Assembly (NCBI RefSeq): GCF_003057965.1
Contig: NZ_CP020921.1
Coordinates: 374,501-438,500, forward strand
Source of the DNA: Thermodesulfobium acidiphilum
GTDB taxonomy: Bacteria; Thermodesulfobiota; Thermodesulfobiia; Thermodesulfobiales; Thermodesulfobiaceae
Length of the DNA stretch: 64,000 nucleotides
Direction: 5' to 3'
Made by a program: the position numbers and the translations under genes. Shown here piece by piece: positions 1 through 64,000 of this stretch. The notes under the pieces were generated by a model that was not told the origin of the DNA, searched no databases, and saw nothing but the letters and a program-made list of their open reading frames with translations. Positions within the stretch are counted from its first letter, which is position 1. Every line of letters starts with the position of its first letter.

Positions 1-1
1 G

Positions 2-46
2 ATAAAAAATACTGCTCGTGGCTTTGAATTAGCTCTTGCCGCGTAA
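2..46 (+). CDS. 3' tail of an upstream gene (partial)
   Basis: An open frame enters from the left edge and stops at TAA 44-46, giving 14 visible codons that end in a small-residue helix-like tail. The other two plus frames close at once. This is probably the C-terminus of a gene lying mostly outside the window, but too little is visible to name it. The rest of the stretch up to base 166 is AT-rich and shows no other feature. Confidence 0.3.
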   Translation: MKNTARGFELALAA

Positions 47-182
47 GATAGCAACACATTTTATTAAGAAAACATGAACAAAATTTCTAATAAGTTTATA
101 ACAGGTTCTCAAAACTCCTCTAATGATAATTGTCTATGCTTATATTAGTTAAAACAATTTCATGAAGAGGAGGATTATACGA

Positions 183-1034
183 ATGAATGAAAACGTGAAA
201 TTAGAAAGCGAATCTTTAGCCAAAAAGATCTTTAACAAGGTGCCAGAAGTTACTATTTTTTTCTGGATTATTAAGATTTTGTGCACTACAGTAGGCGAGA
301 CTGCCGCAGACTTTCTGAACGTTCATATGGGATTTGGACTTACAAAGACCAGCATCGTAATGAGCGCTTTGCTTTTAGTTTTCCTGTATTTTCAGTTCAG
401 GGCAAGAGAATACGTGCCAAAAATATATTGGATGGTAGTAGTCTTAATAAGCGTGGTGGGCACGCTGATAACAGATAACCTGAGCGACAAGTTAGGTGTT
501 CCTTTACAGTTATCTACCGCTGTTTTTACGGTTGCGCTTATTCTAACATTTTTAGTGTGGTACTATAAGGAAAGGACCCTGTCTATTCATAGCATATTTA
601 CTCCAAGGCGTGAGGCTTTTTATTGGCTGGCAATTCTTTTTACATTTTCGCTGGGAACTGCTGCTGGAGATTTGATAGCTGAGACTCTTAAGCTGGGTTA
701 TTTTCCATCTGCCGTGATGTTTGGCTCATTGATTGCAATTATTACGCTGTTATATTATAAATTTAATCTGAATTCAGTGCTTGCATTCTGGCTGGCATAT
801 ATATTGACCAGACCACTTGGTGCGACTATAGGGGATCTTATGTCTCAACCTAAAAACATTGGAGGGCTTGGACTGGGTACAGTAATGACGAGCGCAATAT
901 TTTTAACGCTTATCTTGATGCTGGTTATTTATTTGACAAAGACGAGAATTGACGAGGAAGCTGTTCCAGTAGAAGAAGTCTCTTACGAAGAGTTTGTTGC
1001 TGCCGAAAGGGCTGCAGAAAGAGAAGAAATATAA
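183..1034 (+). CDS. COG4705-like multi-pass membrane protein
   Basis: Hydrophobic protein of 283 residues with about eight membrane segments arranged as internal repeats. The repeats carry a recurring T-x-G/A-[E/D]-x-x-[A/G]-D signature: GETAAD near the first segment, GTAAGDLIAE in the middle and GATIGDLM towards the end. This pattern is typical of COG4705 'uncharacterised membrane-anchored' proteins, whose function is not established. I place the start at the ATG at 183 because the strong GAGGAGG site at 167-173 lies nine bases upstream; an in-frame ATG at 162 would overlap that site. The C-terminus is acidic and cytoplasm-like. It appears to be a single-gene unit, followed by a hairpin at 1064-1092. 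Confidence 0.75.
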   Translation: MNENVKLESESLAKKIFNKVPEVTIFFWIIKILCTTVGETAADFLNVHMGFGLTKTSIVMSALLLVFLYFQFRAREYVPKIYWMVVVLISVVGTLITDNLSDKLGVPLQLSTAVFTVALILTFLVWYYKERTLSIHSIFTPRREAFYWLAILFTFSLGTAAGDLIAETLKLGYFPSAVMFGSLIAIITLLYYKFNLNSVLAFWLAYILTRPLGATIGDLMSQPKNIGGLGLGTVMTSAIFLTLILMLVIYLTKTRIDEEAVPVEEVSYEEFVAAERAAEREEI

Positions 1035-1063
1035 CAACACCTGGTTTCAGGTTTTATATAAAA

Positions 1064-1092
1064 GAAGTGACCAGTTAATTGCTGGCCACTTC
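1064..1092. terminator. Bidirectional intrinsic terminator
   Basis: GAAGTGACCAG at 1064-1074 pairs with CTGGCCACTTC at 1082-1092 around a 7-base loop. The single imperfect position becomes a G-U pair in minus-strand RNA, where the stem is followed by TTTTATAT. In plus-strand RNA it is followed by TCATTTTT. It can end both the plus-strand membrane-protein gene and the minus-strand hepT transcript. It lies directly beside direct-repeat copy A, which suggests it was originally the terminator of the tauE gene. Confidence 0.7.
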
Positions 1093-1128
1093 TCATTTTT
1101 AGTGTATAAAGTAATCAAAGAGCATCTT
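1090..1128. repeat. 39-bp direct repeat, copy A (hepT side)
   Basis: Bases 1090-1128 match 2001-2039 at 38 of 39 positions in the same orientation; the one difference is T1107 versus C2018. Copy B encodes the last residues of the TauE permease plus its stop codon. Copy A lies at the far end of the HepT/MntA module and supplies the last three codons and the stop of hepT in a different frame. Deleting 1129-2039 would rejoin tauE to the terminator at 1064-1092. Confidence 0.9.
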
Positions 1129-1546
1129 CAGACAGGACAAATTTTTTTAAAATTAATGTATAGAATTCTTCTATATCTTTCAAATTATGCTGAAGGATTG
1201 ATTTCAAGATGTTTATATCAAGCGAGGCATAATCGTGAATGGCTATGTTCCTGAACCCAACCATAGCTTGCATCCTTTTCATCAAGTCGGCGTCAATTAT
1301 TCCTGCTTCATTTAGAATCTTGAAATTTTCTTTTATTGTAGTAGCAAGTCCAAGACCTTGAGAGGCTATTATGTGGGCGGCAATATCGATTGTAGACTCT
1401 ATGGCTCTCTGTAGATTCAATACGAATATATCCTGTTTGTCGATATCATCAAGGCTATTTGGATCATTGTTCGTGATGGCGATGATTCTTTTTAAACATC
1501 TTTGTATGTTTGCAACCTTTGCGAGAACTATATCAGTCTCTAACAT
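1115..1546 (-). CDS. hepT: HEPN-domain toxin HepT
   Basis: All-helical 143-residue protein with the HEPN ribonuclease signature R-x4-H-x-Y at Arg99, His104 and Tyr106, in the context GFRNIAIHDY. This family (DUF86/HepT) forms type VII toxin-antitoxin pairs, in which the HEPN nuclease is neutralised when its partner adenylylates the Tyr of the motif. The gene starts inside the 3' end of mntA with a 14-base overlap and a site AAAGG eight bases upstream, so the two are translationally coupled with the antitoxin first. The last three codons and the stop come from direct-repeat copy A, so the native C-terminus may have been changed when the module arrived. Confidence 0.88.
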   Translation of the reverse strand: MLETDIVLAKVANIQRCLKRIIAITNNDPNSLDDIDKQDIFVLNLQRAIESTIDIAAHIIASQGLGLATTIKENFKILNEAGIIDADLMKRMQAMVGFRNIAIHDYASLDINILKSILQHNLKDIEEFYTLILKKFVLSEDAL

Positions 1547-1940
1547 AAATTCTGCCTTTAAGTATATTTTGTTCTTGGGGCCTTCTTATTATTTTCAAGT
1601 CATCATATTCTTTGATCGTTCTGAGAAAAAATTCATTGTAAACGCTATCGTTTACCTTCTTTAATAAGCGACCCCTTTTTAATACCTGCATTTTTATTAT
1701 TGGCGATGCAGAATTTAAGATAACTATGTCAGTATCCCTATCTGTAATTTCAGTTATGCCGCTCTTGATCTTATTTAGAGATTTGAAATCAGGCATATTA
1801 CTAAAAAGGATTGCAAAGTCTGCGTCGCTTTCATCTGTGAGTCTATTTTCGATAAAAGAGCCAAAGATAAATGCCAGCAAAACTTCGTCAATTTTGCTGA
1901 GAAATTCTTCTATTTTCACAATCGACTCTTCAATATCCAT
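1533..1940 (-). CDS. mntA: MNT-domain antitoxin nucleotidyltransferase MntA
   Basis: 135-residue minimal nucleotidyltransferase. The catalytic pattern G-S-F at residues 27-29 followed by D-x-D at Asp39/Asp41 (SDADFAIL) is intact. Family members modify the HEPN toxin with AMP. It is the first gene of the pair with hepT. There is no Shine-Dalgarno site before the ATG; a TAAAAT box at 1949-1954 on this strand ends only eight bases before it, so the transcript may be leaderless. The gene is AT-rich like its surroundings and lies wholly between the two 39-bp repeats. Confidence 0.85.
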   Translation of the reverse strand: MDIEESIVKIEEFLSKIDEVLLAFIFGSFIENRLTDESDADFAILFSNMPDFKSLNKIKSGITEITDRDTDIVILNSASPIIKMQVLKRGRLLKKVNDSVYNEFFLRTIKEYDDLKIIRRPQEQNILKGRIYVRD

Positions 1941-2000
1941 CAGAATTTATTTTAGCACAGTAAACTAAAGGATTTTTGAAATATCTCAACGTTATATATT

Positions 2001-2039
2001 TTCTCATTTTTAGTGTACAAAGTAATCAAAGAGCATCTT
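2001..2039. repeat. 39-bp direct repeat, copy B (3' end of tauE)
   Basis: This is the second copy of the repeat described at 1090-1128. On the minus strand it encodes the final eight or so residues of the TauE permease, its TAA stop at 2010-2012 and nine more bases. Because it is coding here, this copy is the likely ancestral target and copy A the duplicate. Confidence 0.9.
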
Positions 2040-2771
2040 GGCAGCTACCATATATAACACTACTCCTATTAGAACCTTTACGCTCTTGTTGCTGAGCTTG
2101 TATTTCATAAGATAAGATCCAAAGAGAGCTCCCATGATGGCTGCTATAATAGTGCTGAAAAGTAACTTTATGTCAAGGCCTCCTATGGCTAGCTTTCCTA
2201 AAAATCCTCCAAAGGATGAGAAAAGGACTATAAAAGATGTAGTAGCAGCTGCAAACCTTGCTGGTACACCTATAAATATGAGTATAGGGATTATCATATT
2301 TCCTCCGCCAATGCCAAGAAGCCCGGCTACAAACCCTGCAAAAGCGCCAATTGGCGTGGCAATAGTGAGCATCTGTTTTTTATTTATTTGAAAATTTTCG
2401 CTTGAATTGCTCTTTTTCTGCTTGTAAAATATCATCATTGACGCAGCAAATATCAAAAATAGAGCAAAGAGAAGTAATAAGGTCTCTCTTGGAACAAATT
2501 TACTACAATATGCGCCTATTGGCGAGGTTATAAGGACAGCTATTATTATTGGAAAGGCCAATTTGTATTTTATCAAGCCAATTCTTGAGTATGAATAGGA
2601 GGCAAACGCCATAGCAACTACGTTTAACAAGAGGGCAGTGCTCATAGACTGGTGAAGGTCGAAGCCCATTGCATAAAACGCAGGTATAAGAATGAATGCT
2701 GCTCCAGCTCCAGTGATAACCATAATTGATTTTGCCACAAAGGTTACAAGTGCAGCTAATAAATATATCAT
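2010..2771 (-). CDS. TauE/SafE (COG0730) sulfite/sulfonate-type permease
   Basis: 253 residues with about eight hydrophobic segments in two related halves. Each half contains the family's glycine-rich patch, GAGAAFILIPAF at the N-terminus and AGLLGIGGGNMIIPIL in the middle. TauE/SafE proteins are thought to move organosulfonates, sulfite or other small anions across the inner membrane; the substrate cannot be read from sequence. The start is an ATG preceded by AAGGAGA. Downstream of the stop lies the HepT/MntA insertion, so the gene has been cut off from its probable terminator at 1064-1092. A sulfite exporter would suit a sulfate reducer, but this is inference. Confidence 0.85.
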   Translation of the reverse strand: MIYLLAALVTFVAKSIMVITGAGAAFILIPAFYAMGFDLHQSMSTALLLNVVAMAFASYSYSRIGLIKYKLAFPIIIAVLITSPIGAYCSKFVPRETLLLLFALFLIFAASMMIFYKQKKSNSSENFQINKKQMLTIATPIGAFAGFVAGLLGIGGGNMIIPILIFIGVPARFAAATTSFIVLFSSFGGFLGKLAIGGLDIKLLFSTIIAAIMGALFGSYLMKYKLSNKSVKVLIGVVLYMVAAKMLFDYFVH

Positions 2772-2806
2772 TATTTTCTCCTTAGAAAAAGTTTAAGTTT
2801 AGAATA

Positions 2807-2829
2807 GCAGCCGCAAATTTTACGGCTGC
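2807..2829 (-). terminator. Hairpin between fmdE-like and tauE genes
   Basis: GCAGCCG at 2807-2813 pairs with CGGCTGC at 2823-2829, and on the minus strand inner A/T bases extend the stem. It lies just after the stop of the FmdE-like gene in the direction of its transcription. The uridine tract on that strand is weak (TATTCT), so termination may be partial. Confidence 0.45.
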
Positions 2830-2839
2830 ATTTATTTTT

Positions 2840-3451
2840 TTATTTCTGAGTCAACTTTTCAGAACAGGGTATGCAGACCTGTTTTCCATCGATAAACTTT
2901 AGCCTGTCAATGAATACCGCTTCACCACAAACGTCGCAAAAATCTACATCCATTACTCCTGGAGTCTTTTTGAAATCATAGTTAAAAACAGGACTTATAT
3001 CGAGAAAATCTTCTTCTTTAAGGTTTAATACCCTTTCTATCAATGGATCTACTATCTCTGGGGCAACGTCTTGAGGCGCTATTCCCTTTTTCCTCTCAGC
3101 TATGAAAGGCGACTCGAGCATCTTTTCAAAGAATTTTGGTTTTAGAGATACCCTTACTGCCTTCTTGTTCTTTACGTCGATGAGGGTAAAAGCCATCTTG
3201 CCATAATATAGCTTCTTTATATTGCTCTTACCATAGGTGCAACCCGTGACGGTCATAAGCCCATCTACAAAACAACCTGCTGCGTGATTGTCTGCTGTTT
3301 CTGCCAGGAGCATTAACTCTTTGTCCTTAGCCCTCTCTACTCCAAGGGTGTTCATTGCAGCGCAGGCAGCCTTCAGGCCCAATGGCATTGCCGGACATTT
3401 GTGACCGTGAAATTTCAATCCTAAATCAAAGAAATCTTTTGCTTCAAACAT
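2840..3451 (-). CDS. FmdE-family protein with C-terminal zinc finger
   Basis: 203 residues. The N-terminal FmdE domain begins with the metal-site pattern GHKCPAMPLGLKA near residue 16 and contains conserved Cys residues in the AAGCFVDG and TGCTYG segments. The C-terminus has a zinc-ribbon of two Cys pairs, CDVC and CIPC. FmdE is named after a gene linked to molybdenum formylmethanofuran dehydrogenase in methanogens, but in bacteria these proteins occur without that enzyme and their role is unsettled; binding of a molybdopterin-type or metal cofactor is usually suggested. RBS AAGGAGG precedes the ATG. No formylmethanofuran dehydrogenase genes are nearby. Confidence 0.85.
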   Translation of the reverse strand: MFEAKDFFDLGLKFHGHKCPAMPLGLKAACAAMNTLGVERAKDKELMLLAETADNHAAGCFVDGLMTVTGCTYGKSNIKKLYYGKMAFTLIDVKNKKAVRVSLKPKFFEKMLESPFIAERKKGIAPQDVAPEIVDPLIERVLNLKEEDFLDISPVFNYDFKKTPGVMDVDFCDVCGEAVFIDRLKFIDGKQVCIPCSEKLTQK

Positions 3452-3564
3452 TTTATTTCCTCCTTAAAGCTCTTTAATTTAATAATTATATTATAAATTA
3501 CTAATTTACTAATGTAAAGTAGTAAACTGAAATCTGTTTTTACTATTAGCGTGTTAGAGTTTAA

Positions 3565-3696
3565 GGTGAACCTATAGCTGTATTAAACCACAATACCACA
3601 TCGGCATATATATTGTCGGAAAAAGATTATGAAGCTTTGATTGACAGTTTAAAAGATTATCAATTAGGGATGATCATTAATTATGAAGATGGATAG
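3565..3696 (+). pseudogene. Remnant of a Phd/YefM-type antitoxin gene
   Basis: A frame from 3565 to the stop at 3694-3696 reads GEPIAVLNHNT followed by SAYILSEKDYEALIDSL, the typical middle and end of Phd/YefM antitoxins. The preceding in-frame codons contain stops at 3547 and 3562 and no start, so the DNA-binding N-terminus is lost or mutated. No toxin gene of the Doc or RelE/YoeB type follows. Confidence 0.65.
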
Positions 3697-3811
3697 AAAT
3701 TTCATTATTAATACTTTAAAATCAAATAAGGGCTATATTAAAAGCACTTTTCATATTAAAGATATGGCATTATTTGGTTCTTATAAAACCTTCTTTTTAA
3801 CCTCATCTTAA
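3683..3811 (+). pseudogene. Truncated MNT-type nucleotidyltransferase
   Basis: 42 codons from the ATG at 3683, overlapping the end of the Phd-like remnant by 14 bases. The product reads MDRNFIINTLKSNK and then MALFGSYK, the beginning and first catalytic loop (G-S-Y) of minimal nucleotidyltransferases. The D-x-D metal site that should follow about ten residues later is missing and the frame closes at TAA 3809-3811. It is a broken antitoxin-like gene. The flanking gap 3452-3864 shows nothing else apart from the promoter region of the next operon. Confidence 0.6.
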
Positions 3812-3863
3812 TTTTCTATGATAAAATTAATATTCGTTGAATTTTCCTAACTAAGGAGATATC

Positions 3864-4640
3864 TTGATCAAGAAAATTATTGAAATATATCGCTATCGAG
3901 AGATGCTGAGAAATCTCGTGTCCAAAGAGTTGCAGATAAGGTACAAAAATTCTGTTTTGGGGTTCTTCTGGACATTCCTGAATCCTCTCTTGATGCTTGT
4001 TGTTTATACATTTGTTTTTTCTACTATTATGAAGTCTGATATAAAGGACTTTAGCATATTTTTGTTTATTGGGCTTCTTGCCTGGAACTACATTGCTGGT
4101 TCAGTGATTCAGGGGACTGGGTGCCTGGTGGTAAACTCATCTTTACTAAAAAAGGTCTATTTTCCAAGAGAGGTAATTCCTCTTTCCATAGTGTTTGCGA
4201 ATATGATCAACTATATTTTGAGCATGATAATACTTTTGGTGGCTCTGTTGATTTCAGGAATAGGCATTCATCACGATATATTGTTCTACCCTGTAATACT
4301 CCTTGTTCAGACAATATTTCTAATCCCTCTTGTGCTTATCCTTAGCGTAGTAAACGTATATTTTAGGGATCTGGAGCACACAGTAAACGTCCTTATAAAC
4401 CTGTGGTTTTTTTCTACGCCAATAGTATATCCAATAAGCATAGTTCCTGAACACCTGAGGATATTTTTCTACCTGAACCCTGCTACGCATATAGTAGAGG
4501 CATATCTTGCGATAATGTATTACAGGACACCTCCCAATCTTTTAGCGCTTTTCTGGATGTTTGTGGGAAGCATTATATTTTTCTGGATTGGTTTTCTTAT
4601 CTTCGACCGCTTACAGAGAAGAGTGGCTGAGGAGGTATAG
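3864..4640 (+). CDS. wzm: ABC-2 polysaccharide export permease (Wzm)
   Basis: 258 residues with six predicted membrane segments, of the ABC-2 family exporting O-antigen, teichoic acid or similar glycans. Typical features are the cytoplasmic N-terminal amphipathic segment with LVSKELQIRYKNSVLG and the conserved FFWTFLNPLL entry to the first helix. The start is TTG with AAGGAG five bases upstream. The stop TAG directly abuts the ATG of the ATPase gene, so the two form one unit. Together they would flip an undecaprenyl-linked glycan made by the downstream transferases to the outer face of the inner membrane. Confidence 0.9.
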   Translation: MIKKIIEIYRYREMLRNLVSKELQIRYKNSVLGFFWTFLNPLLMLVVYTFVFSTIMKSDIKDFSIFLFIGLLAWNYIAGSVIQGTGCLVVNSSLLKKVYFPREVIPLSIVFANMINYILSMIILLVALLISGIGIHHDILFYPVILLVQTIFLIPLVLILSVVNVYFRDLEHTVNVLINLWFFSTPIVYPISIVPEHLRIFFYLNPATHIVEAYLAIMYYRTPPNLLALFWMFVGSIIFFWIGFLIFDRLQRRVAEEV

Positions 4641-5378
4641 ATGGCAGAAATTGCAGTAGAAATTAAAGGACTTTATAAAGAATTCAGGGTGTACCACGAC
4701 AGGGCTATGTCTATGAAGGAAAGAATAGTCAACTGGGGCAGACATAAATACGAGAAATTCTGGGCTCTGAAGAATATAAACCTTGAGGTAAAAAAGGGAG
4801 AGTCTCTGGGGATTGTAGGCAGAAATGGCTCTGGAAAGAGCACGCTCTTAAAGGTAATAAGCGGAATATACTATCCCACAAAGGGAGAGGTAAGGGTAAA
4901 CGGAAAGCTGACCACGCTTTTGGAACTGGGCGCTGGATTTCACCCTGACTTTACGGGTAGAGAAAACATATATTTTAATGCATCTATATTTGGCCTTACC
5001 AGAAAAGAGATAAACGCAAAGTTAGATGAGATTATAGCCTTTTCTGAGCTGGGAGAATTTATAGACAATCCTGTGAGAAATTACTCATCTGGCATGTATA
5101 TGAGACTGGCCTTTTCTGTGGCAATTCACATAGAACCAGAAATACTCTTGCTTGACGAAGTGCTTGCTGTGGGAGACAGCGCATTTCAGGAAAAGTGTAT
5201 GTCGAAGATAGAGTCATTCAGGGAAAAGGGGGTTACTATGATCTTCGTCTCACATGCATCTTTGCAGGTAGAAAAGCTCTGCGACAGGGCGGTGTGGCTA
5301 AAAGACGGGGAGATAGAGAAGTACGACGATGCAAAGAGCGTTGTCAGGGCTTATGAGAGGTGGATGGACACAAGGTAG
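4641..5378 (+). CDS. wzt: ABC polysaccharide export ATPase (Wzt)
   Basis: 245-residue nucleotide-binding protein paired with the preceding permease. Walker A is GRNGSGKST near residue 62, the ABC signature is NYSSGMYMRLAF, and Walker B is EILLLDEVLAVGD. The family usually has a variable C-terminal carbohydrate-binding domain; this copy ends soon after the ATPase core, so it is of the short kind without terminal-sugar recognition. The N-terminus has the family's extra strand before the core (YKEFRVYHDRAMSMKE). It begins at the base after the wzm stop. Confidence 0.92.
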   Translation: MAEIAVEIKGLYKEFRVYHDRAMSMKERIVNWGRHKYEKFWALKNINLEVKKGESLGIVGRNGSGKSTLLKVISGIYYPTKGEVRVNGKLTTLLELGAGFHPDFTGRENIYFNASIFGLTRKEINAKLDEIIAFSELGEFIDNPVRNYSSGMYMRLAFSVAIHIEPEILLLDEVLAVGDSAFQEKCMSKIESFREKGVTMIFVSHASLQVEKLCDRAVWLKDGEIEKYDDAKSVVRAYERWMDTR

Positions 5379-5475
5379 AAAGATAATATAAAATACTTTA
5401 AAGGTTTGTATGTACTGATATATGAGCTAAAATGTCTAATCTAATAATTTAAATTTAAAAAAAGAGGGTATTTTT

Positions 5476-6435
5476 CTGATAGATATACTTATGTCAACGT
5501 ATAATGGAGAAAGCTATATAAGAGAGCAGATAGACTCTATCTTAAGTCAGACATACAAGGATTGGCGACTTCTGATACGAGATGACGGATCTAGTGATAA
5601 AACGCTTGAGATAGTATATGATTACTCCAAAAAATTTGACAAAATATATCCTATTAAAGATAACAGAAAACATCTTGGCCCTCAAATGAGCTATTTTGAA
5701 CTGCTAAATCACTCTAGTGCTGATTATATTATGTTCTGCGATCAGGATGATGTTTGGCTACCTTACAAGATAGAAGCGACTTTGGGAAAAATGAGAGAAC
5801 TGGAAAAGATTTACCACGAAAAGCCATTGTTGATTCATTCAGACCTAAAGGTTGTGGATGAAAACCTAAAAGTAATATCTGATTCATTTTGGAACTATCA
5901 AAAGCTAAATCCTGATTTGAAAGTTTTGAATAGCCTTCTAATCCAGAACAACGTTACAGGCTGCAGTGTTATGATAAATAGAAAATTGAGGGATTTATTA
6001 AAATCATTTCCACATAACGCAATAATGCACGATTGGTGGATTGCACTGGTGTCATCGGCATTTGGAACTATCGGCCACATAGATGAGCCACTTGTTCTGT
6101 ATAGACAGCACGGCAGTAATGATACGGGTGCAAAGAAGTACTCTATTAAATATTTTTTAGGTAGGGCTATGAAATTCAGAGATTCTATAGAGTCTAATAA
6201 AAAAATTATTGACCAGGGTAGAGATTTTTATTCTATTTATAGCAATGTCCTTACGAAAGAGCAAAAAGAGGTTGTTTATAATTTCATTACGCTTTTTGAA
6301 ACAGGAAGGCTCAGGAGGGCTTATAGGATATTTAAGTATAGATTTTTCAAATATGGCTTTTTAAGAAATTGTGGCTTTGTCTGTGTGATGCTAATTTCAA
6401 ATAAAAGAGGTGTAAAGACAGAAATTAAAAGATAA
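5476..6435 (+). CDS. Family 2 glycosyltransferase (rhamnosyltransferase-like)
   Basis: GT-A fold glycosyltransferase of about 319 residues. The N-terminal nucleotide-sugar motif runs LMSTYNGESYIREQIDSIL, with D-D-G-S-S-D near residue 35 and the metal-binding MFCDQDD motif near residue 90. The overall pattern, including DWWIALVSSAFG and the YRQHGSN segment, is that of rhamnosyl- or related transferases for O-antigen chains. The only good RBS, GAGGG at 5464-5468, fits a CTG codon at 5476 that restores the usual first strand (LIDIL). The first ATG at 5491 is 22 bases from it. The CTG start is inferred. The partner rmlC gene follows. Confidence 0.85.
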   Translation: MIDILMSTYNGESYIREQIDSILSQTYKDWRLLIRDDGSSDKTLEIVYDYSKKFDKIYPIKDNRKHLGPQMSYFELLNHSSADYIMFCDQDDVWLPYKIEATLGKMRELEKIYHEKPLLIHSDLKVVDENLKVISDSFWNYQKLNPDLKVLNSLLIQNNVTGCSVMINRKLRDLLKSFPHNAIMHDWWIALVSSAFGTIGHIDEPLVLYRQHGSNDTGAKKYSIKYFLGRAMKFRDSIESNKKIIDQGRDFYSIYSNVLTKEQKEVVYNFITLFETGRLRRAYRIFKYRFFKYGFLRNCGFVCVMLISNKRGVKTEIKR

Positions 6436-6470
6436 TATCAAATATAAAATTATTTCTATGGTGATGGGAT

Positions 6471-7040
6471 ATGGCATTTAAATTTATAGAAACAGTAATT
6501 CCAGAAGTAATAATGGTTAAGCCAAAGGTGTTTGAAGACGAAAGAGGCTTTTTCTTAGAGAGTTATAAAAAATCAGATTTTATAAAAGCTGGAATATATA
6601 AAGAGTTTATCCAGGATAATCATTCCAGATCAGTTAAGGGAGTCTTAAGGGGCCTTCACTACCAACTAAACCCGAAAGCTCAAGGAAAGTTGATAAGGTG
6701 TATAAAGGGCAAGATATTCGACGTGGCAGTGGATATAAGGGAAAATAGTCCCACATTTCTAAAATATGTAGCAGCAGAGCTTTCAGAAGAAAATAAATTT
6801 ATGTTATGGATACCTGAGGGATTTGCACATGGGTTTCTTACCTTATCAGATGAGGCAGAAATCATTTACAAGGTGTCTGGCAACTCATATTCTCCAGAAC
6901 ATGACAGATCAATTCTCTGGAATGACCCTGAGATTGGAATAAATTGGCCATTAGAAGGTGAACCAATTCTGTCAAAAAAGGACAGAGAAGCGCCGCTTTT
7001 GCGCTATGCAGAGATTAATTTTGTATATGATGGAAGATAG
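6471..7040 (+). CDS. rfbC: dTDP-4-dehydrorhamnose 3,5-epimerase
   Basis: 189-residue cupin-fold enzyme of the RmlC/RfbC family. It inverts C3 and C5 of dTDP-4-keto-6-deoxy-glucose on the way to dTDP-L-rhamnose. The diagnostic stretch is present: DERGFFLESYK, then FIQDNHSRS and GVLRGLHYQ with the catalytic His, followed by DVAVDIR and the GFAHGF loop. Length is normal for the family. The other rhamnose genes (rmlA, rmlB, rmlD) are not in this window. Position between a rhamnosyltransferase-like gene and a sugar-locus methyltransferase supports a role in surface glycan assembly. Confidence 0.93.
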   Translation: MAFKFIETVIPEVIMVKPKVFEDERGFFLESYKKSDFIKAGIYKEFIQDNHSRSVKGVLRGLHYQLNPKAQGKLIRCIKGKIFDVAVDIRENSPTFLKYVAAELSEENKFMLWIPEGFAHGFLTLSDEAEIIYKVSGNSYSPEHDRSILWNDPEIGINWPLEGEPILSKKDREAPLLRYAEINFVYDGR

Positions 7041-7167
7041 TGAGAAATTCAGTGTCAAATTTTAATTTTTACAAGGATAATTTTAAGCTTAAACCAGGTT
7101 TTAAGTTAGGAATATATTTTTTGTATATTAAAATTATTTAAATTCAATTTTAATCAGGAGGCAAACA

Positions 7168-8301
7168 TTGAATCTCGGTAACGCAAAAGAAAACAGACTA
7201 TTTGTGATAAATAATGAGAAAAGATATTTTGCGACCGCAGATGATATACACCCAGAGATAGAAAATAATTCGCTTTCGTATATTGTCAAAGCTATAACGG
7301 ATAATTCTACAGTGCTTGATGTTGGCTGTTCGTATGGTTACTTAGGCGAATGGCTAACAAAGAATAAAAACTGTCAAGTATATGGAATAGATATAGATGA
7401 AGAAGCTTTAGGGTATGTGAAAGAAAGAGGATACTACAAAGATGTATTTCATTTAGACCTTGATTACCCCCAAAATACAAAAGATGAATTTGAGAGATTT
7501 GCAAAACTACAAAATATTTTTGATTTTGCAATATGTGCAGATGTTTTAGAGCACCTAAAGAATCCTACAAATGCATTGGATTTTATTTCTTCAAAGCTTA
7601 AATTAGGCGGACAGGTTTTAATTAGCATACCTAATATTGCACATATGGATATAATCCTAAACTTATTAGAAAGTAAATTTAATTATTCTGAGTTTGGCAT
7701 ATTAGACAATACTCATTTAAGATTTTTTACGAAAAAGTCATTTGCTGAATGGATAAAAAACGCCAATGAATTTTACAAAGACAAGGGGTTTAAATTTGAT
7801 GCTAAATATCTGGGCGCTACTACGTATGTTTCAGAATTTTTGGTAGATGTCAAAAATAATCATGCTGAATTATATAGTAAAATATTGGGGATTAATAATG
7901 AGCTTGAAATATTGCAGCATATTTTTGTACTAACTAAGGTTAATAGTTTTGCAAATACTTATAACTTAGATGAAATAATAAACACAGTAAACTACCCCAA
8001 TGCTTTTTCAATTATTGCTTCAAGCATATCCTCTTTAGAAAATGAATTAACATTCAAAGATTCACATATTCAAGAACTAAACTCCAAAGTAGCCTCATTA
8101 GAGAACGAATTAGAATCAAGAGAGGTTGAAATCAAAAATCTAAATAACGAGCTTACAAACAAAGATTCATATATTCAAGAACTAAACTCCAAAGTAGACT
8201 CTTTAGAAAACGAATTAATTTCTGTTTTGCAAAGCAGAAGTTGGCGCTATACAAGGCCGATAAGAAAACTCTTACATAAATTGAAACTGAACAAAAAATA
8301 A
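7168..8301 (+). CDS. SAM-dependent methyltransferase with C-terminal coiled coil
   Basis: 377 residues. The N-terminal 240 are a class I methyltransferase: motif I is VLDVGCSYGYLGEWL, followed by IDIDEEA and the DVLEHLKNP segment common to methyltransferases of glycan loci. The C-terminal 90 residues are a heptad-type coiled coil with two near-identical 35-residue units encoded at 8056-8112 and 8161-8217. The end has an SRSWRYTRPIR tail often seen at the ends of glycosyltransferases. The start is TTG with AGGAGG upstream. Such proteins commonly methylate or cap glycan chain ends, and the coiled coil could act as a molecular ruler as in WbdD-type chain terminators, but that is inference. Confidence 0.82.
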   Translation: MNLGNAKENRLFVINNEKRYFATADDIHPEIENNSLSYIVKAITDNSTVLDVGCSYGYLGEWLTKNKNCQVYGIDIDEEALGYVKERGYYKDVFHLDLDYPQNTKDEFERFAKLQNIFDFAICADVLEHLKNPTNALDFISSKLKLGGQVLISIPNIAHMDIILNLLESKFNYSEFGILDNTHLRFFTKKSFAEWIKNANEFYKDKGFKFDAKYLGATTYVSEFLVDVKNNHAELYSKILGINNELEILQHIFVLTKVNSFANTYNLDEIINTVNYPNAFSIIASSISSLENELTFKDSHIQELNSKVASLENELESREVEIKNLNNELTNKDSYIQELNSKVDSLENELISVLQSRSWRYTRPIRKLLHKLKLNKK

Positions 8302-8315
8302 AGGGGATAGAGGAT

Positions 8316-10613
8316 ATGTTTAAAATTGCCAGATTACTTAGTTTCTTTAGAAAAAGATATGTCATAAAGAAGAGTAGATTATTTGATGAAATATATTATT
8401 TAAAGTCATATCCAGATGTAAGAGCTGCTGATGTAGATCCAATAAAACACTATATATTATTCGGTGCAAAGGAAAGAAGAAATCCCAGTCCATATTTTCA
8501 GACTGCTTTTTATTTAGATAAATATCCAGATGTAGCCCAAAGCGGTATAAATCCACTCTTGCATTATATTTTATTTGGTGCAAAAGAAGGAAGATGGCCA
8601 AATCCTGAGTTTGACTCAGGATATTACTTGTTAGCAAACCCAGATGTTAAAAAGGCAGGATTAAATCCACTTCTACACTATATATTATTTGGACAACATG
8701 AAGGCAGAAAAGCAAAAGGCAACAGTGAAGTGAGATTATTAACAATTCAAAATGAGCCTACAAAACTTATAAAACTATTGAGATTAATTAATAAAACGCA
8801 TATCAAAAAGAGCATTGATTACATAAGAATGTATGGATTAAAAGCGTTTTTTAGAAAAGTTAAGATGAAATTGGTTAGTGATAAAAGAATACAATTTTTA
8901 GATGATATGGACCATGATATTCTTTATCAATGTTGGATAACTCAGAATGAGCCATCGGTAGAGGAATTGCTTGCCCAAAGAACTACAAAATTTAACTACG
9001 AACCCAAAATAAGTATTATTGTACCTGTTTGGACTACACCAAAGCAATTTCTAATTGATATGATAGAGTCAGTATTGAACCAAACGTATTCAAATTGGGA
9101 ACTATGTATTGCAGATGGTGCAAGCAAAGAAGCCTATGTAAAAGATGTGTTAGAAGAATATATCAAAAAAGACGATAGAATTAAAGTAAAATATCTTTCT
9201 GAAAATAAAGGAATTGTTGGGAATTCAAATGAAGCTTTAAGCATATCAACAGGTGATTATGTTGCTTTGTTAGATCATGATGACACATTAGCTCCATTTG
9301 CATTATTTGAAGTAGTAAAGGCAATAAATGAAAACGAAAATGCAGATTTTATATATTCTGATGAAGATAAAATCTCAGAAGATGGTACTAAAAGATTTAA
9401 TCCACATTTTAAGCCAGATTGGAGTCCTGATACACTTAGAAGCTACAACTACATAGCGCATTTATCAGTAATAAAGAAAGAGCTTTTAAATGAAGTTGGT
9501 TGGTTTAGAGAAGGATATGACGGCTCTCAAGATTACGATCTGATACTTAGGTGTACAGAAAAAGCAAAGAAAATAGTACATATCCCTAAGATTTTATATC
9601 ATTGGAGAATATCCCAAAATTCAACTGCTCAAAATCCGAATAGCAAATTATATGCATTTGAATCTGCTAAAAAACTTTTAAAAGATCATTTGGATAGAAT
9701 TAGATTAAAGGGAAAAGTAAGGGACGGCTTGTTTCTTGGATCTTATAAAATAGACTACGATATAACTCGCAACTATAAGATTTCAATAATAATTCCAAAC
9801 AAAGATCACAAAGAAGACCTTGAAAGATGTATTAACTCTATCTTGAGTAAGTCTACATATAAAAATTACGAGATTATAATAGTTGAAAATAGCAGTACCC
9901 AAGAGAAGACTTTTAAATATTATGAATACCTACAAAATAAATACAACAACATTTTCATATTGGAGTGGAAAGATGCATTTAATTATTCAGCTGTCAACAA
10001 TTTTGCAGCTAAGTATGCTAAAGGTGATATATTACTTTTTTTAAATAACGATACTGAGGTTATAAATAAAAATTGGTTAGAAGAAATGATTCAATATGTT
10101 CAAAGAAAAGATGTAGGTGCTGTTGGTGCAAAATTATACTATCCTGATGATACGATTCAACATGCCGGCGTCATCATAGGGATGCTTGGAATTGCGGGAC
10201 ATTCTCACAGGTATTTCCCTAAAAATTCTTTTGGATATTTTGGGAAGTTAGGAATTGTACAAAACTTATCAGCAGTAACTGGTGCATGTTTAATGATGCG
10301 TAAAGACGTTTTTAATGAAGTTGGAGGATTTGATGAGGAATATCCTTTAGTATTTAATGATGTAGATATTTGTTTAAAGGTAAGAGGAAAGGGATATTTA
10401 GTAGTATGGACACCTTATGCAGAACTTTATCATCATGAATCAAAAACCCGTGGATTTGAAGATACTCCAGAGAAGCAAGAAAGATTTAAGAAAGAAATAG
10501 AATTATTTAAGAAGAAATGGGGGTATATTCTTGAAAATTGCGATCCATATTACAATCCAAATTTAACTTTAGAAAGAGAGGATTTTTCATACTCAAGAAA
10601 ACCGGATGTATAA
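8316..10613 (+). CDS. Large glycosyltransferase with tandem repeats and two GT2 domains
   Basis: 765 residues. Residues 20-135 contain three tandem units of about 37 residues, each with a Y-PDV core and an HYILFG(A/Q)KEGR-like end. Next comes a helical linker. Two family 2 transferase domains follow: the first (about 235-470) has IIVPVWTTP, LLDHDDTL and GSQDYDL; the second (about 500-740) has IIIPNKDH, LFLNNDTEV and FNDVDICLKV. Both keep the metal-binding acidic motifs, so both are probably active. Bifunctional enzymes of this type add alternating sugars in O-antigen or capsule synthesis. RBS GGGGATAGAGG precedes the ATG. It follows the methyltransferase by 14 bases. Confidence 0.85.
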   Translation: MFKIARLLSFFRKRYVIKKSRLFDEIYYLKSYPDVRAADVDPIKHYILFGAKERRNPSPYFQTAFYLDKYPDVAQSGINPLLHYILFGAKEGRWPNPEFDSGYYLLANPDVKKAGLNPLLHYILFGQHEGRKAKGNSEVRLLTIQNEPTKLIKLLRLINKTHIKKSIDYIRMYGLKAFFRKVKMKLVSDKRIQFLDDMDHDILYQCWITQNEPSVEELLAQRTTKFNYEPKISIIVPVWTTPKQFLIDMIESVLNQTYSNWELCIADGASKEAYVKDVLEEYIKKDDRIKVKYLSENKGIVGNSNEALSISTGDYVALLDHDDTLAPFALFEVVKAINENENADFIYSDEDKISEDGTKRFNPHFKPDWSPDTLRSYNYIAHLSVIKKELLNEVGWFREGYDGSQDYDLILRCTEKAKKIVHIPKILYHWRISQNSTAQNPNSKLYAFESAKKLLKDHLDRIRLKGKVRDGLFLGSYKIDYDITRNYKISIIIPNKDHKEDLERCINSILSKSTYKNYEIIIVENSSTQEKTFKYYEYLQNKYNNIFILEWKDAFNYSAVNNFAAKYAKGDILLFLNNDTEVINKNWLEEMIQYVQRKDVGAVGAKLYYPDDTIQHAGVIIGMLGIAGHSHRYFPKNSFGYFGKLGIVQNLSAVTGACLMMRKDVFNEVGGFDEEYPLVFNDVDICLKVRGKGYLVVWTPYAELYHHESKTRGFEDTPEKQERFKKEIELFKKKWGYILENCDPYYNPNLTLEREDFSYSRKPDV

Positions 10614-10697
10614 GTATTTTAAAAAACTTAATGAAAAAATTTAGACAATTTGATGGTTTTAAGAAGATGCTTTTTTGCTTTAAGTTATAATGATTTT

Positions 10698-10877
10698 ATT
10701 GTTGATAAAAAGGTAAAGGCTCTTATGAGTAAGCTATAAATAACAGCCATATATCCAGAGAAAGTTGTTGGTACTCTAAGTGATACAACATCTGTTTATG
10801 GTGAACCAGATGTTTTTAATATTGATCAAGGTTTTCAATTAAGGTTTTATATGGCTGATTTAGGGGATGCAATCTAA
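10698..10877 (+). pseudogene. Decayed IS3-family transposase (OrfB) remnant
   Basis: Reading the plus strand in one frame from 10698 gives VDKKVKALMSKL, an internal stop at 10737, then ITAIYPEK, resembling the RLMR-MGL-A-IYPK segment of IS3-family OrfB proteins. After an apparent internal deletion it reads LSDTTS and YGEPDVFNIDQGFQL, matching the region with the second catalytic Asp (usually FNTDQGSQFTS), and then MADLGDAI. The frame closes at TAA 10875-10877. No intact inverted repeats are recognisable. The rest of the gap 10614-10977 holds no other identifiable gene. Confidence 0.6.
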
Positions 10878-10977
10878 ATGAGAAATTAAGGAAAATAATA
10901 AATTGATTTAACAAAGGATTATAGGTTAAATTGTTTTATTTGGCATAAAAAACTTTTATTCAGAAAGGAAAATTTGT

Positions 10978-12723
10978 GTGAAAGTTAGCTTAAATAATAA
11001 TGGAAATAGCAAACAAATAGGCTCGATTGAAGTTAAAAATTTCTTTAAAATAATATATATATATATATTTACAGCAGTACCAATTATTTTTTATTTATGG
11101 ATAATTTTAAGATTCACTGTCAATATGCCATGGTGGGATGATTATGACGCTGTTTTGAATTGGATCAACAGGTTTATATCTCATCAAAACAATTTTAACT
11201 ATCTGATTTCAATGCTATTTGAACAACATAACGAGCATAGAATACTTTTTGATAGAATCTTTATATTATTTAATTATTATGTTTTTGGTTCAATAAATTT
11301 TATATTTTTAAACTATATAGGATATCTTGGTTTATTCGCAATATTTGGATTAATGCTTTGGCTTAGTGTGAAAAATGGTGTGTCTGGCATATATTTACTA
11401 CCTATTCCCTTTTTGACTTTTTCGCTATGTCAATACGAATTAATTTCTTTTGCAATGGCATCTATGCAACAGTATTGGCAACTCTTTTTTTGTTTAATTG
11501 CTATCATATTAATTACTAAAAACGAAGATATTAAAACTAGTTATTTGGTATTAAGTCTTTTATTTTCTATAATAGCTTCTTTTACTGGCGCTGGCGGCTT
11601 AATAGTTTTTCCTACAACTTTAATCTATCTTATAATTTATAAAAGAGGAATTAAAAATATAATCATATGGCTATCTATATCGATATTAACATTTATTTTT
11701 TATTTTGTTATTTTACAATACCATCAAACTGCAATAGGTATAGCAAGCCATCAGTTTGTTGTTGAACATCCATTAAAATATATAGCGTATATCTTTTGTT
11801 TTATTGGAAACATTGCAGGTGATAAAATCACCTCATTTATCTTGGGATTACTTTTATTTTTATCTATTTTGTTTTTGGGCTCAAAATTTTACAAAAAAAA
11901 CACAGCGTTAATATTAATTTCATTCTTTATTATAGCAACAGCAGCAGCTGCCGGGCTTAGTAGGGTTAGTATGGGGGTAGTAGAAGCAACTTCTTCTAGA
12001 TATACTATTTACTCTTCAATATTATTAGCATGTTTGTACATTCTGTTGATTGGTAGAATAAAATCTATTCTTTACAAACGCAACATTTTTATAATTTCAA
12101 GCTTAATAGCCATATCAATTTTTTTGTGCTGGGTTCCTAAAGGTATTGCTTCATTAGAGAACAAAGAAGTTTTGTTAAAGTCAAGTCTTGTGTATCCATC
12201 AGAACAAAGAGCTATAAAAATATTAGAAAATTCATTTAAATTGGGCACTTTTATGCCTATTGCTCAAATATATAAATTTTTGCCTTCTTATTATGCTTTT
12301 GCTATTGATCTAAATCAACCAACCTCTTACACAATAGAATCAATCACATTAAATAATACAAAACCTTTATATAACTTATCACAAAATCCTACACCTCCAA
12401 CTGATATAAATCTAACAAAAAATGATAAAAATGACATTATCCAAATATCTGGCTGGGCAGTAGACAGCGTTGCAAAAAATGCTGATAGAGGTGTTATTGC
12501 AGTAATAGATAATAAATATTTTTATCCGTTAGGAAGTGGAGTCCAAAGACCTGATGTAAGTAAGGCTTTTAATAACTCAAATTATGAATATTCCGGATTT
12601 AGTGGTTCAATACCTTTGAACGAATTAAGTTATGGGAAACACATTTTAACCTTAAGAATAATAAATTATGATGAAACTGGTTATTATGAATCTAAGCCAA
12701 TAGAACTAAATATTGAAAAGTAA
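10978..12723 (+). CDS. Polytopic membrane protein of a glycan locus with C-terminal outer domain
   Basis: 581 residues. About 11 hydrophobic segments occupy residues 20-400. An outward-facing C-terminal domain of about 110 residues follows, with the pattern QISGWAVDS, DRGVIAVIDN, GVQRPDVSKAF and YGKHILTLRI, a beta-sandwich often found at the ends of bacterial glycan-related membrane proteins. An early MPWWDDYDA motif after the first helix resembles the acidic loop of GT-C type membrane glycosyltransferases, so transfer of sugar from a lipid carrier is possible; I cannot assign a family. The start is GTG with AGAAAGGAA seven bases upstream. A truncated GtrA gene follows, which fits a glucosyl-modification pair. 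Confidence 0.7.
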   Translation: MKVSLNNNGNSKQIGSIEVKNFFKIIYIYIFTAVPIIFYLWIILRFTVNMPWWDDYDAVLNWINRFISHQNNFNYLISMLFEQHNEHRILFDRIFILFNYYVFGSINFIFLNYIGYLGLFAIFGLMLWLSVKNGVSGIYLLPIPFLTFSLCQYELISFAMASMQQYWQLFFCLIAIILITKNEDIKTSYLVLSLLFSIIASFTGAGGLIVFPTTLIYLIIYKRGIKNIIIWLSISILTFIFYFVILQYHQTAIGIASHQFVVEHPLKYIAYIFCFIGNIAGDKITSFILGLLLFLSILFLGSKFYKKNTALILISFFIIATAAAAGLSRVSMGVVEATSSRYTIYSSILLACLYILLIGRIKSILYKRNIFIISSLIAISIFLCWVPKGIASLENKEVLLKSSLVYPSEQRAIKILENSFKLGTFMPIAQIYKFLPSYYAFAIDLNQPTSYTIESITLNNTKPLYNLSQNPTPPTDINLTKNDKNDIIQISGWAVDSVAKNADRGVIAVIDNKYFYPLGSGVQRPDVSKAFNNSNYEYSGFSGSIPLNELSYGKHILTLRIINYDETGYYESKPIELNIEK

Positions 12724-12785
12724 TGTAGAATAATTATGAATTGTGTTATCTTTAATTTATTTATCTCAACTATCTGGAGGTTCAT

Positions 12786-12989
12786 ATTAAAGATTTAGAA
12801 TTGAATGCTGATAAAGTTTTTCTCACGCATAAAGAAAGGGTAGTCAGGTTTATCCTCATAGGTTTAATTTCTGCTGCCTTTAACTTTCTTCTAATATATG
12901 TCTTCATAGATCTTTTCAGAATGAACTCTTTATTTGATGACGAGTTGCGATTGATTGATATTGGGTCTTATTCTCAAATTTTTAAATAA
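12786..12989 (+). pseudogene. Truncated GtrA-type flippase gene
   Basis: About 67 codons. The product has the GtrA family opening (RVVRFILIGLISAAFNFLLIYV), then unrelated residues and a stop; GtrA proteins normally have four helices in 120-150 residues, so the last three are missing. GGAGG at 12776-12780 fits an ATT start at 12786; a TTG at 12801 is the alternative. GtrA flips undecaprenyl-phosphate-glucose and normally partners a GtrC-like membrane transferase such as the preceding gene. I infer that the modification pathway is broken here or served by another copy. Confidence 0.6.
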
Positions 12990-13121
12990 AATTATAAAAA
13001 TTTTTTTAAACACTGTGCTTTTTGCTTAAATTGTAGGTAAATTGTAAGATAAACCAAATCTCTACAAACAAAAGATTGGATAAAATTTACATCGATGTTA
13101 AGAAATCTAAAAAATAATAAT

Positions 13122-14771
13122 CTACTCTACGCTTAAACTTCCACTAATCACACCATCATTAAAGTTTACGCTTATATTTGATACCTCACCGTCTATAGGA
13201 CTAAATATATTTAATCTTTCAATGTGTCTGTTGTTATTTTCAATCTGAACGCTTAACTTAGCCTGTTCAGACTGAATGCTTGCAATCTCAAGCTCTTCAT
13301 TTGCCTTCAGATTAGATATATCATTCTCAATATTCTTTACTGCCTGCTCAGAGATTAAGCCTTCTCTATAAAGATTTTTATTTAATTCAAGTTCTTTATA
13401 TTTACTTTCGAGTTTTTCTTTGTAATTTGCCTGTATCTTTTCTATAGAGTTATTTAGTTTTGAAAAATCTATATAATTTTTATTATTCTCAAGTTTTAAA
13501 GCGTCCTGTTCTTTCGATGATATAACGAGTATGTCGCCTTTCTTTACCTTCTGGCCTACTTTAACCTTTATGTCTGATATGTCAAGTGCGTTAAAGCGTA
13601 CAGTGATTTTATTTATATTTTCAGGGATATTTTTATCTGTATAATTTTTTTTCTCTGAAGTGTAATTGAGTTCTGAAGCGTGCGCTACGTCTTTATAAAC
13701 TTTCTTCTCATATCTTATTGCAAGCTTACCACTGGTTATATGTGTATTCTTTAGCCTGTCAAGGTCTTCAAGCCTTGCAAACTGTAACTCTATTCTCTTT
13801 TGGTTTAACTTTATAGGGTTATATTGTGTGGGATATGAGGCTATATGATAGTGTTCATCGTCTATATATAACTCGCCTGTAATAAATGCTCTTGTGTCAG
13901 GGTCAGTAATGCTACTTTCAATGTCTGAGATAATTTTACGTATATTCGTCCTGTAAACGCTAATATTTTTGTTTGATATCAAGATATTATCGCCTGTCTT
14001 CTCTTCCATAGAAAACGGCTGGATATTATCAGTTATGCCTTTTCCTACGCTATAGAGATATCCTGTTTCAGTGTCTTCTACTATAAGGCTATTTGCGCCT
14101 ATCCATCCACAAGCCTTAAACTGCTTGTTAATCTTCTCGTGTGTAACGTTGTGAATGCCTTTAAGGTTAACAATTGTTTCTTTCTCTGATGCCTCATATT
14201 TCACGTCTGACAATGCGCCTACTGGATTTTGAATAATTGAATGAATTATTTTTTTATAGCTCTCTGTTGGTAGACAAATAACAAATAGTAATATAAATAT
14301 TCCTGCTAATATTTTCTCTACCTTGCTACCTGGCATGAAGCCTCTAAATGCTGCATCTTTTTTCGTAATAAGTGAAAACCTGATAAATGAAGGATAAAGA
14401 AGCCTTACGCCTGTAACAGAAAAGCTTTCTAATATTAAGTGTGAAATATAGCCTATCTCTAAGCTAAGCAAATAAGAAGTGTTTAATTTAAAGATAAAGA
14501 ATGCTAAGTTTATTAATAGAGAAAAAATTAGATAACATAGTATTGAGTTTGTAAAGTCTATTATTTCCTGTTGGTTAACAGTAAGCTTATTAAAAATTGT
14601 AAAGGTTGATGATTTTCTGATTTTAAAGAGTATAACTGGCGTAAAACATATAAGGTTAGAGAATACACAGAGAATATAAAAGAATACATCAATCTTTACG
14701 TCATACGGTAAAAGTATCCTTACAAGCTGAATAAAAAGTAATGAAAAAGCTATATGAGTATAGAAGCTCAT
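13122..14771 (-). CDS. YdjM-like membrane domain fused to HlyD-type adaptor
   Basis: 549 residues with an unusual architecture. Residues 1-170 resemble the YdjM/DUF457 membrane 'metal-dependent hydrolase' family, with GYISHLILESFSVTGVRLLYP as the best match. The usual D-x-D-H and H-R-x-x-T-H motifs are absent and the Asp after S-H is Glu, so metal catalysis is doubtful. The middle (180-380) is unclassified. Residues 395-545 form a membrane-fusion-protein hairpin: a lipoyl-like half (VKVGQKVKKGDIL), a long coiled coil, and the second half (IFSPIDGEVSNISV). It overlaps the upstream TolC-like gene by four bases (ATGA), so an envelope-spanning assembly is the natural inference. It is the last gene of the minus-strand cluster. 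Confidence 0.65.
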   Translation of the reverse strand: MSFYTHIAFSLLFIQLVRILLPYDVKIDVFFYILCVFSNLICFTPVILFKIRKSSTFTIFNKLTVNQQEIIDFTNSILCYLIFSLLINLAFFIFKLNTSYLLSLEIGYISHLILESFSVTGVRLLYPSFIRFSLITKKDAAFRGFMPGSKVEKILAGIFILLFVICLPTESYKKIIHSIIQNPVGALSDVKYEASEKETIVNLKGIHNVTHEKINKQFKACGWIGANSLIVEDTETGYLYSVGKGITDNIQPFSMEEKTGDNILISNKNISVYRTNIRKIISDIESSITDPDTRAFITGELYIDDEHYHIASYPTQYNPIKLNQKRIELQFARLEDLDRLKNTHITSGKLAIRYEKKVYKDVAHASELNYTSEKKNYTDKNIPENINKITVRFNALDISDIKVKVGQKVKKGDILVISSKEQDALKLENNKNYIDFSKLNNSIEKIQANYKEKLESKYKELELNKNLYREGLISEQAVKNIENDISNLKANEELEIASIQSEQAKLSVQIENNNRHIERLNIFSPIDGEVSNISVNFNDGVISGSLSVE

Positions 14772-15373
14772 AAAGTTATCTCCATTTCTTTTATTTTCAA
14801 TTCATCCTCTGTCTGCTCAAGCCTGCTTTTTATGTCAAGTAATTCTATGATCACTTTTTCCACCTCATCCCTGGTAATAAGTCCTGCATTGTATCTGTTC
14901 TGGACAATTTTAACCTGTGCCTCTTTTAATTTTAACTGTGCTTTTAAATTTTCTAACAAATTCTTTAGCCTCTTTATTTCTGCTATCTTAGCGTTATACT
15001 CAAGCGTCAATTTCTTTTTAATCTCTTTTAAATTAGCTTCTTTTTGCTGTAGTTCAATCTTTGCAAGCTCAATTTTTTCTTTGTACGTAGAAGTATTTAA
15101 AAATATATCCGTAATATTTCCTGATACTGATATCCCTGATGTGACATAGCCTTTAGATGGGTCATATCCTGAATGATAATGAATTTCTGGCTCTGATGCC
15201 TTCTTTAACTCTTTCTTCTGAATTTCAAGGTTTATTTTAGCCTTATCGTAATCATTTTTCGCTGTGATGTATTGATTATTTTTTGCTATGTATTCGTCAA
15301 GCGTTACAATCTCATTTGCTTGTGCTTTTTGAAAGGTTAGAAGTAAAAATAATATAGTTAAGATTAGCTTCAT
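14768..15373 (-). CDS. Half-length TolC-like outer-membrane efflux protein
   Basis: 201 residues. A signal peptide (MKLILTILFLLLTFQKAQA) is followed by one TolC/OEP-type repeat: LDEYIAKNNQYITAKNDY, a short beta segment, then about 110 residues of coiled coil ending in RYNAGLITRDEVEKVIIELLDIKSRLEQ, the classic OEP motif. TolC proteins have two such repeats in 420-480 residues, so this is half the usual size and a trimer could not make the normal 12-stranded barrel; a hexamer might. Both ends overlap the neighbours by four bases, showing tight coupling with the HlyD-like and beta-barrel genes. Confidence 0.7.
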   Translation of the reverse strand: MKLILTILFLLLTFQKAQANEIVTLDEYIAKNNQYITAKNDYDKAKINLEIQKKELKKASEPEIHYHSGYDPSKGYVTSGISVSGNITDIFLNTSTYKEKIELAKIELQQKEANLKEIKKKLTLEYNAKIAEIKRLKNLLENLKAQLKLKEAQVKIVQNRYNAGLITRDEVEKVIIELLDIKSRLEQTEDELKIKEMEITL

Positions 15374-16443
15374 ATAGTAATCCCAAAAAATATTTTAGAA
15401 TTCTGGATATTAGCCGTTAAAAAGCCTGGTTGTCCTGTAATCTTAAATATCTTTATTCCTGCCTTCACGGCAAGGTTATTCTCTTGATATGTGATGCCAA
15501 AAAGCCCTTTATCGTTATTGATTGAAAAATTAATATTAGTCCCTGTGTGCCTGTCCTGCCTTGTGATATTCGTATACAGGCTTATAGTTGTATTTCTGTC
15601 TTCACCGTCTCTTAAATCTTTTTCAATTGATGCGGATATAGAATAGTTAGTAATCTTATGGTATACCACTGATATTGAACTGTTAAAGTCTGCAACGTTA
15701 AAATATCTGTCTATCATAAATGTAGATTTTATTTTGTCTGATTTAGTTAATGTGTGCCTTATATTAAAGTCAAATATCTTTTTATAGCTTGACATCTGAT
15801 ATGTAGGATGGCCTTTCAAGAAGTTAGCGTATATGTCAGATTTGATAGTCTTAAAATAAACGCTCTGGCTAATATAAAGGTCTTTCTTTTGTGCTATCTC
15901 TGAACCTGTAGTTGAGAAGTAATTTTCAATCTTTAATCTTTTGTGATCATACTTGTTATATATGCTGCTTCCTGATAGTGCCTTAGTTTTCTTGTCAAAC
16001 TCAGAACCTATTGAAGTAGAAAATTCACCTGTTACGTATCTGGTCCCAAAGATAACATTTTCTCTCTTTTTCTCTTTGTCTGTGCTGTCTATGTAAAAGT
16101 AGTGTATGCCGTCCTTTTCTGAGTTGTCAGCTACTGCGTAATAATATCCTTTAAGATATTTTGCCTTTGGCCTGGTGAATAAATTTTTCTTTTCTTCTTC
16201 TGGATAATCGTAAACCCTGCCCGTGAAATACTCAAAGCCTTTTTCTTTCTCTTTAAAAGATAAGCCCTGTGCGCTTCTTTGATAGTGTCCTGCCTGTATA
16301 TAACAGTCTCCTACGTTATAACTCATAAAATAATCTTCAGCGCTAATATTGGCTTTATTTTTTGTAATCTCTAAACTTGTAACGTCTGCATAAGCCTTAT
16401 TATTTAGAGACAAAAATATAAAAATCAACAAAGTTATCCACAT
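15370..16443 (-). CDS. Predicted secreted beta-barrel-like envelope protein
   Basis: 357 residues. The N-terminus MWITLLIFIFLSLNNKAYA is a signal sequence without the usual positive charge. The mature part is rich in alternating hydrophobic/polar strands with many Tyr, Thr, Ser and Asn (for example SISVVYHKITNYSISASIEKD) and ends in a Phe/Ile-rich strand FFGITI, suggesting an outer-membrane barrel. I do not recognise a family. There is no Shine-Dalgarno site; instead DnaA-box-like 9-mers lie on and just upstream of the start codon (16434-16475). Downstream it overlaps the TolC-like gene by four bases. Confidence 0.6.
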   Translation of the reverse strand: MWITLLIFIFLSLNNKAYADVTSLEITKNKANISAEDYFMSYNVGDCYIQAGHYQRSAQGLSFKEKEKGFEYFTGRVYDYPEEEKKNLFTRPKAKYLKGYYYAVADNSEKDGIHYFYIDSTDKEKKRENVIFGTRYVTGEFSTSIGSEFDKKTKALSGSSIYNKYDHKRLKIENYFSTTGSEIAQKKDLYISQSVYFKTIKSDIYANFLKGHPTYQMSSYKKIFDFNIRHTLTKSDKIKSTFMIDRYFNVADFNSSISVVYHKITNYSISASIEKDLRDGEDRNTTISLYTNITRQDRHTGTNINFSINNDKGLFGITYQENNLAVKAGIKIFKITGQPGFLTANIQNSKIFFGITI

Positions 16444-16475
16444 GATATAAACAAGTTATCAACAAGTTATCCACA
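16434..16475. promoter_or_regulatory. DnaA-box array 1 (four 9-mers at 11-bp pitch)
   Basis: Same-orientation 9-mers begin at 16434 (TTATCCACA), 16445 (ATATAAACA, degenerate), 16456 (TTATCAACA) and 16467 (TTATCCACA), exactly 11 bases apart. Two are perfect matches to the bacterial DnaA-box consensus TTATNCACA and one differs at one base. The array fills the 40-bp gap between two minus-strand genes and covers the start codon of the beta-barrel-like gene. Its twin lies at 21196-21237. Binding by DnaA is inferred from the motif. Confidence 0.7.
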
Positions 16476-16483
16476 TATATCTA

Positions 16484-17188
16484 TTAGATAATTTTCCTGA
16501 AATACTGATAATAGATAAACCTAAACAAAAAAAACATAGCCCCCATTGATCCCGCAAAGATATACGTGTCTTCATCGTTTAATCCAAGCGCTATAAACCT
16601 AAGCATAATAAAGATAAATCCAAAACCAAGAAGTATAGGAACAATAGACACATATGTAGCTCCGTCATATCTTAGTGCGTGTAGTGGCTCGCCTTCAGCG
16701 TATCGCCTGGCTAATTCTTCTGCACCGTTAAGGTTGCCACATGCAAGGTTATAGATATGTCTTGCTATCTCAGATGAAATATTATATTTTTTTGTAATAT
16801 AATTTATTATCTTCTCTTTCTGTGAAAAAAGCTTTATCTCTTTCCCGTGCTTAAAAAAGGTAGTGATAATCTTCCCTGTAGGAAGAGATGAACAGCTAAC
16901 ATAAACGTCATTTTTTTCAAGCATTGCCTGGATAAATATTGCGAAGCTATCTGTCAGCTTTTCTGCGTGATTTATGTAAAATGGTTGATTTAGACTTCTT
17001 AACTCGTCTGCTAAACCGTATACATTTAAACCCTTTGTCTCAACGTTTAAATTTTTCAATACCTGTCTTATACATGTAGATGGCGGTGTAGGATTGTCAA
17101 TATATATCCCAAATTTGGTTTTCATAATTGATTTTAGATGTCTTTCTCCTAAACCTGAGCTGTCTATTATGTAATAAAACGTGCCCAT
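16484..17188 (-). CDS. Uncharacterised protein with two C-terminal membrane helices
   Basis: 234 residues. The first 165 look cytoplasmic and mixed alpha/beta, and residues 175-228 hold two hydrophobic helices. The opening (YYIIDSSGLGERHLK) and the SCSSLPTGKIITTFF segment superficially resemble P-loop ATPases, but no Walker A or B is present, so I make no functional call. RBS GAGGAGG precedes the ATG. It lies upstream of the beta-barrel/TolC/HlyD-like genes in the same direction, so it may belong to that unit. Confidence 0.6.
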   Translation of the reverse strand: MGTFYYIIDSSGLGERHLKSIMKTKFGIYIDNPTPPSTCIRQVLKNLNVETKGLNVYGLADELRSLNQPFYINHAEKLTDSFAIFIQAMLEKNDVYVSCSSLPTGKIITTFFKHGKEIKLFSQKEKIINYITKKYNISSEIARHIYNLACGNLNGAEELARRYAEGEPLHALRYDGATYVSIVPILLGFGFIFIMLRFIALGLNDEDTYIFAGSMGAMFFLFRFIYYQYFRKII

Positions 17189-17221
17189 TTTCCTCCTCTT
17201 TTCCTTTAAGAAATCTAAAAG

Positions 17222-17242
17222 GCCGCTAAGGTTATTAGCGAC
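17222..17242 (-). terminator. Terminator after the secreted beta-sandwich gene
   Basis: GCCGCTAA at 17222-17229 pairs with TTAGCGAC at 17235-17242 across a 5-base loop, with one G-U pair in minus-strand RNA. On that strand it is followed by CTTTTAGATTTCTT. It lies just downstream of the stop codon at 17254 and separates this gene from the following envelope set. Confidence 0.65.
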
Positions 17243-17253
17243 CCTGAATTTTT

Positions 17254-18165
17254 CTACTTAGAAACTAAAGTTATAGTCTGAAGTGCAAAGGTAGCATTGG
17301 CATTAGGAATTATAACCTCTCTTATAGACTGATATCCTGATTTACTAACTCGTATAGGTACCTGTAGAATGCCGTTTGCTGGCACTACTATACTAAACTC
17401 GCCGTTAGCATTAGTAACAGTCTCAGGATATCCTACTTCTTTTAATGGTGCTGTTACCTTTGCATTAGCCACTGGATTACCCACTGCGTCAAGAACCTGT
17501 CCCGTTATAGTGGCTGTAGTTGTAGGCAGTACGTCTACGGTTACATTTTCATTAGCTACTGTAGTTGTGTCTTTGGTTACATTAAACTGTCCTGTAGCCA
17601 TTGTATTCTTTATCCCATGCCCTAAAACTCTAACGTAATAGATAAAAGTAGAAGTATCATTTGGCTTTATTGCCTTTAGCGTGTATGTGCCGTCCTGCGC
17701 TGTTGTAGCCTTATCTACGACGTATTTACCCATAGTAGTACTTCCAAATCTTGGATCTTCTTTCATCAGTTGAACTACCAGGCCGCCTATTCCGTTGCCT
17801 GATGCGTCAGCTACCTTGCCTGTAACTGCTGCTGTGCCTCCTGCTGAAGGCATAGCCTTTATAGATATGTTTTTGTTTTTGGTAGTGATAGATACGGATT
17901 TGTCAACTCCAACATATCCTGTCTCTTTAACCTCGACTGTATAAACGCCTGAGTTAACGCCTGTAAAGAGAAACCTACCCGCGCTATCAGCTGTAACCTC
18001 CTTAAGAATATTACCAGAGCTGTCCTTTAGGTCTACAGTAGCGCCTGAAAGAGTAGCGGCTGTCTCAGCATCTATAATCTTGCCTTTGATATCCATTGCG
18101 TTTGCTGCTGATACAAGAATTAGTAAGCTTGAGCCAATCATTAAACCGCTTAAAAGTTTGTTCAC
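17254..18165 (-). CDS. Secreted protein with carboxypeptidase-regulatory-like repeats
   Basis: 303 residues from a GTG start chosen because AAGGAGGG lies five bases upstream. A signal peptide (NKLLSGLMIGSSLLILVSAANA) is followed by three beta-sandwich modules of about 85-95 residues. Each opens with a G-K/Q-V/I-x-D-A segment (KGKIIDAETAATLSGATV, TGKVADASGNGIGGLVV, TGQVLDAVGNPVANAKV), the hallmark of CarboxypepD_reg/transthyretin-like domains. Such modules serve adhesion, surface anchoring or cargo presentation rather than catalysis. It has its own promoter at 18259-18287 with an 85-90 base leader and its own terminator. Confidence 0.8.
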   Translation of the reverse strand: MNKLLSGLMIGSSLLILVSAANAMDIKGKIIDAETAATLSGATVDLKDSSGNILKEVTADSAGRFLFTGVNSGVYTVEVKETGYVGVDKSVSITTKNKNISIKAMPSAGGTAAVTGKVADASGNGIGGLVVQLMKEDPRFGSTTMGKYVVDKATTAQDGTYTLKAIKPNDTSTFIYYVRVLGHGIKNTMATGQFNVTKDTTTVANENVTVDVLPTTTATITGQVLDAVGNPVANAKVTAPLKEVGYPETVTNANGEFSIVVPANGILQVPIRVSKSGYQSIREVIIPNANATFALQTITLVSK

Positions 18166-18258
18166 TCTAACCCTCCTTAAAATTATTTGTTTTTCTAAGG
18201 CCAAAATCTAATTTAATACAAGCAAATCGCATCACCCCCATATGATTAATTATCAAAA

Positions 18259-18287
18259 ATAATAAATTATAATAGATAATTTGTCAA
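18259..18287 (-). promoter_or_regulatory. Promoter of the secreted beta-sandwich gene
   Basis: On the minus strand a perfect -35 TTGACA (18282-18287) is followed after 17 bases by -10 TATTAT (18259-18264). Transcription would start near 18252 and run through a leader containing GGGGGTGATGCG before the GTG start at 18165. Upstream, an imperfect 18-bp palindrome at 18320-18337 (AAGATA/TATCTT arms) could be an operator. Confidence 0.6.
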
Positions 18288-18447
18288 TATCTGAAATTGA
18301 AAGTAAGTATAAAAGTATAAGATAGTTAATTATCTTCCAGATAAAATTTATTGTGGATTGAATATGAAGGTCTTAGGGGAGATAAAAATTGACTTTAAAT
18401 ATTACGTATAATTGTTTTATTTGCAATTATTTATTCCTGATAGAGAT

Positions 18448-20991
18448 TCAGGAGTTTAATATTTTATGAAGTTCACTCTTTGACATTGGCCTGTAAAACA
18501 AAAATCCCTGATAGTAATCGCATCCCATTGATTTTAGGATTTCAAACTGTTCTACAGTCTCTACACCTTCTGCTATGGTTTTTATGTTTAGGGATTTTGA
18601 TAGGGCAATGATTGCGTTTGTAACGTTTTTTGTGTCTTTATCGTTTAGGTTTTTTACAAAAGATGTGTCTATTTTTAGGAAATTTACTTTTAGCTTTGAT
18701 AGATAAGAGAGGCTTGAATATCCTGTGCCAAAGTCATCAATGCTAAAAAATATATTAAATTTCTTTAAGTTTTCTATAAGATTTCTTATATACTCAAAGT
18801 TTTCTAAAAAGGATCTTTCAATAATTTCTATATTTAATATGTTATGAGAAATATCTATGTTTATATTGCCTTTTACTTTTCTTCGGGTTAGTTTCGATAT
18901 AAGGCTTTGGGATAGGTCCTTTCTAAATAAGCTTTTTATAGAGAGGTTGACAGAAACTGGAAAACTAAAACCTAGTTCACTTATATCGTCTAAAACATTA
19001 TCGATTATTAAATCTTCAACATCTACAATATATTGCCCAGCTTCCAGCTCTTCTATAAATTCCGATGGCAACAGGATATTATCGCCTTTCTTCCATCGCA
19101 TCAGGGCTTCTAACCCGACTATATTTTTATCTCTATCTACATATGGCTGATAATAAACAATGAATTCTTTATTTGACACTGCGCGTTCAAGTTCAGTTAT
19201 TAAATTCAACCTTTTTATGACATCTTCTTCAATATCTTTTCTGAAAAAGCCAATCTGATTTTTTCCCTTTTGTTTTGCATCTACCAGCGCAATGTTTGCC
19301 ATTTTTAGTATTTCAGATGGGTTGTTTACATCCTTTGATATGAATATTATTCCAAGATTAAATTCAAGAATAATATGACTGTTTCCTGTGTTATATGGCA
19401 TTGCGAGTTCTTTTAAAATTTTTTTGGCAACTAGTAACACATCCTCTTTAAATCTCAGAGGTCTTATCAATACTCCAAATTTTTCTGATTCAAGTCTTGC
19501 TACAATGTCATTTTTTTCCACTATTTGATTTAGTCTGGACGCTATCAGACTAAGCAATTTATTCCCTGTGTCAAACCCAAAGGCTTCGTTTATCCTTCTA
19601 AATTCTTGTGGATCAATTAATATTAGCGCTCCAATTTGATCTTCGTATTTTACTGTTTGACAAAATTTTTCTATTTCTTTAATAAAATAATTAGTATTTG
19701 GTAAATTTGTTATGGGATCGTAGAAAAGCGCCTTTTCAAGACTTTTTAAGAGTTCATCCTCCCTTTCCAATATTTTGCCGATAACAATATAATTGGTAAC
19801 TTTTTCCCCTTTAAAATAAGGCATAATATTTACAAGAAAATCTTTAGGAGAGTTATCCTTGAGCCTATAACTTATTACTCCAGTATATTGCCTGTCTGAA
19901 GAAAGCCTCTTGTAAATATCCTTTTTAAAGTCTTCTGATTGTTCAAAAAAACAAAAATCAATAAGATCTTTCCCGATAATTTCATTAGTTTGATATCCAG
20001 AAAGTTTTTTGGCTTTATCGTTTGCATATAATATTTTAAAGTTATCGTCTACTATACATACAAATTCGAAGCTTTTGTTTACTGCAGAAAGAATAAGTTG
20101 ATACCACTTTTCATTTTCAACTTTTTCCAGGGCAAAAGATATGTCTAATTTTATCTGTTCCAGGAGGTGCAGGTGATCACTGTCAAACGTATTCGCAATA
20201 GTGTCGTGCAGGAGCAAAATATATTTTACCTCTCCTCTCTTTAATATTGGGATTGAACAGGCTGAAGATATGTTGAATTTGTTGAAAAAGTCATGCCAGT
20301 AGTGACCTGATTCAAGTTTTGAAATCTGAGAAATCAGGCTTATCTCTTTTGTGTGATAGGCTTTTGAAACCGTGCCTGTGCCATATGGGGTGTTTGGGTC
20401 TGCGCCAATCGTTAAAGATTTAAGGGCATCTTCTATCTCTTTTGTTTTGGCTTTTGTATAAATTTGTCTAAACAGCTTATTCTCATCTATATAGCCTATG
20501 GCACAATCCAGGTAACCAACCTCATCAATAGCTATTTCACAAATTTTTTCAAGAATTTCTTCCTCATCTTCAATCCTTACTATTAACTGATTTATCTGGC
20601 TTAAGGTGAGAAATAGCTTTTCAAATGACTTTTCTTTTGTTCTGTCAAGGATTAAAACCAGTCCAGAGTATTTGTTGTTATATTCTATTGTATAGGCAAA
20701 GAGAGATACAGGAATTATCGCATTAGTTCTGGATTTAAGATAGTGTTCTATATATTCAGCTGCAAAAATCTCTCCCTGGGCTTTTCTTTTTATATGCGAT
20801 TTAACTTCATCAACATCTGAAGCTACCAGCTCTATTGCACTTTTCCCAATTAGCTCTTCTTTGCTGTCATACTTTAAAATTTGTGCTATCTTGTCGTTTG
20901 CAAAAACAATTTTAGCCTCTTCTCCTTGATATATGTATACTCCAAATACAGATGAATTTAATAGGAATTGGAACGTTTGCAGGTTAGACAT
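18448..20991 (-). CDS. PAS-GAF-PAS-GGDEF-EAL signalling protein, probable c-di-GMP phosphodiesterase
   Basis: 847 residues. Order: PAS (1-120), GAF (125-290), PAS (295-410), GGDEF (425-585), EAL (600-847). The GGDEF signature is replaced by RLESEKFGVLI at 499-509, so diguanylate cyclase activity is probably lost; such domains can still bind GTP and regulate the EAL part. The EAL domain keeps its motifs: GLEALMRW at 626-633, an Asn in the VNLS segment, DDFGTGYSS at 752-760 and AEGVE near 808, so it should hydrolyse c-di-GMP. No membrane segment is visible. RBS GGAGGAGGA precedes the ATG. The surrounding surface-protein genes fit c-di-GMP control of the envelope. Confidence 0.9.
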   Translation of the reverse strand: MSNLQTFQFLLNSSVFGVYIYQGEEAKIVFANDKIAQILKYDSKEELIGKSAIELVASDVDEVKSHIKRKAQGEIFAAEYIEHYLKSRTNAIIPVSLFAYTIEYNNKYSGLVLILDRTKEKSFEKLFLTLSQINQLIVRIEDEEEILEKICEIAIDEVGYLDCAIGYIDENKLFRQIYTKAKTKEIEDALKSLTIGADPNTPYGTGTVSKAYHTKEISLISQISKLESGHYWHDFFNKFNISSACSIPILKRGEVKYILLLHDTIANTFDSDHLHLLEQIKLDISFALEKVENEKWYQLILSAVNKSFEFVCIVDDNFKILYANDKAKKLSGYQTNEIIGKDLIDFCFFEQSEDFKKDIYKRLSSDRQYTGVISYRLKDNSPKDFLVNIMPYFKGEKVTNYIVIGKILEREDELLKSLEKALFYDPITNLPNTNYFIKEIEKFCQTVKYEDQIGALILIDPQEFRRINEAFGFDTGNKLLSLIASRLNQIVEKNDIVARLESEKFGVLIRPLRFKEDVLLVAKKILKELAMPYNTGNSHIILEFNLGIIFISKDVNNPSEILKMANIALVDAKQKGKNQIGFFRKDIEEDVIKRLNLITELERAVSNKEFIVYYQPYVDRDKNIVGLEALMRWKKGDNILLPSEFIEELEAGQYIVDVEDLIIDNVLDDISELGFSFPVSVNLSIKSLFRKDLSQSLISKLTRRKVKGNINIDISHNILNIEIIERSFLENFEYIRNLIENLKKFNIFFSIDDFGTGYSSLSYLSKLKVNFLKIDTSFVKNLNDKDTKNVTNAIIALSKSLNIKTIAEGVETVEQFEILKSMGCDYYQGFLFYRPMSKSELHKILNS

Positions 20992-21195
20992 GATATCCTC
21001 CTCCCTTTAAATATCTTTATACCTTAATTATCAAATTATTAACATCTACTCCCTGAAAAAAAATAATTTTTTATTATTATATTTCTTCTCTTGCTAAATA
21101 TAAATAATGATAACTTATAAAATTTTAGCTTTAAAAAGCTTAATATATTTTGCAAATGCTATTTTTGAGGAGATTAGAGTATAAAATCTCTAAAA

Positions 21196-21237
21196 TTATT
21201 CACAGGATATCCACAACTTATTAACAACTTATCCACA
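21196..21237. promoter_or_regulatory. DnaA-box array 2 (four 9-mers at 11-bp pitch) in AT-rich gap
   Basis: Same-orientation 9-mers start at 21196 (TTATTCACA), 21207 (ATATCCACA), 21218 (TTATTAACA) and 21229 (TTATCCACA), exactly 11 bases apart. The first and last fit the DnaA-box consensus TTATNCACA; the middle two differ at one base. The arrangement copies array 1, even in which boxes are degenerate. About 140 bp of very AT-rich DNA (21045-21165) and a hairpin (GAGATT 21170-21175 with AATCTC 21185-21190) lie next to it, an origin-like layout. No dnaA gene is in the window, so it could also be a DnaA-regulated or titration site. Confidence 0.7.
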
Positions 21238-21281
21238 AAGTTTATTAGATTTAAGCCTGTTTGTAGATGAGATTAAGGAGA

Positions 21282-21698
21282 TTAGGATGATAATATTTCA
21301 ATAGATTTTAGTAGCTCATCTTTTTTCTTATACACATCCCCCAGATATGACTCTTCGTGTGGAAGTTCTAATCTTAAAAGATCGTCTTTGGTTAAATTCT
21401 TTTCAAATATATATCTGTTATTCTTGAAGTCATAATAGCACAGACTGGTTTTACTCTTTAAGACTATATCTCTCATGGTGCTTTTACCTGATATATAGTT
21501 CAGTATTACTGTTTGGTTTTCACACAGAAACCACTTTTCGTATTCTTCGTCATCATCATGCCAGATTAGTGCAATAGTTGCAGTTTTGTTTACCATAACC
21601 CTTGGTCCATAGTACCAGACCAGGATTTCAAAGTTATTCTCTAAAAGGACATCCCCTTCTTTATTTTCTATTTTTATTTTATAATCAAACACCAGCAT
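21282..21698 (-). CDS. Hypothetical protein of 138 residues
   Basis: Soluble, mixed beta/alpha protein with many aromatic and acidic residues (for example ALIWHDDDEEYEKWFL near residue 43). It starts ATG after an AGAGGG site. No membrane segment, signal peptide or known motif is visible. It is expressed towards the DnaA-box array 2 and the c-di-GMP phosphodiesterase gene, 45 bases beyond its stop. I do not recognise a family. Confidence 0.6.
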   Translation of the reverse strand: MLVFDYKIKIENKEGDVLLENNFEILVWYYGPRVMVNKTATIALIWHDDDEEYEKWFLCENQTVILNYISGKSTMRDIVLKSKTSLCYYDFKNNRYIFEKNLTKDDLLRLELPHEESYLGDVYKKKDELLKSIEILSS

Positions 21699-21789
21699 CC
21701 CTCTTTAATTTAATTAGTTTATTTAATAAAATTTAAAAATTTGAGTTTGGGTTTTCTTGTAGAGCAAAGCCTGTAAAATTATTTATTAT

Positions 21790-22311
21790 TTAGAACATAC
21801 CCCTTATTTCATTTAAGCTTTGAACCTTTATAGTCGCTTTAAGTATGTTTCTTAACTTCTCCCTATCTTTTGTTTTTTTCACCATTAATTTATATCTCTT
21901 GGGACTTTATCGAATTTGGCTTCAATGGCATCTAAAAGTAAATCCTGGGCGTCAATAATCATACCCTCTTCTCTTCCCTTTTCTATCCACTTCTCAATTA
22001 CAGGTGCCATCTTATCACCTCCTACAGTAGAGTCTAATATAGCTTTCATTTCCTCTTCTTCTAGATCATTTACATTTTATCCCAATTCGTTTTTCCATGA
22101 TAGAAAACTACTGGAATAAACTGAACTTGTCTAAATTAAACCCCTTATACTTCTTTGAAATCTTTTCTGTGTTTATAGGTTTTATTGTATCAAAGTCCAG
22201 TTGTTTTAAAATCTCTTTTGGCAAAGAGAATTCTACAAAGCCCTTTGAATTCTCAATATTTGAGGTTATCTGTTTAAAGAATTTATCGTGTATTTGTTGT
22301 ATGTCTTCCAT
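21790..22311 (-). pseudogene. Broken Rpn-family (PD-(D/E)XK) recombination-promoting nuclease
   Basis: The beginning, from the ATG at 22309-22311, reads MEDIQQIHDKFFKQI, NIENSKGFVEFSLPKEIL and DFDTIKPI, the standard N-terminus of Rpn/transposase_31 proteins. That frame ends near 22108. The family's C-terminus appears in pieces on the same strand: EEEMKAILDST and WIEKGREEGMIIDAQDLLLDAIEAKF (about 22060-21910), then DREKLRNILKATIKVQSL to a stop at 21790. The catalytic middle is deleted and at least one stop or frame change separates the parts. A genuinely decayed gene. Confidence 0.75.
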
Positions 22312-22366
22312 AAATTGATTTAAACACAAGAATAGGGAAGTGTCAAATAGGGGAGTTCTTTAGTTT

Positions 22367-22383
22367 TAATTGTCTGACAATTA
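22367..22383. promoter_or_regulatory. Upstream palindromic operator of the carbon-fixation operon
   Basis: Bases 22367-22383 are a perfect 17-bp palindrome, TAATTGTC-T-GACAATTA. Its core TTGTCTGACAA fits the GntR/FadR-family operator pattern T-N-G-T-N3-A-C-N-A. It lies about 48 bp upstream of the -35 element and shares its core with the palindrome that overlaps the promoter. No GntR gene is in the window. Confidence 0.65.
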
Positions 22384-22430
22384 TTAAAATTACTTAATTT
22401 AAGCGATAATTTTAATTATGTCAGAAGTGC

Positions 22431-22467
22431 TTGACAAGTCTGACAATTATATGTATTATTGTCAGAC
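22431..22467 (+). promoter_or_regulatory. Promoter and overlapping operator of the carbon-fixation operon
   Basis: A near-ideal sigma-70-type promoter: TTGACA at 22431-22436, 17-base spacer, TATTAT at 22454-22459. An inverted repeat with perfect 10-bp arms, GTCTGACAAT (22438-22447) and ATTGTCAGAC (22458-22467), covers the spacer, -10 and start point. A further half-site (ATGTCAGA) lies at 22419. A bound protein would block polymerase, so this reads as repression, relieved when carbon fixation is needed. The repressor's identity is not known from this sequence. Confidence 0.8.
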
Positions 22468-22490
22468 ATACTTATGAAAGGAGGTTGGCA

Positions 22491-22634
22491 ATGGCGGATG
22501 GGATTAGTTTTCTTTTCCTGGGTTTAGAGGCTTTTTTGTTTTTTGAGTTTAATCTCAGGTTGTATGACATTGTCAACCTGGATTACTCCCCTAAAAAATC
22601 TTTGGAGGTGAAAGAGCTATGCAAATTTTTTTAG
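22491..22634 (+). CDS. 47-residue small protein leading the carbon-fixation operon
   Basis: The first gene after the operon promoter. AAAGGAGG at 22478-22485 is ideally placed before the ATG. The product has one hydrophobic stretch ([17 protein letters not shown]) followed by a charged tail with [16 protein letters not shown], so it may be a membrane-attached peptide. It overlaps the transaldolase start by 16 bases, and its last codons include the transaldolase RBS, which suggests translational coupling. It could be a true small protein or a leader whose translation opens the downstream start. No family is recognised. Confidence 0.6.
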
Positions 22635-23272
22635 ATACTGCGAAAATTGACGAAATTAGAAAATTAGTTCCTACTGGTGTGGTAGATGGTGTTACCACGA
22701 ATCCATCACTGCTTGCAAAGGCTGGTTGTAAAGACATTAAAGGTGCAATAAAGGAAATTTGTGCTCTGGTAAAAGAGCCTGTTAGCGTAGAGGTTATAGG
22801 GACTCAAGCAGATCAGATGATAAAAGAAGCAAGAGAATATTCATCCTGGAAGCTAAATACTGCTGTAAAGATCCCTATGACGGAAGAAGGCTTAAAGGCT
22901 GTAAGCGTTTTGTCAAAAGAAGGCATTAAGACGAACGTTACGCTCATTTTTTCAACTAGCCAGGGACTTCTTGCAGCTAAAGCAGGTGCGACCTTTGTGA
23001 GCCCATTTGTTGGCAGGTTGGATGACATATCCCATAACGGTCTGGAAGTGGTAAGAGACCTGGCACATATATTTAAGATTTATGGGATAAATACAAGAAT
23101 TATTGCAGCCAGCATCAGACATCCTATTCACGTAGTAGAATCTGCGAAAGCGGGAGCTCACATCGCCACAATCCCCACTAAGGTTTTAGAGGCTATGTTT
23201 AGACACCCGCTGACTGACATAGGGATTGAGAAATTTTTAAGCGATTGGAAAGGGCTTCAGGAATCAAAATAG
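22619..23272 (+). CDS. tal: Transaldolase (short TalC/MipB type)
   Basis: 217-residue aldolase-fold enzyme. The Schiff-base lysine is Lys84 in NTAVKIPMT, and the family openings [12 protein letters not shown] and [11 protein letters not shown] are intact. In the carbon-fixation cycle it would join fructose 6-phosphate and erythrose 4-phosphate to give sedoheptulose 7-phosphate. This avoids sedoheptulose bisphosphate and its phosphatase, for which the operon has no gene. Short transaldolases of this group include fructose 6-phosphate aldolases, which cannot be excluded, but operon context strongly favours transaldolase. RBS GGAGG precedes the ATG. The RuBisCO gene follows after 34 bases. Confidence 0.9.
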
Positions 23273-23306
23273 TTTAGAAGTAAAAAAATAATAATGAGGT
23301 GAAATT

Positions 23307-24596
23307 ATGAGCAATAAATTAAATATTAAATATACAAATTTTTTGGATTTTGACTACGTTCCGAAAAAAAATGATGTGCTGGCTGCCTTTTACGTGGAAC
23401 CTGCTCCAGGGACAGACATTAAAGAGGCTGCTGGAGCTGTGGCATCTGAGTCATCTATAGGTACATGGACAGATCTTGCTACTATGAAACAAAGTATTTG
23501 GGATGAATTGAGAGCAAGAGTTTATTCTATAGAAGGCGATGTTGTAAGGATAGCATATCCAGACGTGCTCTTTGAAGCAGCTAATCTTCCTCAGTTTTTA
23601 AGTAGCATTGCGGGAAACGTCTTTGGAATGAAAGCAGTAGAAAATTTAAGGTTGTTAGACATCGTTCTCACACAAAAATTTTTGGATGAGTTAAATGGAC
23701 CTGCTTTTGGAGTAGAGGGCGTAAGAGAGGTATTGAACGTCAAGGACAGACCCTTGGTTGGAACTATTGTTAAGCCAAAGTTAGGGCTTGATCCAAAGGA
23801 GCAGGCAAAGGTAGTATATGAATCTCTTGTTGGTGGTTTAGATCTGGTAAAGGATGATGAAAACCTCACTCATCAAGATTTTTCTAATTTTGATGAGAGG
23901 GTAAAATATTCGCTCGATGCGGTTAGGCGCGCTGAAAAAGAGACTGGTGAGAAAAAGGCATATCTGCCAAACGTTACAGCTCCCACAGAGGAGATGTTAA
24001 GAAGAGCTACTCTGGTTAAACAAGAAGGTGGAAAGTATGCGATGGTGGACGTAATAACCACAGGTTTCGCAGGGGTTCAAAGTCTCAGGAATGCAAATAC
24101 AGGGCTGATACTACATGCTCACAGGGCTATGTATGCAAGCTTTGCAAGAAGCAAAAAACACGGCATTCACATGTTAGTTCTCTCAAAGCTTTTGAGATTT
24201 GCAGGAGTGGACCAGCTTCATATTGGCACTGTAGTAGGAAAAATGGAAGGAGATAGGGATGACGTATTGGTGTGTCATGAAGCTTTGGGTTCTAGCAGTG
24301 AAATGAAAGTGAAAACATATTTGCCACATCAAGAATGGGGCAATATGAAGAGCGTTTTTTCTGTAGCATCTGGTGGGCTTCACCCAGGCCATACAGCTGA
24401 TCTTTATAAAATATTTGGGAAAAATGCTATTTTTCAATATGGCGGAGGAGTTCACGGACATCCAGAAGGAACCAGAATGGGTGCAAGGGCTGTAAGGGAT
24501 GCAGTTGAGTGTGCTGTTAAGGGAATAACTTTGAAAGAAGGGGCAAAGAGCAGCAAGGCGCTTGAAATTGCCCTATCAAAATGGGGAGGTGCATAA
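23307..24596 (+). CDS. rbcL: RuBisCO large subunit, archaeal-type form III
   Basis: 429 residues, shorter than the plant-type 470-480 and typical of form III. The active site is complete: catalytic KPK at 156-158, the carbamylated lysine Lys182 in GLDLVKDDEN with its metal-binding acids, HAHRAM near 271, the loop-6 lysine Lys312 in GTVVGKMEGD, and the phosphate-binding SGG and YGGGVHGHP segments. No small-subunit gene is present, as expected for form III. The enzyme carboxylates ribulose 1,5-bisphosphate to two 3-phosphoglycerates. In archaea form III usually acts in nucleotide salvage; the adjacent phosphoribulokinase shows a cyclic, autotrophic role here. Confidence 0.95.
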   Translation: MSNKLNIKYTNFLDFDYVPKKNDVLAAFYVEPAPGTDIKEAAGAVASESSIGTWTDLATMKQSIWDELRARVYSIEGDVVRIAYPDVLFEAANLPQFLSSIAGNVFGMKAVENLRLLDIVLTQKFLDELNGPAFGVEGVREVLNVKDRPLVGTIVKPKLGLDPKEQAKVVYESLVGGLDLVKDDENLTHQDFSNFDERVKYSLDAVRRAEKETGEKKAYLPNVTAPTEEMLRRATLVKQEGGKYAMVDVITTGFAGVQSLRNANTGLILHAHRAMYASFARSKKHGIHMLVLSKLLRFAGVDQLHIGTVVGKMEGDRDDVLVCHEALGSSSEMKVKTYLPHQEWGNMKSVFSVASGGLHPGHTADLYKIFGKNAIFQYGGGVHGHPEGTRMGARAVRDAVECAVKGITLKEGAKSSKALEIALSKWGGA

Positions 24597-24597
24597 A

Positions 24598-25494
24598 ATG
24601 AGCGTCGATCCTGTATTTATAGGCATAGCTGGGGATAGCGGTGCTGGAAAGAGCACATTTGTAAAAGATATAGCCACTCTTTTGGGTAGAGATAAGGTAA
24701 GAACTATATCTTTTGACGATTATCACTCTCTTGATAGGGTTGAGAGAAAGGCTATAGGGATTACTCCTCTTCATCCCAGGGCAAACAATCTCGGCCTTGC
24801 AATCGAGCACCTCTTTTTGCTTAAACAAGGGAAAAAGGTCTTAAAGCCCGTTTACGATCACTCTACAGGCAGTTTTGGAGATCCTGAGTGGGTGGTTCCT
24901 GTGCCTTATATAATATGTGAAGGTCTGCATCCATTTTTCTTTAGGTCTCTTGCAGAACTCTATGATATGAAGGTTTACTACGATACCCAGATGGATTTGA
25001 AATTCAACTGGAAGGTAAAAAGGGATACAGCAGAAAGAGGATATACAGTAGAACAGGTAGCAAAAGAGATCAGGCTCAGACAAAGAGATATTAGGAACTT
25101 TGTAGAGCCACAATGTGCTCTTGCGGATATAATAATCAAATTAAAGATTTCAAAAACTAGCTCTTCTGCAATTGGAGTGGACTGGAAGGAACCAGTCGAT
25201 GATCCCTGGTTAAAGAAGTATTTGAAATCGTGTAATTTTGATGATTGGAAGTGTTTTAACGAGTGGTATGCGGGTAGAAAGATGAACGTTTTTGGAATAC
25301 AAAGCGATTTAACTCAGGATCAGTTGAAAGAATTAAGTTCTATATTCTCTATAAGTCAAGATGTTCTTTCTAAGGTTAAGGAAAAGGAAGTAGTACCATA
25401 TCGAACTATGTTAGTTTTGTTTGCTACCAGAATCAAGCAAATTAGGGCATCAAAGGACAAAGAAGAAAAGGTGGTGTTCAAAGATGCCGTTTAG
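24598..25494 (+). CDS. prk: Phosphoribulokinase
   Basis: 298 residues from the ATG one base after the rbcL stop, with GGGGAGGT as RBS. The P-loop is GDSGAGKST at 12-20. Further family features are [10 protein letters not shown] with the catalytic Asp, the HPRANN segment, and an ICEGLHPFF stretch. It phosphorylates ribulose 5-phosphate to the RuBisCO substrate, making it the committed gene for a Calvin-type cycle rather than the AMP salvage route. The sequence is longer and closer to the cyanobacterial/archaeal branch than to the proteobacterial CbbP type. The end overlaps the next gene by 11 bases. Confidence 0.93.
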
Positions 25495-26365
25495 CAGGAT
25501 TGTATATAAGCCTGAATATGATGAGCTTGAGAAAAAGGCTTTGATTATCAGAAAAAATATAGTAAAAATGATTGGCAAAGCTGGATCAGGCCATCCAGGT
25601 GGTTCTCTTTCATGCGTAGATATATTAACTGCGCTATATTTCAGGATTTTGAGAATTAGTCCAAAATATCCGAAAGATCCTGAAAGGGATAGGTTTGTTC
25701 TGTCAAAGGGTCATGCTGCTCCGGCCTTGTATGCTACCCTTGCTGAAACAGGATTTATTCCATATGAATGGTTGGATGATTTAAGAGTGTTAGGGTCTCC
25801 TCTTCAAGGGCACCCTGATATGAAAAAAGTTCCCGGAGTTGAGATGTCTACAGGCTCTCTGGGACAGGGATTGAGCGTAGGAGTCGGCATGGCTCTTTCT
25901 GCAAAGATTTTAGAAAGTGGATATAGAGTTTTTGTGCTTCTTGGAGATGGAGAGTGTCAGGAAGGTCAGGTGTGGGAGGCCGCTATGGCTGCCTCTCATT
26001 TCAAGCTTACAAATATTGTGGCAATTGTAGATAGAAATAGATTGCAAATTGATGGCTGCACAGAAGACGTTATGGGAGTTGAACCCTTAGGGGCAAAATG
26101 GAAGGCTTTTGGTTGGACTGTGATAGAAGTAGACGGTCATGATTTTCTCGAATTAATACCTGCTCTTGAAGCTATATCTTACACTTCAAAGCCTACTGCA
26201 ATAATTGCCAATACGGTAAAGGGCAAAGGTGTATGCTTTATGGAGAACAACGTAGATTGGCACGGAAAGGCTCCAAAACCAGATCAATTAGAAGAAGCTC
26301 TGAAGGGCTTTGAAGGGGTTGAGTTTATGGAATCTGAGGACGTAGAGATAGATTCCAAAAATTAA
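25484..26365 (+). CDS. Transketolase N-terminal (TPP-binding) subunit
   Basis: 293 residues. It holds the thiamine-diphosphate half of transketolase: [39 protein letters not shown] and the [13 protein letters not shown] metal/cofactor motif. Split transketolases, with separate N and C subunits, are usual in archaea and several deep-branching or clostridial bacteria. It moves two-carbon units between sugar phosphates in the regeneration phase. I start it at the ATG at 25484, preceded by AAAGGTGG; a longer frame upstream lies inside prk. The partner subunit follows after 31 bases. Confidence 0.92.
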
Positions 26366-26396
26366 GGAATTAAGAAAATGAAAGGAGATGTTCTGT

Positions 26397-27449
26397 GTGG
26401 CCATTGTATCTGATAGGGAGATTGCTACAAGAGAGGCATATGGTAAGGCTTTGGTAGAACTTGGCAGACAAAATAACAATGTGGTGGTTCTTGACGCTGA
26501 TCTGGCTAAGTCTACCCAAACTATAAAGTTTGCAAAGGAATTTCCAGATAGATTTTTTGACGTTGGGATTGCGGAGGCAAATATGATAGGGATTGGAGCA
26601 GGATTAGCTGCTTGTGGAATGGTGGTTTTTTGTTCTTCCTTTGCAATATTTGCTACGCAAAGGGTATTGAATCAGATCTTTCAATCTGTGGCATACCCTG
26701 GTCTAAACGTAAAAATTGCTGCAAGCCATGCCGGAATCAGCGTTGGAGAGGATGGAGCTACCCATCAGTCGGTTGATGATATCTCAATTATGAGATCTAT
26801 ACCAAATATGACAATTGTTGTTCCTGCTGACGCACATGAGGCTTATGAGGCTACCTTTGCAGCTGCAAACTTTGAAGGACCCGTTTATCTAAGGCTTAGC
26901 AGGATGGCAACCCCCGTAGTTACCCCTCCAGGAAAGCCGTTTGAAATTGGAAAGGCCATTGTGCTAAGAGAGGGAAAGGATATCACTATAGCAGCCTGTG
27001 GAATAATGGTTTATGAAGCTCTTGGCGCTGCAGAGAGACTTTCAGGACTTGGAGTAGAAGCTGAGGTAATCAATTACAATACAATTAAACCCTTTGACAA
27101 AGATACTCTTGTGGACTCGTTAATAAAGACTAGGGCTGTTTTAAGCGTTGAAGAGCATAGCATAATAGGTGGCTTGGGAAGCGCAATTGCAGAATGTGTG
27201 GCAGAAGAATTCCCTGTAGCTATGGCAAGAGTGGGTATAAGGGATCAATTTGGTCAATCTGGCAAAAGTTTAGATCTTTTAAAGCACTATCAGCTTACTT
27301 CAGAGGATATAGCAAAGGAAGCGCTGAAACTTTTGGAAACTAAAAGAAAGGCAAACGAGATATATGAGATTTCAGCTTCAACAAAAAGTAACTTTGAACC
27401 CTTAGGCCCAGAAGTTGAGGGAGGGATGTCAGATGAAGGTAGCAATTAA
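26397..27449 (+). CDS. Transketolase C-terminal (pyrimidine-binding) subunit
   Basis: 350 residues, the second half of the split transketolase. Typical segments are DADLAKSTQT, FDVGIAEANMIGIGAGLAACG with the catalytic Glu, and HAGISVGEDGATHQSVDDI; the C-terminal transketolase fold ends near residue 320. I prefer a GTG start at 26397, nine bases after AAAGGAG; the ATG at 26388 overlaps that site. The last 17 bases overlap the GAPDH gene. It is needed together with the preceding gene to form the active alpha2-beta2 enzyme. Confidence 0.92.
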   Translation: MAIVSDREIATREAYGKALVELGRQNNNVVVLDADLAKSTQTIKFAKEFPDRFFDVGIAEANMIGIGAGLAACGMVVFCSSFAIFATQRVLNQIFQSVAYPGLNVKIAASHAGISVGEDGATHQSVDDISIMRSIPNMTIVVPADAHEAYEATFAAANFEGPVYLRLSRMATPVVTPPGKPFEIGKAIVLREGKDITIAACGIMVYEALGAAERLSGLGVEAEVINYNTIKPFDKDTLVDSLIKTRAVLSVEEHSIIGGLGSAIAECVAEEFPVAMARVGIRDQFGQSGKSLDLLKHYQLTSEDIAKEALKLLETKRKANEIYEISASTKSNFEPLGPEVEGGMSDEGSN

Positions 27450-28434
27450 CGGTTTTGGAAGAATTGGTCGTTTGGTGGCCAGAATTTCAAGTGATTATAA
27501 AGATATAGACATTGTTGCAATAAACAGTTCAAAAAATACTGCTATGCTGGCTAATTTGTTAAAACACGATTCTATATATAGAGACTTTGATAAGAAAGTA
27601 AGTTATGATAGCGATTCGCTTTATATCAACGATAAAAAAATTCTTGTCTTTGAAGAAAGAACTGATATCTCTAAACTTCCATGGAAAGATCTGGATATTG
27701 AGATAGTAGTAGAGTCTACTGGTAAATTTACAAAAAAAGAAGATGCGTACAAGCACATAATTGCAGGTTGTAAAAAGGTGCTTATTAGTGCGCCAAGTAA
27801 AGACGCTGATTGTATGGTTGTCTATGGCGTAAACCATAAAGACATACTGCCTTCCTTTGAAGTAATATCTGCAGCTTCGTGCACTACCAATTGTCTTGCT
27901 CCGGTTTGCAAGGTTTTAAACGATGAGTTTGGAATTGAAAAGGGTACTATGACTACAGTTCACGCATATACGTCGGATCAAAGACTATTAGACGGCACGC
28001 ACAAAAAGGATCCAAGAAGGGCAAGAGCTGCAGCTATAAACATGGTACCAACTTCTACAGGGGCTGCAAGGGCTATTGGAAAGATATTCCCTGAGCTTGA
28101 AGGGAAGCTTGACGGAATATCTTTGAGAGTGCCAGTTCCTACGGCTTCTATAGTTGATTTGTCTGTGAATCTCAAAAAGAACCCTGAAATAGCGGATATA
28201 AATGAAGCGTTTAAGGGCTATTCAAATGACTCAATGAAAGGCATTTTATACTATTCACAAGAGCCTCTAGTATCAAGTGACATTATAGGCAGCAGATATT
28301 CTTCTATTGTGGATGGACTTTTAATATCAAAAATTCAAGACATTTATAAGGTATTTTCCTGGTATGACAACGAATTTGGTTATGCCAGTAGAATTGTTGA
28401 TTTGATCAGATTTTTGTCAGGGGGAGGGGACTGA
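27433..28434 (+). CDS. gap: Glyceraldehyde-3-phosphate dehydrogenase
   Basis: 333 residues from the ATG at 27433, with GGGAGGG eight bases upstream. The Rossmann start is NGFGRIGR and the catalytic cysteine is Cys150 in SAASCTTNC. At position 32, where NAD-specific enzymes have an Asp, the sequence reads AINSSKN, so NADPH use is plausible, as expected for a reductive role; this is inference. In the operon it reduces 1,3-bisphosphoglycerate to glyceraldehyde 3-phosphate. It is two bases from pgk. Confidence 0.94.
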   Translation: MKVAINGFGRIGRLVARISSDYKDIDIVAINSSKNTAMLANLLKHDSIYRDFDKKVSYDSDSLYINDKKILVFEERTDISKLPWKDLDIEIVVESTGKFTKKEDAYKHIIAGCKKVLISAPSKDADCMVVYGVNHKDILPSFEVISAASCTTNCLAPVCKVLNDEFGIEKGTMTTVHAYTSDQRLLDGTHKKDPRRARAAAINMVPTSTGAARAIGKIFPELEGKLDGISLRVPVPTASIVDLSVNLKKNPEIADINEAFKGYSNDSMKGILYYSQEPLVSSDIIGSRYSSIVDGLLISKIQDIYKVFSWYDNEFGYASRIVDLIRFLSGGGD

Positions 28435-28435
28435 A

Positions 28436-29641
28436 GTGAGTTTGTTTGATAGAGCCTCTCTACTTGATTATCCAATATACAGGCTTCAGGGCAAAAGAGT
28501 GTTTGTAAGAGCGGATCTAAACGATCCAGCCGACTCAGAAGGTAATTTGACTGGAGACATGAGGCTCAGGGCAGTGGCTCCCACACTGGCATATTTGTGT
28601 GCTGCAAGGGCAAAGGTGATTCTGGCTTCGCACTTTGGAAGGCCAAAGAACAGAGAAGCGAACTTTTCATTAAAGGGAGTAAGGAAAAGGCTTTCTGAGA
28701 TGCTTGGTTTTAACATAAACTTTATCCCGGAATGTACAGGGAGTGAGTTGGAGGAATTTGTTTTAAACGAATTAAAAGAAGGCGAGATTTTACTGATTGA
28801 AAATCTTAGATTTTGTCCGGGAGAGACAAAAAACGACATGCAATATGCGAGGTTTTTAGCCTCTTTGGGAGACATTTTTGTCCAGGAAGCTTTTGGTGCA
28901 TGCCATAGAGAACACGCTTCAATAGCCTCTTTGCCAAAACTCTTGCCTTCTTTTGCGGGATTTTTACTTGAAAAGGAGGTTATTGCCTTGAGCAAGATTT
29001 TAAAAAGTCCAAAGAGACCTTTTCTTTTAATCTTAGGCGGTAAAAAGGTTTCTGATAAGATAAAGCTTATAAACAATATGATTGAGAAGGTTGACTGTAT
29101 ATGTATAGGTGGTGGCATGGCTTTTGCCTTTTTGAGGGCGAATGGATATGATGTGGGCAAGTCCTTTGTGGAAGAGTCTATTGATGACGTAGCGCGCCAA
29201 ATACTTTATAAAGCTGGTGAAATGGGAAAGAAGATAGTCTTGCCAATAGACGTTTTGGTGGCAAAGGATATAATAAGTGGTAGTGAGTGTAGACTCGTCG
29301 ATGCTCACAGAATACCTGCGGACTGGTATGGAGTTGATATTGGCCCTAAGACTTTGGAGCTTTTCAAGGAAGAAATATTGAAGGCAAAGACTATTTTGTG
29401 GAATGGTCCAATGGGAGTATTTGAGATCCCTGAGTTTTCGTGGGGTTCAAGAGCTATTGCTTTAGCAGTGGCTCTAAGCGAGGCGGTGAGCGTCTGTGGT
29501 GGCGGTGATACATCTGACGTACTTAGGCTAACTAATATGGTCAACTACTTTTCCCACGTTTCTACGGGCGGTGGAGCAGCTTTAAAGTTTTTGGAAGGTG
29601 AAAATTTGCCCGGAATTGACGTCCTCCCTAAAGTAATGTAG
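28436..29641 (+). CDS. pgk: Phosphoglycerate kinase
   Basis: 401 residues, normal length. Diagnostic segments: VRADLNDP at the N-terminus, LASHFGRP, LLIENLRFCPGE, LILGGKKVSDKI and the C-terminal nucleotide loop WNGPMGVFE followed by GGGDTSDVL. The start is GTG with GGAGGGG six bases upstream, one base after the gap stop. It phosphorylates the 3-phosphoglycerate made by RuBisCO at the expense of ATP. Confidence 0.95.
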   Translation: MSLFDRASLLDYPIYRLQGKRVFVRADLNDPADSEGNLTGDMRLRAVAPTLAYLCAARAKVILASHFGRPKNREANFSLKGVRKRLSEMLGFNINFIPECTGSELEEFVLNELKEGEILLIENLRFCPGETKNDMQYARFLASLGDIFVQEAFGACHREHASIASLPKLLPSFAGFLLEKEVIALSKILKSPKRPFLLILGGKKVSDKIKLINNMIEKVDCICIGGGMAFAFLRANGYDVGKSFVEESIDDVARQILYKAGEMGKKIVLPIDVLVAKDIISGSECRLVDAHRIPADWYGVDIGPKTLELFKEEILKAKTILWNGPMGVFEIPEFSWGSRAIALAVALSEAVSVCGGGDTSDVLRLTNMVNYFSHVSTGGGAALKFLEGENLPGIDVLPKVM

Positions 29642-29688
29642 GGATTATTTAACTATGAAATAAAATATTTGGAAAGAGGGTAGATCCT

Positions 29689-30660
29689 ATGAAGATAGAA
29701 AAAGGAATAGATCTAAGCAGGTTTATTCTTGAGGAAGAAAGGAAATATCCTAAAGCCTCAGGAACTTTGTCTCGCATACTTATCTCAATAGAAAATGCTA
29801 CCAAGATAATTTCTTCCCATATTAGAAAAGCTGGTCTTGTAGACGTTCTTGGCAAGGTAGGTAGGATAAACGTCCAGGGAGAGGAAGTCCAAAAACTTGA
29901 TGAGTTGGCGAACAACTGGTTAGTTGAGCATCTTGCTTCTACGGGCGACTTCTTTGCTGTTGTATCGGAAGAGATGGAGAAGGCGTTTTTCCCTGAGGGG
30001 GGCAAAGACGGGAAGTATGTAATATGTCTTGATCCTTTGGATGGGTCTTCTAATGTAGATGTAAATATAAGCGTGGGAACGATATTTTCAATTTACAAAA
30101 GGATATCTGACGATGACACATCGTTTCTTCAAGAAGGAAGAAAACAGGTAGCTGCGGGTTATGTAATTTACGGTTCCTCTACAATGCTAGTGTATTCTAC
30201 AGGTAACGGAGTAAACGGTTTTACTCTGGATCCCGGGGTTGGATCGTTTATTTTGTCACACCCAAATATAAGGATACCAGAAAAAGGAAAGATATATGCT
30301 TTTAACGAATCAAATTATAAAAGATGGTCTGATGGTATAAAAAAATATGTCGATATTGTGAAGGAAAAAGGATACACGTTGAGATATGTGGCATCAATGA
30401 TTGCTGACGTTCACAGAACCCTTTTGAAGGGCGGAATATTTGCCTATCCAGCAGATAACGTGAATAAAAATGGAAAGATAAGACTCCTTTATGAAGCAAA
30501 TCCGTTGGGATTTCTGGTAACTCAGGCAGGAGGAATTGCAAGCAACGGTAACTCTAACATCCTTGATGTAAAGCCAGAATCCCTTCATCAGAGGACGCCT
30601 ATCTTTATGGGTAGCAAAATGGATATGGAGGAATTTCTTTCTGTAACTAAAGAGAGTTAA
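29689..30660 (+). CDS. fbp: Fructose-1,6-bisphosphatase, class I
   Basis: 323 residues. The metal-binding signature CLDPLDGSSNVD lies near residue 115, and earlier EEM (SEEMEKAFF) supplies another ligand. The C-terminal substrate segment includes LRYVASMIADVHRTL and LLYEANPLGFLVTQAGG. It removes phosphate from C1 of fructose bisphosphate, producing the fructose 6-phosphate used by transaldolase and transketolase. No sedoheptulose bisphosphatase exists in the operon. RBS GAGGG precedes the ATG. Confidence 0.94.
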   Translation: MKIEKGIDLSRFILEEERKYPKASGTLSRILISIENATKIISSHIRKAGLVDVLGKVGRINVQGEEVQKLDELANNWLVEHLASTGDFFAVVSEEMEKAFFPEGGKDGKYVICLDPLDGSSNVDVNISVGTIFSIYKRISDDDTSFLQEGRKQVAAGYVIYGSSTMLVYSTGNGVNGFTLDPGVGSFILSHPNIRIPEKGKIYAFNESNYKRWSDGIKKYVDIVKEKGYTLRYVASMIADVHRTLLKGGIFAYPADNVNKNGKIRLLYEANPLGFLVTQAGGIASNGNSNILDVKPESLHQRTPIFMGSKMDMEEFLSVTKES

Positions 30661-30724
30661 AAAATTAAATTTTAATATTTTTTGATATTATTTATAATAT
30701 AAATTCTCTTTTAAGGAGTTTGAT

Positions 30725-31168
30725 ATGAAGATTTCTATTGCGACTGATCACGGTGCCTTTGAACTAAAAAATAAGATTAAAGATTATTTAATATCAAAAG
30801 GCTATGAAGTTACTGATTTTGGTTGTTTTAGCAACGAAAGTGTAGACTATCCGCCAATTATAGCTAAAGCTGCAAGAGCAGTTTCAATAGGAAAGTGTGA
30901 AAGGGGTATAGTGCTGTGTGGTTCTGGAATAGGTGCATCTATTGTTGCAAACAAGATTAAAGGTATTAGATGTGCCTTGGTTTATGCTCCAGAACTTGCA
31001 AGGCTTTCAAGAGAACACAACAATGCAAATATGATAGCTCTTGGTGGCAGGTTTACTGACTTCGACACTGCTAAAGAGCTTGTGGATATTTTCTTGACTA
31101 CCGAATTTCAGGGCGGAAGACACCTTAGGAGAGTAGAGCAAATTATGGATTTAGAAAAATTTTTATGA
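30725..31168 (+). CDS. rpiB: Ribose-5-phosphate isomerase B
   Basis: 147 residues of the RpiB/LacAB fold. The first strand is IATDHGAFELK, the active site Cys is in GIVLCGSGIGASI, and the HNNANMIALGGR segment is intact. It interconverts ribose 5-phosphate and ribulose 5-phosphate, feeding phosphoribulokinase. RBS AAGGAG precedes the ATG. The 64-base gap after fbp is very AT-rich and could hold a secondary promoter, but none is convincing. Confidence 0.94.
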   Translation: MKISIATDHGAFELKNKIKDYLISKGYEVTDFGCFSNESVDYPPIIAKAARAVSIGKCERGIVLCGSGIGASIVANKIKGIRCALVYAPELARLSREHNNANMIALGGRFTDFDTAKELVDIFLTTEFQGGRHLRRVEQIMDLEKFL

Positions 31169-31183
31169 ATTTTGGAGGCTGCC

Positions 31184-31810
31184 ATGTTAATATCCGGTTC
31201 TATTCTGTCGGCTGATTTTTTAAATTTTGAAAGAAATATAAGAGAATTAGAGCCATATGCTGATGCCTGGCATGTAGACGTTATGGATGGGCACTATGTG
31301 CCCAACATATCTTTTGGACCGCAATTTGCAACTTATTTGGCAAAATGTTCTAAACTTCCCGTGTCCGTTCACCTTATGGTAAAGGAACCAGAAAAGTTTG
31401 TAAGTCTGGTTCCGAAAACCGTAAGAGAAGTAACCTTTCATCAGGAAGCTACCGTTGCACCTGTGAGATTTTGTGCAATGCTAAGGGAGATGAACTTCTT
31501 GCCTGGAATTAGTATTGGGCCAGGAGTGCACGAAAGCTCTATATTTGAGATATTGCCGTTTGTACATCACGTTTTGTTTATGAGTGTTGAGCCAGGATTC
31601 GGTGGACAGTCATTTATTGAACCAGTTTTTGAGAAAATAAATAGGTTAGTCAAACTTTATCCCAATAGAAATTTTGAGATCTGGGTTGATGGGGGCGTGG
31701 ATATGTTTTGGGGTGAAAAACTAAAAGAGATTGGTACAGATCTGGTAGTTATGGGTAGTGCCTTTTTTAAGGCCAGGGACCCCGGTGAATTTGGAAAGCT
31801 TAGGGGGTAA
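31184..31810 (+). CDS. rpe: Ribulose-phosphate 3-epimerase
   Basis: 208-residue TIM barrel. Family motifs: SILSADFLNF, WHVDVMDGHYVPNISFG with the metal-binding His and Asp, HLMVKEPE, VEPGFGGQ, and WVDGGVD. It converts xylulose 5-phosphate to ribulose 5-phosphate and completes the regeneration phase. I start at the ATG at 31184, five bases after GGAGG. It is the last enzyme gene of the operon; aldolase and triose-phosphate isomerase, also needed for the cycle, are not in this window. Confidence 0.94.
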   Translation: MLISGSILSADFLNFERNIRELEPYADAWHVDVMDGHYVPNISFGPQFATYLAKCSKLPVSVHLMVKEPEKFVSLVPKTVREVTFHQEATVAPVRFCAMLREMNFLPGISIGPGVHESSIFEILPFVHHVLFMSVEPGFGGQSFIEPVFEKINRLVKLYPNRNFEIWVDGGVDMFWGEKLKEIGTDLVVMGSAFFKARDPGEFGKLRG

Positions 31811-31882
31811 GATTGAGTAAACAAAAACAAGGATAGTGTATAATGTAAGAGTTTAAATCCTACGTTAATAGGAGCAAGAAAG

Positions 31883-31966
31883 GTGGAAATATTTTTTATA
31901 TCGCTCTTTATAGGTCTTATAATCGGTGTAGCGCTATATTTCGTTAGGAATAGAAAAAAGTCTTAG
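31883..31966 (+). CDS. 27-residue single-helix membrane peptide
   Basis: A GTG start with AGGAG eight bases upstream opens a 27-codon frame. The product is one hydrophobic helix (MEIFFISLFIGLIIGVALYF) ending in a positive tail VRNRKKS, consistent with an N-out/C-in inner-membrane peptide of the YoaI/CydX size class. A TATAAT box lies at 31840-31845. It sits 72 bases after rpe on the same strand and just before a convergent gene. Whether it is translated cannot be decided from sequence alone. Confidence 0.5.
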   Translation: MEIFFISLFIGLIIGVALYFVRNRKKS

Positions 31967-31969
31967 TTA

Positions 31970-33541
31970 TTAGTTAAAGGTTTGGTTTTTCAGATCGAAA
32001 GCTACTTCCTCCTTTTCTATTGGATGATTTATCAAAACGTCCAGTGCCCTTAACACGCTTCCGCTATGAATTGGATTTTTGTCTGCTGAACCCATTAGCT
32101 TTCTAGCATATTCCTCAAGGAAGTATTCGTACTTTATCTCTTGTGGAAAATTTCTTAAGAGTTCCATCATGCTCATAAAGATATATGGTCCAGGTGCTGA
32201 AAGCGGCATATCGAGTAAATATTCTATCTGATCGTATAAACCACTTTCGCTTTCTACTTCAAAGAAACCACCTTTCCCTCTGTTCCAGAACCTATTTAGA
32301 GCCATATCTATTACATTCTTTGATGATTCAAGATATTTTTCTTCTTTAGTTATCTCAAACAATCTTAACAGGCTATATCCAAAATATGCATAATCAGATA
32401 GTATGCCTGGTTTGGTCTTTGATCTCATGAGATGGGCATTTTGCAGTCTATTATCTAGAAGCATATTAGCAGTTTTCACAGCGCTTTCTAGAAAGTATTT
32501 ATCTGACGTGGCAAGATAACTTTCACAGAAAGCCTCTATTACAAGCGAGTTTACATCAGTGTAAATTGATTTATCTACAAATCTTTTTCCCTTTATTTTA
32601 GCGTTGGACGTGTAAAATCCGCCTTCTTCTGATTCGTTTGCAGAAAAATATTTTTTAAATTGATTTATTATATCCTTTAAATCAGAAGCTACAAAGGTTC
32701 TAAAGGCTCTAGAATAAAGCCGTAGTAGTTCTGCATTGTCTGCAGTAGTTTTTTCTTCTCTTACACATTGCCATGCTTCATCGGCGGAGCATCTATAAAA
32801 TCCACCCTCTTCTTTATCGTGGATTTTACCCTTTGCCATATTCCTTAAAACGAGCAAAACTGCCTTTTTTATCTCTTCCTTTGTATCCGTTTGTGTTTCG
32901 TTAACGTATTGATTTACCATTACTTCAAAAAGAGAAGGAAAATAAAATTTCTGATCAAGAGCCAAACTGCCAGAGACATCGTCCCAGTTTTCTAACACTT
33001 CCATTACAGAAAAGTGTATTATGTTGTTATCAATGCCCATTGGTTCTGTGTGAAAGTGCTTTTGGATTAATTCTTCGTTGTTTTTTGAGAGTTCTTCTAT
33101 CTTTTTTCTTGCTTCCTTGAACATACCTAACACTCTTTCAAGGATATCTTTAAAACCTATTTCTTCGTTTGTTTTTCTATACACAAAACCGTAGAATGCT
33201 CTCGCTTCAGGAGTAAGGAATGCTATCAATGGCCATCCAGAGTCTTTCATAATTACCGATATACTTTCCTGGTATCGTCTGTCAACCTCAGGGTGTTCAT
33301 CTCGATCTAAGAGTACAGAAACGAAGTTTTTGTTCAAAAGGTCAGCTATCTGTGGATCTAGAAATATTTCATCAGTTATTTCATGACACTCCTGACACCA
33401 TAGAGCACACGAAACCAAAAAAATTGGTTTATCCTCACTTTTTGCCCTGTCCAGACACTCTTTTGACCATGGATACCAGTCTATAGGATCATCTTTATGT
33501 AATTTCAGGATTTCGCTATCCGTGTTGCCGAGCTTGTTCAT
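31970..33541 (-). CDS. DUF255 thioredoxin-domain protein (YyaL/SPATA20-like)
   Basis: 523 residues. The N-terminal 160 form the DUF255 thioredoxin-like domain: DPIDWYPWSKECLDRAKSE, KPIFLVSCALWCQECHEI and a following LLDRDEHPEVDRRY segment. The remainder is an alpha/alpha toroid of the N-acylglucosamine 2-epimerase/cellobiose-epimerase type. Family members are usually 600-700 residues, so this copy is short. The cysteine motif is altered from the usual C-H-W-C-H to C-A-L-W-C-Q-E-C-H. The biochemical role of the family is unknown. It is convergent with the carbon-fixation operon and separated from the 27-residue peptide gene by three bases. Confidence 0.8.
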   Translation of the reverse strand: MNKLGNTDSEILKLHKDDPIDWYPWSKECLDRAKSEDKPIFLVSCALWCQECHEITDEIFLDPQIADLLNKNFVSVLLDRDEHPEVDRRYQESISVIMKDSGWPLIAFLTPEARAFYGFVYRKTNEEIGFKDILERVLGMFKEARKKIEELSKNNEELIQKHFHTEPMGIDNNIIHFSVMEVLENWDDVSGSLALDQKFYFPSLFEVMVNQYVNETQTDTKEEIKKAVLLVLRNMAKGKIHDKEEGGFYRCSADEAWQCVREEKTTADNAELLRLYSRAFRTFVASDLKDIINQFKKYFSANESEEGGFYTSNAKIKGKRFVDKSIYTDVNSLVIEAFCESYLATSDKYFLESAVKTANMLLDNRLQNAHLMRSKTKPGILSDYAYFGYSLLRLFEITKEEKYLESSKNVIDMALNRFWNRGKGGFFEVESESGLYDQIEYLLDMPLSAPGPYIFMSMMELLRNFPQEIKYEYFLEEYARKLMGSADKNPIHSGSVLRALDVLINHPIEKEEVAFDLKNQTFN

Positions 33542-33668
33542 TAAATTAGACCTCCAATTATATGGAAAAAATTTTATACAAAATTACATTATACATTATT
33601 AATAGGATTCTTTATTACGTTGAAAAAATAAAGTCATAATTGTGTCGAAAGACAGTTTGATGTGAAAT

Positions 33669-33962
33669 TTATTTGGTTTTTTCTATATATTTCATAATGT
33701 TTTGGAGTTCTGCGATCTTTTCGTCCACGTCTTTACTATTTACTGCGTTTCTTACGCATCTGTCAATGTGTTTATTTAAGACAGATGTATTAGCCTTTTT
33801 TAGTATAGCTATAATTGCCAGAATCTGGTTTGATATATCTATACAATATCTTTCATCTTCAATCATATTTATTACGCCATCAATGTGTCCTCTGGCAGTT
33901 TTTAGTAATTTGAGAGCATCTTTATGAAATGGTTCTTTTTTGTTAGTATTCGACTTTTTCAA
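33669..33962 (-). CDS. csoR: CsoR-family copper-sensing repressor
   Basis: 97-residue all-helical DUF156 protein. The Cu(I) ligand set C-H-C is visible: Cys in ERYCIDI, then His and Cys in LNKHIDRCV. The N-terminal basic segment KTARGHIDGVINMI contains the DNA-contacting residues. CsoR binds GC-rich palindromes and is released by Cu(I). It is the last gene of the copper operon and overlaps copZ by 20 bases, so it would regulate its own operon through the palindrome at 37372-37391. Confidence 0.92.
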   Translation of the reverse strand: MKKSNTNKKEPFHKDALKLLKTARGHIDGVINMIEDERYCIDISNQILAIIAILKKANTSVLNKHIDRCVRNAVNSKDVDEKIAELQNIMKYIEKTK

Positions 33963-34149
33963 CCTTATATGCCGTGTCCTCTAAAGATTTTTCCAGCGCT
34001 TCTTTGCTAATATTTTTGGTACTTTTAATGTTTGCAATTTTTGTAGCCAGGTCTACTTCAACCTTTTCAACGCCATCAATTTGAGAAAATAACCTTTCAA
34101 CTGTCTTTTTACAGTGCATGCACGTCATTCCTGAAACGTATACCTTCAT
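33943..34149 (-). CDS. copZ: Copper chaperone CopZ (HMA domain)
   Basis: 68 residues forming a single ferredoxin-like heavy-metal-associated domain. The ligand motif is M-T-C-M-H-C at residues 8-13, and the typical AYKVEKV end is present. It carries Cu(I) in the cytosol to the CopA ATPase. RBS AGGTG precedes the ATG. It lies between the glutaredoxin-like gene and csoR in the operon. Confidence 0.92.
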   Translation of the reverse strand: MKVYVSGMTCMHCKKTVERLFSQIDGVEKVEVDLATKIANIKSTKNISKEALEKSLEDTAYKVEKVEY

Positions 34150-34158
34150 TTTTTCACC

Positions 34159-34404
34159 TCAAGACTTTTTAAAAATTTTTTCTAAGTTAGGTTTTTGGTC
34201 CTTGAACGTTCCATAAAAAAATTTATCATTTATAACAGTAATTGGAGCTATTCTGACGCCAAACTTTTTATAGGCTTCATCTGCATTTGAATTAGCTGTG
34301 ATATCTATCTCAGTATATTGTATATTATTTTTTTTAAGCCAGTTTTTTACGGCTGCGCAGTCTGGGCATCCAGGCGATGTGTAGATAATAACGTCATCTT
34401 TCAT
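34159..34404 (-). CDS. Glutaredoxin-like thiol oxidoreductase
   Basis: 81 residues of the glutaredoxin/NrdH fold. The active site is C-P-D-C in YTSPGCPDCAAVKNWL, with the cis-Pro segment VRIAPITVIND. A C-P-D-C site is common in glutaredoxin-like proteins of anaerobes. In this operon it could keep cysteines of CopZ and CopA reduced; this is inference from position. RBS AGGAG precedes the ATG. Confidence 0.88.
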   Translation of the reverse strand: MKDDVIIYTSPGCPDCAAVKNWLKKNNIQYTEIDITANSNADEAYKKFGVRIAPITVINDKFFYGTFKDQKPNLEKIFKKS

Positions 34405-34434
34405 TTTTTTTGCTCCTCTTAAATTTATTTAAAT

Positions 34435-35121
34435 CTACTTATCTAAGACTATAAACTTTCCATACATGCCATGTTGTGCATGTCCTGGTACCTGACATAT
34501 ATAATAATATGTTCCGGGTGTATTTGCACTAAATTCTGTGGATCCAGTTGCCAAAAGTTTACTTTGTTTGTCTTCATAAGGTAATGGTCTGATTGCAGAA
34601 TATTGGAATGCTAAGGATATGTTCATCATCACCATATAAGGATATGAAGGTGCGGTGTTTGTAATTATTATCCCATGATACATATCATCATCATTGTTTA
34701 TTAGTTTCAGAGTTACATTGGCATTTTTTCTAACAATAATAGTTGGATTTATTAGATTTCCTACTCCGAACGAATACATTGCATTGTCATTTGGAGAAGC
34801 TATGATGGGTATAACAGGGTTTTGATCGTTAAAGGTGACCGAATTGTTCTTATCGTTAACTGCTACGTTGCCAGTGAGATCTGAAAAACTCTTTAACTGG
34901 TTTGTAGGTATGGTTTGATAGCTACTCTGACCATTGTTATAGCCATACATCATTCCAGGTCCATAACCGTTTCCCGAACCATTTCCTTTTCCATACATCA
35001 TTCCAGGTCCATAACCGTTTGTATATGTGCAAAATCCATTGCTATAAGCATATCCAAAAGCTAATATAAAGACTAAAACCAAAATAAAAATAATTGGCTT
35101 TACAAAACTCCTTTTAAACAT
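34435..35121 (-). CDS. Membrane-anchored cupredoxin
   Basis: 228 residues. An N-terminal signal or anchor (SFVKPIIFILVLVFILAFGYAYS) is followed by a low-complexity Gly/Asn/Tyr/Met region with repeats of NGYGPGMMYG, then a cupredoxin domain from about residue 90. The type 1 copper ligands are apparent: His in YHGIIIT and Cys, His and Met in YYYICQVPGHAQHGMYG. Methionine-rich repeats can bind Cu(I) outside the membrane. Encoded after CopA, it would accept exported copper in the periplasm. RBS TAGGAGG precedes the ATG. Confidence 0.85.
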   Translation of the reverse strand: MFKRSFVKPIIFILVLVFILAFGYAYSNGFCTYTNGYGPGMMYGKGNGSGNGYGPGMMYGYNNGQSSYQTIPTNQLKSFSDLTGNVAVNDKNNSVTFNDQNPVIPIIASPNDNAMYSFGVGNLINPTIIVRKNANVTLKLINNDDDMYHGIIITNTAPSYPYMVMMNISLAFQYSAIRPLPYEDKQSKLLATGSTEFSANTPGTYYYICQVPGHAQHGMYGKFIVLDK

Positions 35122-35142
35122 TTTTAACCTCCTAAATATAAT

Positions 35143-37353
35143 TTATATTTTAAAATTTCTAAGCCTAAGGGAGTTTGTAACTACAAAAACTGAGCTTGTA
35201 GCCATTGCTGCCTCGGCTATTACAGGATGAAGCATTCCAAGTGCTGCGAAGGGGATTGCAATAATGTTGTAGAAAAAAGCCCAAAACAGGTTTTGTTTAA
35301 TTTTTTTGAACGTTGCTATAGACAGTTTTATAGATTTAGCTACGCTTATAAGATCATCTGACATTAATGTAATGTTGCTTGCTTCTTTGGCTATATCAGT
35401 TCCAGTTCCTATGGATATTCCTACATCCGATTGTTTTAAAGACGGGGCGTCATTTATTCCATCTCCAACCATTGCCACAACATGGCCTTTCTCTTGAAGT
35501 CTTTTGATGTGTGCTATTTTGTCTTGAGGCAATAGGTTAGCAAAATATTCATCAATGCCAACTTGACCTGCAACATATCTTGCAGTTTCTTCGTTGTCAC
35601 CTGTGAGCATTATTGTTTTTATGCCCATCTTTTTGATTTGATCAATTGCTTCTCTTGCATTCTCTTTTATCTTAAAAGACAAAGCCATAATTCCCAGTAA
35701 ACCCTTTTCATCTTCATATGCTATTGCCAGAGTTTTTCCTTCAAATTTTGACTTATCAATGTCTTTTATCCCTGCAATTTTTTCAATAAATTTTGGACTC
35801 CCTACGATGATCTTCTTGTTATTTAAATAGCCTTCTACTCCTAAACCTGGAACTACCTTTACGCTTTGAAAGTCTATTTTCGAAATGTTGTTGTCTTTTG
35901 CAAATTTATTAATTGCAATGCCGATAGGATGTTCGCTATAACTCTCAAGGGAGGCAACAATCTTTATAAATTCCTCTCTATCAATGTTTGACACAATATC
36001 AGTAATATAGAGTTCTTTGTCTGTAATTGTCCCTGTTTTGTCAAATACTACTATATCTATATCCTTTGCTCTTTCCAAGGCTTCACCTGATCTAATTAGT
36101 ATTCCTTTAGATGCTCCTAATCCTAATCCTACCATTAGTGCAGTTGGAGTAGCGAGTCCTAGTGCACAGGGACAGGCTATTACAAGCGTTGCGATTGAAG
36201 CATATAAGGCAGCTGAAATTGTGTTGAGATTAGGATTTACCCAGGGAAGAAAATTCTTTACCCAGAAATTTAATTTGTGTAAATCTGATGGGAACAAGAT
36301 CCAGGCTATAAATGTTAGAATAGCAATAATTATAATCGATGGAACGAAAATTGAAATAACCCTATCAGCAAATGCTTGTACAGGAACTTTAGTGCTCTGA
36401 GCGTCTTCTACTAATTTTGAAATTTTTGATAGGACTGTACTTTCTCCTATTTGTGTAACTCTGACTTTTATTGTGCCAAGTTGATTTATGGTGCCACCAA
36501 TTACTTTATCATTAATTGATTTGGTGACTGGTAGACTTTCTCCAGTTATCATTGACTCGTCTACTGATGTGGTACCCTCAATTATTACTGAATCTGTTGG
36601 AATTTGCTCAGATGGTTTTACCAAAAGAATATCTGAAACCTTCACAAAGTCTATATCTACTGTTTCTATGGAACCGTCTTGTTTTACCAGATTAGCTTTC
36701 TTGGGGCTAAGGTTTAGTAGCTTTTTTATCTCTTCCGATGCTCTCCCCTTTGCTTTGTTTTCCAGGTATTGTCCTATAAGATAAAAGCTGGTGATCATAG
36801 CTCCTACTCCAGAATAATCAGCTATTTTTTGACCAAGCAAATTTAATACTCCTGTTAAATACGAAGACGTTACTCCGAAAAATATTAAAACGTCCATATT
36901 GGTATTTTTGTGAATCAATGCTTTTATTGCGCTTTTTATAGGATCTATACCTATTATGAAAATCACCGGGAAAGATAGAATAAGGTTTATTAGAATGTGA
37001 TATTTGAATTCAATATTAAAAAACATGTGTAAAAACATAATAAAGCTAAGAGGGATTGTAATAGCCCAGGCATATATCATCTTTAATTTAGCTTTTTTTA
37101 CCTTTTCCAAAAACTCATCGGACTCGTCTCTTTTATTAGCTTTTTCATAGAAGGCTTTGTATCCAGCTTTTTCTACGGCTTCAAAAACATCTTTTTCATT
37201 AAAATTTTGTGGATCAAATGTTATCAAAGCCTTTTCGCTGGCAAGATTTACTACTGCGCTTTTGACGCCTTTGACTTTCTTAAGAGCCTTTTCCACGTTC
37301 ATTGCACAAGAGGCGCAACTCATTCCCTCTATCTTTAAGATTAACTTCTCCAT
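35143..37353 (-). CDS. copA: Cu(I)-exporting P1B-type ATPase CopA
   Basis: 736 residues. One N-terminal HMA domain has M-S-C-A-S-C at 11-16. The membrane copper motif is CPC at 395-397 in VIACPCALG, the phosphorylation site is DKTGT at 438-442, and the hinge is MVGDGINDAP. About eight membrane helices are visible. It pumps Cu(I) out of the cytosol using ATP. It is the first gene of the operon, with RBS AAAGGAGG, a strong promoter at 37401-37428 and a CsoR-type operator between promoter and start. Confidence 0.95.
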   Translation of the reverse strand: MEKLILKIEGMSCASCAMNVEKALKKVKGVKSAVVNLASEKALITFDPQNFNEKDVFEAVEKAGYKAFYEKANKRDESDEFLEKVKKAKLKMIYAWAITIPLSFIMFLHMFFNIEFKYHILINLILSFPVIFIIGIDPIKSAIKALIHKNTNMDVLIFFGVTSSYLTGVLNLLGQKIADYSGVGAMITSFYLIGQYLENKAKGRASEEIKKLLNLSPKKANLVKQDGSIETVDIDFVKVSDILLVKPSEQIPTDSVIIEGTTSVDESMITGESLPVTKSINDKVIGGTINQLGTIKVRVTQIGESTVLSKISKLVEDAQSTKVPVQAFADRVISIFVPSIIIIAILTFIAWILFPSDLHKLNFWVKNFLPWVNPNLNTISAALYASIATLVIACPCALGLATPTALMVGLGLGASKGILIRSGEALERAKDIDIVVFDKTGTITDKELYITDIVSNIDREEFIKIVASLESYSEHPIGIAINKFAKDNNISKIDFQSVKVVPGLGVEGYLNNKKIIVGSPKFIEKIAGIKDIDKSKFEGKTLAIAYEDEKGLLGIMALSFKIKENAREAIDQIKKMGIKTIMLTGDNEETARYVAGQVGIDEYFANLLPQDKIAHIKRLQEKGHVVAMVGDGINDAPSLKQSDVGISIGTGTDIAKEASNITLMSDDLISVAKSIKLSIATFKKIKQNLFWAFFYNIIAIPFAALGMLHPVIAEAAMATSSVFVVTNSLRLRNFKI

Positions 37354-37371
37354 CTGTTTTTGACCTCCTTT

Positions 37372-37391
37372 CCCACCCCATATGGGGTGGG
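37372..37391. promoter_or_regulatory. CsoR-type operator palindrome
   Basis: A perfect 20-bp palindrome, CCCACCCCATATGGGGTGGG. It is strikingly GC-rich in an AT-rich gap and matches the known form of CsoR sites, which are G/C-tract inverted repeats. It lies from about the transcription start to just before the RBS of copA on the minus strand, so CsoR bound here would block the operon until copper rises. Confidence 0.88.
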
Positions 37392-37400
37392 TTATATTAC

Positions 37401-37428
37401 ATTATAATACTGTATTATTTTTTGTCAA
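37401..37428 (-). promoter_or_regulatory. Promoter of the copper operon
   Basis: On the minus strand a perfect -35 TTGACA (37423-37428) and a perfect -10 TATAAT (37401-37406) are separated by 16 bases. Transcription would begin near 37394, immediately before the CsoR palindrome. Confidence 0.85.
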
Positions 37429-37439
37429 ACATTTTAATG

Positions 37440-37756
37440 ATTATTTGCAAAAACTTTGAAAGATTTCAGTTTACTAAAATAGATTGCCGTAAAAATTCTT
37501 GATTTATCAATATGTTGCAGTTATTTATATGGGTTAGCTAAAAAATATTCGTAACACCTCAGGAACAAGCCAGAATAGCAAGAAGAATTTGTATAGCTGG
37601 AATATATATAAGTATTAGTTATCTATCTATATGTAGCTTAATTATAAGCGCATTATTTATTTATTTTAATTTATAATAAGTTATAAGGATATTTAAGCGC
37701 AATTTTTAGACTGTAAATTATAATAAGATTGAGTTAATCAAATACGAGGAGGTTTT
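37440..37756. other. AT-rich intergenic stretch
   Basis: This 317-bp gap between the divergent copper operon and the PC4-like gene is very AT-rich. A plus-strand frame at 37542-37676 starts VTPQEQARIARR but has no start codon or RBS, and I cannot link it to any family. No convincing structured RNA was seen. The RBS of the following gene (GAGGAGG) lies at its right end. Confidence 0.5.
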
Positions 37757-37978
37757 ATGGCTGAAATAAAGTTTGAAATCATAGAAACATTGGGAACCAT
37801 TTCAGAAAGTCCAAAAGGATGGAAGAAGGATTTAAAACTGGTTAGCTGGAACGATAAGACTGCTAAATATGATATTAGAGAGTGGTCATCCAATTATGAT
37901 AGAATGGGCAAAGGGTTGACTTTTACAAAAGAAGAGTTGATCTCTTTAAGAAATATTTTAAATACACTTGAACTTTAG
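37757..37978 (+). CDS. YdbC/PC4-like single-stranded DNA-binding protein
   Basis: 73 residues matching the YdbC family, bacterial relatives of the eukaryotic transcription coactivator PC4. Family features are the opening KFEIIETLGTIS, then GWKKDLKLVSWND, KYDIREWS, and a C-terminal GLTFTKEELISLRNIL helix. These proteins dimerise and bind single-stranded DNA; their role in bacteria is not settled. RBS GAGGAGG precedes the ATG. It is a single-gene unit. Confidence 0.88.
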   Translation: MAEIKFEIIETLGTISESPKGWKKDLKLVSWNDKTAKYDIREWSSNYDRMGKGLTFTKEELISLRNILNTLEL

Positions 37979-38077
37979 AAAAGATTAAAATATTTGTGAG
38001 AAATTTTGATTTTTAAATTTAAGTTGACAGACTTTTTCTTTATAACAGGTTTTTGTTAATAATTTCGTAAATTAATT

Positions 38078-39475
38078 ATGATTTCTTTAAAGAATATAAT
38101 TTTGCTGTGTTGTTTATGTGTGGCTAGTTTTATGGTAAGCCTTGATGTTAGCATAGTAAACATCTCTTACCCTTACTTGAGCAAAGTTTTTAACGTCAAT
38201 ACTGAAAGTGTATCAAATTTGGCAATATTTTATCTTTTGTCACTTTGTTCAATGCTTATTATTTTTGGAAAAATTTCTGATTCTATAGGAGCGTCAAGGG
38301 TATTTTTGTTTGGATCTCTTTTATTCTCTTTGACTTCGCTTTTTTGTGCTGTTTCAGGGAATTTTTATATCCTGTTGATAGGAAGGTTTTTACAGGGGGT
38401 ATCATCAAGTATGATTTCTGCAACTACAGGAGCCTTGATTTTGCAACGTTTGCCCAAAGACTTGATAGGAAGGTCTTTTGCAGCAGTTACCGGGCTTGGA
38501 GGAATAGGATTTGCATTTGGTTCTCCAATTGGTTCGCTTTTGGTGGAAAATTTTGGATGGCACTCTATTTTTTTAATAAACGTACCCATAGGCATTCTGA
38601 CTTTTATTTTTGGGATTATTTCGTTATCAAAGACATATGAAACAAGGCTCAAAAATAAAATTGATTTTTTAAGCTCTCTTTTGATCTTTCTAATAATTTC
38701 TTTGTTAACCGTTATATTAAGTCTATATAGAATTATAATCGAAAAAAATTTGATTTTCTTGCTATGGGTTCTATGGTTTTTGCTTTTCTTCTTCTTTTTG
38801 TATTATGAAAAGAAAAACAAAAATGCGACTATAGACTTTTCAATCTTCAGGAACAAAAACATATTGTTTGCACTTATTTCGAGTTTTCTAATAGTTTGTT
38901 TGTTTGATGGTTTTAACTTCATAATACCCTTTTTTGCCATTGGCGCAATGGGTTTTAGCCAGGAACTGACAGGTTTTTTGATTGGTGTTGGAAGTACGAT
39001 AACTATCTTAACATCTCCATTGATTGGGTTTTTGTCTGATAGATTTGGTCACAGGAAAATGTGTATCCTTTCCTCGGTGAATGTTTTTTTGTCAAGCATA
39101 TTGTTCTTTTTTATTCAAAATTTCGTTTCTATTTTTTATTTTGTAATTGCTATTGTATTTGCTGGTATTGGCTTAATTGGGTTTTTCGTTGCAAGTCCAT
39201 CTCTTATTTTAGGACAGGTAAAAAAAGCGCAAAGTGGTTTTGTTTCCTCATTCATCCAGGTGGTTCAAAATCTTGGAGCTATAATTGGCATATATATTTT
39301 TAGCAATTTTTATGGGAAAATAGATATATATGAATCGAGGAAACTTTTGGAAAGGGGTTTTCACGATGCGTGTTCTTTTGGGATATTCTTAAGCTTTATT
39401 TCGATAATTTTTTCTTTTTTTGCATTTGAAAACAGGGCAAAAGGAGTTTTGGGTGCCGAGTATAAAGATAAATAA
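38078..39475 (+). CDS. MFS exporter, DHA2 (14-helix) drug-efflux type
   Basis: 465 residues with about 14 membrane segments. The N-terminal motif (MVSLDVSIVNISYPYLSKVF) is the DHA2 motif that includes a membrane-embedded Asp. Loop 2-3 has GKISDSIGASRVFLFG and the antiporter motif appears in GLGGIGFAFGSPIGSLL. It probably exports small hydrophobic compounds in exchange for protons. There is no clear RBS before the ATG. The 3' end overlaps the alpha/beta hydrolase start by 23 bases, so the two are coupled. Confidence 0.88.
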   Translation: MISLKNIILLCCLCVASFMVSLDVSIVNISYPYLSKVFNVNTESVSNLAIFYLLSLCSMLIIFGKISDSIGASRVFLFGSLLFSLTSLFCAVSGNFYILLIGRFLQGVSSSMISATTGALILQRLPKDLIGRSFAAVTGLGGIGFAFGSPIGSLLVENFGWHSIFLINVPIGILTFIFGIISLSKTYETRLKNKIDFLSSLLIFLIISLLTVILSLYRIIIEKNLIFLLWVLWFLLFFFFLYYEKKNKNATIDFSIFRNKNILFALISSFLIVCLFDGFNFIIPFFAIGAMGFSQELTGFLIGVGSTITILTSPLIGFLSDRFGHRKMCILSSVNVFLSSILFFFIQNFVSIFYFVIAIVFAGIGLIGFFVASPSLILGQVKKAQSGFVSSFIQVVQNLGAIIGIYIFSNFYGKIDIYESRKLLERGFHDACSFGIFLSFISIIFSFFAFENRAKGVLGAEYKDK

Positions 39476-40193
39476 CCTTGAAACGTATTATGAGATTTTT
39501 GGAGCAGGGACCGATTGTCTGATTTTGCACGGTGGCAGTGAAAACATTAGTACGATGCATAATCTGGCAGGTAGACTGTCTGAAAAGAATTATAAGATAT
39601 ATTTGCCTGAACGAAGGGGACATGGCAGAAGCCTGGATACAGGCGATGAGTTTTCTTATGAACAGTTTGCATCAGACACATATCAGTTTATAAAAGCCTT
39701 TAAGCTGGAAGGGTGTTATGCAGTAGGTTATAGCGATGGGGCGATAATTCTTCTGCTTTTGTCGATAGAGAATCCAACACTTTTCAAGAAGATCGCTTTG
39801 TTGGGGGGACAATATCACTATGAGGGTCTTGAACCATATTTTGTAAAAGCTTTAAAGACAGATAACGTTTTAAAACTTTTTGAAAAAGAGAGAATAGAAT
39901 ATGAAAGGATAAATAAATACGGCGTAAGTTTCGAAAAATTCCTGAAAAAAATAATTTTGCTGTGGCTGACATCTCCGAAAATTGATTATACAGAGCTCAA
40001 AAAGATAACCACTCCTACTTTGATAATTAGCGCTGACAGAGACATTATAAAGCTTGAACACACTATTTCTATGTTTAGGGCGATTGAAAGATCACATCTT
40101 GCAATTATACCCAATTCTAATCACAATTTCCCAATTTCTAGACCTAATTTTACAGCTAGTTTGATTTTGAACTTTTTTAACTCAAAGCCATGA
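39453..40193 (+). CDS. Alpha/beta-fold hydrolase
   Basis: 246 residues. Oxyanion-hole segment LILHGGSENI, nucleophile elbow G-Y-S-D-G, acid in SADRDII and catalytic His in NSNHNFP are all present. The substrate is unknown. I start at GTG 39453, since AAGGAG lies six bases upstream; a longer frame from 39420 lies within the exporter gene. Its stop overlaps the ATG of the DNA polymerase gene (ATGA), so exporter, hydrolase and polymerase form one transcription unit. Confidence 0.85.
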   Translation: MPSIKINNLETYYEIFGAGTDCLILHGGSENISTMHNLAGRLSEKNYKIYLPERRGHGRSLDTGDEFSYEQFASDTYQFIKAFKLEGCYAVGYSDGAIILLLLSIENPTLFKKIALLGGQYHYEGLEPYFVKALKTDNVLKLFEKERIEYERINKYGVSFEKFLKKIILLWLTSPKIDYTELKKITTPTLIISADRDIIKLEHTISMFRAIERSHLAIIPNSNHNFPISRPNFTASLILNFFNSKP

Positions 40194-42493
40194 AAATTAA
40201 AGTATGTCCTTTTCAGATTCTCGTATCAAAGGAAAACAGGAAGCCTTCAATATGTATAAATTGTTTAGATGAAAATGGCGAAAGGATAAAATTGTTTGAT
40301 GATAGTTTCAGACCAAGTTTTTACGTGCTTGTCGAAGAGAACAGTGAAAGGATAGAGTCTGTTATTAACTCTTCTCTTAATGAGGGAGTTAAGGAATTTA
40401 AAATAGAAAACAAGATATATATTGGTGAGAATAAGAGGTTTTATAGGATATATTTTGATTTCAATGAAGATAAGGACGTCCAAAGTGCTAAATTTTTTAA
40501 AAAATTTAGAGAGTTTATTTTATTTCATCACGATCTGAGGCCAACAGTTCAGTATATCTTAGAAAAGAACATAACCTTTTGCGCTTTCAATGAGATAGAA
40601 GTAAATAAATTTTCAGATGGTTATAGGGTAGAGGGTGATTTTTCTTTATATAGCTACGATTATCCTGACTTTAAATCTATGTCCTTTTACTTCTTGACAG
40701 ATAGCAAGGTGTTAAATCCTGATCCAGAAATAAACAAAGTTACTTATATATCAATATTTTCCAATGAGGGGCCGATGACTTTTGAGGGGGACGAAAGGGG
40801 TATCTTTGAGAGTTTTTTAACATTTATCAAACGTTACAAGCCGAGCATCATATACGTTTTTAACGTCGGTCAAGATGATTTTGACTTCATGGCGAAAAGG
40901 GCAAAAAGCTTAGGCCTTGATCTAAAATTTGAGGATAGTCTTCCTGTTAAAGGCCAATTTGGTTCCATTCAAATAGATTCGATAGTAATATTCGATCTCT
41001 TCCAATATGCCCAGACTTTGTATGACCTTAAGCAAAAGGAATTAAAAAAGACTTTAGAGTTTTTGAATATAGCTTTTCAAAAGGATTACATTCTAGACCA
41101 GATCGAACTTGTAAAAGCTATTGAGTTTTTAGATGCTGAAAGGTTGTCAAAGCATTGTAAATATTCTGCCAAATCTATCTTTGATCTTGGAGAGCTAACC
41201 CATCAGTTATACTTTTCTCTATCTCAGATTACGTTTATGCCGCTTGATGTTGTGATATTTGCTCCTACCGGGTTTAGGGTTGAAGGGCTTTTTATGAAAA
41301 AGAGTTATTTACAAAATATGATAATATTGCCGAAAAAACGACACGTTAGCGATTCTTATGAAGGGGGTATAGTTCTAAAGACATCTCCTGGAGTGTATAA
41401 GAACGTAGTAGTTTTAGACTTTAAGAGCATGCTTCCGTCTATTATGATAAGATATAACATTTCATTTGATACATTTGTTGAGGAAAGCTGTGATGAAGAA
41501 TGCTTTAAGTCTCCAAAGAATAAATATAAGTTTAGAAAGAGACCGGACGGATTCTATAAAAAAATCCTTCAAGAATTAATTTCTGAAAGGGATAGAATAA
41601 AAAAAAGTATGGATAATTTTCCAAAGTCTTCGAAAGAGTATATCTTCCTGAACGCTAAACAAAAGACCTTGAAGATAATTACAAATGCCTGTTATGGATA
41701 TGCAGGGTGGCAAAGTGCCAGGTGGTTTAAGAAAGAAATTGCTGAGGCCACTTCCGAGTGGGGCAGGAAGACTCTAACAGATGCAATAGAACTGGCTGTA
41801 AGTTTAGGTCTTGAGATTATATATGGCGACACAGATAGCCTTTTTATAAAAGAAAGTGAAAATATAAGCAAATTTCTTTCAGAATTGAAACTTAGGGGCG
41901 AAATTATTAAAGTTGACGAAGTCTTTAGATCGGTTGTTTTTACTGAGGCTAAGAAAAAATATGCTGGAATTAACGATTCCGGGGAGCTAGTCCTGGTTGG
42001 TTTTGAAGGGGTCCACGGTGATGTTCCAGAAATTGTTAGGATTGTTCAGGAAAAAATTTTAAGATCTATTTTGAATTTTAAAGGATTTGATGCTGCTATA
42101 GAAATTTTACAGGACGAAATAGAGAAGCTAAGAAATAATGAATATCCACTTTTGTCCTTTGTAATTTATAGGGCTGTTAATAAGAATATAAGTTCATATG
42201 AAGTAAGAGCACCTCACGTTGAGGCTGCTAAAAAATACATTCAGATGGGATTCAAGTTGAGATCGGATAACATTATAGGATATGTGATTACAAAAGGTGC
42301 TGGAGCAATTAACTCAAGGGCTATGCCTTATATCTATTTGAAAGTCGAGGATGTAGATGTTGATTACTATATAAAAAATTTACTTGTTCCTTCTGTTTCA
42401 AGAATTCTATATAGCATTTTTGGAAAAAAAGTTGTCTTTAAAAACGACAAATTGATTGTGGATAATGATAAAAAGGATTATCTTTTCAATTGA
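40190..42493 (+). CDS. polB: B-family DNA polymerase with apparently inactive exonuclease domain
   Basis: 767 residues with archaeal-like PolB architecture. Polymerase motifs are intact: DFKSMLPSI at 410-418, K-x3-N-x2-YG at 495-503, and YGDTDS at 545-550. The proofreading domain is altered. The exo I position, normally F-D-I-E-T, reads FYFLTD at 166-171, losing both catalytic acids. Exo III, normally Y-x3-D, reads YSAKS at 325-329. Only exo II (FNVGQDDFDF, 224-233) keeps its Asp. B-family polymerases are uncommon in bacteria, and an exonuclease-dead one would suit damage tolerance or short-patch synthesis. It overlaps the hydrolase gene by four bases. Confidence 0.92.
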   Translation: MKIKVCPFQILVSKENRKPSICINCLDENGERIKLFDDSFRPSFYVLVEENSERIESVINSSLNEGVKEFKIENKIYIGENKRFYRIYFDFNEDKDVQSAKFFKKFREFILFHHDLRPTVQYILEKNITFCAFNEIEVNKFSDGYRVEGDFSLYSYDYPDFKSMSFYFLTDSKVLNPDPEINKVTYISIFSNEGPMTFEGDERGIFESFLTFIKRYKPSIIYVFNVGQDDFDFMAKRAKSLGLDLKFEDSLPVKGQFGSIQIDSIVIFDLFQYAQTLYDLKQKELKKTLEFLNIAFQKDYILDQIELVKAIEFLDAERLSKHCKYSAKSIFDLGELTHQLYFSLSQITFMPLDVVIFAPTGFRVEGLFMKKSYLQNMIILPKKRHVSDSYEGGIVLKTSPGVYKNVVVLDFKSMLPSIMIRYNISFDTFVEESCDEECFKSPKNKYKFRKRPDGFYKKILQELISERDRIKKSMDNFPKSSKEYIFLNAKQKTLKIITNACYGYAGWQSARWFKKEIAEATSEWGRKTLTDAIELAVSLGLEIIYGDTDSLFIKESENISKFLSELKLRGEIIKVDEVFRSVVFTEAKKKYAGINDSGELVLVGFEGVHGDVPEIVRIVQEKILRSILNFKGFDAAIEILQDEIEKLRNNEYPLLSFVIYRAVNKNISSYEVRAPHVEAAKKYIQMGFKLRSDNIIGYVITKGAGAINSRAMPYIYLKVEDVDVDYYIKNLLVPSVSRILYSIFGKKVVFKNDKLIVDNDKKDYLFN

Positions 42494-42543
42494 TAATTTA
42501 GCTATAATTAGATTTAATTGAGATTGTTTTAAGAGGTGATTAG

Positions 42544-42891
42544 ATGTACATAAAGATGTTGAAATCAAAGATTCATAGAGCAAAGGTAACGGATACAAAC
42601 CTCAATTATGAAGGCAGTATAGGCATAGACAAAGCTTTACTTGAAGAGTCAGGAATAATGCCAGGTCAGGCGGTAAGCATATTTAACCTTAATAACGGAG
42701 AGCGTTTTGAAACTTATGTTATAGAGGCAGAAAAAAATTCTGGTAAGATAAGTTTGAACGGTGCTGCAGCAAGACTTGCTGAACCAGGTGATTTGGTTAT
42801 TATAGTGGCATACTGCTGGGTTGAGGATAAAGAACTAAAAGACTTTGTTGCAAAAATTGTTTACGTTGATGAAAAAAATAAAATAGTATGA
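42544..42891 (+). CDS. panD: Aspartate 1-decarboxylase (pyruvoyl enzyme)
   Basis: 115 residues. The self-cleavage site is Gly-Ser in the segment YEGSIGID near residue 24; cleavage creates the pyruvoyl cofactor. Further family segments are LKSKIHRAKVT and the C-terminal NGAAARLAEPGDLVIIVAY. It makes beta-alanine for coenzyme A. RBS AGAGGTG precedes the ATG. The stop overlaps the next start by four bases, starting a five-gene cluster up to 45822; the other pantothenate genes are not in this window. Confidence 0.95.
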   Translation: MYIKMLKSKIHRAKVTDTNLNYEGSIGIDKALLEESGIMPGQAVSIFNLNNGERFETYVIEAEKNSGKISLNGAAARLAEPGDLVIIVAYCWVEDKELKDFVAKIVYVDEKNKIV

Positions 42892-43598
42892 GGGATATAG
42901 ATCAGCAAGAATTAAGAAGATATATAAGAAAAAACTCGCTATTAATAGCGATTGTTTCAGTATTTTTTACCTTTATTCTCGTTTTGTCTGATTATCTAAA
43001 TCAAGGGCCGATGTTTAAGCTAATAATATTGTCCCTTTCAGTATTTGTAATACTGTTAATTCTTTCTAGAGCTTATAGAAATAGGAATATAAGTTTTATT
43101 TCAGATAGCATGAAAATAAGGCCTTATAGGATTACTGAAGAACTTGGTAAAGAATTGGAAACGATACCAGAAAATTCTTTGGTATACACCCATTTTCCAG
43201 GAAGATATGGCGATATATTATATTTATTGGTGATTTTGGGCTCTGGTATTTTTATTATAAACGTGTGCTACACTAAGGGTTCTTTTTCAATAAAAAACAA
43301 TGAATTTTTTTTAGATAACGCTAAACCAAAAAGGGATATATTGACAGTAGCCTTGAAAAACAAAGTCTGGTTAGAAGAGGAAATTAGAAAAAATCTAAAA
43401 GTTGACGTAAACGTTTTTTCGCTAATTGTTTTTATTAACTCTGATATTAATGGTGTTTTTGAGTTAAATAATGTATATTTAATGAACAGAGAAAGTCTGG
43501 CAAACTTTTTGAAAGCTAAAAGGGATTTTCGGATAAACATGAAAGATATTTCAAATTTATTGAAGAAGATTATAGAAAAATATAGTTTTAAGGAGTAG
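42888..43598 (+). CDS. Membrane protein with degenerate NERD-like domain
   Basis: 236 residues. Two N-terminal membrane helices (about 17-34 and 43-60) precede a soluble domain. The segment HFPGRYGDILYLLV, then GSGIFIINVCYTKGSFSI resembles the nuclease-related NERD fold (G-E-x-D, then G-I-x-V-I-E-x-K). The catalytic Glu and Lys are not clearly kept, so nuclease activity is doubtful. The similarity is weak and could be coincidental. It overlaps panD by four bases. Confidence 0.5.
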   Translation: MRDIDQQELRRYIRKNSLLIAIVSVFFTFILVLSDYLNQGPMFKLIILSLSVFVILLILSRAYRNRNISFISDSMKIRPYRITEELGKELETIPENSLVYTHFPGRYGDILYLLVILGSGIFIINVCYTKGSFSIKNNEFFLDNAKPKRDILTVALKNKVWLEEEIRKNLKVDVNVFSLIVFINSDINGVFELNNVYLMNRESLANFLKAKRDFRINMKDISNLLKKIIEKYSFKE

Positions 43599-43604
43599 GT
43601 AGAT

Positions 43605-44144
43605 ATGAAAAGCGATGAAAATGTTGAACAGGGCATAATTGATAAAATTGGCAATATTGACGCTGGAAGGCCAAATCTTGGACTATTGATGCCCGTATTT
43701 ATGTACAGGTTTTTCTTTATCTCTGTGCAGGAGAAACTAAAAGAAAGATTTGGACAAAGCGAAGCTGACAGGGTTTTGTTCGATGCAGGATTTTTAGCTG
43801 GAAACGAATTTTGTGAAACATTTATTTCTGCCGAAGGTGACGTTAAAAAGTTTTTGGTATCCTTGCAAACAGCGTTCAAGGAACAAAGGCTTGGTGTATT
43901 GCAATTAGAGGATATGGATTTGAATTCTTTATACTTTGAGATAAGTATTTTAGAGGATGTCTATTGCTCTGGGGTTGAACATTCTGATCGCTTTGTTTGT
44001 AGCATGTGCGAGGGATTTTTGGCTGGGATATTTAGTTTCTATTTCAAAAGAATCTTTGAAGCCAAAGAATTAGAGGCGTGGACTGGAACTAATCCAAAAA
44101 GCACTTTTGAATTAAAACCGAAGAAAATAAAAAAATCTTCTTAA
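43605..44144 (+). CDS. V4R/DUF2507-like protein
   Basis: 179 residues. The middle part (FDAGFLAGNEF, LGVLQLEDMDLNS, then CSGVEHSDRFVCSMCEGFLAGIFS) follows the V4R pattern of a compact alpha/beta domain with small-molecule binding. The last conserved Cys pair of V4R, normally in a C-x4-G-x3-C-x-F segment, reads AWTGTNPKSTFEL, so metal binding there is lost. V4R domains sense small ligands or act in tetrapyrrole chemistry; no function is claimed. AAGGAG precedes the ATG. Confidence 0.6.
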   Translation: MKSDENVEQGIIDKIGNIDAGRPNLGLLMPVFMYRFFFISVQEKLKERFGQSEADRVLFDAGFLAGNEFCETFISAEGDVKKFLVSLQTAFKEQRLGVLQLEDMDLNSLYFEISILEDVYCSGVEHSDRFVCSMCEGFLAGIFSFYFKRIFEAKELEAWTGTNPKSTFELKPKKIKKSS

Positions 44145-45052
44145 TGTTTGATACAGAACTTGAAGCTATAATAGAAAGGTTTAAGCTTTGTGGTTTTTTG
44201 ATTAAAGATATTAAAGTAATTCAGTATGGAGTTCAGTTAAAAGTTTTGTTTGGAGAAGAAGAAGCAGTTGTAAGGTTTTATAAGAATAAAAAAAGTGGCC
44301 TAAAACTAGATACATCTCTAATAAAAAACACCGATTTAAAAAATGAAATTAGTTATTGCTTTAAAAATACATTTAAAAAATATTTGATATCTCAAGAAAT
44401 AGATGAGAAGTTCGACTTTTATATTGGCTCTGATGAAAGTGGAAAGGGAGATTACTTTGGACCTCTGGTAGTTGCGGGGGTAAAAATGACGGATGAAAAT
44501 CTGATATTTTTAGAAAGTTGTGGGATTAAAGATAGTAAAGTGTTAAGTGAGGATAGGATCTTTTGTCTTGAATCTGAAATTATTAATTCAAAAGTTTTAT
44601 ACAAAAGAATAACTGTATTGCCCGAGAAGTATAATAATGTTTATGAATTTTACAGGTCAAAAAACGCTAATTTGAACGATATTCTTGCAAGGCTTCATTT
44701 TGAAACAATAAGTTATTTTCTGGATAAAGAAAGCAGTTTTAATGTAGTGGTGGACAAATTTTCTATCAATAGCGGTTTAAAAGAAAAGTTTTCAGGGTAT
44801 AAGAATGTAAAATTTTTTGAGGTAGAAAGAGCTGAAAGTAAATTTTTGTTTGTGGCTGCTGCCTCAATTCTGGCTCGTGCAGAATTTTTGAGACAGATGA
44901 AAAAGTTATCTGATGAAGTTGGGATCAAATTGAAAAGGGGGAGCGTGAGCGTTAGGGATGTTGCACAAAAAATCGTTGAACAATATGGTTTGGATGGCTT
45001 GAGAAAGGTTGCAAAATTGCACTTCAAGATTACAAAGGAACTGAAACTTTGA
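44144..45052 (+). CDS. rnhC: Ribonuclease HIII
   Basis: 302 residues. A poorly conserved N-terminal substrate-binding domain is followed by the type 2 RNase H core starting at GSDESGKGDYFGPL, which distinguishes HIII from HII. The remaining acids are in CGIKDSKVLSED and in the segment around VVVDKF. It cuts RNA in RNA/DNA hybrids. The start codon overlaps the stop of the V4R-like gene by one base (TAATG), and the end overlaps the next gene by four bases. Confidence 0.92.
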   Translation: MFDTELEAIIERFKLCGFLIKDIKVIQYGVQLKVLFGEEEAVVRFYKNKKSGLKLDTSLIKNTDLKNEISYCFKNTFKKYLISQEIDEKFDFYIGSDESGKGDYFGPLVVAGVKMTDENLIFLESCGIKDSKVLSEDRIFCLESEIINSKVLYKRITVLPEKYNNVYEFYRSKNANLNDILARLHFETISYFLDKESSFNVVVDKFSINSGLKEKFSGYKNVKFFEVERAESKFLFVAAASILARAEFLRQMKKLSDEVGIKLKRGSVSVRDVAQKIVEQYGLDGLRKVAKLHFKITKELKL

Positions 45053-45822
45053 AAAGCGTTGAATTAAGCGTCCTGGCAAGCTCTAGTAGTGGCAATTCTA
45101 CTTTATTAAGAATAGGTGGTTATAATTTTTTAATAGATGTTGGAGTTAGTTGCTTTTATCTTAAAAAGGCTTTAGAGAGCTTATATCTTAGGATTGGAGA
45201 TATTGATGCAGTATTTATTACTCACGAACACACTGATCACGTCAAAGGATTGGAAGTCTTTATGAAAAATTATAATATTCCTGTTTTTATCAGAGAAAAG
45301 TGTCTTTATGAAGTTTCAAGAAAGGTATCATGTAGGAATTGTTTTCAAATATTAAATGACGATATAAAGTTCAATGACGTAAAAGTCTCATTTTTTCCAA
45401 CATCTCACGACGCAATAGACCCAATTGGCTATGAGTTTTCTTATAAGGATTTTTGTTTTTCTTATATTACTGACCTTGGTGAAGTTACGTCTGACGTAAA
45501 GTATGCGATTGATAAATCTGATTTGTTAGTCCTTGAGTCAAATCATGATATTGAAATGTTGAAAAACGGATCTTACCCTTATTATCTAAAAAAAAGAATT
45601 CTTTCTTCAAACGGGCACTTATCCAATAAGGATGCAGCGTTTGCTCTTTTAAATTCTAAGATAAAAAAGAGAAATATTGTGCTTGGTCACCTGAGTGAAA
45701 AGAATAACTGTATCGAACTTTTGAAAAAGACTTATAGAGAAATTTTTGGGAAGTCAAAATTGCCTTTTAAAATTAAAATTGCTAAACCCAGAGAAATAGT
45801 TGGATTAAAGATCAACATATAA
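45049..45822 (+). CDS. walJ: Metallo-beta-lactamase-fold hydrolase, WalJ/YycJ type
   Basis: 257 residues. N-terminal SVLASSSSGNSTLLRIG and FLIDVG, then the two-metal motif T-H-E-H-T-D-H in VFITHEHTDHVKGLE, a further His in PTSHDAIDPIG, and HLSNKDAA near the end, all typical of the YycJ group. These enzymes are proposed to be exonucleases linked to DNA repair or cell division. The start is TTG, overlapping the rnhC stop. The pairing with rnhC and polB suggests a nucleic-acid maintenance cluster. Confidence 0.88.
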   Translation: MKSVELSVLASSSSGNSTLLRIGGYNFLIDVGVSCFYLKKALESLYLRIGDIDAVFITHEHTDHVKGLEVFMKNYNIPVFIREKCLYEVSRKVSCRNCFQILNDDIKFNDVKVSFFPTSHDAIDPIGYEFSYKDFCFSYITDLGEVTSDVKYAIDKSDLLVLESNHDIEMLKNGSYPYYLKKRILSSNGHLSNKDAAFALLNSKIKKRNIVLGHLSEKNNCIELLKKTYREIFGKSKLPFKIKIAKPREIVGLKINI

Positions 45823-45870
45823 CCTTAGTATTTATGGGTTTGAGGAATAAGTTACATTTGAATATTTTAA

Positions 45871-47154
45871 TTAGTTTATCTCTCTATTTTTTTCATAAGC
45901 ACTTAAATCTAAATAACCGTGCCCTGACAAAAGAAACACAATGGTTCTTTCTTTTTTTTCTTCCTTTGCTATTAATGCCTCATCTATAGCCTTTTTTATT
46001 GCATGGGCAGATTCTGGGGCAGGAGTTATCCCTTCTGTTTTAGCAAATATTCTTGCGGCTTCGAATATGCTCTTTTGATCGTAACTACATGCCTCAATTA
46101 TTTTGTTTTTGTAAAGATTGCTTATTATTGGAGCCATCCCATGATATCTTAGCCCTCCTGCATGAATTGGTGGTGGAACGAAATTGTGCCCCAACGTATA
46201 CATAGCAAGCAGTGGAGTAAATCCCATGGTATCCCCATAATCGTATTCAAATATACCCTTTGTAAGCGATGCAGCGACAGATGGTTCGACTGCTATAAGC
46301 CTAATTTGATTGTTTTTAATTTTTTTCTTTACAAATGGTGCTATTAGGCCGCCAAAATTGGAGCCCCCACCTACACACCCGATTAATATTTCTGGGCTTT
46401 CATCTGCTAGCTTCAATTGCTTCTTTACTTCCAGACCGATTATTGATTGATGCAATAAAACGTGATTTAGTACAGATCCCAGAGCATAATTGGTATCTGG
46501 ATTTTTTACTGCTTCTTCGACTGCTTCTGATATAGCAATTCCTAAACTGCCTGGAGAGTTCGGGTCAGTTTCAAGGGTTTTTCTTCCTGACTCTGTAGTG
46601 CTTGAGGGACTAGGTAAAACTTGTGCATCAAAAAGTTCCATTAATATTCTCCTGTATGGTTTTTGTTCAAAGCTTGCTTTAACCATAAAAACTTTGCACT
46701 TGAGGTTAAAAAAGGAACATGCCATAGAAAGAGCGCTCCCCCATTGACCGGCACCTGTTTCTGTTGTAAGTGACCTTATTCCTTCTATCGAGTTAAAATA
46801 TGCTTGTGGTATTGCAGTGTTTAACTTGTGACTTCCTGCTGGCGATATTCCTTCGTGTTTGTAATATATTCTTGCAGGGGTATTAAGATATTCTTCAAGA
46901 GCCAAAGCTCTTATTAGTGGAGTGGGGCGATAACTGAGATATTTATCTCTTACTTTTTTTGGGATTTCTATTTCTCTTTCATCGCTAGTCTCCTGTTTTA
47001 TTAGCGACTGTGGAAAAATTGGTTTCAGATCATCTGCCTTTATTGGTTCTCGGGTTACTGGATGTAGTGGTGGTAAAAGCGGTTCTGGTAAATCTACCTG
47101 AACGTTGTAATAAAAATCTGGCATGTCTTTCTCATTTAGAATAATTTTTCTCAA
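45871..47154 (-). CDS. trpB2: Tryptophan synthase beta chain, TrpB2 type
   Basis: 427 residues, longer than TrpB1, with the TrpB2-specific N-terminal extension ([18 protein letters not shown]). The PLP lysine is in GSHKLN and the phosphate loop is [11 protein letters not shown]. TrpB2 enzymes join indole and serine and can act without TrpA. No other trp genes are near, as is common for trpB2. I start at TTG 47154, since AAAGGAGAG lies just upstream; a longer frame to 47217 has no RBS. Confidence 0.92.
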
Positions 47155-47438
47155 GCTTATCTCTCCTTTTCTTAAATTAAATAAAATATTGTTTTTATTA
47201 TTATACTTTATCAGCATTTAATTTTATCTTGAAGACAACTTTATAAATTAACTTTGTGCTTGCCGAACGTAATATATCACATCCTGAGAAAGTTGGCAAA
47301 TTACAATTAAAATGGCTTTTTAGTTTGACCTTAATTGATATTCCAGATTTTGTATTATAATAATTTTAATAACATACATGAAACTTTCAAAAAGTTTAAA
47401 ATAAATTTACGGGAGAATTAAATGATAGGGGTGTTCTG

Positions 47439-47873
47439 ATGAATGATGAAAATATGAAAGTAGAGTGGACCCCTGATTTTGAAACAGGCATTGAGATTAT
47501 TGACACCCAGCATAAGAAGTTATTTGAGAATATAAACGAGTTGCTAGATTCGTGTGAAAGGGGAGAGGCAAAGGAAGGAGTAGCTAAAATGTTTGACTTT
47601 TTAGAGCATTACATAATATTTCACTTCGGCACAGAGGAAGACTTTATGATTAAGTATCGATATCCAAATTATTACCAACACAGAATGTTTCACGATAGGT
47701 TTATTATTGATGTAAATGGTCTCAAGAGGGAATTTTTGAAAAATGGCATTAGTGAGAGCTTTCTTTTGTTAATAAAGCATTTTGTTATTGATTGGTTAAA
47801 GAATCATATAGGTGGTGAAGATAAGAGGTTAGGAATTTATTTGTTGAGGTTTCCAGAAATTGTACACAGTTAA
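47439..47873 (+). CDS. Bacteriohemerythrin
   Basis: 144 residues of the four-helix hemerythrin fold. All diiron ligands are present in order: IDTQHKKLFENIN, then HYIIFHFGTEEDFM, YYQHRMFHDRF and KHFVIDWLKNHIGGEDKRLG. It binds oxygen reversibly. In an anaerobe it may store, deliver or scavenge O2, which fits the nearby rubrerythrin and rubredoxin. Its stop is 15 bases before the next gene, so the two are probably co-transcribed, linking O2 binding with a GGDEF-type protein. Confidence 0.92.
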   Translation: MNDENMKVEWTPDFETGIEIIDTQHKKLFENINELLDSCERGEAKEGVAKMFDFLEHYIIFHFGTEEDFMIKYRYPNYYQHRMFHDRFIIDVNGLKREFLKNGISESFLLLIKHFVIDWLKNHIGGEDKRLGIYLLRFPEIVHS

Positions 47874-47888
47874 TTTACGTGATTAATT

Positions 47889-49172
47889 ATGTTATTGCCT
47901 TTAAAAGTTTTATATATTGATTTGACTAAAACTTTTAACGTTCAGATATCCAATCTGGTTGCAAACAACGTTGAGACTCTTGAAACGTGTACAAAATCGC
48001 AGGATATTTTCGTAAAAATAAACGAATTTAGACCAGATCTGGTAATATTTAGATCGAAAAACAATTCAGAAATTCCAATTATTATAAATAAAATTAAAAA
48101 AGATTTTCCAGATGTTTTTCTGCTGTTACTTCTTGGAAGAGGAATTAACTTAAAATCTAGCACTTCTATTAGTTTTTATTATGTGGATGAGAACTTCAAC
48201 CAATTGACCTTTTTAGACTTTTTCTTTAATCTTGCTAAAGAAATCAACCAGCAAAAAATGATAGCCTATGATTTAAAATTCTATAAAGACATTTGCTTTA
48301 ATATCCAAAATATGGTTTTTGTGTGTCAATATGATGAAATTGTCTTTATGAACAAAAATCTACTGAATTATATTGGTCTTTCAAGCTTAAATGAGTTCAA
48401 CGAAAAGAATCTTGATATATATGACTTTTTATATCCAGATGAAAAAAGTTTATATAAAGGAGAGGGTTTGAAAGAATGGCTTTTAAGTATTAAAAATAAA
48501 GGTAATAAGAAAAACGAGAACGTTGTTTTTTTGAAAAATAGTGTTTTTTTAAAAGAATTTTCTATTGAACCTTTTTGGATAGATTATTCAGAGATAAAAG
48601 GTGCTGAGATTGTAATTATTTCTTTGTTTAGGATGTCAAATTTAGATAGGTACAAAAGCTATAGAATTATTAAGAGAGTTAGAAATCCTATCACTAACCT
48701 ATATGACAAAAAGTTCTTTTTTGAAGAGTTAAAGAAGGAAACTCAAAGGTCAGTAAGATATAAAAGGCCGCTTAGTTTAATTTTTTTATCTAACGATAAT
48801 TATAATAGCATTTACTCTAAATTTGGCAAGGAAATAGCTCATAAAGTTTTGAGGGAATTCTGTAATAGAATAGATAATTCAATAAGGGGTCTTGATCTGT
48901 TTTGTAATTACTCAAAGAGTAAGTTCACCATTCTTTGCCCTGAAACTGATGTTTTTGGAGCGCTGTTCGTTGCTAAGAGAATAAAATCTATGATAACATC
49001 TGAAATCTTTTCTCATGGAGAAAATCTTGAATGTACTATTGGCGTTACCCAATATCAGCCACAGGAAGATATTGATATGTTTGTAAACAGAGCAATAGAG
49101 GCATGGAATAAATCAAAGCAAACCAAAGGGAAAAATGTAGAAGCAATACTGGTTCCAATTAATTACTCATAA
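47889..49172 (+). CDS. Response-regulator-like protein with PAS and degenerate GGDEF domains
   Basis: 427 residues. The first 120 resemble a receiver fold (KVLYIDLTKTFNVQI, FRPDLVIF) without the phospho-acceptor pattern. A PAS-like region spans about 130-255, and a GGDEF-fold domain spans about 270-420. The start of that domain (NPITNLYDKKFFFEELKKE) and its ending (RAIEAWNKSKQTKGKN) are typical, but the signature loop reads YSKSKFTIL, so cyclase activity is unlikely. It probably acts as a sensor or c-di-GMP/GTP-binding adaptor. It follows the hemerythrin gene by 15 bases. Confidence 0.78.
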   Translation: MLLPLKVLYIDLTKTFNVQISNLVANNVETLETCTKSQDIFVKINEFRPDLVIFRSKNNSEIPIIINKIKKDFPDVFLLLLLGRGINLKSSTSISFYYVDENFNQLTFLDFFFNLAKEINQQKMIAYDLKFYKDICFNIQNMVFVCQYDEIVFMNKNLLNYIGLSSLNEFNEKNLDIYDFLYPDEKSLYKGEGLKEWLLSIKNKGNKKNENVVFLKNSVFLKEFSIEPFWIDYSEIKGAEIVIISLFRMSNLDRYKSYRIIKRVRNPITNLYDKKFFFEELKKETQRSVRYKRPLSLIFLSNDNYNSIYSKFGKEIAHKVLREFCNRIDNSIRGLDLFCNYSKSKFTILCPETDVFGALFVAKRIKSMITSEIFSHGENLECTIGVTQYQPQEDIDMFVNRAIEAWNKSKQTKGKNVEAILVPINYS

Positions 49173-49173
49173 A

Positions 49174-49201
49174 CCCTAAGGCATTTATAAGTGCCTTAGG
49201 G
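49174..49201. terminator. Bidirectional terminator between convergent genes
   Basis: A perfect 10-bp stem, CCCTAAGGCA (49174-49183) with TGCCTTAGGG (49192-49201), with an 8-base loop. In the plus direction it is followed by AAATTTT, in the minus direction by TTTATGAG. It separates the degenerate GGDEF gene from the rubrerythrin operon. Confidence 0.75.
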
Positions 49202-49217
49202 AAATTTTAGAGAGACA

Positions 49218-49790
49218 TTAATAGGGTTCTGAAAAGAGCTCGAAATACGCTTGAGGATGTAGACAGCTTGGACAGCTTTGTGGGGCTTCAATTCCTTCAT
49301 GGAGATAGCCACAATTTCTACATTTCCATACAGTTTTCACTGTCTTTTTAAAGACTTCATTATTTTGAACGTTTGTGTAAAGCTTTCTATATCTTCTTTC
49401 GTGTGCTGCTTCAACTTTAGCTATATTCCTGAATAACGTTGCAATTTCGGGGAAACCCTCTTTTTCCGCAACTTCTGCTGCCTGAGGGTACAGTATAGTA
49501 TGTTCTAGATGTTCCCCTTCTGCTGCGGCTTTAAGGTTTTCAAGTGTGTTGCCTATTACGCCAGCGGGGTATGAAGCTGTAATTTCAACATCACCGCCCT
49601 CAAGGAAACTAAAAAACCTTTTAGCATGCTCTTTCTCATTTTCTGCAGTTTCCAAAAATATTGCAGCAATCTGCTCGTATCCTTCCTTTTTTGCTTGTGA
49701 TGCAAAAAAGGTATACCTTGTCCTAGCCTGAGATTCGCCTGCAAACGAAGCAAGAAGATTTTTTTCTGTCTTAGTGCCCTTTACGCTCAT
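49218..49790 (-). CDS. rbr: Rubrerythrin
   Basis: 190 residues. The N-terminal four-helix diiron domain has E-x-x-x-R patterns in FAGESQARTRYTFFA and ETAENEKEHAKRFF, with the second half in AAEGEHLEH and VEAAHERRY. A C-terminal rubredoxin-like Fe(SCys)4 site uses CRNCG and CPSC. It reduces hydrogen peroxide using electrons from rubredoxin. Its RBS AGGAGG overlaps the end of the rubredoxin gene, so the pair is co-transcribed with rubredoxin first. Confidence 0.95.
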   Translation of the reverse strand: MSVKGTKTEKNLLASFAGESQARTRYTFFASQAKKEGYEQIAAIFLETAENEKEHAKRFFSFLEGGDVEITASYPAGVIGNTLENLKAAAEGEHLEHTILYPQAAEVAEKEGFPEIATLFRNIAKVEAAHERRYRKLYTNVQNNEVFKKTVKTVWKCRNCGYLHEGIEAPQSCPSCLHPQAYFELFSEPY

Positions 49791-49802
49791 TTAGTTTACC
49801 TC

Positions 49803-49964
49803 CTACTCCTGTTTTTTAAAATCAGATTTTGAAGCTCCACAAACAGGGCATTGCCAGTCATCAGGTATTTTCTCAAATGGAGTATTTGGAGCTATGCCAC
49901 CATCCGGATCGCCAACGGCTGGATCGTATACATAACCGCAAATTGTGCATACATATTTATCCAC
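49803..49964 (-). CDS. Rubredoxin
   Basis: 53-residue rubredoxin. The iron-sulfur ligands are C-T-I-C-G-Y and C-P-V-C-G-A, with the typical [18 protein letters not shown] loop and DDW before the second pair. The start is GTG with AGGAGG eight bases upstream. It passes single electrons to the rubrerythrin encoded 12 bases downstream, forming an oxidative-stress defence operon. Confidence 0.93.
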
Positions 49965-50085
49965 TCTGGTATCCTCCTATAAGTAATATCTATTATTATA
50001 TTATACTTTGGAATTTTTTTTCTTACTAAAGTTCTGAATTTTAATAAATAGATTTTATTGGCTTTCTTTTTGAATATAACTGTAT

Positions 50086-51624
50086 TTATTTCCCAATATT
50101 TTCTGGGAAGGTATGGTGTACGGCTATTGGTAAATGTGGATTAAGATTGGATGATGAATTTTGACTTGAGTTCATTTGTGTGGTTTCTGATGATCCATAA
50201 AATTCTGTAATAGTATTTTGCCCGCTTATTACCCATATATTATTATATTTGTCAACAACTAAAGGTCCGGGAAATTTCCCAAGTGGGTAAACATGTTTTT
50301 CTTCTTTGGCTATTTCTTCTAGAAGGCCTCCACCATATTTTTTGTTTCCAGAAATCCATATATTTCCCATACTATCTATTGCTATTCCTGTTGGCTGAAT
50401 ATCTAACTTATAGCTTTGATCTAAGATTTTACAGTTTAAATTTATATGTTCTAACATAACACTATTATCTAAAAGTTTGCCTGTGGTAATCCATGCTGTA
50501 TTATTGTCTGAAATAATATTATTTACACCATATTGTGGACATTCCTTGATATATCCATCAGAATAAAGTATTGTTAATGGCCCATAACTTGAAGTGACCC
50601 ATAAATTATTGACTTTATCCATTGTTATCTGGTATACACCGCGGCTTGCCTGATAGGTGTTTATTATGCTGCCATTTTCGTTAAGTTTAAAGATTTTACC
50701 ACTTTTCCAGTCATCTACCCAGATATTATTTTTAGGATCTATGAAGATGTAGTTCATACCATCTGCTATTTCGTGGGTACCAAGTATTTTTCCTTCCTGA
50801 TTGAGTTTTATCAAGCTATTATTGTTAATAACAAAAATATTTCCATAGTTATCTGCTGCAATACCTATTGGATCGACCTTTATGTTGAAGTTAGTAACAT
50901 TCCCTTCCTGATTAATTTTTGATATACTTTGACTTTGATAATTTGTAACCCAAATATTGCCAAATTTATCTGTGGTTATTGCATTTGGTGCCTGTCCTAC
51001 ATATATTGTGCGCTCTTTATTAACATCTGCTGATTTTTTAGACTCTGATTGAGAGTAGGGATTCGTTTTATGAATTTGTATTTTACCGTTTGAATTAATT
51101 ATTATGTCTGAAATTGCACTTTCTGAATTGCACGATTGTAAAATAGTTTTTGGCAAAATTGTACTATCACCTTTTTCTATTGCTACCCAGTGACTGCTAA
51201 AGGCACCGCATTGGCCCATAGGGTTAGGATTTCCAGCTATTGAACCTATAGTAATTTTATACGTTGAATCATTAATTTTACAGGACAAATTTAAAAGCTT
51301 TGTAGAAGTCACAAATCCATTGCTATTCCTTATTAATAGTTCATCTGGCCCGCCTAGATTTTTATAACCTGCTTGTTGAAGCGCTTCTATAGTACTAACT
51401 TTACTATTTTGTGCACTCTGAGTATAAAAATATAAATTTTTAAGCTCTAGTTTTCCTTCTGGTTCACACTTATAAAAAAGATAACTATTTGAGTTATCAG
51501 AGCTGCTAGAACTATTAAAGCTCTTGGACAAAATCTCAGGATGTTTAAAATTAATCAGAAATATTGTAACAATAACAATAAAACTTGCTACAATAACCAA
51601 AATTTTCAACCAATATTTTCTCAT
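50086..51624 (-). CDS. Membrane-anchored NHL/virginiamycin-lyase-like beta-propeller
   Basis: 512 residues from the ATG at 51624, preceded by GGAG. An N-terminal membrane anchor (WLKILVIVASFIVIVTIFLI) is followed by about 150 extracytoplasmic residues with several Cys. From about residue 215 there are blades of the pattern ITTDKFGNIWVTNYQSQSI, GIAADNYGNIFVINNNS, IFIDPKNNIWVDDW, TMDKVNNLWVTSSYG and AIDSMGNIWISGN. This is the NHL/Vgb (streptogramin lyase-like) propeller. Such propellers mostly bind ligands or proteins; catalysis is not claimed. The upstream partner is a small secreted Cys-rich protein. Confidence 0.78.
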   Translation of the reverse strand: MRKYWLKILVIVASFIVIVTIFLINFKHPEILSKSFNSSSSSDNSNSYLFYKCEPEGKLELKNLYFYTQSAQNSKVSTIEALQQAGYKNLGGPDELLIRNSNGFVTSTKLLNLSCKINDSTYKITIGSIAGNPNPMGQCGAFSSHWVAIEKGDSTILPKTILQSCNSESAISDIIINSNGKIQIHKTNPYSQSESKKSADVNKERTIYVGQAPNAITTDKFGNIWVTNYQSQSISKINQEGNVTNFNIKVDPIGIAADNYGNIFVINNNSLIKLNQEGKILGTHEIADGMNYIFIDPKNNIWVDDWKSGKIFKLNENGSIINTYQASRGVYQITMDKVNNLWVTSSYGPLTILYSDGYIKECPQYGVNNIISDNNTAWITTGKLLDNSVMLEHINLNCKILDQSYKLDIQPTGIAIDSMGNIWISGNKKYGGGLLEEIAKEEKHVYPLGKFPGPLVVDKYNNIWVISGQNTITEFYGSSETTQMNSSQNSSSNLNPHLPIAVHHTFPENIGK

Positions 51625-51655
51625 CTTATTTTCTCCATAAAGCATTAATAAAAAA

Positions 51656-51683
51656 GCGGCTAAACCATCATAGGCTTAGCCGC
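51656..51683 (-). terminator. Intrinsic terminator of the small Cys-rich secreted protein gene
   Basis: GCGGCTAAACC (51656-51666) pairs with GGCTTAGCCGC (51673-51683); in minus-strand RNA the one imperfect position is a G-U pair. On that strand it is followed directly by TTTTTTATTAATG. It lies just after the stop at 51692 and before the start of the propeller gene. Confidence 0.85.
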
Positions 51684-51691
51684 ATGCAACC

Positions 51692-52120
51692 TTATTCCAT
51701 AATCCAGGTTTGATACGTGCATTGTGGTCCCTGATAACCGTTGTGTACGAGTAGTTTTCCTGGATATTCGTTTGGAGCTCTCCAAACGTTAATAAATTCT
51801 CCATTGAGACAGGAACCGGGTGCATGAAGCTGGCATTGACCTACAAGTTGGGCATCTCTAAAACCTTCCACTGTTACATTTTGAATGTGTTGAAGGGGTA
51901 TTTCCTGACCATGCCATGTACATGTTGCAGCCGGTTCTTCAATACAACCTTTACATTGTCCGATAAGTAGTGGGTCATTAAAACTTTTAGCGGTAATACT
52001 TTTGTAAATTTGAAATTCTGTCAGTTTTTCCTGCAGGAAGCAACTTTGAGCTTGAGCAAGGTTATAACTGAAGAGTATGAGAACTGAAATTACAAACAAG
52101 AGTATCAATTTGTATTTCAT
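51692..52120 (-). CDS. Small secreted cysteine-rich protein
   Basis: 142 residues. A signal peptide (MKYKLILLFVISVLILFSYNLAQA) is followed by a mature part of about 118 residues with eight Cys, many in pairs likely to form disulfides (QSCFLQ, GQCKGC, ATCTW, GQCQLH, GSCLNG, PQCTYQ). Two similar segments, SFNDPLLIGQCKG and GFRDAQLVGQCQL, suggest an internal duplication. No known family. RBS GGAGGGAAAG precedes the ATG. Its strong terminator suggests it is expressed separately from the propeller gene. Confidence 0.7.
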   Translation of the reverse strand: MKYKLILLFVISVLILFSYNLAQAQSCFLQEKLTEFQIYKSITAKSFNDPLLIGQCKGCIEEPAATCTWHGQEIPLQHIQNVTVEGFRDAQLVGQCQLHAPGSCLNGEFINVWRAPNEYPGKLLVHNGYQGPQCTYQTWIME

Positions 52121-52495
52121 CTTTCCCTCCTATAAAAAATTTCTCTGTTACATAAATCAAAACTGCTTAAGTGCTACATATTTTTTCTAATATTAAATTA
52201 TCATTTTCACCTCCCTTCCCGTTCACGAAAACAAAATCCAGTTACCCCTAAAAGTAATTAGAGTTTTGTAATTGTAATGTTTATAGATATTTTACTTTTG
52301 AATTGAGTTTTAGAAGCGTAAAGGTATTAGACAAAAGTTTAGTAAATATTTGGAATGAATATTAACCCATATAAAAATTTTATCATTTTTTTTAATTTTT
52401 TAAATTTAATTTATTAGACTTAATAACTAAATTTTATTATTTGATAAAGAAAATTTTTATTTTATAATAAATTTTCAACTTTATTGAATTTATCT
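52121..52495. other. AT-rich intergenic stretch
   Basis: This 375-bp gap separates the secreted-protein gene (minus) from the flavoprotein gene (plus). On the minus strand an excellent RBS (GGAAGGGAGGTG) near 52205-52225 is followed by ATG but only three codons to a stop, so it may be a leader or gene remnant. The right half is almost pure A/T. No other feature is visible. Confidence 0.45.
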
Positions 52496-52501
52496 TATAA
52501 T
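52496..52501 (+). promoter_or_regulatory. -10 element suggesting a nearly leaderless transcript
   Basis: TATAAT at 52496-52501 ends ten bases before the ATG at 52512, so the transcript would begin about four bases before the start codon. No Shine-Dalgarno site exists upstream, consistent with leaderless translation. A clear -35 is not seen. Confidence 0.4.
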
Positions 52502-52511
52502 CATAGTTTAT

Positions 52512-53612
52512 ATGAACAATGAAATTTTAGAATTTGATGTAGTTGTTTGTGGTTCAGGACCTGCTGGGGCTACGGCTGCTGCTTTGTTAGCAAAAAATGG
52601 CTTAAAAGTAGCATTAATTGATAAAGAAGATTTTCCCAGGGATAAACTTTGCGGGGGGTTACTAACAAAAAAGTCTTATAACTTAATTGAATCTATATTT
52701 GGTAATAAATTTTTACAAAAGGAAATTGAATTTTTCTCAAATAGGTTTGAAGTTTATTATAGGAAAACAAAAATATTTTCAGCCCTTTCAAAAAAGTTAT
52801 TTATCTATGTCAATAGAAGAAAGTTTGACTATGCAATTTTAAAAAAGGCAATAGACTCAGGTGCATATTTTTTTGGTAAAACTAAGGTTGTAGGTATAGA
52901 TGTAAACAATATGCTGATATTCACAAGTAGCAATACTTTTAAGGGAAGATATATTGTTGCTGCTGATGGTGTAAATAGCGTTATTAGGAATTATTTGATA
53001 AAAAATACTATTATAGATAGCAGTGATTATAAAGATAACTTAACCCTTGCTATAGAATTTTATGATTATAAGTTTACAACTGATCGAGCGTCTCTATTTT
53101 TTGGATTTACAAAATTTGGCTATGGATGGATTTTTCCTAATAAAGAGAGAACTGTTATTGGGATAGGAGCGCTAATAAGCAAAAATAAAGGTCTGATGCG
53201 AGAACAGTTCAATAATTTTCTAAATTCAATTGGATATGAAGAACCAATAAAAACTTTTGCTCATCTAATACCTACAGGTTGGATTCCAAATAGGACAGGT
53301 TTTAATAATATTTTATTAGTAGGCGATGCAGGTGGTTTTACAGATCCTATAACAGGCGAAGGTATATATTATGCTATTAAAACTGCTCAAATGGCTTCTG
53401 AGGCAATTTTATTTTCTGAAAAAAATAAACTTTTTGCTGAAATTAATTATAAACTATTCCTGGAAAAGATGCTTAAAGATTTAAAGAAAAGGAAAATGTA
53501 TAGAAACATTGTTTTTGGTACAAAATTTAGGTTTTTTATAAAAATTTTTCTCCTGGTTCAATTAATTTTGTTTAGAGATAAAGTACTTGATTTTATTCAT
53601 GAACCCTCTTGA
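52512..53612 (+). CDS. FAD-dependent geranylgeranyl-reductase-family oxidoreductase
   Basis: 366 residues. The FAD-binding start is VVVCGSGPAGATAAALLAKNGLKVALIDKE, with the family's FPRDKLCGG loop, ADGVNSVIR in the middle and the second FAD motif GDAGGFTDPITGEGIYYAI. Family members reduce isoprenoid double bonds in menaquinone, carotenoid or lipid side chains; the substrate cannot be told here. A C-terminal basic/hydrophobic tail could associate with membranes. The transcript appears almost leaderless. Downstream is a decayed alcohol dehydrogenase. Confidence 0.85.
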   Translation: MNNEILEFDVVVCGSGPAGATAAALLAKNGLKVALIDKEDFPRDKLCGGLLTKKSYNLIESIFGNKFLQKEIEFFSNRFEVYYRKTKIFSALSKKLFIYVNRRKFDYAILKKAIDSGAYFFGKTKVVGIDVNNMLIFTSSNTFKGRYIVAADGVNSVIRNYLIKNTIIDSSDYKDNLTLAIEFYDYKFTTDRASLFFGFTKFGYGWIFPNKERTVIGIGALISKNKGLMREQFNNFLNSIGYEEPIKTFAHLIPTGWIPNRTGFNNILLVGDAGGFTDPITGEGIYYAIKTAQMASEAILFSEKNKLFAEINYKLFLEKMLKDLKKRKMYRNIVFGTKFRFFIKIFLLVQLILFRDKVLDFIHEPS

Positions 53613-53677
53613 GAAATGGAGGATGAACAATTAAAAGGATTGGCCTATATGACAAGGTTTGTTAGGGTCTGAAATGA

Positions 53678-53924
53678 ATTAAGTATGCTCCAATTGCAAT
53701 AAAAGAACCAACTAACTATCAGGTAAGAGCAAATCTGATGTGGACATCATCCTGGGCTTTAAATGGATTTTTGCAAACAGGCGGTGAGTTTCATGAGCGA
53801 GGTTGGCATTGATGATAAGAATTTCAAGATTATGGCACATAAGGCCTGTAGAGGGGGAATTTTGAACGGTTATAAGCCGTTGATTGAAGAAGACGTTGAA
53901 AAAATATATAGAATGTGCCTATAA
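53678..53924 (+). pseudogene. Remnant of an iron-containing (butanol-type) alcohol dehydrogenase
   Basis: The frame from 53678 reads IKYAPIAIKEPTNYQVRANLMW followed by ALNGFL, a hallmark of the NAD(P)-dependent BdhA/YqhD family. It ends at 53812. An overlapping frame from 53793 to 53924 then encodes IDDKNFKIMAHKACRGG and GYKPLIEEDVEKIYRMCL, the usual C-terminus. About 100 residues between these parts and the entire N-terminal half are missing, so the gene is dead. Confidence 0.75.
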
Positions 53925-53937
53925 TATTTCTGAAAAG

Positions 53938-53967
53938 CCCCGTCTCCAACAATTTTTGGAGACGGGG
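53938..53967 (-). terminator. Terminator of the Hdr/DsrE operon
   Basis: A perfect 12-bp stem, CCCCGTCTCCAA (53938-53949) with TTGGAGACGGGG (53956-53967), loop of six. On the minus strand it is followed by CTTTTCAG. It lies 15 bases after the stop of the last dsrE gene and marks the end of the roughly 8-kb minus-strand operon. Confidence 0.8.
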
Positions 53968-53982
53968 GCAGGGTTTAAAAGA

Positions 53983-54345
53983 TTAATAATTTAATACTGA
54001 GTTAGCCTCTAATATCTCTTTGATGGCTTTTCCGGCTTTTGTGAGCTCACAGCCATCAACTATCATTTCCTTTGTGATGCCTCTTTCTTCACAACAAGGA
54101 ATGCATAGGAATATCTTTCCACCATTTGAAAGAAAATTCTCTACATGTTTTTTTATCGGATCATGTCCAGGTGCCTTTATGTGTTCGTAAACTCCCTTTG
54201 TTACTGTGTATACACCGTTTGCCTGCAAACAAACTATAACCTCAGCATCCATTGCAAGGGCTGCATTAGCCATTACGTATGCAAGGGTTGCCTTTTCAGG
54301 GTCTTCTGGTCCGATTGTCGACATAACTACAACTTTTTCGCTCAA
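53983..54345 (-). CDS. DsrE-family sulfur-transfer protein, copy 1
   Basis: 120 residues of the DsrE/DsrF fold. It has the family opening VVVMSTIGPEDPEKATLAYVMANAA and a C-I-P-C-C cluster near residue 80 that could carry persulfide. DsrE proteins pass sulfane sulfur between carriers such as TusA and downstream enzymes. It is almost identical in its middle part to copy 2. It is the last gene of the operon, followed by a strong terminator. RBS GGAGG precedes the ATG. Confidence 0.85.
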   Translation of the reverse strand: MSEKVVVMSTIGPEDPEKATLAYVMANAALAMDAEVIVCLQANGVYTVTKGVYEHIKAPGHDPIKKHVENFLSNGGKIFLCIPCCEERGITKEMIVDGCELTKAGKAIKEILEANSVLNY

Positions 54346-54394
54346 ATTAGAATTTCCTCCTTAGAATTTAGTTATAAAAATACACTTTAAAGAT

Positions 54395-54757
54395 TTAATA
54401 GTTTAATGTGGTTTTGGCTTCCAGTATAGCTTTCATAGCCTTGCCAGACTTGGCCATTTCGCAGCCTTCCAGTATTTGGTCTTGAGAAATATCTCTTTCC
54501 TGACAACAGGGGATACAAACATAAAATTTTCCACCATTTGAAAGAAAATTCTCTACATGTTTTTTTATCGGATCATGTCCAGGTGCCTTTATGTGTTCGT
54601 AAACTCCCTTTGTTACTGTGTAAACGCCATTTGATTGGAGAACCATCAATACCTCAGCATCCATTGCAAGGGCTGCATTAGCCATTACGTATGCAAGGGC
54701 TGCCTTTTCTGGGTTTTCTGGCCCAGAAGATAAGGTAATTACAAGCTTTTCACTCAT
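54395..54757 (-). CDS. DsrE-family sulfur-transfer protein, copy 2
   Basis: 120 residues, same length and layout as copy 1, with C-I-P-C-C at the same place. Two DNA blocks are identical to copy 1: 54528-54622 equals 54116-54210 (95 bp) and 54651-54699 equals 54239-54287 (49 bp), at a constant offset of 412 bases. The flanks differ clearly, which suggests gene conversion or constraint on the shared core. The two probably form a heteromer. RBS GGAGG precedes the ATG. Confidence 0.85.
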   Translation of the reverse strand: MSEKLVITLSSGPENPEKAALAYVMANAALAMDAEVLMVLQSNGVYTVTKGVYEHIKAPGHDPIKKHVENFLSNGGKFYVCIPCCQERDISQDQILEGCEMAKSGKAMKAILEAKTTLNY

Positions 54758-54790
54758 TTTTTTCCTCCGATTAAGTTTTTAGATTGATAA

Positions 54791-55153
54791 TTAATAAAAC
54801 ATTACTAAGTCTGATTCGGCCATGTCTAACATTGCTCTTCCGGCTCCAACTATTTGAGCATTTCTAACAAGATCTTTCTCAGTTATGTTTCTGGCTTTAC
54901 TTGCGCAAACGCATAAATAGAATTTACCGCCCTGTTCTATAAAGTTCTTTACGTAAATTTCCAGAGGATCATAATCTTTATACGTAATTCTCTCAAACAT
55001 TCCGTTAACTGCTGTAAAAACTCCTCCGCTTTGAAGCCACATAGTAACTTCATAGTCCATTGCAAAAGCAGCGTTTGCCATAATAAAGGCACCTATAACT
55101 TTTTCAGGGTTATCAGGACCTGATGTGAGTGCAATAAAAGCCTTCTTTGCCAT
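54791..55153 (-). CDS. DsrE-family sulfur-transfer protein, copy 3
   Basis: 120 residues of the same fold as copies 1 and 2 but more distant (ALTSGPDNPEKVIGAFIMANAAFAMDYE). The cysteine cluster here is C-V-C-A in place of C-I-P-C-C, and the later Cys (EGCE in copy 2) is replaced by Ala, so sulfur chemistry may differ or be lost. Three DsrE-like subunits in a row recall the DsrEFH heterohexamer, in which only one subunit carries the essential Cys. It follows hdrB by 19 bases. Confidence 0.83.
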   Translation of the reverse strand: MAKKAFIALTSGPDNPEKVIGAFIMANAAFAMDYEVTMWLQSGGVFTAVNGMFERITYKDYDPLEIYVKNFIEQGGKFYLCVCASKARNITEKDLVRNAQIVGAGRAMLDMAESDLVMFY

Positions 55154-55172
55154 TCTCTCCTCCTAACACTAT

Positions 55173-56153
55173 TTATGAATTTTGTAAGTATGATTTAACT
55201 AAGATTTCGGAAAGATCCAGGAAACTATCCTTTGAAGGAGAACTTTCTTTTAAGTTTAATAAGCAAATTGGACACATTGTAGTTACTATGTTTGAACAGG
55301 ATAATAAATCGTTTGCTCTTTTTGAGGCAATTTCTTTTGCTTTTTTTGGGAAGAGTGACTCAATTGGACCACCGCAACAGTGAGTAAGCTTTCTTGAAAG
55401 TTCTGGTTCTACATAATTTATTCCGGCATTTTTTAAAAGAACTCTTGGCTCTTCTATTATCTCTTCATATCTTGCCAGGACACAGGAATCATGAATAGCG
55501 ACTGTCATATCTAGCTTATTTTGAGGTTTGATTTTATTTTCATATAATACTTCAATATAATTTTTTACTTCGTAATTAAATTCTGGCAAAATCTTTTTAT
55601 AAACCCTTCTAAGCATGTGTGTAGTGTGTGGATCGACTGTAATAATATTTTTAACGTTATTGTCTTTAAGAATTTTGTTTAATGTCTTTGCTTGATTTAT
55701 TAGCGGTTCGTCTATACCGTTGTCGTACAAAAGAGTACCAACATAAAGTTCATCCTCATATAAGTATCCTGCCTCTACACCGGCGTACTTTAAAAGCTTA
55801 TAGATATTTTGCAGACATCTTTCTGACCTTTCTACCTCATTTCTCTCAGGTTTTGCAGCGTATTTGGACATTGAAGAAAGGTTGACAAACTTATTAACGA
55901 TTCTGCCTACTGGAGCTAGTTTCATAAGAGGGGAATCTTCGAGATTTTCGTAAAGAGTGGTTGCTGATTTTGTGATGGGCATAAGCTGGTACATGTGTCC
56001 CGTATAAATTATTGTTTCTGTACCTCTTTTTATGTCTAAATCTTTTGCCCATGATGTAAGGCTTTTTTCTGAAACGCTAAATACTGTTTTTCTCTTTTCA
56101 AAATTATCGTTTAATATTCCTAAAACCGCTCCCACTTTGCTCATTTTTTTCAC
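55173..56153 (-). CDS. hdrB: HdrB-like CCG-domain subunit
   Basis: 326 residues. The C-terminal half contains one complete CCG (cysteine-rich) motif: HDSCVLARYEE, then LTHCCGGPIESLFP and CPICLLNL. Normal HdrB/HdrD proteins have two CCG motifs that bind noncubane clusters; the N-terminal half here has only scattered Cys (ERSERCLQNIY), so one cluster site is missing. In HdrABC the CCG subunit reduces a disulfide or similar substrate. It overlaps hdrC by four bases, as expected for an HdrB-HdrC pair. Confidence 0.82.
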   Translation of the reverse strand: MKKMSKVGAVLGILNDNFEKRKTVFSVSEKSLTSWAKDLDIKRGTETIIYTGHMYQLMPITKSATTLYENLEDSPLMKLAPVGRIVNKFVNLSSMSKYAAKPERNEVERSERCLQNIYKLLKYAGVEAGYLYEDELYVGTLLYDNGIDEPLINQAKTLNKILKDNNVKNIITVDPHTTHMLRRVYKKILPEFNYEVKNYIEVLYENKIKPQNKLDMTVAIHDSCVLARYEEIIEEPRVLLKNAGINYVEPELSRKLTHCCGGPIESLFPKKAKEIASKRANDLLSCSNIVTTMCPICLLNLKESSPSKDSFLDLSEILVKSYLQNS

Positions 56154-56452
56154 ACTCCAAGCTTGCTTTTGGCAAGATAATTTCTTATAAGCCTTATATT
56201 TTCTGTAATATTAACTTCATGTGGGCATTGCTCTTCACACATTCTACACAAAAGGCATGAAAATACCTGATCGGTGCTCTCAAGAATTTTTTCTTCTTCA
56301 CCTAAGAGAACATATCTAAAGAGTTTTCTGGGTAAAATATCAAATCCTACTGGACACAGTGCTGAGCAAGTCCCACAATTAAAACATGCTGAAGCGTTGA
56401 AATCTTCGCTTATTTTAATCTTATCTATCAATCCAGAATTGACTTTTATCAT
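56150..56452 (-). CDS. hdrC: HdrC-like 2x[4Fe-4S] subunit
   Basis: 100 residues from the ATG at 56452, chosen for the AAGGAG seven bases upstream. Two clusters of the ferredoxin type: CFNCGTCSALCPVGF and CLLCRMCEEQCPHEV. HdrC relays electrons from HdrA to the catalytic HdrB. It starts one base after the end of the winged-helix gene and overlaps hdrB by four bases. Confidence 0.9.
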   Translation of the reverse strand: MIKVNSGLIDKIKISEDFNASACFNCGTCSALCPVGFDILPRKLFRYVLLGEEEKILESTDQVFSCLLCRMCEEQCPHEVNITENIRLIRNYLAKSKLGV

Positions 56453-56453
56453 C

Positions 56454-56696
56454 TTATTTCTCCTTGAGAGCGTATTTATAGTAATCATCTCGTCTCTTTT
56501 TTGGAAGTTCTTCGACAAGATTGTATCTGCGCATTGCCATTAGATGCATAGTAACCTCATAAGTTGGAATATTTAATTCCTTTGAAATTTCTGGTATTGT
56601 CTTTGGTTCACTTTTGAGCAAAGAAGCTATTTTTTCGTGGAAATACATCTCATTTTTTATAACGTGTAAAGGCGGCTTAATAAATTTTTTTATCAT
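56454..56696 (-). CDS. Small winged-helix protein inside the Hdr operon
   Basis: 80 residues, mostly helical, with a winged-helix pattern: KIASLLKSEPKTIPEISKELN, then YEVTMHLMAMRRYNLVEELPKKRRDDYYKYAL. It resembles the reading head of ArsR/MarR-type DNA-binding domains but is too short for ligand sensing. It lies between hdrA and hdrC with a four-base overlap to hdrA, so it is co-expressed with the enzyme complex. It might bind DNA or serve as a protein adaptor; neither is proven. Confidence 0.7.
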   Translation of the reverse strand: MIKKFIKPPLHVIKNEMYFHEKIASLLKSEPKTIPEISKELNIPTYEVTMHLMAMRRYNLVEELPKKRRDDYYKYALKEK

Positions 56697-58417
56697 TCTT
56701 TTGCCTCCAAGAGCATAGAATTTATCATAGAATTTATTTGAACATGAGTGTAACCAAGAACTTCCAGCGCATCTTCAGGGCAATCAGGTACACAGCCGCC
56801 ACATCCTTTGCAAATTGCAGGGTTTATGTTTGCAATTATCTTGTCGTTTTTATTTATAAAGGATATTGCTTCGTAAGGGCATGAATTTTCACATAATTTG
56901 CAACCTGTACACTTTTCTTCTATTACGTGTGCAACAGTGGGTTCAATGTCTACATAGCCTTTTATAAGAAGAGATGCTGTTTTTGATGCTGCAGCCATTG
57001 AACTAGCTACGCTTTCTGAAATATTTTTTGGACCTTGTGACGTTCCTGCAATGAATATGCCGTCTATTACAGTTTCTACAGGCCTTAGTTTTGGATGAAT
57101 TTCGTTATAAAACTTATCTTTACCGATAGGAGTTTTTAAGATATCATTTAGCTCTGTATTTTCATTTGCTACCATACCGTTAACTAATACTAGCAGATCA
57201 CAGGGGATTAAGATATCTTCTTTGGCCAGCAATCTATCTTTTACTATAATTTTTATTCTTTCGCCTTTTAGACTAATATCTGGGGGGTTTTCTTCCTCGT
57301 ATTTGAAGTATAAAGCTCCACGTCTGAGATTTTCTTCGTAATATTCCTCGTATTTTCCGTATGTTCTTATATCTCTATAAATATGATATTGCTTTAAATT
57401 GTTATCGATATCAAATGCTAAAAGAGAAGCATAGTTAACAGCGCTGCAACAATATCTGGAACAGTATTTATTGCCGTTTTCTTTATTACTTTCTCGGGAA
57501 CCTACACAATAAATGTAGGCTATTTCTCTAATTCTTTGACCATTAAAGATTAGTTCACCTTTTTTAGTATTATTTGATAATAACTTCTTAAAATCTACCA
57601 AAGTTATTACATTGGGGTGCCCATAGCCAAACTCATTAGGTTCTGGAATATAGGGCTTGAATCCTGTTGCTAAAATTATTGAACCAACGCTTAAAGTTAG
57701 TTTTTCATTTCCAGACATTATATCGCATTCAAAATTTCCTACGCTGCCTTGTTTTTTCAATAATTTTGCGTTCGTATAAACTTTTATATTGTTTCTTCCC
57801 TTAATTTCTTTTTCAAGTTCTTCTATTAGTTCAGAACTATTTTTATGTTCAGGAAAGACTATACCTATGTCCTTTAAATTGCCACCTATTTTGGATTCTT
57901 TTTCTACTACGTGAGCAAAGATCCCCATATCGGATAATGCTAAAGCGCACCTTAAACCTGATATGCCTCCTCCTATTATTAAAGCCTGATTTACAGTGTT
58001 TACTCTTAATGGAGTGAGTGGAACAGAATTTCTAGTTTTTGCAATGCCAGCTCTTACTAAATCAATTGCTTTAGAAGTGGCTGCTTCTTTGTTGTGAGTA
58101 TGTGCCCATGAACACTGCTCTCTGATATTTACCTGAGTATACTGGTAGGGATTAAGTCCTGCCCTTTGTGCCATATTTTGAAAGGTCTTCAAATGAAGTT
58201 TTGGGGAGCAAGAAGCAATTACAATTCCGTCTAACTTCTTTTCTTTTATTGCATTTATCATTTCTGTTTGAGCGCTGTCAGAACATGTAAACATATTGGT
58301 CTTTGCATATACTACGCCTTCATCGTTTGCAACTGCATCCCTTACTCTTTCTACGTCTACATAGTCAGATATGTTTCCACCGCAATAACATATGAAAACG
58401 CCAATTCTATCGCTCAT
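56693..58417 (-). CDS. hdrA: HdrA-type flavoprotein
   Basis: 574 residues. The N-terminal HdrA domain (about 1-140) has the cysteines of a [4Fe-4S] site in ICYCGGNIS, TCSD and SCSPK. The FAD-binding core begins at LIIGGGISGLRCALAL near residue 150 and includes CVGSRE and YCSRYCC segments. The C-terminus carries two ferredoxin clusters, CTGCKLCENSCPYEA and CKGCGGCVPDCPEDA. HdrA is the site of flavin-based electron bifurcation in methanogens and in some sulfate reducers. It is encoded directly after the longer HdrA hybrid with a four-base overlap. Confidence 0.92.
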   Translation of the reverse strand: MSDRIGVFICYCGGNISDYVDVERVRDAVANDEGVVYAKTNMFTCSDSAQTEMINAIKEKKLDGIVIASCSPKLHLKTFQNMAQRAGLNPYQYTQVNIREQCSWAHTHNKEAATSKAIDLVRAGIAKTRNSVPLTPLRVNTVNQALIIGGGISGLRCALALSDMGIFAHVVEKESKIGGNLKDIGIVFPEHKNSSELIEELEKEIKGRNNIKVYTNAKLLKKQGSVGNFECDIMSGNEKLTLSVGSIILATGFKPYIPEPNEFGYGHPNVITLVDFKKLLSNNTKKGELIFNGQRIREIAYIYCVGSRESNKENGNKYCSRYCCSAVNYASLLAFDIDNNLKQYHIYRDIRTYGKYEEYYEENLRRGALYFKYEEENPPDISLKGERIKIIVKDRLLAKEDILIPCDLLVLVNGMVANENTELNDILKTPIGKDKFYNEIHPKLRPVETVIDGIFIAGTSQGPKNISESVASSMAAASKTASLLIKGYVDIEPTVAHVIEEKCTGCKLCENSCPYEAISFINKNDKIIANINPAICKGCGGCVPDCPEDALEVLGYTHVQINSMINSMLLEAKE

Positions 58418-60999
58418 AGCCCCCTCCTCATCTTTGTAATGTATCCTGCTGCTTGAGCTGCAGCAGCTCCAGCGTGTACAACAGAATCGGGGATATCTTT
58501 TATAGAACTAGAAGTGCCAGCTACAAATATTCCTTCTATTGAGGTTTTTGCTGGCTCTATGTTTTCTTCTACTTCTCTTACGAACATATGATTGTCCGCA
58601 TCCAGTTTTATATCTTTGAAAGACTTAAATATAGATGTGTTCGACAGTAGGCCAACTGATAGTATTACCATATCGTGACTGGCAACCTTTATCTGCCCAT
58701 CTTCTTCTATATCTTCGTAAAATAGATTTAAATTGTTTTCTTCATCTTCTTCAATTCTTGCTACCTTCCCTTTTACGAATCTTATTCCCATTTCTTTGGC
58801 CTGGTGGTAAAACTCTTCATATCCTTTGCCGAATGCCCTTATATCAATGTAATAAATAGTCAAATCGGCGGTAGGTAGGGCTCCCATTATAAGTTGCGCC
58901 TGTTTTAGAGAATACATACAGCAAACTCTTGAACATATATTATTGTTTACCTTTCTGTCTCGTGAACCTACACACAATATCATTGCAATATTTGAGGGTA
59001 CTTTACCGTCAGATGGTCTTATTACAGCATTATATGGCCTGGTTGGTGCGAGTATTCTGTCCATTTGCATTGCGTCGATGACATTTGGAAATCTGCCAAA
59101 GCCGAATATTTCTTTTTTGCTGGCGTTAAACAAATTGAATCCTGTAGAGACAATTACAGTATCCACTTCTATTTCGTATCTTATATCTCTGATAGAAAAA
59201 TCTATTGCATTAGCCGGACAAATGTTTACACATTGGTGACATTCGCTACAACCACCACAATCCAGACAGCCTGTAGCATATTTCTTAACTTCTTCTTCTG
59301 AAATGGTTTGTTCTATTTCTTCAAAATTGAGTTCTTTTGTTTTGAGATGTGGCTCAAATTTTATATGTTTTGGAAAGTCTGAGTTATAACGTTCTTTTAT
59401 TTCATTAGGTTTTACGGCAGGAAGTCTGTTGTCAAATTTTTCTGAACTAAAATCTAAATTGTTTAAAAATAGATCAAGATAAAAAGCTGCCTTTTTTGCA
59501 CTGGAAATAGCCTTAAGAATATTTGAATGTCCGTGTACACTGTCACCACAACTAAATGCCCACGGAATTTGGGTCTGATAAAATTCGTTAACTTTTAGTT
59601 CGGATATATTCGAATCAGACTCGTCAAAAATTATTTGCTCAGGTTTTGGGTCCATTGCATAAACAATAATATCTGCTTTATCTATCTCATCTAATTTGGA
59701 ATTAAGAATCAATCTGGCTCCCTCGTTTGTAGCATCGTCGATCTCTTTTTTTGTAGCACTCATACTTACCCTGTCCTTTTCAAAGTGTATTGAAACGTTT
59801 GCTTTATACCTTAGTGCCACTCTGGCACAGTGCATAGCAATGTTATTTCCACCTATTACAACAACGTTTTTAGAATTTAGGGTGGGGGGGATATCTTTGT
59901 TCTGCAAGAATTTAATTGCGTCTATGACATTTTTTTGTTTTAAGAATTCTGGTAAATCCTTTTCATTATAGCTGGTTCCAGTTGACAACAATACTGCGTC
60001 AAATCCATTTTCTTTTAAAGATTTTAAAGAAGAGATTTTGGTGTTAAGCTTTACTTCAATATTATTGAACGATGTTATTTCTTCAATATCTCTATCTAAT
60101 AAATTCTTTGGAAGCAAATAATCTGGAATTAATCTAAGTTTGCCTCCCAGTTTGTCTGATGATTCGAAAATAGTTACTCTGTAACCCTTTTTAGCTAGAT
60201 AATATGCTGCGCTGAGTCCAGATGGACCAGAGCCTATAATTGCAATTTTCTTATCTAATAGATTTTTTGGTTCTATTTTTTGTGGTATAGGGAAATTTTT
60301 AAAGTGTTTGTCAGCTATATATCTCTTTATGTTTCTAATAGGGATAGAACCTTCTAATTGGTTTCTGGTGCACCTTTTTTCGCAGGGAGCGGAGCATATT
60401 CTACTAAGAGTTGAAACTAGAGGTGAGTCTTCAAGATGTAAACGATATGCCTCTTCAAATTTTCCAGATCTTGAGAGTGAAACCAGTCCGTGAGCTTTTA
60501 TGCCAATAGGGCACACAAAGGTACAGGGGGATGTACCAAATCTCTCTATTACGGCTTTTTTAGGAACGGCTTGTGGAAATGCAATATATGCCGCTCTTCT
60601 GGGAACCAGGTCACAATTGAACTGGTCAAGCAAGGGAACAGTGCAAGCAAGCTCACACTGTCCGCATCCAGTGCATTTAGCAGGATCTACAAAAGACGCT
60701 TTTTTAAGAATTTTAGCAGTAAACGAATCCTCTTTTTTCTTTATTTCCTCTACCTCACTATAATTTAACACGGTAATATTATTGTGAGCTGCTGTTGCAG
60801 CCATTTTAGGTGTAGATATACAGCTCGAACAATCAAGAGTGGGAAATACTTTACTAAGTAGTATCATTTTTCCGCCAATACTGGACTCTTTTTCTACAAG
60901 AAGCACTTTGAACCCCATATCACCAAGCAATATGGAAGATTCCATCCCAGCAATTCCGCCACCTATTACTAATGCATCAAATTTTTTAAAGTCGCTCAT
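58414..60999 (-). CDS. hdrA: HdrA fused with an inserted NfnB/GltD-type flavoprotein module
   Basis: 861 residues. Residues 1-130 begin an HdrA: FAD motif LVIGGGIAGMESSILL, LDCSSCIS and a cluster CTGCGQCELAC. Residues about 165-500 are an inserted GltD/NfnB module: CTFVCPIGIKAHGLV, ICSAPCEKRCTR, second FAD motif AIIGSGPSGLSAAYYL and a degenerate dinucleotide site VVIGGNNIAMHCAR. Then come CLDCGGCSECHQCVNICPANA and the rest of the HdrA core to FVAGTSSS. The insertion gives the protein two FADs and a possible NAD(P)H site, so it could couple NAD(P)H, ferredoxin and the Hdr reaction. Function is inferred. Confidence 0.9.
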   Translation of the reverse strand: MSDFKKFDALVIGGGIAGMESSILLGDMGFKVLLVEKESSIGGKMILLSKVFPTLDCSSCISTPKMAATAAHNNITVLNYSEVEEIKKKEDSFTAKILKKASFVDPAKCTGCGQCELACTVPLLDQFNCDLVPRRAAYIAFPQAVPKKAVIERFGTSPCTFVCPIGIKAHGLVSLSRSGKFEEAYRLHLEDSPLVSTLSRICSAPCEKRCTRNQLEGSIPIRNIKRYIADKHFKNFPIPQKIEPKNLLDKKIAIIGSGPSGLSAAYYLAKKGYRVTIFESSDKLGGKLRLIPDYLLPKNLLDRDIEEITSFNNIEVKLNTKISSLKSLKENGFDAVLLSTGTSYNEKDLPEFLKQKNVIDAIKFLQNKDIPPTLNSKNVVVIGGNNIAMHCARVALRYKANVSIHFEKDRVSMSATKKEIDDATNEGARLILNSKLDEIDKADIIVYAMDPKPEQIIFDESDSNISELKVNEFYQTQIPWAFSCGDSVHGHSNILKAISSAKKAAFYLDLFLNNLDFSSEKFDNRLPAVKPNEIKERYNSDFPKHIKFEPHLKTKELNFEEIEQTISEEEVKKYATGCLDCGGCSECHQCVNICPANAIDFSIRDIRYEIEVDTVIVSTGFNLFNASKKEIFGFGRFPNVIDAMQMDRILAPTRPYNAVIRPSDGKVPSNIAMILCVGSRDRKVNNNICSRVCCMYSLKQAQLIMGALPTADLTIYYIDIRAFGKGYEEFYHQAKEMGIRFVKGKVARIEEDEENNLNLFYEDIEEDGQIKVASHDMVILSVGLLSNTSIFKSFKDIKLDADNHMFVREVEENIEPAKTSIEGIFVAGTSSSIKDIPDSVVHAGAAAAQAAGYITKMRRGL

Positions 61000-61014
61000 G
61001 CCTACTCCTTATAG

Positions 61015-61410
61015 TTAATTATTTAACTCACTTAATGCTTTATGAAACTTTTTAATATGTGATACAAATGACTCTGCACAAACTGAACATATTGCTGCCA
61101 TTTTTACTCTTCTCGGATCCAGATTGTTTGCTGTAAGGAGTTCTTGTGATTTTTCTACGACTTTTGCAGTTCTATCTGTGCAGTCAGTTAAATAAGGACA
61201 GTCTGTTCCATCGGCAGCTATAAATACTCCATCAAAGCCATTTTTTATAGCATTTAAAATCCACTTTGGGCTTATACCACTAGAGCAAGGTACTGTTATA
61301 ACTTTAACCGATTCTGGATAGTCCATATGAGATGCCCCTGCAAGGTCAATACCCGGATCTGAGATGTTATTTGTTGAAAAAACCAATATTTTTGGATTAT
61401 TGGTAGACAT
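61015..61410 (-). CDS. mvhD: MvhD-type iron-sulfur subunit
   Basis: 131 residues of the MvhD/FrhD-like family, which binds a [2Fe-2S] cluster and links HdrA to its electron donor. Conserved segments: ISDPGIDLAGASHMDYPESVKVITVPCSSGI, GFDGVFIAADGTDCPYLTDC and RVKMAAICSVCAESFV. It lies immediately after the TusA gene and 15 bases before the HdrA hybrid, as expected for a subunit of the same complex. No hydrogenase genes are visible here, so electrons probably come from NAD(P)H, formate or another donor. Confidence 0.88.
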   Translation of the reverse strand: MSTNNPKILVFSTNNISDPGIDLAGASHMDYPESVKVITVPCSSGISPKWILNAIKNGFDGVFIAADGTDCPYLTDCTDRTAKVVEKSQELLTANNLDPRRVKMAAICSVCAESFVSHIKKFHKALSELNN

Positions 61411-61411
61411 T

Positions 61412-61663
61412 TTATTTTCCTCTTTTTACATAAAGTTTCCAATATCCAGCTTCTTCAACAGTTCCTAAAAATTCGTGTCCAACTTTTTCTGCCCATAATG
61501 GGAGGTCTTCGTTTGTTCCTTCGTCAGAGGATAGAACTTCCATTATCCCGCCAATAGGTATCGAGACGATTTCTCTTTTGGCTGCGAGCAATGGGCCAGG
61601 ACAGGCACTCCCTCTTGCATCTACTGTTTTGTCTACTTTCAAATTTTTCAAGTCTAAGCTCAT
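61412..61663 (-). CDS. tusA: TusA-family sulfur carrier
   Basis: 83 residues. The catalytic motif is VDARGSACPGPLLAAKREI with the sulfur-carrying Cys, followed by the GGIMEVLSSDEGTNEDLPLWAEKVGHEF core of TusA/SirA. TusA accepts persulfide sulfur and hands it on, often to DsrE-type proteins, three of which lie at the other end of this operon. RBS AGGAGG precedes the ATG. It follows the arsR-like gene by 16 bases. Confidence 0.92.
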   Translation of the reverse strand: MSLDLKNLKVDKTVDARGSACPGPLLAAKREIVSIPIGGIMEVLSSDEGTNEDLPLWAEKVGHEFLGTVEEAGYWKLYVKRGK

Positions 61664-61679
61664 GACATCCTCCTAATAT

Positions 61680-62048
61680 TTATTTTTTTATTTTAAAGCA
61701 AAGAAAATTGCTTTCCAAACTCATTTCTTTTGCAAAATTGCCCTTTTTTTTCATTGTTTCATAAAGAATTTGTCTTATAAGATTACAGGCTTCACCTAAC
61801 CTTTTGTCTGAGAGTGAGTAGTAAATTGTTTTGCCCTCTTTTCTGGCTTCTACTAAATTGTGTGATCTAAGAATAGCTAGATGCTGGCTAACAGTTGATG
61901 GTCTTGCGCCTATTGTTTTAGCAATTTCTGTTACGTTTGCCTCCCCTTCAGCAAGCATTGCTATTATCATAAGCCTTTTCGAACTGGAAAGGCTTTTGCA
62001 AAGCTCTGCATGGGCATCAAAGAGTTGCAGCAAATTAATTATAATCAC
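61680..62048 (-). CDS. ArsR-family transcriptional regulator
   Basis: 122 residues with the ArsR winged helix: CKSLSSSKRLMIIAMLAEGEANVTEIAKTI, then RPSTVSQHLAILRSHNLVEARKEGKTIYYSL. It has only two Cys, in CNLIRQ and LCFKI, so a metal site of the classic CVC kind is absent; a persulfide- or sulfide-sensing pair of Cys as in SqrR/BigR is possible but unproven. It is the first gene of the sulfur operon and probably binds the TTCGAA repeats at 62066-62079. The start is GTG 62048; a TTG at 62033 is an alternative. Confidence 0.87.
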   Translation of the reverse strand: MIIINLLQLFDAHAELCKSLSSSKRLMIIAMLAEGEANVTEIAKTIGARPSTVSQHLAILRSHNLVEARKEGKTIYYSLSDKRLGEACNLIRQILYETMKKKGNFAKEMSLESNFLCFKIKK

Positions 62049-62065
62049 CTCTTTTTATACATATA

Positions 62066-62112
62066 TTCGAAAATTCGAAAATAAGTATATATAATTTTTT
62101 CAATTCTGTCAA
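62066..62112 (-). promoter_or_regulatory. Promoter and ArsR-type operator of the sulfur operon
   Basis: On the minus strand a perfect -35 TTGACA (62107-62112) and a -10 TATACT (62084-62089) are 17 bases apart. Two TTCGAA palindromes at 62066-62071 and 62074-62079 lie over the start point and the early leader, ideally placed for autorepression by the ArsR protein encoded directly downstream. Confidence 0.8.
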
Positions 62113-62403
62113 TAAGGCAATTTTATTCGTTTTTGTTTTCTAAGTTATCTTTATAATTTATTAATTTTTTTCTATATTTTTTTCTGAAAAGGATAATATA
62201 AATAGTTTATATGACAAAAACATTTGACATATTCATTTTAAATAACTATACTTTTGGAGTTGTTTAAAAGTTGATTTTAATTTAAATTTAATGAAATTAA
62301 TTTATTTTTTTTAATGAGTTTTAAAAAGGGGTAAAGGGCAAGGATCTTTTCAGGAGGTACTAAGGTTATGATTTTATTTTTTAAGGTGATTAAAGGCTTT
62401 AAG
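62113..62403. other. AT-rich intergenic stretch
   Basis: This 291-bp gap lies between the sulfur-operon promoter and the tRNA gene. It is strongly AT-rich. A GGAGG followed by an ATG at about 62370 opens a frame that runs into the tRNA gene on the other strand and is not credible. Nothing else is seen. Confidence 0.4.
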
Positions 62404-62480
62404 TGGCGTGCCCGACAGGATTCGAACCTGTGACCTTTGGATTCGTAGTCCAACGCTCTATCCAACTGAGCTACGGGCAC
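62404..62480 (-). tRNA. tRNA-Arg (anticodon ACG)
   Basis: On the minus strand the acceptor arm GTGCCCG pairs with CGGGCAC, the D arm is AGCTCAGTTGGATAGAGC, and the anticodon arm TTGGA-CTACGAA-TCCAA gives anticodon ACG. The T arm holds GGTTCGAATCC, and G-CCA is encoded at the 3' end (62404-62407). The molecule is complete, 77 bases with CCA. ACG would normally have its first base edited to inosine by TadA. Confidence 0.97.
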
Positions 62481-62545
62481 AACGTATTTGATTATATCAT
62501 AAATTTTTAATTGAGCTAAAAATTAGGCTATGAGAGGTGATTTTA

Positions 62546-63553
62546 TTGGGTAATTTTTTTAAAAAATTTAAATTAGGTTCTATTAAAGAGTTTTTAACGA
62601 AATACAAAAAAGAAATTTATTACTTTTTTCCCATTATTCCTCTGATTGTAGGGGGGCTAATAATTACAAGTAGCGTTAATTTAAAACCAAAAATTTCTAA
62701 TTTTTCAAATCTTCCCGTTCAAAAAGTTTCAAAAGGAGACGTTAAAAAGGTTGAAAGCGAACCAAAGCTTCAGATTCAGGAGTATACTGTTCAGCCAGGA
62801 GACACGCTTGAAAGTATAGCTCAAAAATTCAGCATTAATTATCAAACTATTAAATTGCTGAACGACATTAGAGATGAAGGGTACCTTAAAGTTGGTCAAA
62901 AGTTAAAAATTCCTAACATGAACGGTGTAATTTATACTGTTCAGCCAGGAGATACGCTGGGTGAAATCTGTGATATATATGGGGTCAGTCAAGAAAGAAT
63001 TTTGAAATCCAACAATATACCAAACCCTCAAGAACTTCAAATAGGGCAGGATATATTCATACCAGGACTTGACGTTGTATCTGAGGTGGCAAACAAGTGG
63101 ACATCTAATAATAGCAACAATGGGTATGAACGTATTGCTCTTGCTTATAGAGGTAGAGGATTTCCTGGCGACTTTATATGGCCTGTAGATGGACCTATTA
63201 CTTCTGGTTTTGGTTGGAGAATACATCCAATTTTCGGCACTCCAGAGTTTCATACAGGAATAGATATAGGAGTTCCTTATGGTACCCCAGTTAGGGCTGC
63301 TGATAGAGGGGTAGTTACTTATGCCGGTTGGGAGCATGGTTATGGAGAAATTGTTACTATTAATCATGGGGATGGCATTAGTACTTCATATTCTCATAAT
63401 AGTTCGATAGTTGTTTCGGTAGGACAAAGAGTTAGCCAGGGTCAGGTGATAGCCTATGCAGGTAGTACTGGTTGGTCTACGGGGCCACACGTGCTCTTTG
63501 AGATAAAGGTTGATGGAAGGTACGTAAATCCTTTAAATTATTTGCCTAGATAA
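62546..63553 (+). CDS. LysM-M23 cell-wall protein with a missing zinc ligand
   Basis: 335 residues from TTG 62546, eight bases after GAGG. A single N-terminal membrane helix (YYFFPIIPLIVGGLIITSSV) is followed by two LysM modules, each opening YTVQPGDTL (about 75-122 and 127-173), and a C-terminal M23 (LytM) domain. The M23 motif HTGIDIG is present, but the later H-x-H motif reads G-P-H-V-L-F-E, with Leu replacing the His that normally binds zinc. The domain may be a non-catalytic regulator, like EnvC or NlpD, that activates an amidase. It is transcribed away from the tRNA. Confidence 0.9.
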   Translation: MGNFFKKFKLGSIKEFLTKYKKEIYYFFPIIPLIVGGLIITSSVNLKPKISNFSNLPVQKVSKGDVKKVESEPKLQIQEYTVQPGDTLESIAQKFSINYQTIKLLNDIRDEGYLKVGQKLKIPNMNGVIYTVQPGDTLGEICDIYGVSQERILKSNNIPNPQELQIGQDIFIPGLDVVSEVANKWTSNNSNNGYERIALAYRGRGFPGDFIWPVDGPITSGFGWRIHPIFGTPEFHTGIDIGVPYGTPVRAADRGVVTYAGWEHGYGEIVTINHGDGISTSYSHNSSIVVSVGQRVSQGQVIAYAGSTGWSTGPHVLFEIKVDGRYVNPLNYLPR

Positions 63554-63629
63554 AACCTTTAATTGTATTATTTTATATGATCTGCAACAATGGTTTATAA
63601 TGGTTAAATCATTTTTGGAGGTATAAAGA

Positions 63630-64000
63630 TTGAGATATGATGTAATTATTTTGGGAGCAGGACCTGCTGGTTTATCTGCTGCTGTTTATTTAGCAAGAGC
63701 TAATGTTTCGTCTCTTGTAATAGGTTTGCCAGGCGGATCAAGGGCTTCGTGGGCCCATAACATTGAGAACTACCTTGGATTTCCTGAAGGAATTTCGGGT
63801 AAAGAATTTAAGGAGAGATCGGTAGCTCAAGCAAAAAAATTTGGCGCAGTAATTTTAGAAGAAGAAGTTATTGCAGCTAACTTTTCTGAAAATGGCGGTT
63901 ACTACGTTGAAACAAATAAAGAAAATCGCTTTGAGGCTAATTTTTTGATTCTAGCACTGGGATTGAATGTAAAACCTTCTGGCGTAAAAAATGAAGTAGA
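63630..64000 (+). CDS. Thioredoxin-reductase-like flavoprotein (partial, runs off the window)
   Basis: A TTG start with GGAGG nine bases upstream opens a frame that stays open to the right edge (123 codons). It begins YDVIILGAGPAGLSAAVYLARANV, the FAD-binding fold of the thioredoxin reductase family, followed by NIENYLGFPEGISGKEF, the usual TrxR segment, and FLILALG. The redox CxxC of true TrxR lies further on and is outside the window, so the ferredoxin/thioredoxin reductase or NADH peroxidase-type subfamily cannot be told. Confidence 0.85.
   Translation, partial: MRYDVIILGAGPAGLSAAVYLARANVSSLVIGLPGGSRASWAHNIENYLGFPEGISGKEFKERSVAQAKKFGAVILEEEVIAANFSENGGYYVETNKENRFEANFLILALGLNVKPSGVKNEV

Follow-up and report, generated by a model that had tools for sequence, protein, structure and literature searches.

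Two conserved DnaA-box arrays of the oriC type outside oriC, beside envelope-export and c-di-GMP genes of Thermodesulfobium acidiphilum

The DNA analyzed here (the window, 64 kb in length) covers positions 374,501-438,500 of the single 1,774,794-bp contig of T. acidiphilum, and two DnaA-box arrays lie in it among minus-strand genes (Table 1). Array 1 sits within a predicted envelope/export operon and array 2 upstream of a gene for a c-di-GMP enzyme. The product of the open reading frame (ORF) downstream of array 1 found no match in Pfam or NCBIfam, and its AlphaFold model (pLDDT 30) is unusable. Walker motifs were not recognizable in the ATPase-like protein encoded on the other side of array 1, and its AAA+ assignment is one of moderate confidence, drawn from a structural model (pLDDT 67) and from similarity to Walker-bearing relatives. 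Distant relatives of this gene and of the YdjM-like gene are adjacent on cyanobacterial plasmids; DUF87 lies near these clusters, and a TolC-family gene is also close by in one of them. A phage origin of the operon was considered and rejected, with no informative matches to PHROGs and an ATPase-like gene that is without viral relatives. The TTGACA box of the operon promoter candidate aligns across three species with a variable spacing to the -10 element. The possible promoter of the c-di-GMP gene belongs to a class that occurs at background frequency (30 found versus 27 expected) and is not clearly conserved, and no convincing conserved promoter was found next to array 1 or array 2. An Rfam search of 12.7-23.3 kb of the window returned zero RNA families.

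Table 1. Genes, candidate promoters, and DnaA-box arrays at the locus, in window coordinates
Feature	Position	Strand	Description
YdjM-like gene	13122-14771	-	YdjM-like metal-dependent hydrolase (PF04307, E 9.8e-8) fused to HlyD/RND-adaptor-like part (TIGR01730, weak)
TolC-type gene	14768-15373	-	Short TolC-type outer membrane efflux protein (PF02321, E 4.7e-14)
ORF downstream of array 1	15370-16443	-	357 aa; hydrophobic, signal-peptide-like N-terminus
Array 1	16434-16475	+	Four DnaA boxes at 16434, 16445, 16456, 16467; 11-bp pitch, 2-bp linkers
ATPase-like gene	16484-17188	-	234 aa, upstream of array 1; predicted AAA+/STAND-like fold, C-terminal membrane helices
First gene of operon	17254-18204	-	CarboxypepD_reg-repeat (surface/periplasmic) protein
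Operon promoter candidate	18259-18287	-	Sigma-70-like, TTGACA-17-TATTAT; 1.8 kb upstream of array 1
c-di-GMP gene	18448-20991	-	PAS-GAF-PAS-GGDEF-EAL c-di-GMP protein, downstream of array 2
Possible c-di-GMP gene promoter	21076-21104	-	TTTATA-17-TATAAT, 10/12; ~90 bp downstream of array 2
Array 2	21196-21237	+	Four DnaA boxes at 21196, 21207, 21218, 21229; 11-bp pitch, 2-bp linkers
138-aa gene	21282-21698	-	No recognized family; 82% identical in the sister species

Re-reading of the sequence bore out the first-pass annotation on the box starts, the common orientation, and the exact 11-bp pitch of both arrays, and also on the details that box 2 begins with ATAT and box 3 ends in AACA. With boxes and linkers written out, array 1 reads TTATCCACA-TG-ATATAAACA-AG-TTATCAACA-AG-TTATCCACA and array 2 reads TTATTCACA-GG-ATATCCACA-AC-TTATTAACA-AC-TTATCCACA. 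Array 1 occupies the gap between the stop codon of the ATPase-like gene, 8 bp from box 4, and the start of the downstream ORF. As had been noted, it covers a start codon, since box 1 overlaps the ATG of that ORF (16443-16441), which is TTG in the sister species. No Shine-Dalgarno sequence was seen for this gene because the array fills the gap. Array 2 stands 44 bp after the stop codon of the 138-aa gene, and 204 bp separate it from the downstream c-di-GMP gene.

The sequence at the start of the contig identifies what these arrays are. The dnaA gene lies at 64-1416, and the dnaA-dnaN gap that comes next bears an array of its own and is the presumed oriC. That array (1439-1480) reads TTATCCACA-TA-ATATTAACA-AG-TTATCCACA-AG-TTATCAACA and continues with two more boxes, with further single boxes around. 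Arrays 1 and 2 share with it the WTATNMACA boxes, the pitch, the 2-bp linkers, and even the ATAT second box. Because oriC bears the same four-box array with 2-bp linkers, arrays 1 and 2 are identified as DnaA-box arrays rather than a motif of similar appearance. The AT-rich DNA reported beside array 2 is there as well, with 82% A+T over the 100 bp next to box 1, where oriC has 79% and array 1 has 72%. The hairpin described at the same place (GAGATT...AATCTC) does exist, but alignment shows that the sister species is without it. In all three arrays, including that of oriC, a stop codon precedes the boxes, and their orientation opposes that of the gene it ends.

The four-box pattern is rare at every scale searched. 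It matched twice in the window (arrays 1 and 2) versus zero times in 100 dinucleotide shuffles, and with up to three mismatches allowed it occurs at only three places in the whole 1,774,794-bp genome (1439-1480; 390,934; 395,696). Two-box pairs with 2-bp linkers are confined to the same three places, and a looser search (boxes in direct or inverted orientation, gaps of at most 28 bp) returned isolated weak pairs elsewhere and no further convincing cluster. The search for further arrays that the first-pass annotation called for has hence yielded one more in the genome, the one in the dnaA-dnaN intergenic region. Among 386 surveyed genomes, of which nearly all belong to other phyla, the array is present in 3 of 326 genera, and among the survey genomes that have it, arrays hundreds of kilobases apart occur only in T. 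acidiphilum and its sister species. A reversed control pattern had no match in the T. acidiphilum genome and, with up to one mismatch, none in the 386 genomes. Single DnaA-like 9-mers in the window are not enriched (13 versus 9.1 expected, a count reached in 18 of 100 shuffles); the special feature of the window is the phased arrays only, not single boxes.

Conservation was compared over four genomes of the genus, two of which are draft assemblies: T. acidiphilum, its sister species (G001), a third species (G003), and a fourth (G002). In G001, all three arrays are found at orthologous places. Its counterparts of the window pair (425612-425653 and 430361-430402) sit in the same gene gaps between flanking proteins that are 72-83% identical, and the array separation is 4749 bp versus 4762 bp in T. 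acidiphilum. Between these two genomes, 0 of 24 core box positions have changed in each array, versus 9 of 18 and 7 of 18 free positions (Fisher p 1e-4 and 1e-3), and the sequence flanking array 2 shows 66% identity. When 35% divergence was simulated, all four boxes survived with a probability of ~5e-6 for each array. Unchanged cores next to diverged free positions and flank indicate that the boxes are under selection in both species, and by this sequence comparison that selection is purifying. In G003, the operon is kept, and array 1 (contig C38, 2650-2691) has two boxes intact and two degraded; as the gene is intact despite this decay, the array 1 site is not indispensable. This species is without array 2 and without an orthologous c-di-GMP gene, and a transposase-like sequence lies at the break, upstream of the first operon gene. 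In G002, oriC is the only place with an array, and all that remains of the operon is a frameshifted 3′ piece of the hydrolase-adaptor gene, located at the edge of a contig. Across these four genomes, two of them draft, the arrays appear to follow their genes, and such joint loss tentatively favors local gene control over a core role in initiation.

The pairing and identical phasing of the arrays were first taken to imply shared function or common descent. Shared function is supported by the oriC match and the orthologous positions, whereas common descent of the arrays is no more than possible from their sequences. Permutation of box order gave p values of 0.06, 0.009, and 0.68 for similarity with oriC or between arrays, depending on the copies compared, a spread too wide to establish that the arrays were copied from oriC or from one another. 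Three sites link array 1 in one species to array 2 in the other, and orthologues are linked by none; so small a number of sites does not justify a claim of gene conversion.

Several explanations other than gene control have to be weighed, and two of them concern what kind of element the arrays are. Single degenerate boxes turn up often in AT-rich DNA, so that chance, or the motif of another regulator, could be invoked; with zero arrays expected, identity with oriC, and selection on the box cores, we regard this alternative as extremely improbable, and chance itself is ruled out by the shuffles together with conservation. A replication origin at the arrays had also been raised as a possibility, and the genome speaks against it. 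Besides the position of dnaA, GC skew (from 10-20-kb samples taken about every 50 kb) and gene strand are mostly positive and plus from 0 to ~0.87 Mb, with mostly negative skew beyond 0.91 Mb, and this switch in the sampled skew places origin and terminus near 0 and ~0.9 Mb. The arrays are mid-replichore, at 0.391 and 0.396 Mb, where sampled skew is positive on either side of 0.39 Mb and the switch point in skew and gene orientation expected of an oriC is lacking. (Within the window, skew turns locally negative at 13-22 kb, where a block of minus-strand genes lies.) The arrays could instead mark a second or former origin, such as one that came with an integrated plasmid, as array 2 adjoins the 82% A+T DNA and the plasmid-borne relatives of the ATPase-like and YdjM-like genes stand beside ParA/ParB on one cyanobacterial plasmid. 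Yet such an origin would have to be reconciled with the absence at 0.39 Mb of any switch in skew or gene direction, with an array architecture that is of the host's own oriC type, and with nearby genes among which scanning recognized no initiator or partition gene. Moreover, the cyanobacterial plasmid clusters inspected have scattered single boxes only and no DnaA-box array. We consider a second or former origin very unlikely.

Two further explanations accept the arrays as DnaA sites and assign them another use. The main rival to gene control, unless it is a side effect of it, is a titration or initiation-timing locus, in which eight close boxes would hold DnaA away from oriC and be doubled at fork passage. 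The oriC-type architecture, the selection on the boxes, the nearness of the two arrays, and the comparable fraction of the chromosome that separates them from oriC in T. acidiphilum and G001 (391 of 1775 kb and 426 of 1899 kb) fit this idea, and B. subtilis cells initiate replication earlier when six clusters outside oriC have been removed (PMC5295017). On the other hand, the similar distance may reflect general synteny only, and at ~44% of the replichore the arrays would be duplicated well after initiation. G002, and largely G003, do without the arrays, and no replacement was found elsewhere in these assemblies. Titration is thus a possible explanation to which we give clearly less weight than to gene control. 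The arrays might also be kept for local chromosome structure, for example DnaA looping over the 4.76 kb that encloses three genes, with no selected role in control of the neighbors. Same-direction arrays do bracket the genes from 16484 to 20991 at near-equal separation in T. acidiphilum and G001, but G003 keeps one array without the other, and looping seems to us improbable.

Among characterized systems, the arrays most resemble a well-preserved case of a known type, the DnaA-box cluster (DBC) outside oriC, to judge from boxes that match the 9-mer of their own oriC, a location away from it, and evolutionary maintenance. Like these arrays, datA of E. coli is a non-origin locus with several DnaA boxes, and it acts as a DnaA sink. 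It works with IHF and DnaA-ATP hydrolysis, whereas here related species lack the locus. The T. acidiphilum genome has two HU/IHF-family matches. DARS1 and DARS2 of E. coli are likewise non-origin DnaA-binding loci in intergenic DNA; their cores pair boxes in opposing orientation, in contrast to the four boxes of each array here, which all face the same way. In B. subtilis, as far as the DBCs are described in two later papers (Okumura et al. 2012 via PMC5295017; PMC4447404), they are also multi-box clusters outside oriC, few per genome and mostly beside genes, and these accounts propose a double role for them as regulatory sites and DnaA sinks. The arrays differ in having strictly four boxes at the exact 11-bp pitch of their own oriC, in forming two clusters at one mid-replichore locus, and in having neighbors unrelated to the named B. 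subtilis targets. The double-box sites of E. coli nrdA, polA, purH, and nrdD share same-direction boxes 2-3 bp apart (PMC11317965), whereas the arrays have four in a row, and their neighbors are envelope and c-di-GMP genes, not genes of nucleotide or replication functions.

Our preferred explanation, in which belief and doubt are about evenly balanced, is that these are conserved DnaA-binding arrays outside oriC that control adjacent genes in cis. Occupancy by DnaA, regulation, and the sign of that regulation are what we infer. The arrays agree with DnaA sites described in E. coli and B. subtilis. DnaA in E. coli prefers box pairs 2-3 bp apart in vivo, with both boxes needed, and can either regulate transcription initiation or block elongation inside transcribed DNA (PMC11317965); in B. 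subtilis, eight regions are bound by DnaA in vivo and several genes are directly regulated at clusters (PMC4447404). DnaA, probably in its ATP form, would assemble cooperatively and head-to-tail on the four 2-bp-spaced boxes, as at oriC. At array 2, binding upstream of the promoter of the c-di-GMP gene would control that gene. At array 1, DnaA would sit over the start codon of the 15370-16443 ORF and block transcription in the gap that separates this ORF from the ATPase-like gene, and so control the distal half of the envelope/export operon. A more ambitious and rather doubtful extension is that this roadblock and array 2 together let the DnaA cycle directly time both the envelope-export module and c-di-GMP turnover in a lineage that branches deeply.

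Most of what is known about DnaA clusters outside the origin comes from a small number of model bacteria. The compact genome of T. acidiphilum, from the isolated phylum Thermodesulfobiota, carries such clusters at exactly two sites outside oriC, and both are strongly conserved and linked to a single gene neighborhood. Since related species have two, one, or none of them, the genus offers a simple natural test of gene control versus DnaA titration.

T. acidiphilum has two four-box DnaA-box arrays outside oriC, array 1 at 16434-16475 and array 2 at 21196-21237. Its array 1 matches array 2 of the sister species at 39 of 42 positions and is less alike to its own orthologue there (33/42). Three sites pair T. 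acidiphilum array 1 with sister-species array 2, and none backs orthology. At the presumed oriC, the dnaA-dnaN gap (L002:1417-1644), about eleven DnaA-like boxes form two opposing groups and are well conserved across the four species. The plus-strand genes at 22619-25494, which are a transaldolase, then the RuBisCO large subunit gene, then others, share 88-98% identity with related species.

Two minus-strand genes of the operon around array 1
Position	Strand	Product
16484-17188	-	AAA+/STAND-like membrane protein, 234 aa (predicted fold)
13122-14771	-	Apparent fusion of YdjM-like metal-dependent hydrolase and HlyD/RND-adaptor-like part

No Walker A/B motifs are recognizable in the 234-aa protein. 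Its relatives with Walker motifs are "ATP-binding proteins" from cyanobacterial plasmids, e.g., pSYSX, pNOS7524.01, and pANACY.03, where they belong to a gene cluster that is conserved and comprises the ATPase, a YdjM hydrolase, DUF87 and, in some cases, a TolC-family member. A short TolC-type gene adjoins the hydrolase-adaptor gene. In another genome of the genus, G002, this gene is left as a frameshifted remnant (L141:5168-5509), which is a sign that the operon formerly existed there.

Follow-up and report, generated by a model that had tools for sequence, protein, structure and literature searches.

In Qmo complexes, a heterodimer of HdrA-derived QmoA and QmoB works with either a membrane subunit of the QmoC type or a soluble HdrBC (PMC10504309). 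Their MvhD domain lies within the QmoB chain, and they serve AprAB in sulfate reducers or sulfur oxidisers, with aprBA linked to the qmo genes. The sHdr system is described, in PMC4175335 and PMC6067878, as an Hdr-like oxidation system linked to TusA and DsrE; it has lbpA and a double HdrCB set (C1B1A-hyp-C2B2). HdrL of Desulfobacterium autotrophicum is a fusion of HdrA with glutamate synthase, with mvhD nearby (PMC2702500). In FlxABCD-HdrABC and MvhADG-HdrABC, an HdrA flavin/Fe-S core occurs together with MvhD and HdrBC, and the MvhD of HdrABC-MvhD complexes carries FxCxxC and GCHxGDC cysteines. The YTD cluster (DsrEFH type II), found in anaerobic sulfur bacteria, contains yedE, tusA, dsrE-family genes and genes for conserved hypothetical proteins and, as described, no Hdr or Qmo genes (PMC13293266, PMC12998232). 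Finally, the Thermotoga enzyme NSR, which reduces polysulfide and thiosulfate with NAD(P)H, is a single flavoprotein without Hdr or Qmo parts, and a yeeE/dsrE/tusA unit of Thermotoga is induced by thiosulfate (PMC9431562).

Here we analyzed an operon in a 64,000-nucleotide stretch of the Thermodesulfobium acidiphilum genome (the window). It ties two kinds of sulfur carrier to a Qmo/heterodisulfide-reductase-like redox complex, and it occurs both in this sulfate reducer and in many other phyla, mostly non-sulfate-reducing. Its features, by position in the window, are as follows.

62112-62084, minus strand: promoter-like site upstream of arsR, TTGACA-17-TATACT (putative; a consensus match only)
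62056-62089, minus strand: 16-nt inverted repeat preceding arsR, candidate ArsR operator (putative; a repeat only)
61680..62048, minus strand: arsR, ArsR/SmtB repressor (HTH_metalloreg, 88.8 bits, over the cut-off)
61412..61663, minus strand: tusA, sulfur carrier with CPGP motif and Cys21 (PF01206, 6e-21)
61015..61410, minus strand: mvhD/FlpD variant; FxCxxC and GCHxGDC cysteines lost, Cys42, 71, 77, 108 and 111 (CxxC) conserved
58414..60999, minus strand: hdrA1, 861 aa, flavin/ferredoxin core like that of QmoA, interrupted at about aa 155-578 by a GltD/NfnB NAD(P)H module
56693..58417, minus strand: hdrA2 (574 aa), QmoB-like, with N-terminal, flavin and C-terminal ferredoxin parts; MvhD domain not included
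56454..56696, minus strand: winged-helix protein (80 aa, no Cys; winged-helix model)
56150..56452, minus strand: hdrC, two [4Fe-4S] motifs with 8 Cys (Pfam/NCBIfam Fe-S motifs)
55173..56153, minus strand: hdrB, one non-cubane [4Fe-4S] motif (C224, C259-C260, C294, C297)
54791..55153, minus strand: dsrE copy c (PF02635, 1.6e-14)
54395..54757, minus strand: dsrE copy b (PF02635, 2.6e-18)
53983..54345, minus strand: dsrE copy a, with Cys81 (PF02635, 7.5e-18)

An earlier note on this DNA had read these genes as a single operon, and this is confirmed: all eleven are present on the minus strand and tightly packed, with intergenic distances of -4 to +49 bp and 4-bp stop/start overlaps at several junctions. 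Pfam and NCBIfam support TusA, FlpD/MvhD, HdrA, the GltD/NfnB insert, the HdrC Fe-S motifs, the one CCG domain of HdrB and the three DsrE proteins. The gene content given in the note thus stands, but its second "full" HdrA does not, as hdrA2 skips the internal ferredoxin insert of HdrA in the same way as QmoB. The start of hdrC is most likely the ATG at 56452 rather than the longer ORF start at 56518. Four genomes retain the operon; they belong to a single genus, which is probably Thermodesulfobium.

The note had suggested searching genomes for the same gene order. Homologous loci number about 60 and come from at least 14 phyla, Actinomycetota, Chloroflexota, Bacteroidota and Verrucomicrobiota among them. 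Across these loci the gene set is well conserved: TusA is found in 55, MvhD in 58 and HdrA2 in 54; 51 have one or more DsrE genes, and 51 the winged helix (44 separate and 7 fused). The arrangement is far beyond chance, because none of the 28 control loci with related HdrAs contains TusA; DsrE is likewise found in 0/28. The flanks of the homologous loci yielded no additional partner gene, the recurrent families being mostly antisense ORFs, and scanning viral contigs with hdrA1 gave no match. In the literature we found no dedicated description of the operon, although a TusA/Hdr cluster receives a brief mention in one paper.

Both kinds of sulfur carrier retain their active residue. Cys21 of the CPxP motif is present in all 60 aligned TusA sequences, and the active-site Cys81 in all 64 aligned DsrE sequences, as is characteristic of the two families. 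The partner of tusA in the gene order is also distinctive. In the window, as in 58/60 loci, MvhD has a gene of its own, and its cysteine set varies with tusA adjacency: the C-terminal CxxC and the loss of the canonical cysteines occur in 57/57 copies adjoining tusA, whereas among the 26 copies without a nearby tusA the CxxC variant is found only once, on a contig fragment (L159).

The redox core resembles that of Qmo. HdrA1 is devoid of the N- and C-terminal parts of HdrA, as is QmoA, and the domain spans of hdrA1 and hdrA2 equal those of the QmoA and QmoB encoded in the same genome. These spans identify hdrA1 as a QmoA-like core that has taken up an NfnB/GltD NAD(P)H module, and hdrA2 plus mvhD as a split QmoB. 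In the tree, the HdrA1 sequences form a clade of 56 tips (support 0.99) apart from HdrL, HdrA and QmoA. In the HdrA1 core and in its GltD insert, every Fe-S cysteine is conserved. Most members have a YRR motif in the insert, which is of the NADP type according to the rule in PMC7596348. Nucleotide use is least certain in Thermodesulfobium, because the NAD(P) site there departs from the usual form (GGNN, FEKDR); its insert is also about 45 residues shorter than the others. Four loci have no GltD insert, and entry of NAD(P)H is therefore not a feature of all loci.

By sequence, the winged-helix piece belongs to HdrA2. It is probably a structural subunit, since seven Bacteroidota loci have it joined to the C-terminus of HdrA2, and given this fusion a role as a second regulator is unlikely. 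We also considered DsrD, which was rejected: the profile comparison gave a probability of 2.5%, and in the fold search winged helices of the ArsR/MarR and Z-DNA-binding types came ahead of DsrD, which ranked 45th.

The end of the complex takes two forms. HdrC and HdrB are encoded in 21 loci, and 27 loci encode in their place a QmoC-like membrane protein, which has 4-6 TM segments in most cases and lacks the CCG motif. The scores of these proteins, 188-207 bits, fall short of the cut-off of 300, which the genome's own QmoC exceeds with 521; such an end module would probably carry a quinone site. Because the two end modules are interchangeable, HdrB is not the universal sulfur site; its N-terminal half has no cluster cysteines. 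The earlier note had envisaged release of a persulfide or trisulfide by the complex; as an activity of HdrB, this is not general, given the 27 loci with a QmoC-like protein and the absence of dsrA from 44/49 further carrier genomes.

The product of arsR scores 62.8 with the BigR model, under its cut-off of 155. Cys17 is conserved in 16/22 of its relatives and Cys88 in 20/22, which suggests that ArsR may be a thiol-based sensor.

The general claim of a sulfur-linked complex of the Hdr/Nfn type is well supported by the conserved gene set, the invariant TusA and DsrE cysteines and the tree. As to function, we propose, with a probability of about 0.5, a cytoplasmic, NAD(P)H-linked complex of the Qmo/Hdr type that is served by TusA and DsrE and handles sulfane sulfur, probably reductively. 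NAD(P)H would enter at the GltD flavin. At the HdrA flavins the electrons would be split between, or merged from, an arm of low potential (ferredoxin) and one of high potential (HdrB or quinone). DsrE would load TusA, which would then bring its sulfane sulfur or thiosulfonate to the complex, probably to the remodelled MvhD and its new CxxC. Overall the complex most likely works in the reductive direction, from protein-bound sulfane sulfur (with polysulfide, elemental sulfur or thiosulfate as source) to sulfide, whose release might be an electron sink or might contribute to balancing ferredoxin against NAD(P)H. ArsR would turn the operon on in the presence of reactive sulfur. The direction is a judgement, as oxidative operation is possible in its relatives sHdr and Qmo, and electron bifurcation is assumed from the HdrA family; to our knowledge, QmoAB has not been proven to bifurcate.

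Other readings have to be weighed against this one. The same complex could run oxidatively, with the sulfane sulfur delivered by TusA and DsrE oxidised as in sHdr or a reversed Qmo, and electrons passing to NAD(P)+ and to quinone or a disulfide; the authors of PMC8542988 interpret a TusA/Hdr cluster of Cloacimonadota in this way. The association of sHdr with TusA and DsrE fits such a direction, as does a QmoC-like end module that could hand electrons to quinone. We regard it as rather unlikely, since the operon is devoid of LbpA and a second HdrCB pair, and since HdrA1 and HdrA2 match methanogen HdrA far better than the sHdrA 6tjr (1e-102 versus 8.6e-39 and 9.7e-185 versus 2.8e-50, respectively). 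Sulfite oxidation through Apr, moreover, is not general, because most carriers have neither dsrA (absent in 44/49 further carrier genomes) nor aprA (absent in 46/56), and many carriers are named after groups known chiefly as anaerobic fermenters. It is also unlikely, and a little more so, that this is an ordinary bifurcating NAD(P)H:ferredoxin:quinone (or disulfide) complex in which TusA and DsrE have no more than a sensing role or provide sulfur for cofactors. For HdrL, the nearest architectural relative, operation on NADH with no sulfur carriers has been proposed (PMC2702500). TusA also takes part in other trafficking, and two further TusA-domain genes lie in the genome. Against this stand the frequency with which TusA adjoins the complex compared with the control loci and the MvhD cysteine set that follows it.

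Two readings tie the operon to sulfate reduction, which as a general rule we reject on the same dsrA and aprA counts. The earlier note had suggested looking for the apr-qmo and dsrC loci elsewhere in the genome, and both are present away from the operon: aprA-qmoABC at 1.55 Mb, and dsrA, dsrB, dsrC, dsrD and a DsrK-like gene at 1.32 Mb. This dsr set, together with the resemblance of HdrB's one non-cubane cluster to DsrK, would suit a soluble alternative to DsrMK that reduces the DsrC trisulfide in this organism. We find it highly improbable, as the dsr locus is unlinked to the operon, dsrA is missing in most other carriers, and a QmoC-like protein stands in for HdrB in 27 loci. Least probable of all is that the operon is the already noted "type II Qmo", a partner of AprAB: its domain spans agree with QmoA and QmoB, but the genome has its own aprA-qmoABC locus and most carriers have no aprA. 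The comparison with type II Qmo (PMC10504309), the group of the Vulcanisaeta and Ammonifex QmoAB, was made by description; the tree covered HdrA1 together with HdrL, HdrA and QmoA.

The operon points to an overlooked, widespread link between protein-bound sulfur and the chemistry of NAD(P)H, ferredoxin and quinone. If this is correct, anaerobes of at least 14 phyla would have a dedicated machine joining these pools, including carriers in Actinomycetota, Chloroflexota, Bacteroidota and Verrucomicrobiota from lineages that are not considered sulfur bacteria. We tentatively suggest, as a possibility somewhat short of even odds, a separate widespread class of bifurcating or confurcating sulfane-sulfur oxidoreductases, with a Qmo-like HdrA1-GltD/HdrA2/MvhD core, fed by TusA via the CxxC MvhD and with a soluble (HdrC+HdrB) or quinone-linked (QmoC-like) outlet. 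Such a class would imply dissimilatory or redox-balancing use of sulfane sulfur in anaerobes of many phyla that have neither dsr nor apr. The genes are readily annotated as heterodisulfide reductase or QmoC, so false predictions of sulfate reduction or methanogen-like metabolism in MAGs are possible. The operon also offers a direct test case for the use of sulfane sulfur by HdrA-type flavins and for the role of QmoAB-like pairs without AprAB.

That Qmo and sHdr have other gene sets, as the earlier note held, is borne out by the comparison. The operon shares with sHdr the joining of Hdr-like subunits with TusA and DsrE genes, but we reject an assignment to sHdr, as the gene set differs and the core is much nearer HdrA than sHdrA. 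It resembles the YTD cluster in its tusA and dsrE-family genes; this assignment is rejected because the Thermodesulfobium genome has no match to the yedE family (PF04143), which is present in 9/56 carriers. The likeness to NSR is one of possible function, namely NAD(P)H-dependent reduction of sulfane sulfur, for which the Thermotoga enzyme is a precedent. Compared with FlxABCD-HdrABC and MvhADG-HdrABC, the operon has no hydrogenase or Flx partner, its HdrA is split in two, and the MvhD cysteines of those complexes are lost in the 57 tusA-adjacent copies. HdrL-type proteins have a GltD/NADH module in the same place of HdrA, but with about 1,100 aa they are HdrAs of full length, their loci contain neither TusA nor DsrE, and they form a separate clade (support 1.00), so that hdrA1, with 861 aa and without the terminal parts, is not one of them. 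With Qmo the operon shares a QmoA-like and a QmoB-like subunit of equal domain spans and the choice between a QmoC-type and a soluble HdrBC module. It differs in its separate MvhD, in having TusA and DsrE where Qmo has AprAB, in the NAD(P)H module added within the QmoA part and in its winged-helix subunit. On these sequence features, the operon lies outside sHdr, YTD/DsrEFH-II, HdrL and type I Qmo.

The earlier note had described a single operon combining heterodisulfide-reductase-like and sulfur-carrier genes, and all eleven genes that it listed were located, closely spaced, on the minus strand.

53,983-62,112, minus strand: operon of arsR, tusA, mvhD, hdrA1, hdrA2, a winged-helix gene, hdrC, hdrB and three dsrE genes
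61680-62048, minus strand: arsR
62404-62480, minus strand: tRNA-Arg (anticodon ACG), immediately upstream of the operon

Because the intergenic spacing is only -4 to +49 bp, the layout argues for one predicted transcript. Close upstream of arsR, a sigma-70-like promoter was found together with an inverted repeat of 16 nt, both as consensus matches only. The encoded ArsR shares a cysteine pair (Cys17 and Cys88) with its relatives and scores under the BigR cut-off; this pair could make it a sensor of persulfide or of some other compound that reacts with thiols. Each of the four genomes from the genus carries the operon; one is missing the third dsrE. The host genome is one contig of 1,774,794 bp (another genome of the genus has 1,898,865 bp). 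It also encodes sulfate-reduction loci, among them the apr-qmo and dsrC loci that the earlier note proposed to look for: aprA adjoined by qmoA-qmoB-qmoC at about 1.55 Mb, and dsrA, dsrB, dsrC and dsrD with a DsrK-like gene at 1.32 Mb. An extra dsrE with 55% identity to the operon copies lies elsewhere in this sulfate reducer's genome (about 1,478,235; L054:8227-8589 on the corresponding stretch), adjoining cytochrome bd oxidase genes (cydAB).

Without its insert, hdrA1 aligns to the HdrA profile over the span covered by the host's own QmoA, and hdrA2 plus mvhD over that of the host's QmoB. Because these spans are equal, hdrA1 is best described as a QmoA-like subunit bearing an inserted GltD/NfnB module, and hdrA2, which had been taken for a full HdrA, as a QmoB-like subunit with its MvhD domain encoded by a gene of its own. 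The proposed GltD/NfnB module itself was borne out, with five NfnB-type ferredoxin-region cysteines and the flavin glycines kept in the 56 insert-bearing relatives. At the NAD(P) site most inserts carry YRR, an NADP-type motif by a published rule (PMC7596348), a minority carry a CLE-type motif, and the Thermodesulfobium insert has an aberrant FEKDR. HdrB has one non-cubane cluster motif in all 21 proteins compared, and the structures nearest to its AlphaFold model (mean pLDDT 86) are EtfD, LutA and HdrB.

Operons of this kind also occur in other genomes. Beyond the genus, a broad HdrA2 search retrieved orthologous operons in six of 382 bacterial genomes sampled, and the remaining loci came from scanning named genomes with an HdrA1 alignment. 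Among the 60 loci compared, we counted MvhD in 58, TusA in 55, HdrA2 in 54, the winged helix and DsrE in 51 each, and arsR in 19. Three of the five loci lacking TusA (L048, L099 and L122) are truncated at the end of a contig; the other two are L100, from which the gene is absent, and the short contig L159. The loci are labelled Chloroflexi, Acidobacteria, Bacillota, Armatimonadetes, Kiritimatiellales, Aminicenantes, Deltaproteobacteria, Actinomycetota, Bacteroidota, Dormibacterota, Verrucomicrobia, Thermodesulfobacteria and Zixibacteria, with one from a possibly mis-binned Thermoplasmata MAG; carriers are mostly MAGs, so taxon labels and gene absences are subject to error. Among 28 control loci harbouring related HdrAs, of HdrL type or archaeal, none has TusA or DsrE.

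In the tree, TusA-linked HdrA1 proteins form a clade (support 0.99, 56 tips) within which the insert-bearing members are a subclade (support 0.97). A sister subclade (loci L048, L096, L100 and L101) has a largely identical gene set, but its HdrA1 (434-472 aa) is devoid of the GltD insert, and NAD(P)H input was thus either gained or lost. Two Asgard-archaeal loci, from Thorarchaeota and Lokiarchaeota MAGs (L165 and L157), have an HdrA1 with the same insert that is sister to the TusA-linked clade; neither tusA nor dsrE is found in them. Class V aminotransferase-like genes recur near the operon in several loci (L125, L131, L136 and L160) and are possibly cysteine desulfurases that could supply sulfur to TusA.

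Seven Bacteroidota loci encode an HdrA2 that carries the winged-helix domain at its C-terminus as a fusion, and for this reason the winged-helix protein is most likely a structural subunit; the same fusion disfavours a second regulator. The end module is HdrC with HdrB in 21 loci and a QmoC-like protein in 27, the two replacing each other. This QmoC-like protein, the next gene where HdrB is missing, is an HdrC continued by predicted transmembrane segments (mostly 4-6) and lacks a CCG motif; three that were scanned scored 188-207 bits against NCBIfam qmoC (cut-off 300). All 57 MvhD copies adjoining tusA have lost the cysteines of the canonical FxCxxC and GCHxGDC motifs and carry a C-terminal CxxC. 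This CxxC is absent from 25 of 26 copies without a nearby tusA, the exception being L159, a short contig fragment on which tblastn found no tusA. From this remodelling next to tusA we infer that MvhD may be a TusA docking or sulfur hand-over site.

Most carriers lack dsrA (44 of 49), aprA (46 of 56) and the YeeE/YedE transporter (47 of 56, the host genome included), and therefore the system does not generally belong to sulfate reduction, even though this host reduces sulfate. What the carriers have in common are TusA and DsrE, both with invariant cysteines, beside an NAD(P)H-HdrA core. We favour, with a probability of about one half, reduction of protein-bound sulfane sulfur. NAD(P)H would supply the electrons, and the HdrA flavins would connect, possibly by bifurcation, a ferredoxin arm with a disulfide or quinone arm. 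The main rival is that the complex runs oxidatively, as in sHdr, and TusA-clustered Hdr genes mentioned briefly in work on Cloacimonadota MAGs were read as sulfur oxidation (PMC8542988). For the reductive reading, Thermotoga offers an analogy: its NAD(P)H-dependent polysulfide/thiosulfate reductase and thiosulfate-induced yeeE/dsrE/tusA unit show that the cytoplasm of anaerobes can host such chemistry (PMC9431562).

Among the open-access main texts searched, none deals with the operon as a system in its own right. The operon clade may overlap with type II Qmo (PMC10504309). Part of the operon's features is held in common with each of several known systems: QmoABC and QmoAB-HdrBC (PMC10504309), HdrL (PMC2702500), sHdr, and YTD/DsrEFH type II (PMC13293266, PMC12998232).
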